Below, one piece after another: positions 1 to 64,000 of a stretch of 64,000 nucleotides of DNA. Where the stretch lies: contig OX327684.1 in assembly GCA_946807835.1 (NCBI GenBank), forward strand, positions 36,516,501-36,580,500. The letters run 5' to 3'. The stretch comes from Ailanthus altissimus (Eukaryota; Streptophyta; Magnoliopsida; Sapindales; Simaroubaceae). Under the pieces are notes generated by a model. It was given only the letters and a program-made list of their open reading frames with translations, was not told the DNA's origin and did not search any database. The translations under genes and the position numbers were made by a program. Each line of letters starts with the position of its first letter. Within the stretch, counting starts at the first letter, position 1.

Positions 1-635
1 ATTCCCCTGATAATTATTGTGAATGGATTGGTTCATAACAAACCAAACTCTCCAAAGAATAACCAGAAAGAGCTCAAGATTATCATAAGACAATTGATCC
101 ATGCAAGAGATGAAGAAATCCAACGTAGAGGTAAAGTGATTACAAAGAATACCTTGCATGAAGAACAAGCATCCCACACAAATTTTAAAAGCTTGCAAAG
201 CCAAAGGGAATGGATGGAGTTCTCAACCTTAACACCATACTTAGGACAAAATTGGCCAATGAGGACACGATGACGCTAAAGGTTGACATAGGTTGGGATC
301 CAATTATGAGCTGCCTTCCAAATAAAAGATTTTACCTTTTGCAGAATACCCAAGTGCTAAAGAAGCTTCCACCAAGAAGAGACCACTGAAGAACCCGAGC
401 ATCCTGCAACCCCCTTCAAAAAATAGGAAAGCTAGTATCCACTTTTAACCGAGGAATGGCCATGTTTGCCTTCTAATCTTCCAAGAAAAGGATCTCTTGA
501 CAAGCTCAACATTCTATGCACCTGAAGCAATTTTTAACTCAGACATCAAAAGATGGTTAGGGAGTAAATGAGAGAATAAAGGTTTAAAAGAGTATGACAT
601 AAGCAGCCATTGATTATAATAAACTGAAATAGATG
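1..635 (-). mobile_element. LINE (L1-type) 3' part: zinc-binding reverse-transcriptase tail
   Basis: Read on the minus strand, this segment gives broken frames typical of the zf-RVT domain that follows reverse transcriptase in plant LINEs: residues like VKSFIWKAAHNWIPTYVNL near 290-330, then a stretch resembling the Cys/His region and a trailing W..W....N block near 1-60. Stops and frameshifts interrupt it, so it is dead. It continues the LINE at 3,075-8,900, from which it is separated only by the solo LTR at 636-3,069. The element runs off the left edge of the window. Confidence 0.65.
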
Positions 636-3069
636 TGTGAGTGTTAATAAACCTAGGGTGCATGCATATGGGTTTGTGTCTATCATTCAAATTTGCATAC
701 GTATCACATACATATTAGTGCAACGAATGAACAAAAATCTAATTTTCTAATGATAAACACAAATAATTTTTACATATATCTCATAAATATAAATAATGTA
801 GGGATTGAGAATTCATTATATTAACAAGCCTTTGGATTTTCTTCAAATCGGAGAATCGTGTGAAGTGTTCTCGTTCACAATTCTAGTTTCTCAACTCGGT
901 GGGCTTGGGGAAGCTAGAATAGCAACTTGATTCCGGCAATGATTTAACTCTTAAATCCTATGTTTAACTCTTAAGCACTTGGGCTAGTTAGAAAGAAGAG
1001 AAGAAGAAGTTCAACACTTAAAAACTTAAGGTTTCTCCCTCTCTTTCTCTTCTTTTTTTTTTTTGCCGAGTGATTCACCCTTGCAAAATTGCTCTTTTTA
1101 TTAGTTGTTTTATTTTTCCACCAACAAGCAACATATGTCCCATAAACATGGCAACACTTGCCATTTGTCTTTGTTTTTAATTATTTACAATAAACAATCA
1201 ATTAACAAGAACAAGAGAGGATGCACTCAGCCGGCCATATGGAGCTTATTAGAACAAATTGAGTTTGGCAAGCTTTGGTCTAACCATGCATGGTCTTTTT
1301 TTTTTAATCAATATTAAAACAAATCGAAACACATGCTTTTGTTACAATTGTTTACAATAAACAATTGATACGAGCTAACAATATATATGTGTGTGTGGCC
1401 GTGTAAAGCAATGCCAAATGAAGAAATAATTTCTTCATTTGCTTGCAACACACATCCTGGTCCTACCTTACTTACAAACTCATACATGTATGTTTTATTA
1501 TTTTTTTTAATCAATATTAAATACTACAAACATGTGTATTATTGTAATAAATAATACTTGTTTGAATTTAATAAAATAATAATATCATATATTATTATTA
1601 TTATTTTATTTAATAAATAATTTAATGAATAAAATAATTATCTTGCTTGTCCAAAAAGTAAGGTCATTTTAATAATTTTTAAGTCAAACAATGATAGGCC
1701 TATAATATGCCATATGTCAACACTAATTAGTCAACAATTATTGTTAACTAATTGATGTACTTAACTGTTTAAGTTTTAATACGTGTACAGCCCGAGGAAA
1801 ACAGAAGTAAATGTCCGGTCTGTTGGAATTTATTAGATTGAACTATTCAATCCAGTACGTTGCCCCAATGCACAACGGGTATACTTCATATTGTGAAACT
1901 TCCTAGGTCCACACCCGATCTGTCAAACGAAACTGTTCCATGAGTTCGAGATCGATGCCCTACGCACATATCATAGATATTACAAATTAGCGCATTAGAC
2001 CATACAAGTTAAGGTCATTGCATATACGTATAATCCTTTTGCCATTTATATCCTGGAGGAGTGGGGATATAGATCATCACCGTCTAATCCCCACGCACTC
2101 ATCCATGAACTTATCTCTAGACACGTATCTCAATAAACAATATATGCAAACACCTTTGCGATATTGTTTGATTTTGGTATATTGTTTGACCCTGTTGGAA
2201 ACTCTTTTCCCGAGTTTGTTGCTTATGGCAATAAGTCTTTCTGAGATACAATCTCGAAGTATTCGGATATACAACTCAATCATGTGAGCTGACGAATTCC
2301 ATATCTGCGCACATCGAACTCTATAAGCATTGGACCATACCCAACGACACATAGCGGTCAGACTATGAAAGGTCTCTGACATATATAGAACGAAACCATG
2401 GTGGATCACTTACAAGTACACTGTGGCGCTCAGGTTAAAGGACCACGTACACTACTCAACTCGAGATGACCTACTATTGACAGCTCCATGGGATGTCTAT
2501 TGGGGTCCTTGTTGAGTCTGTTCAGTGTTCAGTCTTTACTGAATACCTGTATGCTATACGAACTTCTAGTAAGCCTATGGTCAGCTAAAAACAATCATTT
2601 AGACCATCTAGGTATAGTATACACTGATCTATAAGGAATGATTCCACCAACAAACCCATATCGGTAAATAAGACCAGGAACATCAAATTTGAGAATGAAC
2701 TTGCATAATAATATTTTTTAGCACTATTGCAACTCCTTGCAACTATATTATTACTGATGTACTCTCGAGTCTATGTCTCGTTACAGACAAGGTCCTAACT
2801 CTTAGATACTGCTGACTTTTATAACCTATTAAATCTTAGTAGTGCTAATTATTAGCAATTATAATTTTCAGCGTTACTAACCCTTAGCATTAGTCTAAAC
2901 TCCTTTAGGCCAGATTTAAACTCCTTCAGATTATACAATACATGTAGCATAACAAGCACTGTACTATTTGATTAATGAAATTAGCAATTTAATAAAATAA
3001 ACTGTATACATATTATAAAATAAAATATACATACAACAAATGAATGACACGTAAGTATAAATCTTAATA
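636..3069 (-). mobile_element. Solo LTR (family 1, copy A), TSD AGATG
   Basis: This block is the reverse-orientation homologue of the LTR at 5,417-7,458. Shared landmarks include the segment around 1,840-1,880 (matching 6,590-6,620) and the segment around 860-920 (matching 7,190-7,250). It is flanked by a perfect 5-bp target-site duplication, AGATG, at 631-635 and 3,070-3,074. The low end begins TG. The high end reads TA where CA is expected, a plausible decay of the terminal dinucleotide. No internal retroviral sequence lies next to it, so it is a solo LTR left by LTR-LTR recombination. It interrupts the LINE. The short open frames inside it are not genes. Confidence 0.85.
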
Positions 3070-3074
3070 AGATG

Positions 3075-5416
3075 TACCACTATCAACCCTTCAACGAAGA
3101 TCTTTTATCAATAACTCACGGCCTCAAAGAAAACTTTTTCAAAGAAAAGAGGCAGAAGAATTAGCCTTAGCCTTAATAAAAAAAGAATTATGGAAGTAAA
3201 ATCCCTTCAACACACGATTAACAAAGGCATCAGAGTGTGTAACAATACAACAACCTTGTTTTATAAGCATAGCTTGGTTGAAACATGATAAGTCTTTGAA
3301 ACCTATCAACCTGTCATTCTTGTGTTTACAAAGCGAGGCCTATATACACCAGTGTAGCTTACGATGCTCATCATTACCACCCCACCAAAATCGAGCACAG
3401 AGAGCATGCAATTCATGAATAAGAGACTGAGGGAGTAAAAGAGATTCATAGAATAGGTAGGAATGGATTGAATTACTGCCTTTATAAGAATCTCACGACC
3501 ACTTGTAGAAAATAACTGCCTTTTCTATCCTTTAAGCTTGTTCTAGACCTTATCCTTATAAGAGGGAAAAAGATGTTTCCTGTTCCTCCTACTAAACTTG
3601 GCAGTCCTGAGTATTTTTCATGACAGGGAATCTCTTTAACAGCTAAACATGTTATCAAAGAAGAGTAGGTATTGTTGTTGATGGAAGGGTTAAAATAGAC
3701 TGCCGATTTATTGAAGTTAATTACTTGCCTTGAAGCTGTTGCATACTTATAAAGAATTTCTTTCAAAGTCTAACAATTAGATAGTTATGCCTTAAAGAAA
3801 ATTATATTATCATCTGCAAAAAATAAATGAGAGACAGTTGGGCTATTACGTCTACAGCAAACCCCATGAATCGCCATTCAGAGTTTAGCCTAATGAATTA
3901 AAGTAGATAACCCTTTTACACATATAATAAAAAGATAAGGGGATAAAGGATCATCTTGCCTCAAGCCTCTTAAAGGAACAATAAAACCCTTTAGTTTTCT
4001 ATTTAAAATAATAGAATAAGAGACAAAAGAAACACAGCTCATGATCTTCTTACACTAACTCACCGGGAAACCCATGGTTTTCATCATAGCATCCAGAAAA
4101 ATCTCATTCAACGTGATCATATACCTTAGACATGTCCAATTTTAGAGCCATTATATCATTATTTATGCATTTTCTACGTTTAACTGCATTAGTACATTCA
4201 AAACCAATGATGGCATTGTCAGTGATGAGCCTTCTAAGGATAGAAGTACTCTGCTTTGAAGAAATAACATCATTCAAAACACCACGGAGCCTATTGGCAA
4301 GAGCTTTAGCATTGATCTTATAAATAACATTACAAAGACTAATGGGTCAAAAATTCGAGGGATGCTGAGGAAGATCAATATTAGGAATCAATGAAATGAG
4401 GGTGTGATTAATCCTCCTTGATATCCAAACCCATTGAGAAAACTCAAAGAAGCTTAAGTAACCTTCAAACCCACAATGTCCCAATACTTTTGATAAAATA
4501 AGACAAGCATCCCTTCAATACCCGAGGCACTTTGTAGGATGCATTTGGAAAAAAGCTCAATAAACCTTAGTACAGGTAAAAAGGGCGTCTAAAATATAAT
4601 AATGATTCCTAGATAAGCGGGAAGTAACACAATTTATCACCATGCATAATGCATCGTTGGAAGGTTCTTAAAAAGAAAAAATACACCTGAAATAAGACAA
4701 AAGAATCTGGCTCATAGCATATGGGGTTTCCTGCCAAACACCATAAGAGTCAAAAAGACCAGAGATTATATTTCTTTTTTTTTCCTGCTCGTGGCTTTAT
4801 AATGAAAGAACGTAATATTTCTATCACCAGCTTTAAGCCAGCTTACCCCGAGATCTCTATTTCCAATAAAGCTTATTTTTACACATTAACACCTCCAGCT
4901 GTTTTTTTACTCTCCTGATTTTTCTCCAGAAAGAAGCATCAACGTGTTTATTAAGAGAAGCAAAAATATTTTGCTTCTTTCTAATATCAAGGGAAAACCT
5001 GTGAAAGGAAGACTTATTCCAATCAGGGAGAGACCGACTAATACCATTCAAATTTCTGTAAACCGAATTCAAACTGTCATCAACAAAATTCAAACCATGT
5101 AGAATAATATCACAACAATCCTCCTCGTCAACCCATGCTTCCTTAAACTGAAAGTGACTACCTATATAAAAATAAGACTGAAACAAGCGTTTTATTTCAA
5201 AGGAAATTGGGATTAAGCGATGATCAGAACCCCAAAATTATAAATGTCGAACCACTGCCCACAGAAATAAAGACTGCCAAGCATGATTACAGACAACTCT
5301 ATTCAAACGCTTCTAAATAAAATTATCCTTTATATTGACCGTTACACCAAGTAAAGTGAGGGCCAACAAACCCCAAATCTATAAGTTGGCAATCATCAAG
5401 AGCCTCACGAAAATTA
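3075..5416 (-). mobile_element. LINE (L1-type) middle part: reverse transcriptase remnant
   Basis: The minus strand reads through recognisable L1-type reverse transcriptase blocks in order. There is an endonuclease-RT linker (5,186 down to 4,857, FKEAWVDEEDCCDII then a W..LYWK end). Next come the RT block like DMSKVYDHVE near 4,070-4,130, the catalytic FADD box at 3,809-3,820, and the block INFNKSAVYFNPS with KYSGLPSLVG (3,766 down to 3,482). The FWWGGNDEHRKLHW block follows near 3,370. Frameshifts and stops break it into pieces, so it is a fossil. It is bounded by the two solo LTR insertions. Confidence 0.85.
3809..3820 (-). other. Reverse transcriptase FADD catalytic box (LINE)
   Basis: The minus strand encodes F-A-D-D, the metal-binding motif of LINE reverse transcriptases (usually FADD in plant L1s). 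It sits in the expected position upstream of the INFNKS block. The catalytic motif itself survives although the surrounding frame is broken. Confidence 0.75.
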
Positions 5417-7458
5417 TGTTAGGATCAATGCTTACGTGCCATCCCTGAATGTATATATACTTATGTATTTATACAAGTGTACACTCTTATTAAATCGCTA
5501 ATACCAATTTATATGGTATTATGCATGTAACATTACAAACATTGTAGATCTGAAGGAGTTCAGATCAGATCTAAAGAGTTTAGATAAGAGCTCATAGTTA
5601 GCCATGCTGAGACATATAATTGCTAAACGTTAGCACAGTTAAGCGTTAACTGGTTATAATACTCAGCAAATTCAAGAGTTGGAGCCTTATCTGTAATAGG
5701 ACATAGACCTGAGAATATACTAGTAACTGCATAGTTGCAAGAGTTGCAATCGGGTGCCAGAAAATGCAAGTTGCGTAAGTACATTCTCGAATAATAGTCT
5801 CTGATCTATTTCTGCTGATGCGAGTCTGTTGGCGGATACTTTATATATAGATCAACATATGTCGTACCTATAGGGTATAGACGGTTGTTCCTGACCGACT
5901 GTGAGGTTGGAGCTCGTATTGACATATGGGTATCCAGTTAGGACTGGATATGGGACAAACTCACGAGGGCCTCCGATAAACATCCTATATAAGCCGTCAA
6001 TGAAGGGTCATCTCGAGTTGAGTAGTATACATGGTCCTTTGACCTGAGTGCCACGGTGGGCTTGTAAGTGATCCACCATACTTTGGTTCCACGCATGTCA
6101 CAGACCTTTCATGGCGTAACCACTGGGTGTCGCTGGGTATGGTCCGATGCTTATAGAATCCGGTGCGTACAGATACATGATCCGTTAGCTCTTATAAGGA
6201 GTTCGATATCCACATGCTTCAAGACTGTATCTCAAAAAATCTTGTGGCCACAAGTATCAATCCTGGAAAAGAGTTCTGTCAGGGTCGAACAATATGGTAA
6301 AGGAGTTTGCGCATATTGTTCATTGAGATACAAGTCTGGAGATAGGACATGGATGAGCATATGAGAATTTGACGGTGATAATCTATATCCCCACACATCC
6401 AGGATATCATGACGAAAGGACTATACGTATGCATTGTAACCTCAGCTTGTATGGTTCAACGCGCTGATTCATATATCCGTGATGTGTGCGTGGGGCATAG
6501 CTCACAGACTCATGGAATAGTTCTATTTGATGAATCGGGCATAGGACCTAGGGAGTCCCGTGATATGGAGTGTACTCATTGTGCACTGGGGCAGCGTACC
6601 GAATTAAATTGTTTAATCCAGTAATATTCAGCATTCCCATGGGAATGCGTGTGTGTCTGTATTTAAGTGTTAAATACAACAATTAGTTAATAATTATTAT
6701 TTACTAATTATATTAGGACACGTAGCGTATTGTGGATCCTCAGTTAAGTTTACCCAAGTGTGGGATTTTGTGGAATCCACTAGAGGGTTAACTTAGTAAC
6801 TATTCATGAGGGGTAAAATGATCATGACACATTATGATTATTTAATTGTTAAATAATCATTCTCTCTCTCTCTCCCTTTTATATTATATAATATATATTA
6901 TAATATATTATTATTATTTATATTATATTATATATATAAAGAAAAAGAAAGAGAGAAGAAGCAAGAGATTTGGCCAAACGGCCGAGGGAGGAGAAAAGAA
7001 GAAATGAAGAAATGGAGGGAGAAGAGATGGAAAAAGAAAAGAAAGAAAAAAAAAAGAGAGGAAAAATGAAATTTCCTCTATCTTTTAAATTGGAGCAATT
7101 GTGAATTGTTTCAAATCTCCATTTCTTATCATTTTGGAGAAAAGAATATAAATTCACTCCCGGCAATTTTGGGGATTAAGAGTTAATCACAGGCTGAATA
7201 CAGAGCTGCTATTCTAGCTCACCAAGTTCACCGTGTTGGTGACTAGAACTGCACACGCGTTGGTCTCCATACGGACTCCGAAAAAAATACGTGTATAACA
7301 TTACGCATTTGGTGAGTTCTCTAACCTTATTAATATATTAATGTGATTAATATATTTATTTATTGTATTTATTACAAAATTTATATTTTCGCTGCGTTAG
7401 ACAATAGACACAATTACACATGCATATACCCACATGCCTAAGATTCGACATTGCGACA
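5417..7458 (+). mobile_element. Solo LTR (family 1, copy B), TSD AATTA
   Basis: The block starts TGTTAGGATC and ends CATTGCGACA, the TG...CA ends of an LTR. It is flanked by a perfect 5-bp duplication, AATTA, at 5,412-5,416 and 7,459-7,463. It is 2,042 bp long and has no primer binding site, polypurine tract or coding domain beside it, hence a solo LTR. A GA-rich tract occupies about 6,935-7,065. It is homologous in inverse orientation to copy A, and a truncated relative lies at about 37,940-39,054. It splits the LINE between the endonuclease and the RT parts. Open frames inside it (for example 6,068-6,364) are incidental. Confidence 0.9.
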
Positions 7459-7463
7459 AATTA

Positions 7464-8900
7464 TTCATTAAAGGACCGGATCTCTCTACCCCACCCTCCT
7501 TTTCAGGATAATAAAAAATCTCGTTAAAATCGCCACGGCATAACCAAGGAAGAGAGGACATACCTTGTAAACGGCAAAGTAAATTTCAAGTGTGGCAACG
7601 TTGACTAGAATCAGGGTAGCCATAGAAATTATAATATTTCCAAAACTTATCATCATGGTTATTAACAATAATATCTATATGAAACCGAGAGTAAGAGAGA
7701 AGCTTAACCTCAACCTAAGAGGACTAGAATATAGCCTAACCACTGTTACGACCAAACCTCTCTACTAACTAGTTTCCTAAGAAAACCAAAATGAACTCTA
7801 TAGTTTTCCATTTGAGAGTGAAATGATATTGTCTCCACGAGAAAAACCACATTTAGGCTATGTTTTTGTAGCAACTTTTGCAAGATTTGGAATGACTGGG
7901 ACTTGCCCATACCTTGGATATTCCAACAAAAGAGATTCATAATTATCGGCAGTCCTACACCTCTGCAAGAACCACCGTTAAAGACATATTAAGAACACCA
8001 ATAGAAGTTGTAATGCCATTTCAAAAAGGATTATAAGAGTTTTCCTCATCAGCAAAGTCAAAGTCTAACATTCTTTTACCTATTTTATCCTCACGAGTCC
8101 ATTTGTCTGCCACAACCAAAAAAATAGAGTGAGCATTTTTTCGTTTACCTGACTTAGGAGAAGAAGCTTTTAAGACCAATCGACAAGATAACTTTTTAGA
8201 ATTAACGCTATAGTTATTATGTTGTTTGTGACCTTTATGAGGATTGAGCATCACCTTTGAAATATTTTGACCTTTCTTCGAACTTTTATTTTACGTTGGC
8301 ATTTTCTTAATTTTTATAGAGTTGAAATTAAAGGAATCTTGAAAAATTATATCTTGTAAGGTACCAGTAGATTAATCGAAAACCTGTACCTCCAATGATG
8401 ATTTCAATGAACCACTCAAAGCATCTGGCCATATAGGCAAAACACTTTAAAAAAAAAAAATTGTGCCCTATTATGGATATAATTGATTGAGAAAGTAAAT
8501 GACTACCACGATCAATGCTCGTAACTTTTAAAGGGCAATGCAAGGAATCAATCGGAGACATCAAGGTAAGAGAAGCTTTTCCACTATAACTAATTCTTTG
8601 TTTTGGATTACTAATTTTGATACTTGTGTCTCGCACATTTATTTAGCCATTAGACACGCGAACCCTGTTATCAAACAACAGTTCTTTACCCTTATCAATT
8701 GCTAGTAGTTGATTAGGGACCGGACAGATATTTGCGCCAATATATTCGAATCCAGGCCGACCTTGCATTGATATTTTAAACTTGGATCAAGAAGCCTCCA
8801 ACCAAACGGATGGTAACAAATTCGAGTTACCAAAAATTAAATAAGATAAATTATTTTTTTTAAAAGAGAGATGATAACCCTCTTTTATGTCATCTTCTAT
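7464..8900 (-). mobile_element. LINE (L1-type) 5' part: ORF1 remnant and endonuclease start
   Basis: On the minus strand, a frame at 7,940 down to 7,746 opens with MNLFCWNIQGMGKS and later has VVFLVET. That is the standard start of the plant LINE apurinic endonuclease (WN..G.G, then FL.ET). Upstream (8,860 down to 8,000) lie broken frames consistent with the ORF1/nucleic-acid-binding part: a piece around 8,640-8,800 resembles the segment before its zinc knuckle, and a basic, serine-rich piece lies at 8,254-8,021. The 5' end is not sharply visible, so about 8,900 is an estimate. Confidence 0.65.
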
Positions 8901-10760
8901 GTCTCAGAAAAGCAAAATCCACATCTGAATTCTGACAGGTGCTCAGGTTCTAGGGCTCTTAATACTGTCACTTGGTATAAATTACATTTTGAGGGCGATC
9001 TCCGCCATAAAAGTATAATTTATGCAAAACCCAAAAACAAAAAAAATTGACAGTGTTAATATGCCATTTTATTATAGTAGCCTGTCAGATTATCAGCCAA
9101 TGGGTATTACTTTCAAGACCCATTGCGTTACCAAAGAGAAAAGAATGACGAATGATAATTGGTTGTCACTTGTCATGGTCATGACAAAATGCAATGAAGA
9201 CAAGATGATAAGAGTCCACCCCGCAAGATTTCATCTATTTCCGTTGGGATATTAACACTGCCACCCCTGAGGTTGGTATAAATTATTTTTTAATGATAAT
9301 TTTAATTTTAATTATATTATTACTTCTTTACTTAATTAAAAAAATAAAAATACCCTTACTTTTAAAAGTATTTTAATTAGGAGTGGGCAAATATTAATTT
9401 CACTCGTGGGCCTCGATTCTTCATTTATTGCTAACCAACCACTTCACCTATGAGAGACACTATAAGGGTTGTTAATTGTCACTATAGATCCCTATTGTTT
9501 CTGTTAATATTGTTGGAGAGTCAAGATGGACCAAGTTATTTAATGGAAGGAAAGTTGAAAGTTAAAAAAAAATCCACTCGTGGGCCTCAATTCTTTATTT
9601 ATTGCTAACCTATTAGAGCTAACATAAGGGTTGTTAATTATCACTACAAGTCTTATTGTTTCTGTTATTCCATTGTTATCATTTGTTTCAGACATTAATT
9701 TTTTTTTAAATACATTAATAATTATTATAAAAAAAAAGTGTTTCCCATTAGATTTTGGCCTATAACCCAGCTCATAATAAAAAACACAATCCATTTGATG
9801 TAGCTCACAAAATTAGGCCCTTGAGTGAAGACCCATAAGCTACAAAGGTATATGAATATTTTCGAGCTAGCTTGTAACCCTCATCTTGTTAGAATCGTCC
9901 TCAGTTCATGGATACCCTCTTCGATCTAATCAACCACTATAGTCGTGCAAAAACGTATTAAAATGAACTTGCCACTAAAAAATATATATTTGATATATCT
10001 TTTACAAATACAACTCCAACAATTTCGATATGAAATCTACACAGAAAAAAAAAAGATTAATTTTATTTAGGTAAAATTATAATATAAGAATCTAAGAAGA
10101 AAAAATCTCGATACTTTTTAATCTTAATAAGATTCTACGATTATGTATTGAATTCATGTTGCAACTTTATATATAGGGCTCAAATTGCTAAGTTAAAAGG
10201 AGACAAGAGAGGCATTACACATTACAAACTATAGACTCTAGACTTTTTTGTTTGAGATTTAAAGTTTTCCTCACTCTCAAAGGACTAAAAAATAATTATT
10301 TTTATTATTTGTCATTCTTTTTATTGTTATTCTATTCTTTTCAACTTTTTTTTATTATAACTATATAAGTATCAAAGTGTTATTGTTGAAAAAAAATTTA
10401 GCCTGGTCTAACCCTTTCTTTTATTGCAGAATTATCAACAAGTTCGGTATATTTAAAGCGGACAAGTCCAACTCAATTTCTCTCAAATTTAGTTATTATT
10501 TTTAGGAGAAACAAATTCAATTGATTAATACGAGGGTTGACGAAATTTTCAAAGTCAACAAAAAGTAACTGATATTTACACTTGATAGAATATCTAGGTT
10601 TCAAACAATGCGGTTTCAGGATTTGAGATTTTTAGTTCAACAGTGTGATTAATACTGTTCTTTTTTAAAAAATTATTTATCGACGTTATACCGTATGGTG
10701 TAGAAACTGAGTTGGGTCCTTGCTGATGCTAGTAGCTTGTTATTTGAATACCAAGAGTTG
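8901..10760. other. Intergenic, AT-rich; no gene seen
   Basis: Homopolymer runs and short, low-quality open frames only. The one recognisable structure is the diverged direct duplication listed separately (9,401-9,670). Confidence 0.6.
9401..9670. repeat. Diverged direct duplication of about 100 bp
   Basis: 9,401-9,508 and 9,575-9,670 share the opening CACTCGTGGGCCTC, then a stretch ending in TTATTGCTAACC, and later AAGGGTTGTTAATT and TTGTTTCTGTTA. Small indels separate them. The spacer holds an unrelated AT-rich 65 bp. Confidence 0.7.
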
Positions 10761-10779
10761 CAATCTCATCTGAAGATTA

Positions 10780-11231
10780 ATCATGATTTTATGTCAATCC
10801 TTGCTCGAAATTGGTCTTCACCCAGTTCTTTCAAATTAAATGTCGTATGCATCTATTCAACCAAGCACATCTTTTTACGAAATTAGTACAGTAGTTAAGT
10901 TCGTGATTGTCAGAGGGTTGTTGTCTTAACTTTTTTTTTTAAAAAAAATCTTCTCCGGACATTTTTTCAGTCTAATGCTGAAGCGGTTGCAATGCTTGAA
11001 GAGATTCACTTGTTACTTTCCAATGGTTTTGCTGTGGCACACATTGAATCTGATAGTTTTAGCGTTATTTCAGCTATTGAGAATGAGTTTTCTTCGTTCG
11101 TTGATAAAGTTACTTTTCTAGGAGATTTCAGGAGAATTAGCCGAGTTTGTTGGGTTTCATTGTCAACATATTACTAAAAAGGCTAATACAGTAGCTCATC
11201 TTTTAGCAAAATCTGCTTTGATCGATGACTG
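10780..11231 (+). mobile_element. LINE RNase H domain remnant
   Basis: The plus strand reads WSSPSSFKLNV near 10,810-10,845. It then reads an A..A....LLLSNGFAVAHIESDSFSVISAIE stretch at 10,980-11,080, and after a frameshift FHCQHITKKANTVAHLLAKSA near 11,150-11,220. These match, in order, the start, the central E.D and the R..N..AH.LAK tail of the RNase H domain found at the 3' end of plant LINEs and related pseudogenes. Frameshifts and stops make it non-functional. No RT part is visible upstream. Confidence 0.7.
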
Positions 11232-11961
11232 AGTTGGTCTTATTTATACGAGGAACAAATCAATAGTCAGTTCTCCATTAGGTATAACTTAAGAGCAATC
11301 TTCTAGCTATAAGCACTTCAGTAATTAAGTGTTTCTAAAGGGTGTACTTGAGAATATCCTGAGGTGTATTCAGGAATATTCATTAATAAGATTGACATTT
11401 GCCATTTGACAAATACTAACAATGGAATAACATACGACGTTTCAATAAATCAATAGCTGACTTGGCCATCTCAAGAATGGGGCCATAACCTTATGAGTTT
11501 AGATGTCAAGCAATATTGCTATTTATTTCACATTTGATTTGGTTTCCTAATTTCTATTATAAGTTAATCTGATGCTACAATATATGCACGCACCATAATA
11601 GTTTCACATTCATTACACATAATTTATGCTTTGCGATATCAGACAACTAAGGGCGGACCTGAACGGAAAATTGTTTATAAACTCCGACTGAGAATATTAG
11701 CTGTATTGAAATGATAACAAGTTCTCTACTTGAAAATTAGGCTTGGGGTTATACAAGTCTATTCTGACATCTGACAAGCAGCAGGGTGGAACCCGACTCA
11801 TTTTCTAAACTTAATCTATTAATTTCCAGTTGCCATGAATTTTTGTTCTAGTGATTATGAGCTGAACAGAATTATCAGCGCAGACTAACATAGACAACTC
11901 TTTGCAGGATTAACTATTGATACACTTACAACACAGCACAAATAACCCTTTTAACTCTGAC
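11232..11961. other. 3' flank of the kinase gene; no other feature
   Basis: AT-rich sequence downstream of the kinase stop codon (the gene is on the minus strand). It presumably contains that gene's 3' UTR and polyadenylation region. Nothing else is recognised. Confidence 0.5.
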
Positions 11962-14900
11962 CTAAAAGAACTCGAAGTCTAGATAGTTACCTCCAGACTT
12001 CATCGTGTCTGTTCCTACCATCCTTTTACTGCTGCTGCTGCTAACACCAACAGGATCAACTGCCCCAAATTTTCCCGGAAGCTCAGGTTCCATTGGTCTT
12101 GGCACCTCCGGTGGTGTACTGCACCGTATTAGAGCCCAATTCACACCTTCAAAGAAGGGGTGCTGCTTGATCTCAGTTGCACCCCTCTTCACCCCTAACC
12201 GGTGTTGTGGCTCCTTCACTAGCAAACCCCGTATCAAATCACGACCTGCATAGCTGGTTGCCGGTGAGTCTGGGAATCTGAGTTGCTGCCCCACCACATT
12301 GAACAATGTAGCACGGTTTCCGGATCCTTTGAATGGAGTTTTTCCATACAGTAGTTCATGCAAGAAAATACCAAACGTCCACCAATCAACTGCACTACCA
12401 TGGCCCTCTCCCTTAATAATTTCAGGGGCTAGATACTCATGGGTTCCAACAAAGGACATGGACCGGGCTGCAGTAGGCTCTGCTACAAGCTCTGGAAGTG
12501 TACTATATGGCAATCCAAGCTCCGATCGAGGTTTTTGGTTTTTCTTCTTGCTCTTCTGAGGGAATAGTCGAGGAATAAAGCAGGCGGGCTGTATGCATAC
12601 AGATGTGGGCTCAATACAGGTAGGCTGAACACAAAATGCACCCCCAGTAGCCCGTTTTGAAGGATCAGAATTCATTGATGAGGTCTTTATCAAGGTTGGG
12701 GAAACTGCACATCTTAAAGAAAGGTCAAAGTCTGAGAGCATTATGTGGCCATCGTCACGAACCAGAACATTTTCAGGTTTCAAGTCCCTGTAGACAACAC
12801 CAAGCATGTGGAGATACTCGAGTGCCAACAATACCTCTGCAGCATAAAATCTGCGAGAAGGAAAGACAATAATCTATAACTTGTCTGATAACAATTGTCT
12901 CAACTTGAGTAAAAACTTCTTTTAAGACACGGAAATGATAACACAACATGTCAAGCCAGCTACCAAGAAATGCAGATAAAGTGGGTACATCTCAAACATG
13001 AGAAATATCATTTAACCTTGAATAGTTAAACCTCCAAGTTTATTTAACAAACATAGCTACAAAATCATGGGGGATGTAGGATGCCCAACCTAGAATTGTA
13101 TGAAGTTGAGTTTAATAAAGCACAGGGCAATCTACATTTTGTTTTAGAGAATGTATCCAGGTGAACTAGCACCATCTAATGTTAAAGATGACTAGAAAAA
13201 TGAGGAAGGACCATTAACCCTCAGAAACACAGAGACATTCCGAGCATCATCTGATAGTCCTCGGGCAGTGAACAAATTCTGCTGGCAAACTACAAGAGCA
13301 ACACTATCAGAGATGAAAGTACCTTGGACTCAAAAGGTAAAAGTGGATTCCAGAAGCACTGTCATCCTATAAAGTGGAAACATGAAACATCAGATGTCTA
13401 TGGGGTCAAGATTGAGAATAACAAAATCATGGAAGAAAGAGGATTTTCCTATAGTGAGCACACTATGGTGTTTGTAGTTTTGTCCATCTCCCATAGGCAC
13501 TCCTAATCATACTCATGAAACTCAAGACATCCTAAATCAAGAGAGAAACAGAAAGGGAATAATAGCTAGCACTAATGACACTTGTCTTTGTTTACCATAT
13601 GCGCCGGGGTACAGTAACCAACATATAATAGTATGAGCATTGCAAGGTTATCTGATTTTCTCCTAAGAACTTTTTCTAGTCACTATATGATGCTTAACTC
13701 CAATCGAAATATGATTAGAAAATAATCCAAATATGATTTAGAAAATAATCAAATAATCCATTAACTCCCATTGAGTGAAAAATCAAGTGGGAAAAAATGA
13801 ACATCATGCAACATATTAACAAATGAATGATTGCAAGATTTTGGGGTAAAGTATACACATGAAACTCGTAAACAAGCATCAGTTGGTGCCAGTAGAAATA
13901 CCGGAGACAACCCTTTGTAACTGATAAAAACTAATTTATCAAGAACCATCAACATGGCAAGGCAACAAGAAATAGAACAAAGGTAAGGCCCTTATTATAT
14001 GCACCTATCTGAACACATAATAAGAAGGGGGGAAAAAGCTAAGAGAATGTTATTGAAAAATAAATCATACCGTGCAGCATACTCGGAGAAATGTTTTCCA
14101 GGTTGCCTTTGCCTTAAGGTGTGTAAATCACCCCCTGGACAATATTCCATGACCAAACAAGAGAACCTGTCAGTCTCAAAATGTGTGTACAAAGTTGGCA
14201 GAAATGGATGGTCCAACAACTGCAAAATCTCTCTTTCTGTCTGAGCCCTAGTCAACTTCTTCCTACTAGCAAGGGATGCCTTGTCCATTACTTTCATAGC
14301 AAAATAACAGCGCGTACCGCTCAGCTCTGAGAGATACACACTGCCAATGTCACCACAGCCAAGTCGTTTGAGTAATCTAAAATGACTCATGCCCAAGATT
14401 CCATCCCGTGCTCGGATGGCAAGAATAGCCTTCCACCTAGGATCGTTTCCTTTGTGAGGTTTATTAGCACTCCCAGTAATGTTGCTCCAATTACTATCAT
14501 CACTAAGGCCACTACTATCACTTGCTCGGCTAATACTAGTCTTTGCACTCTCAAGTGAGTCACCTCTAACACTCCCTTTTGTGCTCTCAAAGTTCCTCTC
14601 CACACTAAGCATGCCATCACTTGTAATTGCATCACTTTGATATGTACTAGCACAACTATTCACAATGCTCATAGCAGTGACAACACCAGTACTGTCAATG
14701 CTACTATGTGGACTTACATTGCCACTTGGAGGCAAAGAAGCATCCCACACACATTCTTTCTCCTCGGAATCTGGTGGAAGGTGCGTGTTCTCTGTGTTTT
14801 GTGATGCACGAGCAACTGAAAATGGAGAAGACAAGGCACCTAATTCACTGGGTTCTTCAACCAAACTTTCCGCTGGAGAAAGAACAGCCAAGCTTGGTTT

Positions 14901-15356
14901 CTTTACAGGAACCCTGATTGAAAGATCTTCTAGGAATGGTCCCTTCACTGACAAGCTCTTCATCAGGCACGTGGCATCAGATTTGTTTTGACTGATTGGT
15001 ACATACACTGTTTTCATTAGATCTGTATCAATAGGTTCTGCAGGATGACTAACCCCAGAGAAAGAACTAGGGCCAGCATCCTCAAACAAATCATCACTGC
15101 CCTTGAATGTCAAATTATCAGCAGTAAGCGCCTCTCTTTCAGGCATATAATCTTTTCCCTTCCATGTCCTTACAGATGCAAAAGACTCTGAAACTTTGAA
15201 CTCTCTCACATTATTCAATCGAACCACTTCTTCTCTCACCAAACCTCTATGCACATTTGATACCTGGCCTACTTCTAAGGTGGTGTCTGAACTCAATACC
15301 TGGACTCCGACATTCAATTTTCGAGGAAATTGCTTCAATTCTGGAGCCTTTTCCAT
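11962..15356 (-). CDS. D6PKL: D6PK-like AGC VIII serine/threonine protein kinase
   Basis: Two coding exons, 15,356-14,071 and 12,850-11,962, are joined across a 1.2-kb intron with GT-AG ends. The join gives 724 residues. Residues 1-320 are a low-complexity, Ser-rich N-terminal region. The kinase domain follows: glycine loop LGCGDIG (about 332-338), AMK lysine (355), REIL glutamate (376), YRDLKPEN (449-456), and DFD instead of DFG (469-471). An insert of about 80 residues carries the paired-Cys stretch CVQPTCIEP and a KSKKKNQK basic patch. Next come [10 protein letters not shown] (activation-loop serine, PDK1-type site) and APE (570-572). The end DFEFF is the hydrophobic PIF-type tail. DFD, the insert and the tail define plant AGC VIII kinases, and the ISRASDSSG...DPRW stretch fits the D6PK/D6PKL branch. 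Those kinases sit at the plasma membrane and phosphorylate PIN auxin efflux carriers; this function is inferred from family. The long N-terminus exceeds D6PK itself and resembles the longer paralogues. Confidence 0.93.
12851..14070 (-). other. Kinase-domain intron of the D6PK-like gene
   Basis: On the minus strand the donor is at 14,070 (CACG|GTATG) and the acceptor at 12,851 (CTCGCAG|ATTTTATG). The intron splits an arginine codon just before [15 protein letters not shown] single intron at this point of the catalytic domain is usual in this kinase group. The short open frames inside (13,324, 13,761) are incidental. Confidence 0.85.
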
Positions 15357-15374
15357 GCTTGATGGTCGTATTAT

Positions 15375-15380
15375 TTACAT
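15375..15380 (-). promoter_or_regulatory. Minimal AUG-UAA upstream ORF in the kinase 5' UTR
   Basis: The minus strand reads ATGTAA beginning 24 nt upstream of the main ATG (15,354-15,356), inside the exon segment that follows the 5' UTR acceptor near 15,402. It is a start codon directly followed by a stop. Such AUG-UAA elements are known in plants to stall ribosomes and to lower translation or mRNA stability (boron-dependent in NIP5;1). Any effect here is inference. Confidence 0.6.
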
Positions 15381-15402
15381 GGAATAATCTGTCAGCAAAA
15401 CA

Positions 15403-16423
15403 ACCCTGCAAACAGGAATGAGATTTGAGTTTTAAGACTACTTTAATTCCCTGGTTAGATCCTCACTAATTAAAAATAAAGAGCTTAGATACCATTTCCT
15501 CAATTAGAGAAGTCATTCTATACAACCATCATTCTCAATCAATGAGACACAAACAGATATGAAAGATTACACTATAAATCAAATCACATATGTACACACA
15601 TACTTAGATAAGGAAAAGAAATCATAAAACAATAACAACAACAAAGCTCAAACAATTATTTTCTCATGTTGGGTCAATTTCCCAGATCATTATAAATATG
15701 ATCTAACTGGCATAGAAAGCAACTTAGTCTCAATTGACTACATATATTTCATATTCATGCTCTTAATTAGGTCCAAAACAAAATTTATTGATTGTGTCTC
15801 CGTATATTTTCTTGCATCAATTGGAATGTAAAAGAACTTGAAAAATCTATCAAAAATGGGCAGTTCATAGAAAGAACAATGAATTTTTGAATGTTATTAA
15901 GCTTGTAATATCAGATATAAACCCAAAATGCTCACTAACCTTTCACTATAAGAGCTACAAAACCATTTGAGTATAAAACCCTAATTTGAGTAAATGCTCA
16001 GAAAGCTCACCAGATCAAGCAAATGACATTTAAATTCTTAACTTCTCCAACAATCAAGTAATAAACAAAATGGGTTATCAAGTCAAAATTCCGCTTAGGA
16101 AAATCAATTAATTAATTATTATTATTATTATTAATAAAGCGGCAAAAGAGCAGAATTTCAAAAAAGCGAAAATGCGAAATTCCTTGTGTTTTGTCTATTC
16201 TCATTGAAGCACATTCCCAGCATACACACTTGAATTGTACGCAAAACCCTTCAAACCAAAAAGAACAAAACAAGGAGAATCTGAAAAGTTCAAAGTCAGT
16301 ACAAAGATTGATCTCGAAATCACAAAAAAGCAAAATTACAAAGAAAAAATAAAACAGAATATTCATTTCACACAAGCAGAGAAACTAGAAAATAAAATTT
16401 AACCCAAAAAGAAAAACACGCAC
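15403..16423 (-). other. Probable 5' UTR intron of the D6PK-like gene
   Basis: The minus strand has a donor-like CCCG|GTGCGTG at 16,423 and an acceptor-like TTTGCAG|GGTT at 15,403. Between them lies about 1 kb of AT-rich sequence typical of plant introns, including a (TTA)n run near 16,115-16,133. A leader intron separating a GA-rich first exon from the coding exon is common in this gene family. The exact splice sites are a prediction; an alternative acceptor exists at about 15,387. Confidence 0.55.
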
Positions 16424-16790
16424 CGGGTGAATGAAATAATAAGAATCTGTACGGACAAAGAACCGCGAGTTAGTTTGTTCAAGAATCAAGCAAGCATTTC
16501 AGTTAGGGGGGTTTCTCTGCAGCCGAAACCTTACCCTCTCTCTTTCTCTTTCTCTTTCTCTCTAAACTTCCCTTCCAAATCCTCTCACTAAAAACATTGA
16601 AATGTAAAAAAGTGAAAATTAATTGATTTGCAGAGCTCGAGCTCCCTTCTTTTCTTTTTCTCTCTCTAGACTGTGAGGAAGTCTCCTCTGCAACTAAAGC
16701 TTCGCTGTAGCTTTTGCTTTTTTTGGGGGGGGGGGTGGTGGGGTGCTGTTTGTAGTTTGCTTTGTATGGGCAGTGCACTTTAGTTGGGAG
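16424..16790 (-). other. Probable first (untranslated) exon with GA-rich tract
   Basis: Upstream of the predicted leader intron, the minus strand is rich in GAGAAAGAGA (16,530-16,565) and AGAGAGAAAAAG (16,650-16,670), with a run of C (G on the plus strand, 16,725-16,735). GA/CT tracts at the transcription start region are frequent in plant promoters and leaders. The open frame across it is not conserved protein. Confidence 0.45.
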
Positions 16791-18660
16791 TGCGAAAGAG
16801 AGAGAGAAGGTAGGTGATGTGTATTTGTGGTGAAGTCGGTGGGTCCCATGTGGCCCACATCTGTTTCTTCTTTAAGCTACACTTTTTTTAAAACGTGGGC
16901 CCGGGCGCTCCCCCTCCCTATCCCCGTTATGTTGTCATAATCGTGATCTCGGTAATATATCGGGTTCGGATTCTATCCGAATGATGGATTGAATTGCATT
17001 TAATTAACCAACCGCAGTTATGGCGCGTGTAACTTTTAGTACCACACTTTCTGTGCTATAAATATAATTGAGTCCTCCTAATCTTTAGCATTTAATTCAT
17101 AATTTAATCTGTGGGCTAATTAAGTTGTGCCTTCGTCTCTGATCTCTAGTCTATGTACTTGAATAAAATGAATGGTAATGATAAATCTATTAAGTAAATA
17201 AATGTAATTTAGATTTCACATCATCATTGTAATTATTCTTAAAGATTGCAGATTTTAAAATATTTTATTTAGTAATCCAGTCATAAATTATTCTCAGTTT
17301 TGTAATTCATTCATTTTGATATTTTTTAATCAATTTTCTAAAAAAGAACACAAAACTTTGGACTACAAAATTTTTAAAATATCCTGCATATTCGTAATAA
17401 AAAAAGAAAAAAAAACGAATGAACGAACGAATGATAACCTAAATGCTCAGAAGCAAATTTCTCAAATGCTTAATGATTATGACATAGAAAGTGTCCTCGC
17501 GCTCGACACGGGAGCGTTTAAGGGGCGGCTTCTCAATTAGAAGAAGGAATGAGATATAGGCAAAAAAAAAATTCAATGTAAAACAGATTGAGGAGAAATT
17601 TTTGACCAGAGAAAGCTAAAAAAAAAAACCTATAATTAGCATATGAGATTGGTATTATTCGTTTTCGCGCAGGACCCAGTTCCCACTCTGCATAGAAAAG
17701 ATTCCGGAGAGATGAAGGTCCAGTCCGATTATGAACAGTGCATTTCATCATGGAAAGTTTATGCTTTACCTAATAATTTTAAAAAAACGACGTGTTGTTG
17801 TGGTGACAACACTCTAGCGCTTGGAGAGATCGCAGGAAATGCGTCAAAATTTTGGACATTCAAGAAAAGGACGCGTGCGCGTGCATGGTCAATCAGTGTC
17901 TTTGCTTGCAGTGCATGGCAGTCAATAATGGACAAAATGTTAGGCATGGCTTTGGGATTTAGTTTAGAACCAATAAGCAAATGGGCCAAATCAGTGAAAA
18001 GTCAGCTTCTTCTCTGTTCTTGTTCAAGTGGTTGTCGCTTAAGACAATATTTACCCCGTCACTACTACGTTGTTTCTCTTACCTTTTATATGTTGGTACT
18101 ATTACAAGCTCAAGAAGATAATTAATCAAAAGAATATTTCCTTTTTTTTAAAATCCGAAGAAGAGGGACAATTAATTTTGGTGGTGATGTGGGAAGATAG
18201 TGGATGGATAACGTGGATCATGATTGAGAAACTTTATGAGTTGATGGTCACGATGAGTTGGTGAAGTCAAGTTGTCATGTGAGTCTCAAATCCCATTAAA
18301 GGTATGTAAGTTAGTGATTAAAATGATTAGTTCAATATTTTACCATTCAAGTGCTAAAAGACGCATACCCACACCACATTTCCGAAAAAGAAGTGTTTTG
18401 TAATCTTTTGTGGGCCTTAGGGCTGTAGTTGGTTCCCTTGCTTTTTGAAAAGAGGAAAATAGAGGTTTGAAAGAGTGGGCTTTGAGTATTGGAATTAGGA
18501 AAAGGGAGGCAATTCAAAGGTGGGATCTTTCATGATTCCTTTCTCACTTAAGTTTTGTCCACTATAAGCTTTTTCGGTGGCTATTCTTGGCTATTACCTG
18601 TAAATCCTGCATCAAATGAGGTTCATAGATGTAACTTCATTCTGGTCTCCTTGATATGCG
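16791..18660. other. Intergenic; one unrecognised 160-residue frame
   Basis: No known domain is found. A plus-strand frame at 17,643-18,125 opens with ATG and is Cys- and Lys-containing but matches nothing I know, and a frame on the other strand overlaps it. A short arm 17,870-17,885 is GC-rich (GACGCGTGCGCGTGC). I do not call a gene here. Confidence 0.5.
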
Positions 18661-18661
18661 A

Positions 18662-18701
<40 letters not shown>

Positions 18702-18702
18702 G
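18662..18702. repeat. (TG)n(AG)n compound microsatellite
   Basis: About twelve TG units pass directly into about eight AG units. It is a perfect compound dinucleotide repeat, likely length-variable. Confidence 0.95.
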
Positions 18703-18719
18703 TATTTTACTAATTAGTA

Positions 18720-19680
18720 GTGATTTTTTATGATCTAATATGAAAAAAATTTAAAAATAGTTCTAAAATTTTATAAATATATTTTTTAACTATATTTTAA
18801 TTTTTTTATTTTTTATTAACTAAATAATAAATAAATATATTTGTCCTCGTATGCATAATATAATATAATATTAAAGAAAATATTTAAATCCAAATTTAAC
18901 AAATGCAAATTTGATTTGAGCCAATTTATCTTCAAAAACACAATTCAATATTCATAATTTAAAATAAATACGTTTAAAGTTAATAAACATCTTATTTCAA
19001 GTAAGAAATATTTATTTTGTATTATGTATTTTTTAACGTATATATTTAAAATATTAGATTTGTTAGAAGTTGTGATTATTTTAAATTGAATACATATAAA
19101 GATACAAATATAATATATAATTATAAAATTTATAAGAGAATTGAGGTTAAATGAGATAAAAAAGTAATAATGGAAAAAATTAGAAAAAAATTAGAGTTAC
19201 ATTGCGAGGTGACTATACCTAAGATGCGATTGTTGGCTTCTCGACTATCGTATTTCGAGACTGAGATGCCAAGTCGAGATGCGGTGGTGGCATAAGATGC
19301 GATGGTTGAGATGTCAACAGTCGCATTTGTGCGTGTCTCGACGCAGCTATCTGTGCGCTCGCTTGTTTTCGTGTCTCGGGCATTGTAATTTCACATAATT
19401 ATTTTGAATTATAATTTTAAAATTTTAAAATTTTTTTTTTCAAGTCCCGTGGAGTATGATACAATTGTTATTTGTTTCAAAGGAAAGTGTTAGAGTTCTA
19501 ATAATGGAGAAGAGAGTTACATTGATTATAATAACTTTTGAATTTTGGTTTTGGAAGATATTAAATTTAAAGATCTTTTGAATGTTGTGTGTTTTGCCAT
19601 TGGAGTTAACAATCTGTAGTATAAGGTGACTTTGAAAATTAACATTGATGCAACGAGGTATAAGTTAAAATCTATTGAGA
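18720..19680. other. AT-rich flank with a GC-rich island (19,203-19,385)
   Basis: The island is about 180 bp with repeated GAGATGCGAT/GGTGG and CTCGACG motifs in otherwise very AT-rich DNA. It lies just upstream of a MULE fragment. Similar islands recur at 39,345-39,455, 53,630-53,735 and 56,745-56,850. Confidence 0.5.
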
Positions 19681-19689
19681 TTAAAAATG

Positions 19690-20275
19690 ATAATGATATT
19701 CAATTCTTTTTTTAGGGAGGGGGGCAACAGAAGATTGTATTGTCATTTATGTGTAATAGTAGATTTTAGAGCTCATAGTTATAAAGAGGATGCACAGTCC
19801 CCCAGTCAAAACCTACCACTCATTTATACTCATTATGTCAGCCAACGGTTACAACCAAGTGAGTCATACAACCTCGACAATACCAACATTGATTCCCTTA
19901 AATACGATAGATGACTATCATTATTTTCCCCTTTAACATACAATAAAATACCCAACTTATTCACACTTAGATAATGATGATGTTTAAAATGTTGGTAATG
20001 TGAAAGAGGATTGTGATGGTGTTAGAAATATTGGTCATGTGGAAGAATATGTCATTTTGGATGATTTATTGGAAGGTGGACGCTGTTATATTTCAATAAG
20101 CTTTCTAAATGTTGAGAATAGAAATTAAGATTATTGTTAAGTCGAAAATCCATTTGCATTTATGTCTCCAATATCACAATCGAACTTAAGAATATCCGAT
20201 AGGGTCTCACGTAGTAAAATTGAGAATGTATTTGCAAGAAAGCTATTTAATAATAAAGGCGAACTTCACCATACT
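19690..20275 (+). mobile_element. MULE-type transposase N-terminal fragment (dead)
   Basis: The frame after 19,720 reads GNRRLYCHLCVIVDFRAHSYKEDAQSPSQN in outline. It aligns with the minus-strand frame at 56,400-55,879 (ANRRSFCSLYVTVDSR...YKEDAQ). Further matches follow across stops: HVEEYVILDDLLEGG (about 20,035-20,080) and an FARKLFNN-like ending (about 20,232-20,260). The second copy is followed by transposase motifs, so this is an isolated N-terminal piece of the same Mutator-like family. It is inactive. Confidence 0.6.
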
Positions 20276-22698
20276 ATTAATATGCTAACACTTATGGGTA
20301 TTTGAAGCTTCAATCCAAACTTAATCAACCCTCTTAAAAATTTTATCTCATTCATTCTCTATTTTATGCATCAATGCAGCTTCAGTATAATCAAATCTCT
20401 TAACTATCTCCTTCTGTAATTACTCAAATTGGTGTATAACGTCATGGTGTATAGAAGTACTATGTTCAAACTATAAGAAAAATAATCATAGTTGATAATG
20501 TTTGCAATTATACTAATTTAGTTAATCACGTAAAAACGTAATATATTGTTGCTCCAAACATTAGAGGGTTTAACACTAGTGGGTCTGCCAATTCATGTCC
20601 ATCCTCCTCAACATCTATATCATTATCGGTAGGGTCAGTAAACCGGACAAAGTACCTATAGCTCTTGCTCTTACTTCATACAGAATCATGCATATTAGTA
20701 GGTTCTCAGCACAGCTCCCAATTTGAATGCTCAGATGTCTTACCATTCGTATGACATTTTTATTATTTTTTTGATATTTGTGTACTAATTTATGATGTAT
20801 CAAAAGAATTTAAAATTTTAAAATTAAGTTACACATATTATAAAATAAGATTTATATAATTATACATAAATTGATTAAAAACATACAAAATCCGTTCAAA
20901 GAATTATGTTCTCAACATTTTCAAATAATAGAGTCTTTTTAGTTTTCCAATTCAAAATATGAGAGAAGCGGTCATCGGATGTATACTAAAAACTTGATTG
21001 CAGACCGGAATAGTCTCGTAAATCTTTACTTAAAATAATTTCAAAAGACAAGTTATTATAAATAAAATAATTAATTAATTAAGATCATAATGTTGAATAC
21101 ACTAAAATTATTACGTACCAAAAATACATACGTAAATTCGTACACATTATAACTCTCAACCCCGCTCTTCATAAATTTATATTTTCTTATTTTGTCAAGC
21201 TTTAAGATTGTGGTATTTTTTAGTGAGTTATAAAATATGCTCAATGCAAAGTTGCCTCATGAATAATTATTAAACTCATAAAAGCCGTTCACTAAACATA
21301 TAACAAAATTTTAAATTTTAAAACGATGAACAAAATAATAAATTAAATTAAATTATTATTACTAAATGACAATCATACATATTGTATTAAATTAACTAAC
21401 AAATAATATTTAAGAAAACATACAATATTATTAAACTTATTAATTAATTAATTCACTTTTTAAATACATCTAATAACATTTTCAAATTAATAATTTTTAA
21501 TTTTTTTTAAATTATTAATTTTTTTAAATCATTGTGGATGTCACATGGCACCTTAAGGAAGCACCATCTGGAGCAAACAAAACAGCGTTGCGGATCTTAG
21601 ATTTGAAATGTAGAATCAAGATGCGCCCCGATTGCCATCTAGGTTCGAAAAAATCCCAAATAAAGTAATTTTTGCTTAATTGTAACTTTTTTTCTCATTA
21701 CTCTAGCCCATTTGTACATTTAATTTATCTATTTTATTTATTTCTAACTTAAAATGCAATCTTTAAATTATTTATAATAAATATAACAAAATTTTTAATT
21801 TTTTTAAAATTTATTAAGAATTGGCCATTTTTAAAATTTGAAGTAATGAATATATTGTGCAATTTAAAATTTATTAAAAGTTGGCCATTTTCAAAATTTG
21901 AAGTAATAAATATATGCAATACTTAATTTACACAATAACAACTTCTAAATTTTTGATCCAAAAAATTTGTTATTGAGAATTTTAAATTGAGAGTGCTTTT
22001 CGGGTGAAGAGAGAGTGTGGTTTTTTAAGAGTACAAGTGTCCGATTCTTATATTTTTGGCTACTAAAAAAAGTTCAAATTTAAATATAATTAAATAACTA
22101 TATTAATAAAATATGAGGGCTATTTTTAAAAATTTTACTATCATATATGCAATTCTGAATTCTCTAGAAGTCACCGTGTTTTGGGCGTTGGTAATATAGA
22201 TTCGCCTCTGTCTATAATTAATCATATTAGTTCAGATCCAGATTTTTCGAAGTGTCAAAATTGTTTCCAAATTTTTGAAACAGTAAAAGTTGACATTTTT
22301 TTTTTTGTGAGAGGAAGTAAAAAGACAAATTTGAATATGCTTGGGCTAGGCTATTATCGAATGTCAAACATTGTCGGTTGGCAAATTTCAGGCAATTTTC
22401 CATAGTGTCAGGCAATATCGGCTGGCAAAAACGTGTCTTGGGCTCTCTAAAAGACTTTTTGTCACGAGTATCAACCCTTTCTACTCGTGGAGAAAGCATA
22501 ACGCATCTGTATATTGGAATAGTGTTTGTGAATATCAGCCAAAGACATTAAACAAAAGTGTGAATTACATCAACCACATTTCTTACAATATCTACTGTAT
22601 TTATTGTCCAAGCCTAAGCCAAATTCATAAAAAGAAAACGAAAGCCTAGTTGCAATAATTATGCGGCGAAGATGACTAATTGTAGTAGCAATGTTACC
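20276..22698. other. AT-rich intergenic DNA; no gene
   Basis: Only long A/T runs and short frames without recognisable domains. It contains a 60-bp direct tandem duplication (listed separately). A more GC-rich patch at about 21,535-21,650 is unexplained. Confidence 0.5.
21805..21920. repeat. 60-bp tandem duplication
   Basis: The segment with TTGGCCATTTT and AAAATTTGAAGTAAT occurs twice in direct tandem with a period of 60 bp, differing at a few positions. Confidence 0.85.
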
Positions 22699-22703
22699 TT
22701 CTA

Positions 22704-24760
22704 TGTAATAACCAATATCCACAACTAATAAGAATAAATACTTATATATGTATAAATATACATATTTTATTTGTATGTGAGTGATATTTGATTTATGTAT
22801 TATTATTAGTAGTGTTTGTATAGGCTAAGGTCATACTATTAGCATTGAGTTTAATTGCAATACTTTAAATTTATTTTAGGGACCAAATTGTAATACTTTA
22901 AAAGTTTTGGGGGCAAATTCGTAAATATAAAAAATTAGCCTTTTAGTATAAAAATACACTTTTGAAATCCTAATTCACTCTTTTGGGTCGAGCTATCCCT
23001 TTTAGAGTGAGAAAAGAGAGAAAGAAAGGAGAGAGAAAGAAAAGAAGAAGAAGAAGAAGAAATTAGAATTTTGGATTTTAAGAGGTATATAACAACTATT
23101 TTTCAATTTATTGATGTTAATTAAGTTAATTCCCTTAAATTTTGATTCTGAAAATATGTATAATTGAGTATTTGATGTGTGTTTCGTATGATATTGTGAG
23201 AATTGATGATGATCTATGTAGATAGCTTGATAAATCATGATGAATTACAAAATTTCTACTTGATAGTCTTCTGATCCAGGAATTTTATAAATTGTTGTGA
23301 TTTAATTATGGTATTTAATTTTGAGTATATGGAATTAGACATGTTTAAGATTATCTGAGACTTTAAATCGATTGAAAATTGCAGAAATTGAATTTGTAGT
23401 AAATTTACCAAAATGACCCTAAAATTTTGGAAATTTCCTGTGTGAACAGTATGATACAGTGACAAATAATTTTTGACCTGCTGAATGATCTTTAAAAATT
23501 ACGAATTTATGGAATATGATAAGTTTATATGTCTAATATGATATACTTTAAATTGAGAATTTAGATCAATGTGGTTGAAGTGTTATGATTTTCTAAATGT
23601 ATCAGCTTATTGCAATATTTGATTAACATATTTTTTAAAGTTATAGAATAAAATAGTTTTAAAATACTTTTGGCAATGATTTTGAAGTAAAATATTTATC
23701 ATGGATTTTGTTATGTGTCAAGAGTATTTCGGTGGTATTTTTATAATTTTTTAATTGGTATATGATTTTATAAAATTAGGAGATTGAATATTGTTAAGTA
23801 AATATCTTGATCATGTCAGGTTAGTAGTTTGGATTCGATGATGTGTATGGAATGGATTGCGTAGGACTTTTAATATAATATTTATATATAAGAAGGATAT
23901 ATGAGTCAAGAATGATATATTCTGATTTTGGTGTAATTGAACATCATTTGAGGTATTAGAAAATTTTGTTAAGCGTAAGTGGTCAGAATGACAGGTTTTG
24001 AGAAACTAAGTATTTAGACCAATTTGATGTGATAAATGCATTGTGTATAATTTTGTAAACTATTTAAAGTATTTTGTGTGAATTGTGAGGTTTATGAAAG
24101 GATTAATTTCTATTGATAGGTTAAGGAGATTTAAGTCTTGTAGCTGAAAGTGCTAAGAGGTAAGTATACTAGACTTTTACTGAAATCACAATAAGCATAG
24201 TAATTGTCTATGTATGATTTTGTAAATGTATTTAGAAATATGTTTATGTTATGTCAAAGTGCATTTGCTATGAAATGTGAAAGACATAGGTTTATGAATG
24301 TGAGCATTGACATTGAGTATGGACATACATGTGTTTTTGAAAGTGAGCTTTCAAAAAGAAATGTGTTTAACAAAGAAAGCTTTGAAGTGTAATATGTCCA
24401 TGAGAAACATTTTGTGTTTTGAGGATGCTTGAACTCACTGTTGACTTAGTAAGCATCTTATGTGATTTGTGGAGCCTTTATGTGTGGCATTTCTTTCGGA
24501 ATTGGTATATATTATGTGTTCCGTATGTAGAGAGGATCCTATTGGTACCTAACGGAATATTGAGTCATCAAATTCGTGTGGTGGCGTATTGGTGCATGTG
24601 AGAGGACTCACCGATGATCAGGGTGAGGGTTTGGCTCTTACCTTCGGGCTTAAGCATTATATATGTGTAATTTAAACCTCACTTGTACTATTCCTCTCAT
24701 ACGGTATGTCACCTACGAGTGACATTTGGCTCATTATGTGATGTGTAAGTCCTACTAAGT
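22704..24760 (+). mobile_element. Solo LTR (family 2), left part, TSD TTCTA
   Basis: The block starts TGTAATAACC and matches, in opposite orientation, the LTRs at 24,761-28,098 and 31,855-34,705. It is cut at 24,760 by the nested element and resumes at 34,711. The flanks carry a perfect 5-bp duplication, TTCTA, at 22,699-22,703 and 35,455-35,459, which proves that the two halves were one LTR (about 2.8 kb) with no internal region. A GA-rich tract lies at 23,005-23,065. Confidence 0.88.
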
Positions 24761-27700
24761 TGTCACGCCCCAGACCCAAAAGATCCGACACACGACATCA
24801 CTTACATTCATTCAATAATACTTAAGCATTTATTTTAATTTCTTTCAGAATTATAGCAATTAAATTATGACTGGGACAATTAGTAAACCGGAGATACGCA
24901 GAGTTTTCTCAGAGATTAACACTCTACTACGTCACCAGTAGCAACTTTGTTACCGGAAGCCCAGAATATATTCATTGCAAATTCTTACTTAAAATCAATC
25001 CATTACTACACTTGGTGAAACTTAAACTAAATCCAACCACACAATAAAATAATACATAGGTATTTATTCACTAGGGACAAATCAAATATCTTATCCCACG
25101 TGTCCCCAAATAAAACACTTAGCAACCTAACAACTTAGGGAACCCAAGGAACAGCAGAAGCCTTGCCAAATCCGCTATGCACACATGTACCTTATTTACC
25201 TGAAATCACCATAAACTATAATGAGTATAAAACTCAGTAAGCATACTAGTTTTTCATATATCAAATACAAATACATATATGTACACGATGCATATGTATG
25301 ATATGCTGTGATCAATCAAAATCATAATCTTATCAAATCACATATCATGTAAGCGTTTACACATTCTTTCAAAACACATAATAGGAATACCATCACTCAA
25401 CTACTACTTAGTAGGACTTACATATCACATATCACATAATGAGCCAAATGTCACTCGTAGGTGACATACCGTATGAGAGGAATAGTACAAGTGAGGTCTT
25501 GAATAACACATATATAATGCTTATGCCCGAAGGTAAAAGCCAAACCCTCACCCTGATCATCGGTGAGTCCTCTCACATGCACCAATACGCCACCACACGA
25601 ATGTGATGACTCACACTTCCTTTAGGTACCAATAGGATCCTCCCTACATACGGAACACATAACATATACCAATCCCGAAGGAAAGGCCACACATAAAGGC
25701 TCCACAAATCACATAAAATGCCTACTAAGTTAACAGTGAGTTCAAGTACCCTCAAATCACAAAATATTTCTCATGGACATATTACACTTCAAAAGCTTTA
25801 TTTGTTAAACGCATCTTATTTTGGGAAGCTCACTTTCAAAAACACATGTATGTCCATGCTCAATGTCAATGCTCACATTCATAAACATATATTCACATTT
25901 CATATCAAAATATACTTTGACATATCATAAACATATTCTTAACCCCATTTACAAAATCATACAAAACAATTATTATGTTTATTGTGATTCCAGTAGTAAG
26001 TCTAGTATACTTACCTCTTAGCACTTACAGCTACAAGGCTTAAATCTCCTTAACCTATCAATGGAGATCAATCCTTTCATAAGCCTCAAAATTCACACAA
26101 ATACTTAAATAGCTTACAAAATTATACACAATGCATTTAACACATCAAATTGGTCTAAATACTTGATTTCTCAAAACTTGTCATTCTGACCACTTACACT
26201 TAACAAAATTTTATAATACATCAAATGATGTCCAATTACTCCAAAATCAGAATGTATTAATCTTGACTCATATATCCTTCCTATATATGAATATTATATC
26301 AAAATTTCTACACAATCCATTTCATACACATCATCGAATCCAAACTACAAACCTGACAGGATCAAGATACTTACTGAACAGTATTCAATCTCCCAATTTT
26401 ATAAAATCATATACTAACTCAAAAATTATAAAACTACCACATAATTACTCTTAACACATATCTCAGTACATGATAAATATTTCACTTCCAAATCACTGCC
26501 AAAAGTATTTTAAAACTATTTTATTCTATAACTTTAAAAATCTGTTAATCAAATATTGCAATGAGCTGATACACTTTAGAAATTCATAACACTTACTATG
26601 TTTATTGTGATTCCAGTAAAAAGTCTAGTATACTTACCTCTTAACACTTTCAGCTACAGGGCTTAAATCTCCTTAACCTATCAATGGAGATTAATTCTTT
26701 CATAAGCCTCACAATTCACACAAAATACTTTAAATAGCTTACAAAATTATACACAATGCATTTATCACATCAAATTGGTCTAAATATTTGGTTTCTCAAA
26801 ACCTGCCATTCTGACCACTTACACTTAACAAAAATTTCTAATACATCAAATGATGTCCAATTACTCCGAAATCAGAATATACCATTCTTGACTCATATAT
26901 CCTTCTTATATATGAACATTATATCAAATTTCCTACACAATCCATTCCATACACACCATCGAATCCAAACTACAAACCTGACAGGATCAAGATACTTACT
27001 GAACAGTATTCAATCTCCCAATTTTATAAAATCATATACTAACTCAAAAATTATAAAACTATCACATAATTACTCCTAACACATATCTCAGTCCATGATA
27101 AATATTTCTCTTCCAAATCACTGTCAAAAATATTTTAAAACTATTTTATTCCATAGCTTTAAAAATCTGTTAATCAAATACTGTAATGAGCGGATATACT
27201 TTAGAAAATCATAACATTTCAACCACATTGATCTAAATTCTCAATTCCGAGTATATCGTATTAGACATATAAACTTATCATATTCCACAAATTCATAATT
27301 TTTGAAGATCATTCACTAGGACAAACATTGTTCGTCACTGTATTATACTGTTCACATAGGAAATTTCCAGAATTTCAGGGTCATTTTGGTAAATTCACAA
27401 CAAATTCAATTTCTGGAATTTTGAATCGATTCAAAGTCTCAGATGATCCTAAACATGTCTAATTTCATATACTCAAAACTCAAAACCATAATTGAATGAC
27501 AACAATTTATAAAATTCTTGGATCAAGAGACTATCAAGCAGAAATTCTACAATCCATCATAATTTATCAAACTATCTTATAGACCATCATCAATTCTCAA
27601 AATATCATACGAAATACACATCAAATCCTCAATTATACATATTTCCAGAAATCAAAACTTAAAGAAATTAACATAATTAACACCAATAAATTGAGAAATA

Positions 27701-28098
27701 GTTGTGATATACCTCTTAAAATCCAAAATTCCAATTTCTTCTTCTTTTTCTTCTCCTTCTTCTCTTTCTCTCCCCTCTTTTCTCTCTTCTCTCTCTCTAA
27801 AAGAGGTAGCTCGACCAAAATGAGATAATTAGGGTTTTAAAAGTGTATTTTTATACTAAGTGGCTAATTTTTGGTATTTACAAATTTACCCCCAAAACTT
27901 TCAAAGTATTACAATTTGGTCCCTAAAATAAATCTAAAGTCTTGCAATTAAACCCAATGCTAATAGTATCACCTTAACCTATACAAACACTACTAATAAC
28001 AATATATAAATCAAGTATCACCAACATACAAATAAAATACGTATATTTATACATATATAAATACTTATTCTTACCAGTCGTGGATACTGGTTACTACA
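24761..28098 (-). repeat. 3' LTR of the nested element
   Basis: The minus strand begins TGTAGTAACC at 28,098 and ends GGGGCGTGACA at 24,761. Length is 3,338 bp, about 490 bp longer than its partner. The main cause is a tandem duplication with a 623-bp period (25,975-26,597 and 26,598-about 27,190) that the 5' LTR lacks; smaller differences offset part of it. Confidence 0.9.
25975..27190. repeat. 623-bp tandem duplication within the 3' LTR
   Basis: The landmark ATGTTTATTGTGATTCCAG occurs at 25,975 and again at 26,598, followed in both copies by the CTACA...GGCTTAAATCTCC segment and later by the CTGACAGGATCAAG segment. The 5' LTR (from about 33,203) and the older solo LTR have one copy. Confidence 0.85.
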
Positions 28099-28222
28099 AT
28101 TCTCCCCTCCTTATAAGAATTTCGTCCTCGAAATTCATGACTTGAGCAAACATATGAGGATACTTAAATCTCATTTCTTATTCTCATTCCCAAACTGCCT
28201 TTTCAACAGTATGGTTTATTAA
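28094..28222 (-). pseudogene. Ty3/gypsy pol C-terminal remnant
   Basis: The minus-strand frame reads NHTVEKAVWE, then two stops around a glutamate, then EMRFKYPHMF and NFEDEILIRRGEL, ending in a TAG that overlaps the first LTR bases. This is the usual end of plant chromovirus/gypsy polyproteins (WE.E..M...YP.LF...FEDE). It is the only surviving coding part of the element's own pol, and it ties the LTRs to a Ty3/gypsy ancestor. Confidence 0.75.
28100..28112 (-). other. Polypurine tract of the nested element
   Basis: The minus strand reads AAGGAGGGGAGAA immediately before the 3' LTR start (TGTAGTAACC). This is the expected plus-strand primer position for reverse transcription. Confidence 0.85.
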
Positions 28223-28780
28223 TAAAACATTTACAAAGCAATCTTTTTGGTATATAAGATTTGCTCATAACTTAGTCTGTGAGAGAAGTATGAAACATTC
28301 ATCCATAAAATAAACACATGACACACATTATGAACTTATAAAATTATACATACATATTTTTATTCTTTTCTCCCATTCGTTCAATATTTAATGGGCATCT
28401 GTACACTTCACCTTTCATTCATTAAAGAATAATATAGATGTAGAATACTCATACTAATCTCTTAAATAAAATTCTTAACTCCTCTGAAAATTTTAATCCC
28501 TTCAACATATACTCATACGTCATAATATCATTCACTACCTTAATATCATTAAAACAAATGTAGCATTTCTATACAACTAAGTTGTCATTCAAATCAGAAT
28601 ATTGAAGGCATTATCTTAAACAATCAAAAATCAACTTCAATAAAAAGATCTTTAGTTCAACTGATTCTTAAACTATAGATCTCAACATTATATCTCTTAC
28701 TTTAACTCTTAAAAAAAATAGTCCACCTTATTGGACATCATTTTCTCATTGAGATTGACATGTCTGCTTTTTTTTTTTTT
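28223..28780. other. Element interior, non-coding stretch
   Basis: AT-rich with no recognisable frame. It ends in a T run (28,770-28,781) directly before the caulimovirid-like sequence begins, which may mark the junction of the cargo. Confidence 0.5.
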
Positions 28781-28781
28781 T

Positions 28782-30184
28782 AATATGCTCAGTTTCAAAC
28801 AGAAAAGATTCTACTAGCACAATTATTGCGATGGCAAATATGGTTTTTCAACTATTCCTTTAACGTCATCCACGTAAAAGAAAAGGACAAAACGATTATT
28901 GATTTTCTTTCACAAAACTCTATAAATAGCCTAAACCTCATAATCGCTTTTCTAGCAATAAAAAAAACCAACCCTCTTACCATCTTTATAATGAATCCCA
29001 TTATCATAACTCCTCCTGTTCCTTTTACTCCACCACAATTTCCAGACCTAATCAGAACCAGAACACTCCATTCCCGTGCCAAAGAATTCATCAGACACTA
29101 CGCCATCTTGGCAGTCCAAGAACACGGCCTCACAGTTCTTGGTGGCCCTTCGTTCAACTTGGAATACCCTTTCTTTCACCTGCACTATTTTTTCCCATTT
29201 TCCCAATGGTCCAAATCTGTCCTTTACTTGTTATGGTACCTATTGGATCTGTATACAATCGCCATGGAATTCCCATTACTTAGAACCGTCCAAAAATTAG
29301 AAAAATGTGATGAAGATCATCCAGCCCTGATTTTTCTCCAATGGTTTTACCCAAAGACATGGTGGATAACTAAATTTCAACACATGATTGCAAACAACAT
29401 AAATGCTGCAGTCCCTAGACAACATCTTTGGTCTGTTTTACTTCTCCAACGAAAGGGTATGATTATTTCAGATCATGAAATCCATTATTACCCCACTGTC
29501 AAGGATTACCTCACATTTACCCTTTTACTAAAGGGATCAATTAAGCTCTGGCCTGAAGAAGTAATCCAGCAAAAGAGAGAACTTGAAAGAATTCTTGCTC
29601 AAGAAAACCAGATAATTCCTCCATCCATTTGGATCTCCCCAGAAGATGCTGCACCTTGGGAACAGGTTGAAGATGACTTTGCAGAAGAACTGAATTTTGC
29701 CAATATACTCAAATTCCAACAAAGACAAAAACATCATCTTTCACATCATAGAAATACAAATTACTCTACCCACCATCACCATATCCCAAACATGACTTAT
29801 TATGCCAGATATAGATAAGAAATCGATAACCTTCACCAATGGCCTCAGCCACCTGTCCCGACAGAACCTACTCAATCTCAGTCAGTTGTCCCGATAGAAC
29901 CTGACCAACACCAACCCAATCTTGACTTATCCCTCTTTCAAGACTCCCAACCTTATCCAACCGACACCCAAATCCAAGAGGAAGCCAACACATCCCTCAT
30001 CCAGACCAGCTTACCTGGAGAAGATCAAGATATGGTAGACCACATTCCACTCAGCCAGAGCCCTCATTCAATGCATGGGAACAACAACTCCATAAGTTCC
30101 TCTCTCACGGATACGACACAGATGAAAGCGACCAAGGAGACTCATTTTGACCTACATTGCTGTTTCTATTTTCACAGAAACTAA
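28782..30184 (+). pseudogene. Endogenous caulimovirid fragment: RNase H end and a long downstream frame
   Basis: The frame is open from about 28,782. It begins with the C-terminal end of a caulimovirid-type RNase H (RWQIWFFNYSF...HVKEKDKTIIDFLSQ), where related viruses have RW..W...YSF......K......DFLSR. It continues past a methionine at 28,991 into about 275 residues I cannot assign. These are hydrophobic-aromatic and end His-rich; they could be the extra downstream ORF seen in some endogenous caulimovirids. One TAA at 29,816-29,818 breaks the frame, but the same frame stays open to a TAA at 30,182-30,184, so the ancestral product was probably longer. RT, protease, coat and movement domains are absent. 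It lies antisense within the LTR element and directly upstream of the LOG gene, on the same strand. Confidence 0.7.
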
Positions 30185-30761
30185 ATCCGTGTTGCTCTAT
30201 CACATCAAAGAGAGACTGACTACTGCTTTATCTTTATGTCAAGTGTGCTTTATCTTTATGTCAAGTGTGCTTTATCTTTCTTCATATCTGCTTTTAATCT
30301 ATCCAAAAATCAATGTTAAGATCACAAAAATCCTTGAAATTAATAAAGTTAATTTGGCCTCATGTTCAAAGTCCAATTGTTCGCTCAAAAAGTCTTCAAG
30401 TCATAGATGCATTGTCGGCCATTAGTGCCAAAATGACAAAGCCCTAAATCCATAAAATAGGCCTTTATTGACTTTTTTTAATTATCTTACCTAACTCATC
30501 ACGCTTCCGACACAATTTTTATCACACTTACATATCAACATATATTTATTCAAGATTTTGCGGCCTATTGTCCCTTATAAAATGATAAAGTAAAACTGAT
30601 TCTTTTTTTTTTTTACCTTACAAGAATCGAGAAAAATATATACTTGAACATACTTACACATATGCTCCATAGCTATTATCAATTTGTTTCTCTATAAATA
30701 AATTATTTTTTGCATCCTCATACAAACTCGAAAACATTCAAAGATTAGGGTGAGCATAACA
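30185..30761 (+). promoter_or_regulatory. Intergenic stretch between caulimovirid frame and LOG gene, with TATA box
   Basis: 577 bp, AT-rich, no coding potential. It holds a 21-bp direct repeat (GCTTTATCTTTATGTCAAGT, 30,225-30,266) and a good plant TATA box, CTATAAATA at 30,692-30,700, about 62 bp before the LOG start codon. The start context is AACAATGG, close to the plant consensus. In caulimovirids the region after the last ORF contains the genomic promoter, so viral DNA might drive LOG; this is inference. Confidence 0.5.
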
Positions 30762-31415
30762 ATGGACGAAACCTCAGCTCGTCGATTCACAAAAATTTGT
30801 GTCTTTTGTGGATCAAACCCTGGGAATACTGAAGAGTTTACAAAAGTTGCAGAAAATCTTGGTAAGGTATTAGCTGAGCGAAATATACATTTAGTATATG
30901 GAGGAGGTAACCGAGGGTTAATGGGGTCTGTGGCAAAAGCTGCATACAATAAAGGTAGTCGAGTTTTGGGTATCATTCCAAAACCTCTAGTTATTGAAAA
31001 TATTGTAGGAAAAACAGTTGGGGATGAGTTACAAGTCTCATCTATGCACGAGCGAATGACTCAAATGCTTAGGCATGCGGATGCTTTCATAGCTCTACCA
31101 GGAGGTTTCGGGACCTTGGAGGAAATTTTTCAAATTGTCTCATGGGCACAATTACAAATCCACCAAAAACCCATTGGTTTGTTAAATGTTAATGGTTTTT
31201 ACGACGGGTTGATATCTTTCCTTGACTATGCAGCAGGAACACAATTCATCCCACTTCTAGCACGACGGATTCTTATTTCAGCTCCAACTGTTGATCAACT
31301 GATTGATCAATTGCAGTCTTTTATTCTTCTGTCTAATCCAACATTGCATCAGTTAGATTGGTCTACTCATGACAATCAGAAAAAGCGCAAAATAGACTTA
31401 AATCTCACTCCGTAG
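30762..31415 (+). CDS. LOG: LOG-type cytokinin riboside 5'-monophosphate phosphoribohydrolase, intronless
   Basis: 217 residues, one exon. LOG enzymes hydrolyse cytokinin nucleotides directly to active free bases plus ribose 5-phosphate. Visible motifs: ICVFCGS (12-18), YGGGNRGLMG (46-55, usual form GGGS.GLMG), the MHER arginine (98), and PGGFGTLEE (113-121), the nucleotide-binding signature with its glutamate. Length matches the family. I chose ATG 30,762 over an in-frame GTG at 30,750 because of its AACAATGG context. Typical plant LOG genes have several introns, so this looks like a retrocopy or member of an intronless branch. The tail is odd: KKRK (207-210) followed by DLNLTP (212-217), a possible nuclear signal plus a DLNxxP repression motif. 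An AATAAA lies about 50 bp after the stop. The gene is intact and sits antisense inside an LTR element. Confidence 0.9.
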   Translation: MDETSARRFTKICVFCGSNPGNTEEFTKVAENLGKVLAERNIHLVYGGGNRGLMGSVAKAAYNKGSRVLGIIPKPLVIENIVGKTVGDELQVSSMHERMTQMLRHADAFIALPGGFGTLEEIFQIVSWAQLQIHQKPIGLLNVNGFYDGLISFLDYAAGTQFIPLLARRILISAPTVDQLIDQLQSFILLSNPTLHQLDWSTHDNQKKRKIDLNLTP

Positions 31416-31834
31416 CCTCTACTGTATTTTTGTTGCTGCTATGGTTGTTGTTTTCCTTTTCAATAAAAGTTGTTTCAATTGATGTCTTCAATACTCTACT
31501 TCTCTATATTTTGTCATTGAGAAAATTATCTCAATTTCCTCTATGACATGCAAATTATCATTATAAGATATTCAACATCATTCTTGCTAAGCATATTAGT
31601 CATAACTTAAAAACAAATCTAAATGGTAACATTAAGATCCACAAGGTACTATTATCCACAACAACAACATTCTTAGCAGCTCTTGGATATTGTGTCATCT
31701 TCAAAAAAAATCATACAAAAGTTAAGGAATATGTCAAACTTTTACACAACAAAGCTACAAATACAATCCTAAGGATTTGGCATCTGTTCAGTTCCCTTGA
31801 CTCGACACTTAAAAGTCTACAGAATCATATCTTA
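31416..31834. other. Element interior between LOG and the primer binding site
   Basis: Contains the LOG 3' UTR with AATAAA near 31,463. The rest is presumably what remains of the retrotransposon's leader on the other strand. No gag frame is visible. Confidence 0.5.
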
Positions 31835-31846
31835 GCTCTGATACCA
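31835..31846 (-). other. Primer binding site for initiator Met tRNA
   Basis: The minus strand reads TGGTATCAGAGC, the exact complement of the 3' end of plant initiator methionine tRNA. It begins 8 nt after the 5' LTR end. This fixes the element's orientation and shows that its minus-strand priming signal is intact. Confidence 0.92.
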
Positions 31847-31854
31847 TTAAAAGC

Positions 31855-34705
31855 TATCACGCCGCAGACCCAAAAGATCCGACACACGACATCACTTACA
31901 TTCATTCACTGCATGTGCACTCATAAATAATATTACACAAAATTTTCAACTTTCCTTCAACACAGAAATCCTTAGCAAGTTGCTAGTAAGTTCAACACTA
32001 AAATCAACCCATAACTTAACATATAAATATAAATTTCTCTTGACCATATTTAAACATTCATTTCAATTTCTTTCAGAATTATAACAATTGAATTATGATT
32101 GGGACAATTAATAAACCGGAGATACGCAGAGTTTTCTCAGAGATTAACACTCTACTACGTCACCCGTAGCAACTTTGTTACCGGAAGCCCAGAATATATT
32201 CATTGCAAATTCTTACTTAAAATCAACTAGTAACCACACTTTGAAAACTTAAATCAAATCCAGCCACACACAATGAAATAATACATAAGTATTTATTCAA
32301 TAGGGACAAACCAAATATCCTATCCCACGTGTCCCCAAATGAAACACACAACAACCTAGCAACTTAGGGAACCCAAGGAACAGCAGAAGCCTTGCCAAAT
32401 CCGCTAAGAACACGTGCACCTTATTTACCTGAAATCACCATAAACTATAATGAGTATAAAACTCAGTAAGCATATTAGTTTTTCATATATCAAATACAAA
32501 TACATATATGTACACAATGCATATGTATGATATGCTGTGATCAATCAAAATCATAATCTTATCAAATCACATATCATGTAAGCGCTTACACATTCTTTCA
32601 AAACACATAATAGGAATACCATCACTCAACTACTACTTAGTAGGACTTACATATCACATATCACATAATGAGCCAAATGTCACTCGTAGGTGACATACCG
32701 TATGAGAGGAATAGTACAAGTGAGGTCTTGAAATTACACACATATAATGCTTATGCCCGAAGGTAAAAGCCAAACCCTCACCCTGCTCATCGGTGAGTCC
32801 TCTCACATGCACCAATACGCCACCACACGAATGTGATGACTCACACTTCCTTTAGGTACCAATAGGATCCTCCCTACATACGGAACACATAACATATACC
32901 AATCCCGAAGGAAAGGCCACACATAAAGGCTCCACAAATCACATAAAATGCCTACTAAGTTAACAGTGAGTTTAAGTACCCTCAAAACACAAAATATTTC
33001 TCATGGACATATTACACTTCAAAAGCTTTCTTTGTTAAACATATCTTATTTTGAAAGCTCACTTTCAAAAAACATATGTATGTCCATGCTCAATGTCAAT
33101 GCTCACATTCATAAACATATATTTACATTTCATATCAAAACATACTTTGACATAACATAAACATATTCTTAACCATATTTACAAAATCATTCATAACACT
33201 TACTATGTTTATTGTGATTCCAGTAAAAAGTCTAGTATACTTACCTCTTAACACTTTCAGCTACAAGGCTTAAATCTCCTTAACCTATCAATGGAGATTA
33301 ATTCTTTCATAAGCCTCACAATTCACACAAAATACTTTAAATAGCTTACAAAATTATACACAATGCATTTATCACATCAAATTGGTCTAAATATTTGGTT
33401 TCTCAAAACCTGTCATTCTGACCACTTACACTTAACAAAAATTTCTAATACATCAAATGATGTCCAATTACTCCGAAATCAGAATATACCATTCTTGACT
33501 CATATATCCTTCTTATATATGAACATTATATCAAATTTCCTACACAATCCATTCCATACACACCATCGAATCCAAACTACAAACCTGACAAGATCAAGAT
33601 ACTTACTGAACAGTATTCAATCTCCCAATTTTATAAAATCATATACTAACTCAAAAATTATAAAACTACCACATAATTACTCTTAACACATATCTCAGTC
33701 CATGATAAATATTTCTCTTCCAAATCACTGCCAAAAATATTTTAAAACTATTTTATTCCATAGCTTTAAAAATCTGTTAATCAAATACTGTAATGAGCGG
33801 ATATACTTTAGAAAATCATAACATTTCAACCACATTGATCTAAATTCTCAATTCCGAGTATATCGTATTAGACATATAAACTTATCATATTCCACAAATT
33901 CGTAATTTTTGAAGATCATTCAATAAGACAAACATTGTTCGTCACTGTATTATACTGTTCACATAGGAAATTTCCATAATTTCAGGGTCATTTTGGTAAA
34001 TTCACAACAAATTCAATTTCTGGAATTTTGAATCGATTCAAAGTCTCAGATGATCCTAAACATGTCTAATTTCATATACTCAAAACTCAAAACCAGAATC
34101 GAATGACAACAATTTATAAAATTCTTGGATCAAGAGACTATCAAGCAGAAATTCTACAATCCATCATGATTTATCAAACTATCTTATAGACCATCATCAA
34201 TTCTCAAAATATCATACGAAATACACATCAAATCCTCAATTATACATACTTCCAGAAATCAAAACTTAAAGAAATTAATATAATTAATACCAATAAATTG
34301 AGAAATAGTTGTGATATACCTCTTAAAATCCAAAATTCCAATTTCTTCTTCTTTTTCTTCTCCTTCTTCTCTTTCTCTCCCCTCTTTTCTCTCTTCTCTC
34401 TCTCTAAAAGAGGTAGCTCGACCAAAATGAGATAATTAGGGTTTTAAAAGTGTATTTTTATACTAAGTGGCTAATTTTTAGTATTTACGAATTTACCCCC
34501 AAAACTTTCAAAGTATTACAATTTGGTCCCTAAAATAAATCTAAAGTCTTGCAATTAAACCCAATGCTAATAGTATCACCTTAACCTATACAAACACTAC
34601 TAATAACAATATATAAATCAAGTATCACCAACATACAAATAAAATACGTATATTTATACATATATAAATACTTATTCTTACCAGTCGTGGATACTGGTTA
34701 CTACA
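31855..34705 (-). repeat. 5' LTR of the nested element
   Basis: 2,851 bp. The minus strand starts TGTAGTAACC at 34,705. The low end reads TATCACGCC where the partner has TGTCACGCC, so the terminal dinucleotide has mutated. Outside the 3' LTR's duplication the two LTRs differ at only scattered positions by eye. Confidence 0.9.
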
Positions 34706-34710
34706 TAAGT

Positions 34711-35454
34711 AGTAGTTGAGTGATAGTATTCCTGTAATATGTTTTGAAAGAATGTGTAAGCGCTTACATGACATATGATTTGATAAGATTATAATTTTGA
34801 TTGATCACAGCATATCATACATATGCATTGTGTACATATATGTATTTGTATTTGATATATGAAAAACTAATATGCTTACTGACTTTTATACTCATTATAG
34901 TTTATGGTGATATCAGGTAAATAAGGTACATGTGTGCTTAGCGGATTTGGCAAGGCTTCTGCTGTTCCTTGGGTTCCCTAAGTTGCTAGGTTATTTGGTT
35001 TGTCCCTATTGAATAAATACTTATGTATTATTTTATTGTGTGTGGTTGGATTTGGTTTAAGTTTCATCAAGTGTGGTTATTGGATGATTTCAAGTAAGAA
35101 TTTGCAATGAATATATTATGGGCTTCCGGTAATAAAGTTGCTACTGGTGACGTAGTAGAGTGTTAATCTCTGAGAAAACTTTGCGTATCTCCGGTTTACT
35201 AATTGTCCAAGTCATAATTCAATTGTTATAATTCTGAAAGAAATTGAAATGAATGTTTAAATATTGTCAATAGAAGTTTATGATTTTATGTTTGGTTATG
35301 TGTGATTTTAGTGTTGAACTTATTAGCAATTTGCTAAGAATTTCTAGGTTGGACTAAAGATTGAAATTTTGTGTAATATTATTTATGAGTGCACATACAT
35401 TAAACGAATGTAAGTGATGTCGTATGTTAAATCTTTTGAGTTTGGGGTGTAACA
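34711..35454 (+). mobile_element. Solo LTR (family 2), right part
   Basis: Continues the plus-oriented LTR interrupted at 24,760. It runs from the second TAAGT copy to GGGGTGTAACA at 35,454, followed by the TTCTA duplication. Together with the left part it makes one LTR of about 2.8 kb. Confidence 0.85.
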
Positions 35455-35559
35455 TTCTATCCTTCCCTTTCTCTTTTTTTTTTCTCTACGTCTTCTTTAA
35501 TGTCCAAGTGAGATCGTCTTTAGTCACTTAGTCATTAAAGCGTGTCATTGCCTTTTATG

Positions 35560-35935
35560 AAACCATTCATTATCACACCAAATTCAGTCTCTTAATCGGG
35601 ATCTTAACCCGATCAGATAATTACGACCATCGCCATTTCCTTCGCCTGGTCTACGGCATCCAATCATCTCCAACGGCTGACATAGACATAAAATTTGTCT
35701 TCTGCAAACTCAACAAAACTACGCAAAGGGTATCGTTTCACCATAAATGTTACGTTACAACAATATTATTATCAATATCAACAATAACAAAACTTACTTC
35801 TCTTCACTCCCAACAATTCTCTTTCGACGTTATGACTTTGTAGTGAAAGCTGGTGATGCTTTTATTAGACTAGCGCCATTATCTATGAAGCTTGAGCTAT
35901 TCCCTAGGTTTAACAAAATGGATATTTTGGAGAAT
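35560..35935 (+). pseudogene. Hexosyltransferase (galactosyltransferase-like) fragment, broken
   Basis: The plus strand reads LIGILTRSDNYDHRHFLRL, then VYGIQSS, DIDIKFVFCKL and KTTQRV (35,590-35,725). After a frameshift it reads MLRYNNIIINI, KTYFSSLPTIL, RRYDFVVKAGDAFIRLAPL (35,747-35,900). This order matches plant galactosyltransferase-family (GT31-like) proteins, where the block KADDD.FIRL holds the metal-binding DxD. Here that block reads KAGDAFIRL, so the motif is lost as well as the frame. N- and C-terminal parts are missing. The fragment lies about 100 bp outside the retrotransposon block. The assignment rests on remembered family blocks, not a search. Confidence 0.6.
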
Positions 35936-36661
35936 TAAAATCAAATTTAAAAAAAAAATTCAAAAAATGAGGTTTAAATTTAATAAAGTGAATTTTTTGA
36001 TAACTGAAATAAAAAATTAAAATATATTAATTTATAACTCAATTTAAAATTTTAAATTAATTGATAAATGTGTACTAAAGACAAAATTTTACAGATTTAT
36101 CTTACTGTGAATCCAATTCTGACATTCCTGCAAATAAAACGTAAGACCCCGAGGATAAGTTGGCGAGGAAATGGTTGAAAATGGAAAATAAAGCAAATAA
36201 TCGATTTTCTAATAAGTCAGCAATGTATGATTATCCGGGAACAAATGGTAGGTGCTTGCATGAGCTCATATCTGCTACCGTGGCAATTGAGAGACTTAAA
36301 AATTGGGATCAATGGTTACACGTGCTTCAATACTTTAATCTGACCAAAGGAATTCATCTCCCCAATCTGCAACAATAATTGATTTATTTACAACGATTTT
36401 ATAACCTCGAGTTTTAGCTGATTGTAATTTAACAATCTTCATTTCCGATTTAATTTGTTGATAGTAAAATGAAGAATATTTGCAATCAATTTCATTTTAT
36501 ATAAAAGTCACAAACCCGCTTGCTTTCTGACGCCATTCTATATACGAGCTAGTAGGCGTAAAACAAATATGTAATGGTTTCAGACTTTCAGCAGGACAAA
36601 GTTAAATGAGGAATATTTTTTCTCGGAAACAAGGAATGTTTTTTTTTTTAAGTACACTTGA

Positions 36662-36796
36662 GAGGTGAATGTACGGTATTGTGTGTGCATTATATGATAG
36701 GTGAATGTAAGGTATTGTGTGTGTGCGCGCGCACTACATGATAGGCGAATATAAAGTATTGTGTGTGTGCATATTATATGATAGATGAATGTGTGT
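36662..36796. repeat. Minisatellite, about 36-44 bp units, three and a half copies
   Basis: Units open AGG(T/C)GAAT.TA..GTATTGTGTGTG and end ATATGATAG or ACATGATAG. The TG/CG dinucleotide stretch inside each unit varies in length. Confidence 0.85.
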
Positions 36797-37130
36797 ATTT
36801 TAAATAATTTAAATATTGCATATTTTGTATATATCGTAATAAAATTAATATATATTAAAATAATTTTTTTATATTAATAAAATTATAAAATTTATTCTTA
36901 AAGCGTATTTTAAATCATTTTAATTAAAGACGTAATAGATTTTTATAAATTAAAATAATAACTTTATTTTTTAAGATATTTAAAGTAATTATTTACTTTT
37001 TTTTATATTTATTTCCTTTTTTCGGACACAAATAAAAAACCTAATTCTTACTTTCTTTTCTCTTAACTACATCCTTTTATATAATGCAATGTTTGTATTC
37101 TAATCAATCAAATGAAAAAATTATATTTGA

Positions 37131-37350
37131 CAAGTGTTAAAGGTTGACAAAACAAATACAATACTAAATATCATATATTTAAATCGGTGGTAAAAATGTA
37201 AATTTTAGCGGCAATTGTTTCGTTGAATACAGACCACCAACAAGTGTTAAAAGTTGACAAGACAAATATAATGCTAAGTGTCATATACTTTAATCGGTGA
37301 CAAAAATGTAAAGTTGAGTGGCAATTGTTTCATTGAATGCATGCCACCAG
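37131..37350. repeat. 110-bp tandem duplication
   Basis: CAAGTGTTAA at 37,131 and 37,241 opens two direct copies. Both contain GTTGACAA.ACAAATA and GGCAATTGTTTC.TTGAA and end in CCACCA(A/G). Several substitutions separate them. Confidence 0.9.
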
Positions 37351-37843
37351 TTACTTTGAAATTGAATCAAATTAATTTCCGATTGCCTTTGATTTTATTT
37401 GATAAATGAAAATCAAACATGTAGTCAAATTTTTTAATAAACCAATCAAATGCCACAAGCTTACATTAATATTTGATTTAATAAACCATGAACCAACACT
37501 TTATAATATATTTTATTAAATAAATGAACAAATTTATTAGAATAATTTTGATAGTCAAATACTGAATCAACAAGTGATAGCTTTGTTTAAATTTATTATT
37601 ATATTTTACTTTAAAATTGAATAATATTCAAATTTTAATAAACATAAAATATTTTTGATCAATAAAAATAAAACATGTAACCATTGCTTTTATTTCATCC
37701 AATAAAAAATAAACAAATATAAGATTTAGACTAATGGTCCAATAGTTTTATTCTTTTTTTTTTAAATAATTTTATCTATTAATACTCAAATTATTACATA
37801 TAAATTATTGACACAATTTGAGACATACATTAAGTAGATAAAA

Positions 37844-37864
37844 GTGTCAAGTTTTACTTGACAC
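37844..37864. repeat. Perfect 8-bp inverted repeat (hairpin)
   Basis: GTGTCAAG, a 5-base spacer TTTTA, then CTTGACAC. It is small and in AT-rich DNA, with no associated gene. Confidence 0.7.
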
Positions 37865-37939
37865 AATTTTAGATTTAACACTTAAACCTTAACTATTTCC
37901 CGAAAGATCCTAAAATAAATTCATATTTTTTTAAAAAAA

Positions 37940-39054
37940 AATCGGATCAAACAATTCAATCCAGTACAACCCGCGTGCTTAACGAGTTCACTTTATATAG
38001 TGAGATTCCCTAGGTTCACACCTATTTTATTTCACGAAATATTTTTGTAAATCTATAACCAATACCCCCCCACACGTTATGAATAATGCAAAATGACACG
38101 TTAAACCATACAAGTTAAGGTTAATCCATATTCGTACAATGCTTCCGTCATTGATATCTTGAAAGAGTATAGACATAGATCAACACCGTCAAGTCTTCTA
38201 TTGCTCAACCATAAACATATCTTTTTCGATTTATATTCCTGTAAATAATATCTACAAACTATTTTGCAATATTATTTATACCATAGAAAACTCGTTTCCG
38301 AATTTAATGCTTATGGCCATAAGACTTCTTGAAACACAACTTTAGAATATCTGGATATTTAAATCACCTATATGAGCTGACGGATCCCATGTTTACACTT
38401 ACCGAACTTCATGAACACTGAACTATACACAGTGACACCCAGTGGTCAGACCATGAAAGGTTATAACATGTAAGGAACCAAAGTATAGTGGATCACTCAC
38501 AAACTCACCGTGGTGCTCAGGTTAAGGGACTATGAATACTACTCAACTCGAGAAGACCCACAATTGACAGTTTTATGGGATATCCATTTGAGGTCTTCAT
38601 TGAGTCTTATTTCGTATTTAGTCTTCACTAAATACCTGTATATTTATACGAGCTCTGACTAAACTCATGATTTGCTAAGATTAACCATTTGGACTATCCA
38701 GATATAGACATACACTGATCTACATAAATCGATTCCACTCGACAAACTCTGCATCGGTGAAAATAAATAAAAAATATATAATTCGAGAACATACTTGCAC
38801 AATGACATTTTCTAACAACTCTTGCAACTATATAATTGTAAGTATATTCAAAGGTCTTTGTCATATTTCAGACAATATTCTAACTCTTTAAACTTGGTCT
38901 GAACTCATTTAGATCAATATAATGTCTGAAATGTTACAAGCATCTTATCGGATAAAATTAATTAGCGATTTAATGAAATAATTATTTGTTATATAAATAT
39001 GAAATGACAATATTCATATAAGAATGGGATGACACATAATCATAAATCCCAACA
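37940..39054 (-). mobile_element. Truncated LTR (family 1, copy C)
   Basis: The minus strand starts TGTTGGGATTTATGATTATGTGTCATCC at 39,054 in outline, comparable to the start of copy B. It carries the same landmarks through the CAATTCAATCCAGTAC segment near 37,948. Similarity fades below about 37,940, so the 3' part is lost or too diverged to see. No target duplication was found. Confidence 0.65.
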
Positions 39055-39059
39055 AAAAA

Positions 39060-40040
39060 ATGTATAGAAATAACTTTTTTTTAGCAAAAAATTATTTTAT
39101 TCACAAAATAAATTTATAAATTTTATTAACCACACACTTAATTTTCGGACCATTTTATTTTTTAAATATTTTACATTTTCTTCTCATATGTTATTTAAAA
39201 TTTTAATTCAAAACACACTTTAAAATTAGTAAATTTGAAATAAAATATGTTAAAAATTAGTAAATTTGATTGAAAATGATTGAAAAATTATAAAAAATGA
39301 ACAAAATTGAACCAAAAAAGTTAGAGATAAAGTTGAAGCACAGGTTTCGCACCCTCCCTGCGCCTTTCTCGTGCGCTAGACGAGGCGTGAGTTGGGGTCT
39401 AGCGTCACGCCTCACGCGTAACAAACGACACGAGGCCCCATCCTGCACTTCGTGTAAAAAGTTTTAGATTTTTTCCATTATTTGTATCATCAATTTCTTA
39501 TTTTTTTTATTTTTTATAGATTAAATCATATTTGTTTTTAATTTATAGAGTATTTTTTTCATATTTATTTGGACAATAACAATTTTTTTTAATTAATTTG
39601 TAGCTCAAATTACAAGTAATTGCTATATTTGATTTCACCGAATTTTGTAATTTTTTTTTAATTTTTCAGCTGATTTCACTGACAACTACACATTTGCAAC
39701 CTATATTACTAAAAATTTATTCATTTTCATCAATTTCTTACAAAACAATCAATAAATAAAAAAATAAAAAAAACTCACCAATTTAGCCAATTTTAAAATT
39801 TTAACCAATCAAATTAATATTTTAATATTTATAATTTTATTAAATAAAACTACCGATCTATTTATTTTTAGATTTTTTTAATAATTTATTAAGAGTTTCT
39901 ATAAAATTTTAAAGGGAACGTAGAATAATGACGAGGGTAAAGTGTTCCTAAAATAACGTGTTTGGTTAATAAAAATCACAATTTTACTGTTTTTTTTTAT
40001 TATTTTCGGACAATTCCCGTGATAGTTTTATCCAATCCGT
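39060..40040. other. AT-rich DNA with a GC-rich island (39,345-39,455)
   Basis: The island, about 110 bp, has repeated GAGGCGTGAG/GCGTCACGCCTCACGCG motifs and is surrounded by A/T runs. No gene is seen. It leads into the VAD1-like promoter. Confidence 0.5.
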
Positions 40041-40047
40041 ATAACGC

Positions 40048-40092
40048 CACGTGTAATTATAGTCAATATCTTCGTTAGCAATGAAGTTGACT
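40048..40092 (+). promoter_or_regulatory. G-box and two W-box cores upstream of the VAD1-like gene
   Basis: CACGTG at 40,048-40,053, a reverse W-box core (AGTCAA) at 40,061-40,066, and a forward TTGACT at 40,087-40,092 lie within 45 bp, about 180-220 bp before the start codon. W-boxes bind WRKY factors and G-boxes bind bZIP/bHLH factors. Function is inferred from motif and position only. Confidence 0.45.
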
Positions 40093-40269
40093 GAAACTCG
40101 ACTCAAAAACGTCGGTTCCACTTTTTGTCCGTTGCAGCACCAACCACCGTCATTGTAATTGACGCGTTGGCTATTCCGATATTCTTATTTTTCGTCGTTC
40201 AATTCTGCCTCCAAAAATTCTCAGATCTTTCTCCTTTTTTTTTTCTCCCGCTGTATATATACGCGCGTA

Positions 40270-43200
40270 ATGGCAGAGTTCTCTGCCAGCCCGGAGAGGA
40301 TCAGCTTATCTGGACATATGGACCCGTCTCCCTCGCGATTACCATCTGACTTGTCGTCGGAAGCGTCGTCCCCGGCGAACGTTTCATCCCCCGCCAACTG
40401 GCCCGATCGCAGTGTTCAGCTTAATTCTTCACCGAACCATAATAAAGACGTTGAAATTCAGGTTCAATATTATATGTTTGTCTTGTATTTTGTTCGGTGG
40501 CGTTGTTTGTTTTAAGATCTTGTCTGTTTGGTTGCAGAGCAAAGGTTTGTGTAATAAAGAGAATTAATTAAAGCTGATATATGTCTTACCTTTTGTTTTT
40601 GGATATCCACTGAAACGATACAATGTTTTTCCTGAGCTGATTCCAGCATTTGATCTTCTTTTATGCTTAAATATTTTAATGAAAAGACCCTTGAGTCATT
40701 GATTTTTCTTTTTTATTGTTCAAATTCTTATGGATACTGTTAATATGTATTTTGTTTATTCAGATATGTTGTGAACATTATGGATACAAGCTCACATGAT
40801 TTTATGTTTCAGACATTAAAAAGTGAAGAGTACCGGCAATTGTTTCGTCTTCCACTTGACGAAGTGAGTGATTTTAGGTTATTTAAGAAAAGTAAATAGA
40901 ACATAAATGTAAAGCAGATGTTACTCGTAGAACTTTTTTTATCCACATATGTGGCGCTGAATTTAATTCTCTGAACGATTGATCTATTAGGCGTGTTTAA
41001 AATTTTAGCTTATCCTTCTTTTTTTTTATTATTATAGGTTCTTGTTCAAGATTTCAACTGTGCATTCCAGGAGAGTATTCTTCTTCAGGTAATGTTGATT
41101 TTAAAATGATTGCTGTTGTGTGTTTGGAGTCGCTTGTGTTACTTGAAAGCTGCTTTGATTGCTGCACTTTTGTGGTGTGTGCGCCATATTTTGCCTCCCT
41201 ATTTATAAAAGATGGATTTGTGAATCCTGTCTCAGCAAGTTTGATTTCATCACAATTTTTTTTTTTGGGTTTGATACGCCCTTGTAACTTTGGCTGGCAT
41301 GGTTTCCAATCATGTGTCTTACCCGGTCGTTTCATATTATTAACTTGTTGTAGGGGCATATGTACCTGTTTGTCCATTATGTTTGTTTTTACGCCAACAT
41401 ATTTGGATTTGAGACAAAGGTAATTTGAAGAATCAGTTTGATATTGCTAGTTGAAATTCATTATTGTCAATATCAGTTGTGTCTTGGAATTTTTGATGAG
41501 TTTATGCTCCAGAAAATTATCCCATTCCATGAAATTACAACTGTTAGAAGAGCAAAGACAGCCGGGATCTTCCCTAACGCAATAGAAATTTTTGCTGGAG
41601 GGAGAAAGGTAGTGCTATGACTTGAGTATTACTTGTCCTATATTATATATTTTTTTGGGATGTCTTATAAGTTGGTGCCTGAATATTGTTTGCTTACTTC
41701 AAAATTTCAGAACAGCTGAAAGGCCTAAACCCTCTTATTGTTTTGACAGTACTTCTTTGCATCATTTCTGTCCCGGGATGAAGCATTCAAGCTCATTTAT
41801 GATGGATGGTTACAGCATGGCAACACTTCCCATTCAGTTGCAGAACAGCAGGTACGTGGCATCATTTGTCTGGATGTGAATTTTGGTAAACATTGGAGTT
41901 ATTTGTGTGAGCAATCCTGAACCCTGACCTTATAAGTGTAACAGATAATTTATTTTTGTTATTTGACCATATTTTCAGAATATCTATACTACACAATTTT
42001 CATGAAATTCTATGACGTCATTCATAAAATGACACGACGTGTTGAGCACATCTTAATGTAATAAGTGTGCTGTTATATTGTTGAGCTTTTGCAAATTCTA
42101 GGTTTTAGTGTTGTAACCAAGGGATGAGTCTATTCATTTAATGTACCTCTTATTGACTCTTAGTGTCAGACACGTTGTGTTTAGCATTTTTATTTTTTTG
42201 TTTTGTGGTTTGTTACCTTTCTCTTACTTGTGATCTTACCTCAGGATTCATCATCTGAAACTAGCAGCCTACAGAATGGACCTGTTGTGATTGAAAAGGT
42301 CAACAGCTTTAATGATCCCATTACTGTATCGAATCCTATTAAAAGGTACTGTATAAGCTAGATTAGTTTATGTTGGTTTTGATGTTTCTGTTAAATATCC
42401 TCTATCATGTATCTGGTACAGGAAAGAGGATATCTTAAGTGATCCTAAGCTTCCGCCTAATGTTGAAAATGATTCATCAACAACACATATGGAAATACAA
42501 GAAGATAATGTGGAGCAGGATGGTGAACTGGTTCTAAATACTGACACTTCATGTTCAGAAAAGACTTGGTCATGGAAGATACAGAATCCTGATGCGCCTA
42601 AGAGTTAGTCAATTAACACTTCTAGATCTTTGATTGCGACCTTTCTTTTATACTAATATAGTTTCTGTTTCTTATCAAAAGAATTTTTCAACTTGTGTTG
42701 CGTAATGCCATTGACCAACTCAAGATCAAGTGATCTTTGGGGGCATCTTGGGAGAGCTCTTTGGGGTTTATAGAATTATCTCTAGTGTCTTTTGGAAATG
42801 GGTAGGATATGCACTCAATTGACAGATTGGATGAAGATCGTGTTGAAGGATTCCATTTGAATTGTTGTTTGGTAATTGTGGTTATGGCTTCACGCTTGAG
42901 ATCTTGAGATAATCTTTTGTGTGACCTTTCCAGTTTTCTGATGCAATTCTTAACCGTTACAGTTTAGTAGTTATTATGGAGCTTGGTTTCACTGGGTATT
43001 GTAAGGATCTTCATTGCTTTGTAGTGCCCCAGTGTGGTTGCCTAATGACAGTGTTGAACTGATCTCGTAGCCTGTCTACAGTAGCTCTTACAGTGGATTA
43101 AAATTAGGGGAAATTATTAGTTAAGGTTTTTAGGTTATTGAAGAATTTTTTTAAAGTTTTGTAACTTGATTTCCGTTTAATAGACTAAAGTTGAAGGAAT

Positions 43201-46200
43201 AGAAGTCAAAGATTACTCGTGAGATAAAATGCATTAATCTGTGGGCACAGAAATTGGTTGGTTTGCATGTTGATTTGTGGTTACTGTTGACCCAAAACAT
43301 GGTATTTTTGGGTTTCTGAAGATGCAAGAAAGAGCGGTGTGATATTTGGAAATGTTTTGAGGATCTCTATCCTTTATTACCTATTATTTAAAATTCTTAT
43401 GTAGATAAGGGTTGGATTATTGAAGACGTCATTTACAAGTTTAGAAAGAGTTCGGAAGTAGGTATTGCTGTGGGTTGGAAATAATTGTATATCAAATAGA
43501 ACAAGTTTGGTTCCTAATCAATTGCTGCGTATAGACTGTTGGCATACTTAATTTTGTTGTATGGTGTATATTGCTTTTGTCATTCTGCACAAATTCTTTT
43601 AAGATGGAATGCATTTCTGCTTATAACTTTTTCTTATTAATTTTTTTTAAAAGAGCCTTGTTAATTTGAATTGGCCATGCTGACATGCAGTCCCAGAATG
43701 TTATACGAAGGTTACAGAATCCAAGTTTCAGGTAATTTCACATTTTCATGTTATCATATATGCACTGAGTTTTACCATATCAACTAGTTTTAATTAGCAG
43801 GTTGGAGAATTGATCTATTTTTTGGTTTTCTAACTTCTTCTTTATGGACTGCAGATGAAGGTAGAGGAGTTCTTTAATTTGTTTTTTTCAGATGCAGCTG
43901 TTAAGTTTATCGAATCATTTCATAGAAAATGCGGAGATAAAGGTAGAGTCTTTCGTACTCATGGAACATTTATTTGCAAAGTCATTTATAGTTTCTACTT
44001 TCAGTGATTTTTATTATGTTGGTTAAGGCATTATCTTATACTTTTACCTAATTTTACTTGGTGCTTTTCAGAATTTAAGTGCACGTCATGGCGCAAACAT
44101 GACGAATTTGGGCATGCCCGTGATGTGTCATTTCAACATCCAATAAAACTCTATTTTGGTATGAATTGATATGCTTTTATAAGTTTATTTTTGTAATGGA
44201 TGAACGATTAATTTAAGTGGTCTACAGATTTTACTATTTTGCGATCCCATATTCTTTAGTACTAATCTTTTTTGTTTCAATAAGGTGCTAAATTTGGTAG
44301 CTGCCAGGAGTTCCAGAAATTTCGAGTTCACAGAAACAGGTTTGCATACCTGTGTTGTCATTATTTTATCACTTAGCTTTTCTTTAAGATATTAATGAAC
44401 TACTTTATATCATGTGAAAGACATCTAATATCATGTCATTACTAAGCATTCCTATATATGATGATGTTGTTTCCATAAAAGAGTGCACTATGACTTGCCT
44501 CCTTTCTCTTAGTTTTGACTTTTTTCATTGTTATTACTGTTTTATGATTACACTGGAGTCGTACAGAGATTAAACTCCCTTTCTAGGGGAAAATGATCTT
44601 TACTTGTGTGAGAATTTTCTCCTGAAAATGGGAAACAAGCCTTTTGTTATTTTTTTAAATCAGATTAAAGTTACAAATGAATGGCTTAAGGATTAGAGAA
44701 ATTTATAGTAGATGGCTCTTCGAACCTTTTGAAGCCAGTTGAAGCTTAAAGCTTAAGTTCTTCCCGTCAAAGTTACACATTGCTCTGTGTATTTTGGTAT
44801 ATACTTAAATTAGGTCTACTAGAACTAATATTCATTGGTTGTCTCATTGTTCCTTTTGTGTATCCACTAGTTACTGTTCTTTGTCTCGCTCTAATTCTCC
44901 TCTCTTCTTTCTTTTAAATTCTCAAGCATAAGTTATCCTAGATATTTCTGCAGTATATGATGTAGCTGCGTTACCAATATGTTTGTGATTCTTGACATTC
45001 TGACCCTTTTTTTTTGTTCTCACAGTCATTTGGTTATTGAGACATCACAGGAGATTAATGATGTACCTTATGGGGATTATTTTCGTGTAGAGGTACAGGC
45101 TATAGTCAAGAGATTTTGATATTAATATGTAACTTTAATACGTTCTACCATGCTTAGAATATTATTTGATGTATAGTTCATAAGTTTATAGAGTCAATTT
45201 CTTTAAGGAATCAAAAGCTTTTCCATGCATATTCTTGTTGCTACAATATTCTCAATGGCTGTATAGCAAACTGAGTCGTCATCCTAGGAAAATAATTGAT
45301 TTATAATTATGTAAATAAAAACTTTTAACTATGTCTGAGAAAGAATAATTTATGCCGTTATAAATGATATTTTATGCATGAAAATTAGTACAGTATTCTA
45401 AATTCTGTGACTGGCAGTTGTTCCAGAACCTTCTTGGACTTTAAAAGTGTTTTTGTGATTCTTTTTTTATCCTAAAAAAAAGAGATATCTTTTATGAAGT
45501 TCTTCTTTCAAGTTTAAGATCTCTGAATTCACCAGACATTCTCACTGAATGTGCCTTCTATATCGTGTATTAGGCACTTTGGGATGTTGAAAGAGATGAC
45601 AATGAATCTAAAGAAGGATGCATTTTGCGGGTGTATGTGAATGTGGCATTTAGTAAGAAAACTGTTTGGAAAGGTTTGCCCCTGCTTATTATATGTTTTC
45701 TTTTGTTTTTTCTTTGGCCATAGATGCCTATGATAGTATCATAGACTTATAATGTTCTGTTACGTGCGATACTGTCAATCTGATTCACATTGAAATAGTC
45801 ACTGAAGCAATCTGCTTGTAACTGGCGTTATATTTTCTGCTTTCTCCACTTCTCATGGCACGCCTATGTACTTTGACTTGCAGTTCATGAATTAGATCAC
45901 AATTTATTAGTTAAACTGCAGTTATTTTATGAATTCGGTTGACTATAAGAAAGACGGGCGTACCTTTATGGCTGAAAGTAAAATACTCAAGATAATGGAG
46001 TAATTACATTGATTTGGTTGCTTGCCACCGAAAGCTGATGATCCGAGAGTCAGATTGCAAATGTACTATGTATACCAAAACATGAAAGGGGAAAGTCTTG
46101 GTGGATCAGCTGTTTTTGTTGTATCTTAGTTTCTCTACGAGTGAGAAAATAAAAAATGGGAAAACATTGTTTGCAGCTTCCAAAGTTTAGAGTTGAAGTC

Positions 46201-47922
46201 AGAATGGTTTCTTAATTAATTTCTGAATCTGTATGACATATGGTGATATGAGCAACCAATTGAGCAAATCATTGACAATAATTTTGGCTGGAGCATAAAA
46301 TGATTCTTGAAAACCCTAGGGCAAAGGTGGTCTAATTTTATTTCATATTTTTGGGGTGGCTCTTGTTGGCTGGGCTTTGATCTCCAGTCTTTGTTTTGCA
46401 GGCTAGATAAAATAGATTGTACTCTGAATTTCTTTGAAACTTGAAATTGAAATTTATGCTAAGTTGGTATATGTTTTTTTATTTTTTGAAACAAAGTTGG
46501 TAATGTTACAGGAAAAATAGTGCAGTTTACTTTGGAAGAATGTCGAGATGCTTATGCAATATGGTTAAGCATGGTATTATTTTCTTGTTTTGATGATTTA
46601 TGTTGAATTGCATTTGATCACCTGATGTGGACATCACTTGACAGTTACCTTATCTTCAGGCACATGATGTGTTGAAGCAGAAGAACCTTGAAAACAAGGA
46701 AGGTTGGATTGTGGTAGATAGTGGTATTTAGACAAATTTCTTTTAGCATATGCTATTCATGCTATGGGTGGGGGTTGCATAATTGGGTTACTGACATAAT
46801 TAATCATATTGTCAATGGTTTGAAACAGAGGAAGGTCGTGCTGCTAGTACAATGCAGAATGGTGATGATCATTTTGAAAGGGAAGTGAATACTGGGGAAT
46901 CTTCAGAAAGGTTATGCAACACAGATAACGAGATAAGGACATTACCGCTGACAGATCCATTGAATGCTAACCAAAGAGTTGACAATTTCTTGCCTGGAAG
47001 TTTGCTCAACAATGCATACATTGCATGTCTACTAAGAGAATCTATGACAAAATTCTGTTCTTTTGTGAAAGGCCAAAGTCGTGTTACCTTAATCCTAGTC
47101 ATTGCTTTTGCCGTGATCTTCCTGATGCAGGTATGCGGTTTGGAATAACAAAATCTTAAAGAATTATGAAAAAGCACATGAATTTTCATGACATGAAATG
47201 ATGTCAATGATAGAGCCAGTACTGAGATATTGTTGATTATGATAATTGACCTTAACCTATGATCAGGTGGCTAAAATCTTAATTACATAATGCCAACTCC
47301 ATAGGAGTTAATTATTCTGATAGGGTATCTCTGCAGATGTAGTTTGAATAGCATTGCAACTTCCAACTCAGTGAATAAATATCTTGCAAACTATTTTCCA
47401 CTTCCTTACATCCATCAACCTTTTTCTCATTCCACCAATTATCTTATTGGCTTTTATTCATGATCCCGTTATGCTTAGTTTTCCTAGATTTTACCTCCTC
47501 TCTGGTCATTCTTGTGTTGATGCAAATGAACTTTGGTCTAATTTACGTATTTTTTCTTTACTCTCTTAACAGTATATATTGTGCTCCGTTTGTTCCTATA
47601 ATTGATTTTCGCATCAGCTTCCTGTATCATTTGTGAGGCATGAACTAGAGTGTATTTTGCCATTAATTAATTTTATTATCAGGTGAGCATACTTGTGCTG
47701 TTAAATAGACCCCAACACATCCATGTGGCATCTCCACCAGATTACATAGGTGGCATTGTAGGAGAAAGATCAGGTGAACCCATGGCTTGGTTGGAAAAGC
47801 GGTTGCATTACCTTAAAGACGAGATGCTCATGGTTGAGGCTCGGCTGGAGAGGATGTGGCATGAGCATGCAGTATTGAAAGCTCATCTTAAAGACCTAGA
47901 GCAACTTCGTAAGCGTCAATAA
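40270..47922 (+). CDS. VAD1: GRAM-VASt domain membrane protein (VAD1-like)
   Basis: Eighteen exons with GT-AG borders join in frame to 641 residues. Exons: 40270-40461, 40813-40863, 41038-41088, 41354-41419, 41513-41608, 41750-41851, 42245-42345, 42422-42603, 43691-43731, 43855-43942, 44072-44158, 44285-44339, 45026-45092, 45574-45673, 46512-46573, 46660-46702, 46829-47130, 47683-47922. Residues 1-64 are Ser/Pro-rich. A GRAM domain follows (about 65-190, EEYRQLFRLP...FNCAFQ...HMYLFVHYVCFYA...KIIPFHEI). Then comes an acidic linker and a VASt lipid-binding domain (about 280-460, with SWRKHDEFGHARDVSF and a GDYFRVEALWDVE stretch). A transmembrane segment lies near 545-568 and a C-terminal coiled coil follows. 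This is the layout of VASCULAR ASSOCIATED DEATH 1, a regulator of cell death and defence, and more broadly of sterol-transfer GRAM proteins at membrane contacts. No breaks are seen. The W-boxes upstream fit defence control. Confidence 0.9.
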
Positions 47923-50900
47923 CTTTTTTCATCTTATTTAACACAGGTTACTGAAAATTGTATAATTTTATAGTTCTGACGGTAAATATCTCTCTTTATT
48001 TTCCTTTTTTTCCCCCTCTTGTTTAATTTGGGGGTGAGGCTGTCTCAAATGATATGTATTCAAAAATTGTAGAGTAGAAAAAATAATAATAAGAAGCTGG
48101 AAGGTAGATTGGAACTTGTTTTCTTATTGATCAGGGTAAATTTGCGGGAAGTCTACTCAGCATGTTGGGGGCTGCTGCAAAGCTAATAGAAACGAGATCT
48201 GTGATCACAGATCAAACTGCAGACTTCTATGTGTTCACCAGACATGACATAATCAATTTCTGTATTTTCTAGATTTTATAATTTTAGGGACAATTATGCT
48301 ACATTTGGTTATGGCTTCTCCACATCCTTCCGCAGGACTTTGGAGAGACTGATGTCACTCGATTTCCATGGCTTCTCTGGAAGTTCCATTGCTGCGGTTT
48401 CTTACTTCTCAGGTTCAGTTGGTCTCTTGTTCTATAGTATTGCATATTTGCTTTAAAGTCGATGTGATTACTGTTGCCGGAATGTACACTTTCTGTATCA
48501 CCCTTGCTTCTCGCCGTTGGCATCCAGTTCCAAGTTTGCCATCTCTTTTTTACCTAAATAAATCTTAAAATGAGAAGAAGGAAAAAGAAACATCGCTCAC
48601 TGATTCTCCTTTCTTGCGTCAGTTATCATTAATTTTTTGTCAACTATAGCAGTTGCTATTCTCTTTGTTATTACAGGTAAAATTGCATGTCGTTATTAAT
48701 GGTGATATCTGTATTATCATCGTTAATCTTAAAATTTTAAAACGTTGGATTCTTGGCAACAAATGCGAGGAAGGGAATATGGAGTACTTATTATAAGCAA
48801 AAGCCCGTCCTTAATCTGTATACTACGATGAGTATTAAGTTTCTGCAGGCTTGTCCAATACGCCGGCCGTTAGAATGGCAATCATATCACTCGGATAAAT
48901 GGGTTTTAAAGTTTCAGTTTTATTATTGGAAAATCGTCGGTCGCTCTCTTGTTATTTGATATTTTTGTTATTTTTATTTTTAATAAGTACGGCCATTTAT
49001 GTAAAAAAAAAAAAAAATACTTAAAAGTACTTAAGGTTTGTTTCGGCGGTAATTTTTATGCACTTCTTTGGCTTTAAGTTTAAAAATTAAATTTTGATGG
49101 ATGTTAACACGGTGAAAGTTTTAATTTTATTTTATGAGAGTCTTATAATTTAAGTGAAATATATTTAATTGTACATATTGTTTTTTATGATTTTAATAGT
49201 GTACTCTAATATAAATATCAATAATGAGGGGTGTGTTTAACGTTATACATATTCTTTCTAATGATCTTGTAGTATAGTTTGATGTTAATATTATCTAATA
49301 TAATATTAGTAATGTAATTTTATTGATGTAATATTAGTTGTAATAATGTATAAAAAAATAAAAAAAATAAAAAATATTAATATCAATAATGAGGGGTGTG
49401 TTTAACGTTATACATATTCTTTCTAATGATCTTGTAGTATAGTTTGATGTTAATATTGTCTAATATAATATTAGTAATGTAATTTTATTGATGTAATATT
49501 AGTTGTAACAATGTATAAAAAAATAATAAAAATAAAGAAAATAAAAAATATTAATATTTATTGAAAAATTATAAGAAAATTTAATGGAAGTGTGAATAGG
49601 GGTAACTTACTGCAAATTCTCTTTATTATTTTTGAAAATTTTAATGGCTAAAAATTGAAAGGTTTTTACTCTGATCACTGGGCCCTGAGAAAACGCTATT
49701 GAAAGGATGAAAATACCTACTCATAGATATTAAAAACTAGAAAGGGGAATCAGAAACTACCTTCGCTCTCTACTGCTTTCCGCTACAATTAGAATTCTTG
49801 TTGTTTGGGAGCAACCAGATCTCCGATAGGTTGTTCTTTATTTAATATCTTGTTCCGAATAACAATCTTTTTCAATGGCTTAAATGAACAGACCACCAAC
49901 TCTTGGAATAGACCACCAATTTTTGGAATTTGTAATTTCTTACACGTAAACGGCAATTGGTTACAATGTATTCTTCTGTTATCTTTTATAATCAATCCTT
50001 GGTTGCACTGCTGTATCTATATTAGTTCTCGAAAGATTCTGAAAATGATTGAAGAGAAGACCCAAAGTGGGACGGAGGGTAATATAAAGCTGTAGTCTCT
50101 CTTTGGGCTCATGAATTTGTACCACTTCTTGAAAATTCAAAACAAAGATCATGTTATTATATTGTGGCATGTTCCACATTGTTCTCGTTGTAGTGCCTGC
50201 GCTCCAAAAAGGTGCTATGTGTTAAATGAACCTTCTAAAGGCAACGCACACACGCTCCGACCGTCCACGTCCGCCAATCAGATCAGTCTCTTCATTTTGC
50301 TTATTTTACTTGATAAAAATGAACCCCCTAAAAAAAAAAAACATTATGAAACACCCTCTCTATAAACCATTCATCTACTACTTTGGTTTGTGAAAGTAAT
50401 TTTTTGCCTATCTTAGACAAATGTAATTTTTTTTGCTTGTTCAATACATAATATTTTCGATAATAAATGAAATGAATATTATATACTGATCGGACCCAAC
50501 ATTCTTTCATTCAGTCTGTGCCTCTGACCAAGTAACTAGGGTATCGTGTCATTGGAAACGGCTGATTAAATTCTAACCATAGAATTTGATCAAATGAAAT
50601 TGTTTGATTGTGAAGGGTAGTGAAAAGTGTTATATGCAATTATGTAGTGGGCCAACCACCGACTACTGAAAGAGCCCGTGCTTAACACATGTTCGTTATA
50701 TATTGGACGGGCTACTGTTGGATTACAATTTTGGTTATCAAACAAAATACTCTCTTTATTTATAGCTATTATCACGTACTAATTCAAGCACGCCGGTCGT
50801 GCATTGGACCATTTGCTGCAAACTTTACTCGGTAAAAACATTGCTGTTTGGTCATTTAGCGCATGGTGGCCGACGGTTAGAGCCGAGAGAGACATGTCCC

Positions 50901-51513
50901 TAATTTTAGAGCGGCAGTAATAGCAATAGCAATAGCAACCACATCCCCAGTCACTCCATTCATTCAAACACTCAAAAACTTTTTGCGTTCCGGCCGTGTG
51001 ATTTCGATTTTCTCAAGTACAAACATTGTATCTCAAATTGGTTAACGAAAGGTCCATTCGATATCGAAGTGTTGTGATTTTAAAATCACTAGCATAAAAA
51101 TCAGCTATTAAATAAAATATTTTAACTACTAAGTTTTAAAAATACAATACAAATACTTTTATACCAAACAGATGAATAAGAGAACAATTGCTTGCGAGTT
51201 TCTTGGATGTATGGTCGTTCGTCTCTTTAGCATTTCTTAATGAACAGATTACAATATACAAGATACATAGTGCTCGAAAAGGAAATTCCAATTCTCCTGT
51301 GGGAATCAAGATTGCCAAAACAAAAAAAAAAAAAAAAAGGGAAAATTTACATTGCCCAGTCCCAAACTAAAGGGAGTCTTTCAGACTAAAAATTTGCGCC
51401 TCTTTTATTTACAATTGCAAGACGAGCGCAAATCGCCATCTCATCGTATAAACCAAACGTCCGCTTCCCCCCCCCCCCCCTCCCAAAAACAAAAGAAAAG
51501 TGGGGAAAGTCAC
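47923..51513. other. Intergenic between the VAD1-like and lipase genes
   Basis: Includes the VAD1-like 3' UTR region, a 165-bp tandem duplication (listed separately) and a C-run near 51,468-51,480. The open frames here are short and unrecognised. Confidence 0.5.
49213..49545. repeat. 165-bp tandem duplication
   Basis: TATCAATAATGAGGGG at 49,216 recurs at 49,381, and the following sequence is nearly identical for the whole unit (ATACATATTCTTTCTAATGA and TTTTATTGATGTAATATTAG in both). The high similarity suggests a recent event. Confidence 0.92.
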
Positions 51514-52788
51514 TCAGCCGGAGCCGAGCACTCCATCAGCCGTGGCTGTCAACGGACACGTGGAACTCACAAACCCCTTAACCAATTGAAGGTATGTGCT
51601 GAGCTCGTGACACGTGGCCAGGTTTACCTTTTTGAGGTACGGGCAATCTCGACTACTGAGTCTCAGCTCCTTTCCCACGTCAGCATATACCCACTGAGTG
51701 TCTTCCACGCGCTTTTGCAGCCAGCTTGGAAGACCTGCCACGTTAATTTTCTGCTTGTTCGACATGTCATTATCGTCGATCACGAAGCCGGGCACTTTGG
51801 TGATGAGATCATCCGAGTTCACTATACGAAGAATCTTGGTCCCACTTTTTTCCAGCTGGCACCTAAAGTTTCTGTTTCCGACACGTGGCCCGCCGAATGA
51901 AAAAACAGTCACCATTGGTGCATTGCTAAAGGTGGAGTTTACATCGTATGCTGTTAGTGTAGCGAGTGCAGCACCGAGGCTGTGCCCTGTGATCGTAATG
52001 CTAAGTGGTTCATCACCGTACTTTTCCAGGACTCTCGAGATCTCCTCTCTCACCATATCTTGTAAACTTGGACACGTGGCGGCTCTTGAAGTGTAAAGGC
52101 TCAAGAACCCACACTCCACCATAGGCCCACAGTTATTGTTAGGGCCCGCATTAGTCCCTTGATTATCAGCCAAACTAGTTAACGAAGCGCGTAAATTTTC
52201 AACCCACTCTAAGCAAGTAGCTGTCCCCCTATAGGAGATCACCACGTCGCGCCTTCCCAATCTGGCAATCTCCTTCTTGTCCTGACAAACTGCCACGTAA
52301 CCAATCCAGCTGGACTGCGTTGACACCCAGCTTGGCGCTCTATTAATCCAACGTGGCAACTGCACCCCGCAAGTCGCACGTAAATTCTTTGTCATCCGAT
52401 AGCCAGTCGCTCCGATTCCCGACCGCGTCAGGAGGGAGTTTCTGGGGAACTTACACGTGGCGAAAGAAGGGGAAGAAGGATCAAAATCGAAAGAACGATA
52501 AGCTGCTTCAACAAACTGCCCATAACGTAAAATTTCACTTCGTAGATCATGGTCAAGAGGATCAAGTAAGCCTTCCCAGTTATTGATTCCTTGTATTTGC
52601 GTCCAATTCTGGCCCAGCTTCACTGTGTCATACTGAATCGAGCTCGACGAGATCTTGGGGCTTTTGATGTTGAGGCCAACAGAAGGAGCAGTAGGGTTGG
52701 TGATGGCACAATGTAGTTGAGTGAGCACATTTTGTTTAAAATCAGTAGGTAAAGTGCTAAACCTGGCTACTCCAACAGCAAGCTTCAT
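51514..52788 (-). CDS. DAD1-like phospholipase A1 (class I, probably plastid)
   Basis: 424 residues, intronless. It is a class-3 (DAD1-like) acyl hydrolase that releases fatty acids from the sn-1 position of glycerolipids; class I members work in plastids and can feed jasmonate synthesis. Conserved start of the core NWEGLLDPLDHDLR (70-83), then SSWIGYVAV (159-167) and a Y/LRGTATCLEW block (186-195). The nucleophile elbow is GHSLG (268-272, Ser270). The catalytic Asp is in NSDDLITKVP (about 326-327) and the His in CHELSTYL (394). The 65 residues before the core are Ser/Thr-rich with few acids, plausible as a transit peptide. The SSWIGYVAV...GRRD.VI pattern resembles the PLA1-I-alpha branch; the exact paralogue is uncertain. 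The gene is complete, with a TATA-like box about 160 bp upstream. Its coding strand contains five CACGTG hexamers. Confidence 0.9.
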   Translation of the reverse strand: MKLAVGVARFSTLPTDFKQNVLTQLHCAITNPTAPSVGLNIKSPKISSSSIQYDTVKLGQNWTQIQGINNWEGLLDPLDHDLRSEILRYGQFVEAAYRSFDFDPSSPSFATCKFPRNSLLTRSGIGATGYRMTKNLRATCGVQLPRWINRAPSWVSTQSSWIGYVAVCQDKKEIARLGRRDVVISYRGTATCLEWVENLRASLTSLADNQGTNAGPNNNCGPMVECGFLSLYTSRAATCPSLQDMVREEISRVLEKYGDEPLSITITGHSLGAALATLTAYDVNSTFSNAPMVTVFSFGGPRVGNRNFRCQLEKSGTKILRIVNSDDLITKVPGFVIDDNDMSNKQKINVAGLPSWLQKRVEDTQWVYADVGKELRLSSRDCPYLKKVNLATCHELSTYLQLVKGFVSSTCPLTATADGVLGSG

Positions 52789-52945
52789 ATTAGAGAGCTA
52801 TTTTTATTTCTATATAAAATAATATCTTCTGGGTATTTTGCTCTTTGTAGAGGCTAGCTTCAGGTTAGGGCTTCGCTTCACTTCACTTCACTTCCAACTT
52901 CAGCAGTTCACTTGTTGACGAGGAGAAGAATGAGTCAGGTGGGGA

Positions 52946-52953
52946 TTTATAAG
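52946..52953 (-). promoter_or_regulatory. TATA-like box of the phospholipase gene
   Basis: The minus strand reads TTATAAAT within CTACTTATAAATCCCC, about 160 bp upstream of the ATG. Between them lies a leader with a (AGTGA)n run (CACTT repeats near 52,877-52,893 on the plus strand). Confidence 0.5.
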
Positions 52954-53179
52954 TAGAGTGGACGGTAGTGCATGCAGAAAGAGTAACAGTGAGGAAAGAA
53001 AGGGCAGAAGCCAAAAGCTAACAAGTTTAATGAAAGTAAATGGTGGGGTATTAGTTGGAGAAATTAATCATTGATCGACGAGGGTTAAAAAAAAAAAAAG
53101 GGATATTTTACTGGGCAAAAACGGCTATTGGGACCCATGGTAGGTGCTTATGATGATGATTGGACGAAAACATAGGGGC

Positions 53180-54200
53180 AATTCCAAACTGAGAACTGGG
53201 TCGAGGAATTTTTTTTTTGGAATTTTCCGCAGATAGATCATTTTATTAGTTTTTTTTAGATCTTAATTTTTTTTTAGTTAAAAAAGTGGAAATAGAGTAA
53301 TTTTATCTTTTAAGATATATTTTTTTTCCTCTTTATGAACTCAAAGCTCTCTCAAAAATACTTTAAAATTAATATTGTATAAACTATTGATTTTAAATGT
53401 TATATTGTGTAGATCGGTGTAGAAGAATATCAACGGTTGAGCATAAATTTGAAAAATAACTAATAAATTTTAAGTTTTTAATTTTTGATGTAATTTATAG
53501 AAAACATATGAAAATGGTTAACTTGTAAGAAAAATAAGTAAAATATAGGTAAATTATATTATAAATGGGTTAAAACTGAAGAAAATAAAAAAAAATTGGT
53601 GAGAATAGAGAATTTTAACGCAGAACGATTAGGAGGAGTGTCCAATTGTGCATGCCAGTTAGGCGGCGTGCTTAACCAAGCATGAGCACCACTGGGCGTG
53701 TCGCGCATATGCGTTGCGTGGTGCACAATAAGAAATTAAAAAATTAAATTTATTACATTTTTTATTAAAGTAAATAATTAATTATTTTATTTGTTAAAAT
53801 AATATATTTCATTTTATTAATTTATAATTTAATATTTCAATTCTTAATTATTTTAATAGTGAAAATAGATTGTCAAAATTTGTTATTGTCATATTAGAAC
53901 TGCATTGCCGAATTCTTTTCATGATCATATTTCTTGTAACATTTTATCATACTAGAACTGTACACCTGAATATTCAAATACAAATAAATAAATACATACT
54001 CTTTTATCATGCTGAAATTTTATCAAGCTCGATATTTTTAAGTGGTAAATATAATAAAGTATTAAAATACAATAGTAAGAAAATACAAAATGTATGATAA
54101 ATAAATATTAAATTTAAATTTAAGTATACAAATATAAATAACATAAAATAGTAAAGAAATACACACTAGATGCCATATCAACTGTTATGTAAAACAACAT
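53180..54200. other. AT-rich DNA with a GC-rich island (53,630-53,735)
   Basis: No gene. The island contains GCGGCGTGC, GGGCGTGTCGCGCATATGCG and similar CpG-rich words in a strongly AT-rich setting. It lies on the 3' side of the MULE remnant. Confidence 0.5.
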
Positions 54201-56650
54201 TGTATTGATAAGTCTAGTGGTTATATCCATGCTGCTTATAGCAATTGCACATATTCTTTGTCGGTTCCTCACATTGCGATGGAATCTGCTTCTGACATCT
54301 TTTTGATTGATGGTGTGCTATAGGAGACTGAATGTAAGCATATGTCAACTCTTCTGAAATAATCCAATTTGACGAGTGGCTAACTGTATTAATCGGTTTG
54401 GTATATGCACAACATAATAACTCAAACGTGTAATAAGGCAAATAAAGACATTAACATTGTAATTTGATATGGTTGCATATTGCAATAATCATAGGTACAA
54501 GGTAGCTGCCAAAAATTAAATTTTCGGTAACTACATGATTTCATTGAGATATCCACTATTTCATTTCTATTCTATCATTCATGATAAAGTGAGAATGATC
54601 TATTGAGTGAACAACCATGCGTGTGAATTTATCATTGTGCTTCCAAGCCATGCAATGAATCCAATTTGTCAGAAATTTTTTCATATCTTTTACAGACTCT
54701 CATTTCAGATTTTTTTTTTTTTTTTTGCATTAACTCTTGAATCCATTCAACCAAGATAGTCATTAGAAGCCTATGTGCATTCTTTGTAATAACATTAATG
54801 CTCTCTGCATTGTTAGTGATAATGATGTCAAATTTTTTGAACTCTTAAACTAATTTAGCCCATTTGAAAAAATCAACATTCTTCTCAAACTATCTTGTTG
54901 CATCTAGTTTTATTCTCACATCTTCTTAATTTGTTTTTGAAAGTCAGTAAAGCAATATTCATTCACAGCAGCAAAATAGAAAGTTAAGAATCCTCATTTC
55001 TTTTTCTTCTTCAATAATTTCTTGTATCTTGTGTCCCATTTTTTTTTCAAGTAATAGATGTAAACCCTATGATATACATTAGAAAATATCTCCTGAATGG
55101 TCTTTTCAATACTAATATGTCTATTGGATACAAATAAAAGATCTTTAAGATCACCAAAGATTCCTTGAATTTTGGCACAAACCATGCTCAAGAAGCATCA
55201 TTTTTCTAATAAGCAATTCCCTATGCCAATGAAAAATTTGATTATTTCTATCTTTGCAAACTGCCATAAGTATTATACTCAAACATACACTTTTCAAATA
55301 TATTTTATCAACTATAGTAACCGGTCGAATGGATGACCGAAAACTTCTAATGCATAGGTTAAGTGCCATAAAAAAATACATAAAGTGATTGCAGTCGTCA
55401 ATTTTTAATTAAGTAATTGTATTCGGGTTTTGTTGTTCTAGCACATAGCAGTATACAGTAAGTAATTTAAACGAAAACTATAGGTACTATGCATCAACTT
55501 GCATGCATGCTCCTTAACTTACTAAGTAATGGAATAAGTTATATGCACACTAAACTCTTTATGTATGTCTGCTTGGATCACTTTCGGTTTGTAAAGTTAA
55601 CCAACTAAGGCAAACTTATTCTTTATGAATTTTTTAATAATTCAACTCTTGACTTGTCAGTGACTATTTCGCAACTGATCCAACTAACATGTGTGATCTA
55701 TATTATTCTGTGCATGATAAAATACTTTCTCGCATTTGTCGACATTGTATATTACCATAATTTATATATCTAATCATAACATTTTGCCTCAAAATGATCT
55801 TTTGCATGCTTTAAGACTTTGATGCTCCAATTACTTTTAAGTGCTGGCACATTAATAGCTCGGTAAAGTTCATCTTTACTAATTATTAAATAATTTTCTC
55901 ACAAATGCATCCCCAAATTTAGTAAATAAAATCTTATCAGGTATGCCAAAGTCCGACTGTGGTATTGGTGGAATAAACGCAAAAACATTTATGGCTTCAT
56001 CATCATCATCTATTCTATCTTCAACATTAAGAGAGCTAGTTGAAACATAATAATGTCCTCTTTTTAATAGATCATCCAAACTAGTATTTTCTTCCATATT
56101 TTCAATATTTTCAACACCATTGATCTTCCCATCCGCCCCATTATTATAGTGCGTATAAGTTAGATATTCGTTGAACCTTATAGGAGAATAATGATAGTAA
56201 TTTGTTGTGTTTGTAGGAACCACAATCATTTGTAGTGTTCGGGCTATATGGTTCACTTGGTTGTTACCACTTGTGGACATGAAATGAGTATGACTGGTTG
56301 GTTGGTTTTGAATGAGCGTCTGTGCATCCTCTTTATAGACAAAAACTCTAGAATCTACTGTTACATATAGAGAACAGAATGATCTTCTATTGGCTTGCAA
56401 AAAGAGTCAAACATTGTTATCATTTCTTATGTCAATTGGTGTCTACTTAAACCTCGTTATATCAATTGAGATTTTTAGAGTCACCTTATAATTCATGTTG
56501 TCAACTTCAATTGCATAACATATAATATTTAAAAGATTATCATAATTCACATCATTCGGAATTGAAATACCGAAGTTACTATACTTAACATATCTCTCAT
56601 TCCGTCACTAGAGCTCTCCTACATTTTCTCAAAATAAATAAAGATTGACT
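54200..56650 (-). mobile_element. Decayed MULE (Mutator-like) transposase
   Basis: The minus strand shows, in order, an N-terminal region (56,400-55,879, ANRRSFCSLY... to FARKLFNN-like end) and a core piece (55,381-55,151, PVTIVDKIYLKS and KDRNNQIF). This corresponds to the first catalytic block (VDGTYLKG...A...D.NNQIFP). Next is the second block (55,191-54,994, DLKDLLFVSNRHISIEKTIQEIF, where the family has SDRH). The end is a SWIM-type finger region (54,441-54,214, ...CEEPTKNMCNCYKQHGYNH). Many stops and frameshifts remain between them. Catalytic acids in the first block are altered (VDK for VDG) and the second reads SNRH. The element is dead. Terminal inverted repeats were not identified. 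Confidence 0.75.
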
Positions 56651-56739
56651 CATACTCCATAATACCTGAGAAAAAAAGTTATAAAAAAGCATCCAAATTG
56701 TTCAAAAAAAATAAATCGAAAAAATCTTGTGAAACTACA

Positions 56740-56850
56740 AAATAGCATGTGAGGCATGACATCTGTGCTCGTCGTGCACGTGACATGCCTAAAATGAGGC
56801 CTCACGCCTTCATTCTCGTGGGTGAAAATGTGCCGTGTAAATTTTTTCAT
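56740..56850. other. GC-rich island on the 5' side of the MULE remnant
   Basis: About 110 bp with GTGAGGCATGACAT, CGTCGTGCACGTGACATGCC and GAGGCCTCACGCC, containing CACGTG. AT-rich sequence flanks it on both sides. Confidence 0.5.
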
Positions 56851-59800
56851 CGATTTAATTTTTTAGATTCAACCTAAATTTTATAGATGTTTTCTCCCAT
56901 CACCTTATTTCTCTTTAAAATTTCACCACATTACATAATGATTATATTTCAATGCTAATATATTTCAAAATAAGCACAAGTTAAAAAAAAAATTCATTAT
57001 TTTGATTTATATAAACAATAAAATATACGTCATATAATAATAAAAAATATTTTACTTTTGTAAATGATTTATAATTTTAAATTTATTTGTTTTGAATGTT
57101 GAATTATATTTTTAGAAATAGAATTTTTAAAACGTGATTTTTTTTTATGTTTTCAGTTTTTAAATTTTTTGTTTACCATTATATTATAGAATAAATATAT
57201 TTATTTATCATTCATTTCGCCAATAAAAATTAGACTTATATTTTATAGTTAAAAAAAAGTAGACTAAAATTAAGAGCAAATTTTTAAAAAAATTCCATTT
57301 TTTTTTCATATAAGGTCCCTAAAACCTTTTGGAGAAGTGACATATTTGTCTTTCCGACCGACCAACGACGCGGTCCTTCTGGCACGTGGAATTCACGGGA
57401 CACGTATTGTAGAAGTACTTATTTCTAAATCAGCTCAACGTGCGTGGCTAAAGTAAAAGGTTGCTGACTCACATCACATAGTGGTAGTAGTAAAAGGTTG
57501 CTCTCGTCTTCGTAAAAACGCGCTTGGAAAAAAAAAAGGAACAAAAGGTAAAAGGTTTAAGAAGCAAAAGTTTGGGTGCCCTAAAAATGCTTGATTAACT
57601 AATTATAACGTCAATAAATTAAGTTAATTAACGATAAGAAGATGATAAGATTAACGTTAGAAAACAAAAAAAAAAAGTTGAAGGAAGAGGAAGGTAATAT
57701 GCTATTAAAAAAAAAAAAAAAATTAGCATCAATGCAACAAGCTTTGATACGAGTGAAAGAATGTTCCTGGGCAGAAGAAATGGAATGTTCTCTCTCTCTC
57801 TTTTCTGATAGAATTTTTTTTTCTGCTTCTTCTAATTGTCTTCAGATGTTATCTCGTATGCATTAATTTCCAAGTGTTCTTGATCAAGAAATGACTTTAA
57901 ATTTTCTGACAGAATCTTGGCCTCACATCCTTGTTCTAAAAATTGACGTGGGCTGTGTGAAAAAAGTTAAAACGAAAAGGGAATTTTAAAAAATGGACAT
58001 TAGGAAAAGGATTACATCCAATATTTCAAAAGTAAAGGACTAATTAGATGACTAAGCACAAGGTGGATTCAAAAAATAATTCTATCTAATCATTCGGATA
58101 TCTCTTTGCAAAAATTTTGATAAAAAAGAGCCTTTTCTTACCTATTTAATTTTGCATTTTGCAGCAGCCATATATACATATATAAGTGAAGAGTTGACTA
58201 CTTTCCCAAGCTTGGATGAAGATGATCACTATCACATTATTAGGTTAAAGAATGTGAGTTGTGAGAATATCAATATGCTGTTCCTCTTTGTCTTTGCTTG
58301 CAAGTTGCAACACAAAGAAAATATGTAGATATGTAGTCTTATTAATTATGGAGTTTTTTGTTTTTTAATGATATTGTACATAAATAATTATTTTAGATGT
58401 CTATATAAATTTGAATTACCCAACATAGAAAAAACTTGGGGGATGAAGAGTAAAAGTACTCAAGACTCTCTTTAATCATAATCTTACTAAGAGGAGCGGA
58501 CTTATATTAGGGTTTAGGGAGATATGCCCCTTAAATTTTCATAAAAATTTTTAATTTAAAAATAGATATATTTTTTATTTTATCCTTCTTCAAATTTTGA
58601 GTCTAATACTAAAACTTCTATATAATTAAATTTTAATTCTATATTATTTTTTATTTTTAACATTTTGATTCCATCCTTTATATTATAGTTCCACCTCTGC
58701 TTACTAGTGAGTGATGATATGAAAATTATCTCTCATAATTATACAATAAAATTATCCCTCATAATTATACAATAAAATTATCCCTCATAATTATACATTA
58801 AAATAATAAAAAGAGAGTTATTGTGGGTATTTGCAGTATGGTGACCACATAAATTCATATGAGTTGATTTATGATTTTAATAGATTGTTTTATAAAAGTG
58901 GCAAAACTTTATTAAAAGAGAAAAAGAAAAAAAAAAGAAATTAGGGGGCAAAATTCAGAGACATCGAATTATCCTCACAAAGAAAGCTTATATTTAGGCA
59001 GGCCCAAATATCTTTGTAAAAGATTAAGATTTTCTCATAATTTTATTATTTATTTAATCTTTTATTAACATAGAATTGATAATTAATAAAAGATAAAATA
59101 ATTATAAATATTTTTAAAGACCTTTTTTTTTTTAATTTAATCATATCAAAGAATCCCACAAAGTATAAGAGCATTGTAACCTCAAGTATCCCGAATAATT
59201 AAAATGGATGAATGGAAAGAATTTTATTCTTAATTTATATGGGCAAAAACCTTGTTGCTGAATCATATAAACTAGATTCTTCTTCTTTTTAAACTATCAA
59301 AGTTGTGTAGCATGCGTACTCAATTACCGGTGTTAATAATTGTCATCAATCAATAACAATCACATATCATATAAAATTATTTTATAATTAATGTAATACT
59401 TTTTAAAGACCAAAGAATAACATGATAAATTACATATATTAATCAAATACACATTAGGCCAATTTTGAAACAAGTGAACCCCGGTAGAATGTGTATGTCA
59501 TGCAAATCTCATAAAGATCAAATGAATGATTATCGTGGAAGTTCCGCTTTGATTTTCCAACAATTTGAAGTGAACATCATTGAGATAGAAAGAAATATTG
59601 TTAATTACTAGGAGAATTAACAGTTTGCTTTTCAAATTTTTTAAAATTACTTATTAGATTTTTTTTTAATATTTTGAAATACTCGGTTAGTCTATACTTT
59701 AAAGTGCATTTTTTAAAAACAGTAAATTAAATTAACATATCTAATCATGATAATAAACGATTTCAAAAAATTTACGTCGATGGCTAATAAATAAATTAAT

Positions 59801-61850
59801 TTTTTTTAAAATTAAACTGATAATTTCCGTAATTATTATTAGCAGAAGTGATCCTGAAATGCATATTGCCGATGGCTGCTCGGAGCATCACATCATTAGA
59901 AAATATGTTTCTTGCAAAATATTGTAGAGGGGATGCTCCTCCGTTGTCAATTTTCTCCACAAATTTAATGTCCAAGTTCTTTGCATCAGAAAACTACCAC
60001 TGCCTTGAACAATCAAAAGTCCTCACGGGGCAGAAATAGCCAAGTTTAGTATTGGGGAAAAGCTATTGCAACTTTGTGCCTTTGTCCTTACAAATTTATA
60101 AATTGCTAAAGGAGCTGTGGAATTTCAAAACTGGATCACAACTTACAGATTTTTAAGAGTGCATATATTCAACATGTGAGAAACATGAATAGCAATAAAG
60201 CCCCACCCCGGATATAAATACCCTATCACAAGAACTTTATTTATTACTTTTTTGGCAAATTACAAATGAGTACTGTTTAATTTTGTCATTTTGAGAAGCA
60301 AAATATATTTGGAGATATAATTGAAGAGTTCATTTCCAATTCTACTCGTGTGATGATTGATATGACATTTGCAATATCGCCATGAACAACATATGCAATT
60401 TTATCCAAACTAACGCGAAACCCTTTTCTCTTCGAGTGAGACCGAGCTAAAAATCCCAAACGAAGATATGACCACTCTTCGTTTAAAGGTGACCAGATAA
60501 TTTGTTTCTGTTGCCTACAACCGTGACCCAATTCTTTTTAAAGTCCTAGCCATTTTAGCCTAGAAATTTGATGTTTTTTAGTGGGTTAGTAACTGTTCCT
60601 CTAGCTTTCTGACTTAAGGCCTAATTCATCATAAGGGCCAGAAAAGACTACGATAAAATTATTATTATATGGACTTTGCTTTCATATATCATAGTTATAA
60701 AATTATTATTATATATTGTTACACGAGTGAATTCGTTAAATTCGATAACGTGTATATAAGTTTATATTAAATTGAATTATTATAAATTATGTGTTATATT
60801 GTATTTTTTTTTAATTTTTTATTAATTTCAATCTCAAATTTTAGAAGTATAAAAAAATTTAATTCATCAATTTCAAAATAACCAAATTTTAAAATCAATA
60901 ATAACTGATCATAAATTAATTTAGATATATTTTAGTACCAAATGTACCACATTTCAAACCGACCAATTATAATACGTTACTTATTTAAAAAATTTTCAAA
61001 TTAATAAAGATAGAAGAGAAAATTATATTAGTTATTTTCTTTTAAAATTCTGATCGTATACATTATATTTCTTCTCAAATCAAATTTGCGCCATTTTTGG
61101 CTACTACGAACTTTTTTTTCCCATTCAAATACATATACAGAATAATGAACATCAATTCTTTTGCCTAAAATTCTTTTGAGCAAGAGAAAAAAAAGAGATG
61201 CGAGTTGCAAAAGAATTGTAGAATGATCATCTAAGGTGTTTGAAGGGTTGGAGATGGACGTGGGTGGACCCATAAAGATATAGATCACAGGTTTTGGAGT
61301 CATAAGAGCAATCGATTGCAGTGATAGTGATAGTAACACGGTAACATTCTAAGGAGGGAAGAAACACATGCAAGTATTTCGAATTCCGCATACGAAAAAA
61401 GTGGATGCCCAAATAAGTGGAGAAGGTAATCACAAGTTGGTTCTGAGTCTCAATCCTCGTAATTCTTACGGTCTCTTAATTTGCATAAAAAATGGCCCAT
61501 TCACCGTTTATAGACATGTTTTGAAGGAGTAACATCAAGACGTAGGACTACTTTTAAAAGTTGCACCCACTCTAGGGTTTGGTGTACGTATTCTTTAATC
61601 TCTGAGATTTTCAATGTTCAGAAATTTGAATCTCCGGCTTTCTGTTGGTGGGCAATTTAATTTTCTTGTAATTTGTTTTAAAAGAAGAATGTATATTATT
61701 AATGGCATAAACAGTTAGCAAAAATACAATGGCTCAAAAAGTGTGGCATGGAATGCAATCTTACCGCATCAACATTATTATAAATTGCATATTTACTCAA
61801 AAAAGTGAGCCACGAAATTTTTACTGCACCTAACAAAAGAGTAAGAAACA
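56851..61850. other. Intergenic; no gene recognised
   Basis: Five kilobases of AT-rich DNA. Noted: CACGTG at 57,383-57,388 in a GC-richer patch (57,350-57,420); paired AAAGGTTGCT copies at 57,457 and 57,493; a 26-bp triple repeat (listed separately). Two unassigned frames lie at 59,848-60,039 (plus) and 60,531-60,286 (minus), with no known domain. Confidence 0.5.
58724..58802. repeat. 26-bp tandem repeat, three copies
   Basis: CTCATAATTATACA occurs at 58,732, 58,758 and 58,784, each within AATTATC(C/T)CTCATAATTATACA(A/T)TAAA. Confidence 0.93.
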
Positions 61851-61860
61851 TTTTTCATAT

Positions 61861-61957
61861 CATTTAGCTAATGAAAGATAAAAGTAAGAATATCACCCGT
61901 AACTCATATCATTTAGCTAATGAAAGATAAAAGTAAGAATATCACCCGTAACTCTTA
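61861..61957. repeat. 49-bp tandem duplication
   Basis: CATTTAGCTAATGAAAGATA at 61,861 and 61,910 opens two virtually identical direct copies ending CACCCGTAACTC. The second copy overlaps the 3' edge of the LINE RNase H remnant. Confidence 0.93.
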
Positions 61958-63110
61958 TAAAGGATTGCTTATTTAATGTCCAAACAACATTGAGACAATC
62001 CAACTCAATAAAATTCATAGAACACTTATTTACAATAGCCAAAAACACCCCATAATATAGAGCCAAATATTTAGTAGTTAAAAGGGAAAATGTCTCAATC
62101 AAAATCTTAGCAATAGTAAAGCAAACTATACCTAAATCATCCCAGATCATTAGGGGTGGGCATGGTTCGGTTTAGTTTTTTAAAAAATAAAATCAAAATC
62201 GGTTTTTTTAATGAGAAAAATGGAACCGATTTTTTTTGGTTTTTTAATTTTAAATTATGATTTTTTTTAATTTTTGGTCCGATTTTTCAGGTTTTTCGGT
62301 TTTTTTCCGATTTTTTCAATTTTTTGGGGTGAAAAAACCGAACCGAAACCGGTCGGTTTTTTCCCAAAAAAATCAGACTGAACCGAACCGACCGGTTCGG
62401 TTCGGTTTTTCGGTTCCCGATTTTTTTTGCCCACCCTTACAGATCACTATACCTAAGCCCACCAACTGGTTTTCAGAATCAATGGCTGAATCAAAGTTAG
62501 CCTTGAGTTAACCTGCTGCTGGAGGAAACCAAAGCCGCGAATCGCCTGAAGGAGAACTCGCTCTACCAAAGCGCAAACCTGCAAAAATCTCAAACTGACC
62601 TTCCTCAAAGCCTCGTATAGATTCGGTTGGAGGAATAGCCTTTACAGCTTGAAATTCATATAAAAAAAAGTCATGTCGAATTAATTATATGTCGCATATT
62701 AGTAGCTACATTTTAAAAGAGCATCCTGTTACGAGTTGTCCACCACACCTACAACAACATGCAAAGGCTTTCCACATCCTCAAGGGAAGAGTCCCGTACC
62801 ATCTAAAAAAATAGTTCATTAAACTACCCCCCTTATGAAACACAACAGCTTCGCATAAACGAAATTAATTGCCACACCTGACTTAAGAAAGAGCACGTAA
62901 AAAGGGCATGCAAGATCAATTCCTTACCATCCATGCACCTAGACACGCCTAGTTATGTTTATCACCCAAAGGGCCAAGTTAAAGTTAGTAGGTAGCAAAT
63001 TTAGAATAGTCCACACAAAAACCTTGACCTTAGGTGGAATATTCAAACTCCATAACCTCCTCCACCACTATCTCATAGGAGAGTATCTGCTGCCCTCTAG
63101 ACTTTGCCTC
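61917..63110 (-). mobile_element. LINE 3' remnant: zinc-binding RT tail and RNase H
   Basis: The minus strand reads an RRLWSLNIPPKVKVFVWT block near 63,030-63,075 (the zf-RVT region, W.W.....K...F.W). It then has scattered frames and an RNase H start (AIDSENQLVGLGIVI near 62,440-62,490) that resumes after the MITE as WDDLGIVCF...YLALYYGVFLAIV...ELDCLNVVW (62,150-61,950). Frameshifts and stops show it is inactive. It is a separate copy from the LINE at the left edge. Confidence 0.7.
62151..62439. mobile_element. hAT-type MITE with (GGTTCGGTTT)-like interior
   Basis: Ends TAGGGGTGGGCA and TGCCCACCCTTA are imperfect terminal inverted repeats. An 8-bp target duplication, CAGATCAT (62,143-62,150) against CAGATCAC (62,440-62,447), matches 7 of 8. 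Eight-bp duplications and this terminus are typical of non-autonomous hAT elements. The 289-bp interior is dominated by GGTTCGGTTT and its complement AACCGAACC, giving strong self-complementarity. It has no coding capacity (the frame at 62,257-62,511 is spurious). It sits inside the LINE RNase H domain. Confidence 0.85.
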
Positions 63111-63350
63111 ATAATAACACACACATGGTAAGAAATTTAACAGAAAAAAAAACCCTAAGGTAGTGATGTGAACTAAGCTGCCAAAACTTTATAGGTCCAT
63201 TGATCATCCATAGGTGATGGGGAACAACAGTATAACAGTTCATGTGGGTAATCTATATGATGAGAAGTTAATGGGAGCCTACAATTTTATTTATTGTTGT
63301 GGTTGCAAAGTTTGACAGTCAATTTGAAGTGAAGCCTCAGTATTGGTAGT
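63111..63350. other. Intergenic spacer
   Basis: Short AT-rich stretch between the LINE remnant and the probable LTR at the right edge. Nothing recognised. Confidence 0.4.
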
Positions 63351-63819
63351 TGTTGGCAACTAGAAGTTATAGGTTTTTATAATTGTTGTAATAAGTGCTA
63401 GCATCTTAATGCCTAAGTTATTAGTAGTAGTTTGTAGTTAGTAGTTATAAGATGTCATTAATTATTGTAATAAATGTTAGACATTTCAAGAGTTCTCTTT
63501 AAATATATGAGAGATAATGGGGGGAAGGGGGCAGAATTGATGATTTTAATATTGAGAGTTTTCTCTTAAGTTCTTCAAAGAATTTTTATTAGAACTTATC
63601 AAGATTTTATTTTGTAGAGTTTTTTCAGACTTATTGCTCACAACTTCTTAACTATCTTGAGTATTTTTTATAATCTTCTTATACTTTTAGTTCTTATCTC
63701 TTATAGATAACGGGTCAAGATTCTTATTTTTTTTATCTAAAAATTTGAATTAGAATGATCATTGGTAAAGGAACCTCATTGAGCCTTTGGTCTCACTTTT
63801 TTTTGTGAGGTTTACATCA
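63351..63819 (+). mobile_element. Probable 5' LTR of a copia-like element
   Basis: Starts TGTTGGCAAC and ends TTTACATCA (TG...CA). It has a TATA-like CTTTAAATATATGAGAG at about 63,500, a length usual for copia LTRs, and is followed directly by a degenerate initiator-Met primer binding site. The internal region continues beyond the window, so the partner LTR and target duplication cannot be checked. Confidence 0.55.
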
Positions 63820-63821
63820 TT

Positions 63822-63833
63822 TTGTATAAGAGC
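63822..63833 (+). other. Degenerate initiator-Met tRNA primer binding site
   Basis: TTGTATAAGAGC matches the canonical TGGTATCAGAGC at 10 of 12 positions and lies 2 nt after the proposed LTR end. Confidence 0.5.
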
Positions 63834-64000
63834 TTAGGCTCTAAATTAAGTTTGAACTATCAAGTATTTTTTAGTATTTGTTATTTCTTTTAATTCCGTA
63901 TCGTTGTTTTATTCCTTACAATATGCAATGTATCATCTTTATTTCTTCTTTTTCTCAACTTTTTCTTCATCCAAATTCATTCAAGTTTTGTTAAGTACAA

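Follow-up and report, generated by a model that had tools for sequence, protein, structure and literature searches.

A high-copy, non-autonomous LTR retrotransposon family carrying an antisense LOG-type gene and a caulimovirid-derived reading frame

How does an LTR retrotransposon come to carry a hormone-enzyme homologue and a piece of viral DNA in place of its replication genes, and is such an arrangement an accident of one insertion or the property of a family? The question is raised by the locus at positions 24761-34705 of the window (the 64-kb stretch of DNA that was analysed as a whole), where a complete LTR element lies on the minus strand. The initial annotation had described two LTRs, a perfect TAAGT target duplication, a primer site and a polypurine tract, and a re-reading of the coordinates recovered all of them: the 3' LTR at 24761-28098 (left) and the 5' LTR at 31855-34705 (right), both in minus orientation, the duplication at 24756-24760 and 34706-34710, and, again on the minus strand, the polypurine tract at 28099-28112, adjoining the 3' LTR, and the primer binding site TGGTATCAGAGC at 31835-31846. 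The complement of the latter, GCTCTGATACCA, stands 8 nt away from the LTR, and we take it to be a match to initiator-Met tRNA. The locus has everything by which an LTR retrotransposon is recognised, namely two LTRs, a primer binding site, a polypurine tract and a short target duplication. Its two LTRs are not simple copies of each other, since the left one alone contains an internal tandem duplication of ~625 bp, and the pair differs by a K2P distance of 0.038 over 2,714 aligned sites. The insertion hit a solo LTR belonging to the same family and oriented the other way (plus strand, left part 22704-24760, right part 34706-35454), flanked on both sides by TTCTA (22699-22703 and 35455-35459).

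Between the LTRs lie 3,756 bp, and a frame scan of this interior detected no gag-pol frame, nor was any reverse transcriptase or integrase found in the window element; only two stop-to-stop frames of at least 130 amino acids are present, 28784-29818 in a viral segment and 30702-31415, which contains a LOG gene, both on the plus strand, i.e., antisense to the element. Any assignment of the element from its 3' end would presumably be to the Ty3/gypsy chromoviruses. LARD-type non-autonomous elements are characterized by the lack of gag-pol combined with mobility, and the window element resembles them and maize Bs1 in having a host-type gene and no gag-pol between its LTRs. The mobility is documented by independent insertions elsewhere in the genome.

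At least 150 full-length LOG copies are present in the same genome (all 150 scored, of 6,198 first-look candidates), and the 149 other copies among the matches listed are 96-98% identical to the window copy at the amino acid level. Nine non-tandem copies picked from the LOG list were read, and all nine have the structure LTR-LOG-virus-LTR, each with its own perfect 5-bp target duplication; the PBS pattern recurs in 10/10 loci and the PPT-LTR junction pattern in 10/10 other loci. The proposal of the initial annotation that a non-autonomous element moves the LOG gene is borne out by these nine copies, which pass the check it had suggested: they hold this LOG in an identical internal position, each between target duplications of its own. 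The same evidence disposes of the scenario in which a LOG retrocopy and viral DNA were inserted late into one ordinary LTR element. Such a nested insertion would account for the absence of gag-pol and nothing further, but all nine other copies share a common interior over ~3.6-3.75 kb, and we consider it ruled out by nine distinct target duplications, its probability being negligible. In eight of the nine copies the LTRs are less than 0.4% apart (K2P 0.0004-0.0036), the ninth having a distance of 0.0154. The window element, beyond what had been noted before, belongs to a real, high-copy, recently amplified family of non-autonomous LTR elements that carries LOG together with a captured viral gene, and it is probable that the antisense LOG and the caulimovirid ORF constitute the whole recognisable coding capacity of this recently active family.

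A helper element was not found with the left interior end as query among the best 40 of 1,418 candidates, all of which are 95-100% identical to it. In one locus, L009, an LTR has next to it a frame (876-1781) encoding RNase H and integrase zinc-binding domains; the frame runs opposite to the element to which this LTR belongs, and by eye we take it to be an older gypsy element that was hit by the latter, and not the helper.

The LOG gene itself, which the initial annotation had recognised as intact and antisense, is intronless and encodes 217 amino acids (30762-31415, plus strand). The product contains a Lysine_decarbox domain (PF03641, E 2.5e-39) with the PGGxGTxxE signature in the form PGGFGTLEE, and R98 and the PxGxGTLE positions are invariant in 18 aligned LOGs of the element's type, so that it looks like a LOG-type, predicted cytokinin-activating, phosphoribohydrolase. 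A TATA-like box, CTCTATAAATAAAT, is located ~70 nt upstream of the gene (30690-30703), with CTCTATAAATA kept in 31/31 copies, and an AATAAA signal downstream of it (31462-31467) is likewise found in 31/31 copies. The plant LOG proteins At2g37210 (PDB 2a33) and At5g11950 (PDB 1ydh) belong to the same family, but the profile match to them stops at profile position 203-204 of 217, before a C-terminal tail, KKRKIDLNLTP (31380-31412), which combines a basic patch with an EAR-like DLNxxP motif. The EAR motif is defined as LxLxL or DLNxxP, and the tail matches it as a sequence motif, TOPLESS binding being only putative. IDLNLTP ends the LOG in 32/32 copies. In LOG relatives of other eudicots, 57-78% identical, the usual ending is a basic stretch followed by LxLxL (EAR-like): this motif lies within the last nine residues in 99 of 120 relatives, nine have basic-only tails, and DLNxxP occurs in one of the 120, the element family's own cluster. 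Many such tailed relatives are found in the Reevesia genome. Because the nearest relatives among the matches listed are LOGs of other eudicots sharing this special tail, the gene does not give the impression of a recent capture from the host, in a comparison that did not extend to close host LOG genes.

The second module, at 28724-30467 on the plus strand, is derived from a caulimovirid, as had been proposed for an antisense fragment here, and comprises the end of an RNase H, the next ORF and part of the intergenic region. The RNase H tail gave one match in the PDB, to the C-terminus of the 'Enzymatic polyprotein' 8r0s (E 1.4e-4). The whole segment is collinear with L053, an endogenous caulimovirid fragment from elsewhere in this genome which carries RVT_1 and RT_RNaseH and sits downstream of a movement-protein (MP) locus: the RNase H tails are 69% identical (E 7e-20), the following ORFs are 57% identical over 267 amino acids (E 6e-87), and the homology extends into the intergenic region. 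Both homology and gene order, RT-RNase H and then the following ORF, place the segment with the Caulimoviridae. The viral ORF (28991-29818, plus strand) has its own TATA-like box, CTCTATAAATAGCC, ~70 nt upstream (28918-28931); among 31 other copies, 27 have it unchanged and all 31 retain TATAAATA. In the window it is truncated at 275 amino acids, whereas in other copies it runs to ~30150 and encodes 386-397; its database homologue P0121 has 397. A protein search with it returned one match, to a near-identical protein, its first 60 residues as a protein query matched nothing, and a single-sequence structure model had a mean pLDDT of 38.9 and gave no usable structure. A viral ORF of 397 amino acids directly after RT-RNase H is a florendovirus-like layout, and the likeness to florendovirus ORF2, for which 45-58 kDa is given (PMC4241990), is one of size and position only.

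For how the two modules came together there are two pointers, a single virus locus and a variant copy. LOG is absent from L053 and from the 0.6 kb beyond it, the one piece read, and the modules therefore look separately acquired. In the variant copy, C9, LOG is joined to a different caulimovirid piece with a movement-protein domain; the C9 stretch is 4.4 kb long, and its breakpoint at ~30517 is the left end of the LOG upstream region (30517-30761, plus strand). The alternative would be that a caulimovirid already had LOG beside its ORF2, and that the LTR element took the virus-LOG block in one step. The common strand and similar CTCTATAAATA boxes of LOG and the viral ORF fit such an origin, and it is because of C9 that we keep it as a weak rival, but L053, which possesses the RT, the RNase H tail, the ORF and the intergenic homology, speaks against it by its lack of LOG. 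By eye, only two LOG-MP pairs less than 10 kb apart occur between the 150 listed LOG copies and two lists of 150 MP loci each; the first is C9, inside an element, and the second (C2:34413270) is ~6.6 kb from a LOG copy, on the opposite strand and near that element's expected outer edge. IMG/VR scans for LOG and for the viral ORF turned up no relative of either, and the LOG-type domains described in print in PMC9289625 sit in Gypsy consensuses. We regard a virus-borne LOG as highly improbable.

Is the cargo of any use to the element? The unassuming answer is that chance capture brought in LOG and the viral ORF, both of which now hitchhike, their conserved look being due to the youth of the copies, eight of the nine dated ones being indeed very young. 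Of the 24 copies in which the start pattern of the viral ORF was found, 11 have this frame uninterrupted up to its end and 13, the window copy included, have it broken. Six copies picked by the non-LOG part of the element have LOG at the expected place in four cases, where it is intact in L055, open in L054 (ending DLNLTL, without DLNxxP), interrupted by a stop near the end in L056 and frameshifted in L058; in L057 and L059 the place is taken by unrelated sequence. LOG is thus broken or missing in four of six copies chosen without regard to it, which favours a passenger. Pairwise dN/dS in 465 pairs of 31 copies is 0.10 for LOG and 0.24 for the viral ORF, and the choice of these copies by LOG protein score, which also favours the passenger reading, lowers the dN of LOG and not that of the viral ORF. 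Neutral passengers would not be expected, however, to behave as these ORFs do: synonymous differences have built up (pS 0.094 for the viral ORF, 0.039 for LOG) while non-synonymous ones lagged, and the ratio falls with distance, from 0.26 to 0.06 for LOG and from 0.49 to 0.24 for the viral ORF. The higher values in the closest pairs, seen for both ORFs, are what constraint on the source copies and its absence from the inserted ones would produce. The retention of the TATA-like boxes and of the polyA signal points the same way. Within the copies read, both cargo ORFs show the signature of purifying selection; the viral segment appears to be more than mere debris, given the gene-like conservation of its ORF, and we judge mere hitchhiking unlikely.

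On a bolder reading, the family may have swapped its replication genes for a kit that serves the element, consisting of a nuclear, cytokinin-activating, EAR-tailed and TOPLESS-recruiting LOG and a pararetrovirus protein. Since LOG is joined to two caulimovirid segments, ORF2 in the main form and the movement-protein piece in C9, the family may even be a platform for repeated capture of virus genes. We offer this reading as a tentative one and think it more doubtful than not. In the main account, which we hold to be probable, minus-strand transcription from the 5' LTR would yield the element RNA, a helper would supply the proteins for packaging and reverse transcription, and integration would create the 5-bp duplication. 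On the other strand, LOG and the viral ORF would each be expressed from a TATA promoter of its own. LOG might then either set free active cytokinin or work in the nucleus, where its basic and EAR-like tail could recruit TOPLESS-type corepressors, and the viral protein might assist transposition in trans; what the element would gain is a larger number of dividing cells or a relaxation of silencing.

LOG-type (YgdH) domains are described inside Gypsy LTR elements of Citrus sinensis, C. clementina and Populus trichocarpa by PMC9289625, which cites Steinbauerova 2011 for LTR elements with such a domain. The window family shares with them a LOG-family domain inside a plant LTR element, of Gypsy type in their case, but those consensuses were found via reverse transcriptase (PMC9289625), whereas the window family has no gag-pol and adds the caulimovirid ORF. 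The antisense accessory genes of Retand, Grande and RIRE2, kept in most copies, are another likeness (PMC7264820, PMC11963269), and for Grande gene23 an own promoter and a nuclear protein are reported (PMC7264820, PMC11963269). Their ORFs, unlike the cargo described here, lie between pol and the 3' LTR, and most of the elements concerned have retained gag-pol (PMC7264820); TRP28 (PF04195), the typical domain of the Retand ORF, was not among the Pfam matches of LOG or of the viral ORF. PMC7264820 says of transduced genes that they are present in one or a few copies, in contrast to the at least 150 of this family. No element combining LOG with caulimovirid sequence was found among the titles and abstract openings listed from open-licence PubMed Central. 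According to PMC7264820, it is unknown where most antisense accessory ORFs of plant LTR elements come from; for Retand, PMC11963269 counts recombination with an unknown virus among the possibilities. In the family described here, the source of one such gene can be followed to a caulimovirid that has relatives in this genome, and the gene next to it encodes a homologue of a hormone enzyme, with a conserved tail whose meaning can be put to the test. Should this LOG be active, every further insertion would add to the genome another cytokinin-activating gene, perhaps one under the control of a promoter of its own.

Ten LOG pairs spaced 6.4-6.7 kb apart were counted by eye among the matches listed. 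The one pair read, L027/L028, has the arrangement interior-LTR-interior-LTR, and for it the interpretation of such pairs as tandem virus genomes was rejected.

The window copy is a complete LTR retrotransposon on the minus strand (24761-34705). LTR comparison places its left LTR at 24761-28098 and its right LTR at 31855-34705, both on the minus strand; a polypurine tract and a 3,756-bp interior lie between them, the primer binding site, TGGTATCAGAGC, is 8 nt from the right LTR, and TAAGT flanks the element on either side. The insertion target was an oppositely oriented solo LTR belonging to the same family (22699-35459), with the target-site duplication (TSD) TTCTA on both sides. Frame analysis found no gag-pol frame in the interior, and the two long frames present there, a homologue of cytokinin-activating LOG genes and a caulimovirid-derived ORF, are both on the plus strand, i.e., antisense to the element. 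The LTRs differ by a K2P of 0.038 and are mosaic, with one block 94% and another 99% identical; together with a 625-bp tandem duplication present in only one of them, this suggests recombination between family members.

The family to which this copy belongs is mobile and recent, lacks gag-pol and carries two constrained antisense ORFs. A search of the genome (939 Mb, 37 contigs) returned at least 150 full-length LOG matches (150 of 150 scored; 6,198 candidates), of which four contain one stop, a count that overstates intactness because these are the best-scoring copies. Ten LOG-bearing loci of about 19-20 kb each were read, and the primer binding site and polypurine tract-LTR patterns are present in all of them. 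Nine hold one complete element each, 8,789-9,524 bp long, with distinct perfect 5-bp TSDs (CATGA, AGGAC, AGAAC, CCGGA, TAAAG, TTTAT, AAAAC, GCATC and TAAAT), and the tenth (G000:C18:21860000-21879999) is a tandem interior-LTR-interior-LTR array. The LTR-LTR K2P is 0.0004-0.0036 in eight single elements and 0.0154 in one; at a plant rate of about 1e-8 substitutions per site per year, these eight insertions would date to roughly the last few hundred thousand years. Ten LOG pairs among the 150 listed copies, the tandem locus included, are 6.4-6.7 kb apart by eye, a spacing that suggests more such arrays. At one locus (L009, 876-1781), a Gypsy-type frame encoding an RNase H and an integrase zinc-binding domain lies directly beside a family LTR and is probably an older element struck by a family member.

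With the left interior end as the query, at least 40 matches were found (40 scored of 1,418 candidates), and the LOG position was examined in six of them that are absent from the LOG list. LOG is intact in one, open with an altered last residue (DLNLTL) in another, interrupted by a stop near its end in a third and frameshifted in a fourth; the remaining two contain unrelated sequence, copia-like by eye in one (L059). Judging from these six loci, LOG is a regular cargo of the family, and many members may carry damaged copies.

Selection was assessed in 31 copies besides the window copy (30 loci, one with two copies; 465 pairs), all drawn from the list ranked by LOG score. The dN/dS is 0.10 for LOG (pS 0.039) and 0.24 for the first 275 codons of the viral ORF (pS 0.094), both peaking in the closest pairs. 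Counting the window copy, LOG is 654 nt long in 32 of 32 copies and has no internal stop in 30. The start pattern of the viral ORF is present in 24 of 32 copies, and openness was scored in these 24: in 11 of them the ORF reaches its complete length of 386-397 aa. L009, one of the eight copies that lack the pattern, is also open as far as that end. The sequence TATAAATA, about 70 nt upstream of LOG and of the viral ORF, and AATAAA 3' of LOG are kept in all 31 copies. Divergence from the window copy is 0.022 substitutions per site in LOG, 0.026 in its 3' flank and 0.033-0.059 in the rest of the interior; the lower values could come from having picked copies by their LOG score, or from the LOG part having spread recently.

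The LOG frame (30762-31415) encodes 217 aa (PF03641, E 2.5e-39), with the Arabidopsis proteins 2a33 and 1ydh as its best solved relatives. Plant LOG genes contain introns and the element LOG has none; since an antisense intron would not be spliced from element RNA, LOG was likely taken up as cDNA. In a protein search, 7,860 of the 7,999 candidates scored reached an E-value of 1e-20 or lower. Among the best 120 of these, identity to the element LOG is 97% in its own cluster and 57-78% in the others (57-72%, save one relative aligned over just 72% of the query); 38 are by eye from Reevesia pubescens, and Xanthoceras, Paulownia, Populus, Rehmannia and Diplodiscus also appear. In the profile alignment with 2a33 and 1ydh, the matched part stops short of a basic plus EAR-like tail. 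The classical EAR motif has two forms, LxLxL and DLNxxP. LxLxL lies within the last nine residues in 99 of the 120, and a basic pair is in the tail of 109; in the cluster of the window family itself, the final residues are DLNLTP. Nine end directly after the basic patch, six of them from Xanthoceras, and the remaining relatives that lack LxLxL have near-miss motifs, fragmentary sequences or odd ends.

The viral frame (28784-29818) opens on the last part of a caulimovirid-like RNase H; this has a single PDB match, to the C-terminal end of 8r0s (E 1.4e-4), a CaMV protein entered as 'Enzymatic polyprotein'. Endogenous caulimovirids are abundant in this genome, as searches with the movement-protein (MP) family PF01107 and with one MP piece each gave at least 150 loci (150 scored of 397 and 662 candidates, respectively). 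Stretches downstream of two MP loci were read. L053 contains an RVT_1 and an RNase H domain; its RNase H tail shares 69% identity with that of the element, and the next ORF, which is broken by stops, is 57% identical to the element viral ORF over 267 aa (E 6e-87); L052 contains RVT_1 and no ORF2-like ORF. The DNA similarity of L053 to the element is collinear, in patches, from 28724 to 30467, and LOG is absent from the remaining 0.6 kb of L053; from this one virus locus, the viral segment would therefore span about 28724-30467 and the LOG module would start near 30517. Florendovirus ORF2 (45-58 kDa; PMC4241990) agrees in place and size with the element viral ORF, with florendovirus as a candidate genus.

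A variant copy at C9:16366943 shares with the window element its LOG, its primer site and the first part of its right LTR. Leftward from about 30517, it contains another caulimovirid stretch in place of the usual RNase H-ORF2 segment (L049, G000:C9:16364300-16366950), with an MP domain (PF01107, E 8.9e-10) and best matches elsewhere in the genome 87-88% identical. Its left LTR was not met within the 4.4 kb read past the breakpoint. In this copy, virus DNA may have been taken up next to LOG a second time, or a rearrangement may have followed later.

In the working we propose, helper proteins from an autonomous relative would move the element, and LOG and the viral ORF would have separate antisense promoters. 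Putative cytokinin release and/or corepressor recruitment would favour cells permitting element movement. Accessory genes are common to this family and to known accessory-gene-carrying Gypsy-type elements; what differs here is the absence of replication genes and the gain of a virus gene. YgdH/LOG domains are reported in Gypsy consensuses of Citrus and Populus (PMC9289625). Host-type genes also lie beside the window element on the minus strand: protein-kinase pieces (PF00069) in two frames at 11962-15374 and a class 3 lipase frame at 51514-52797.
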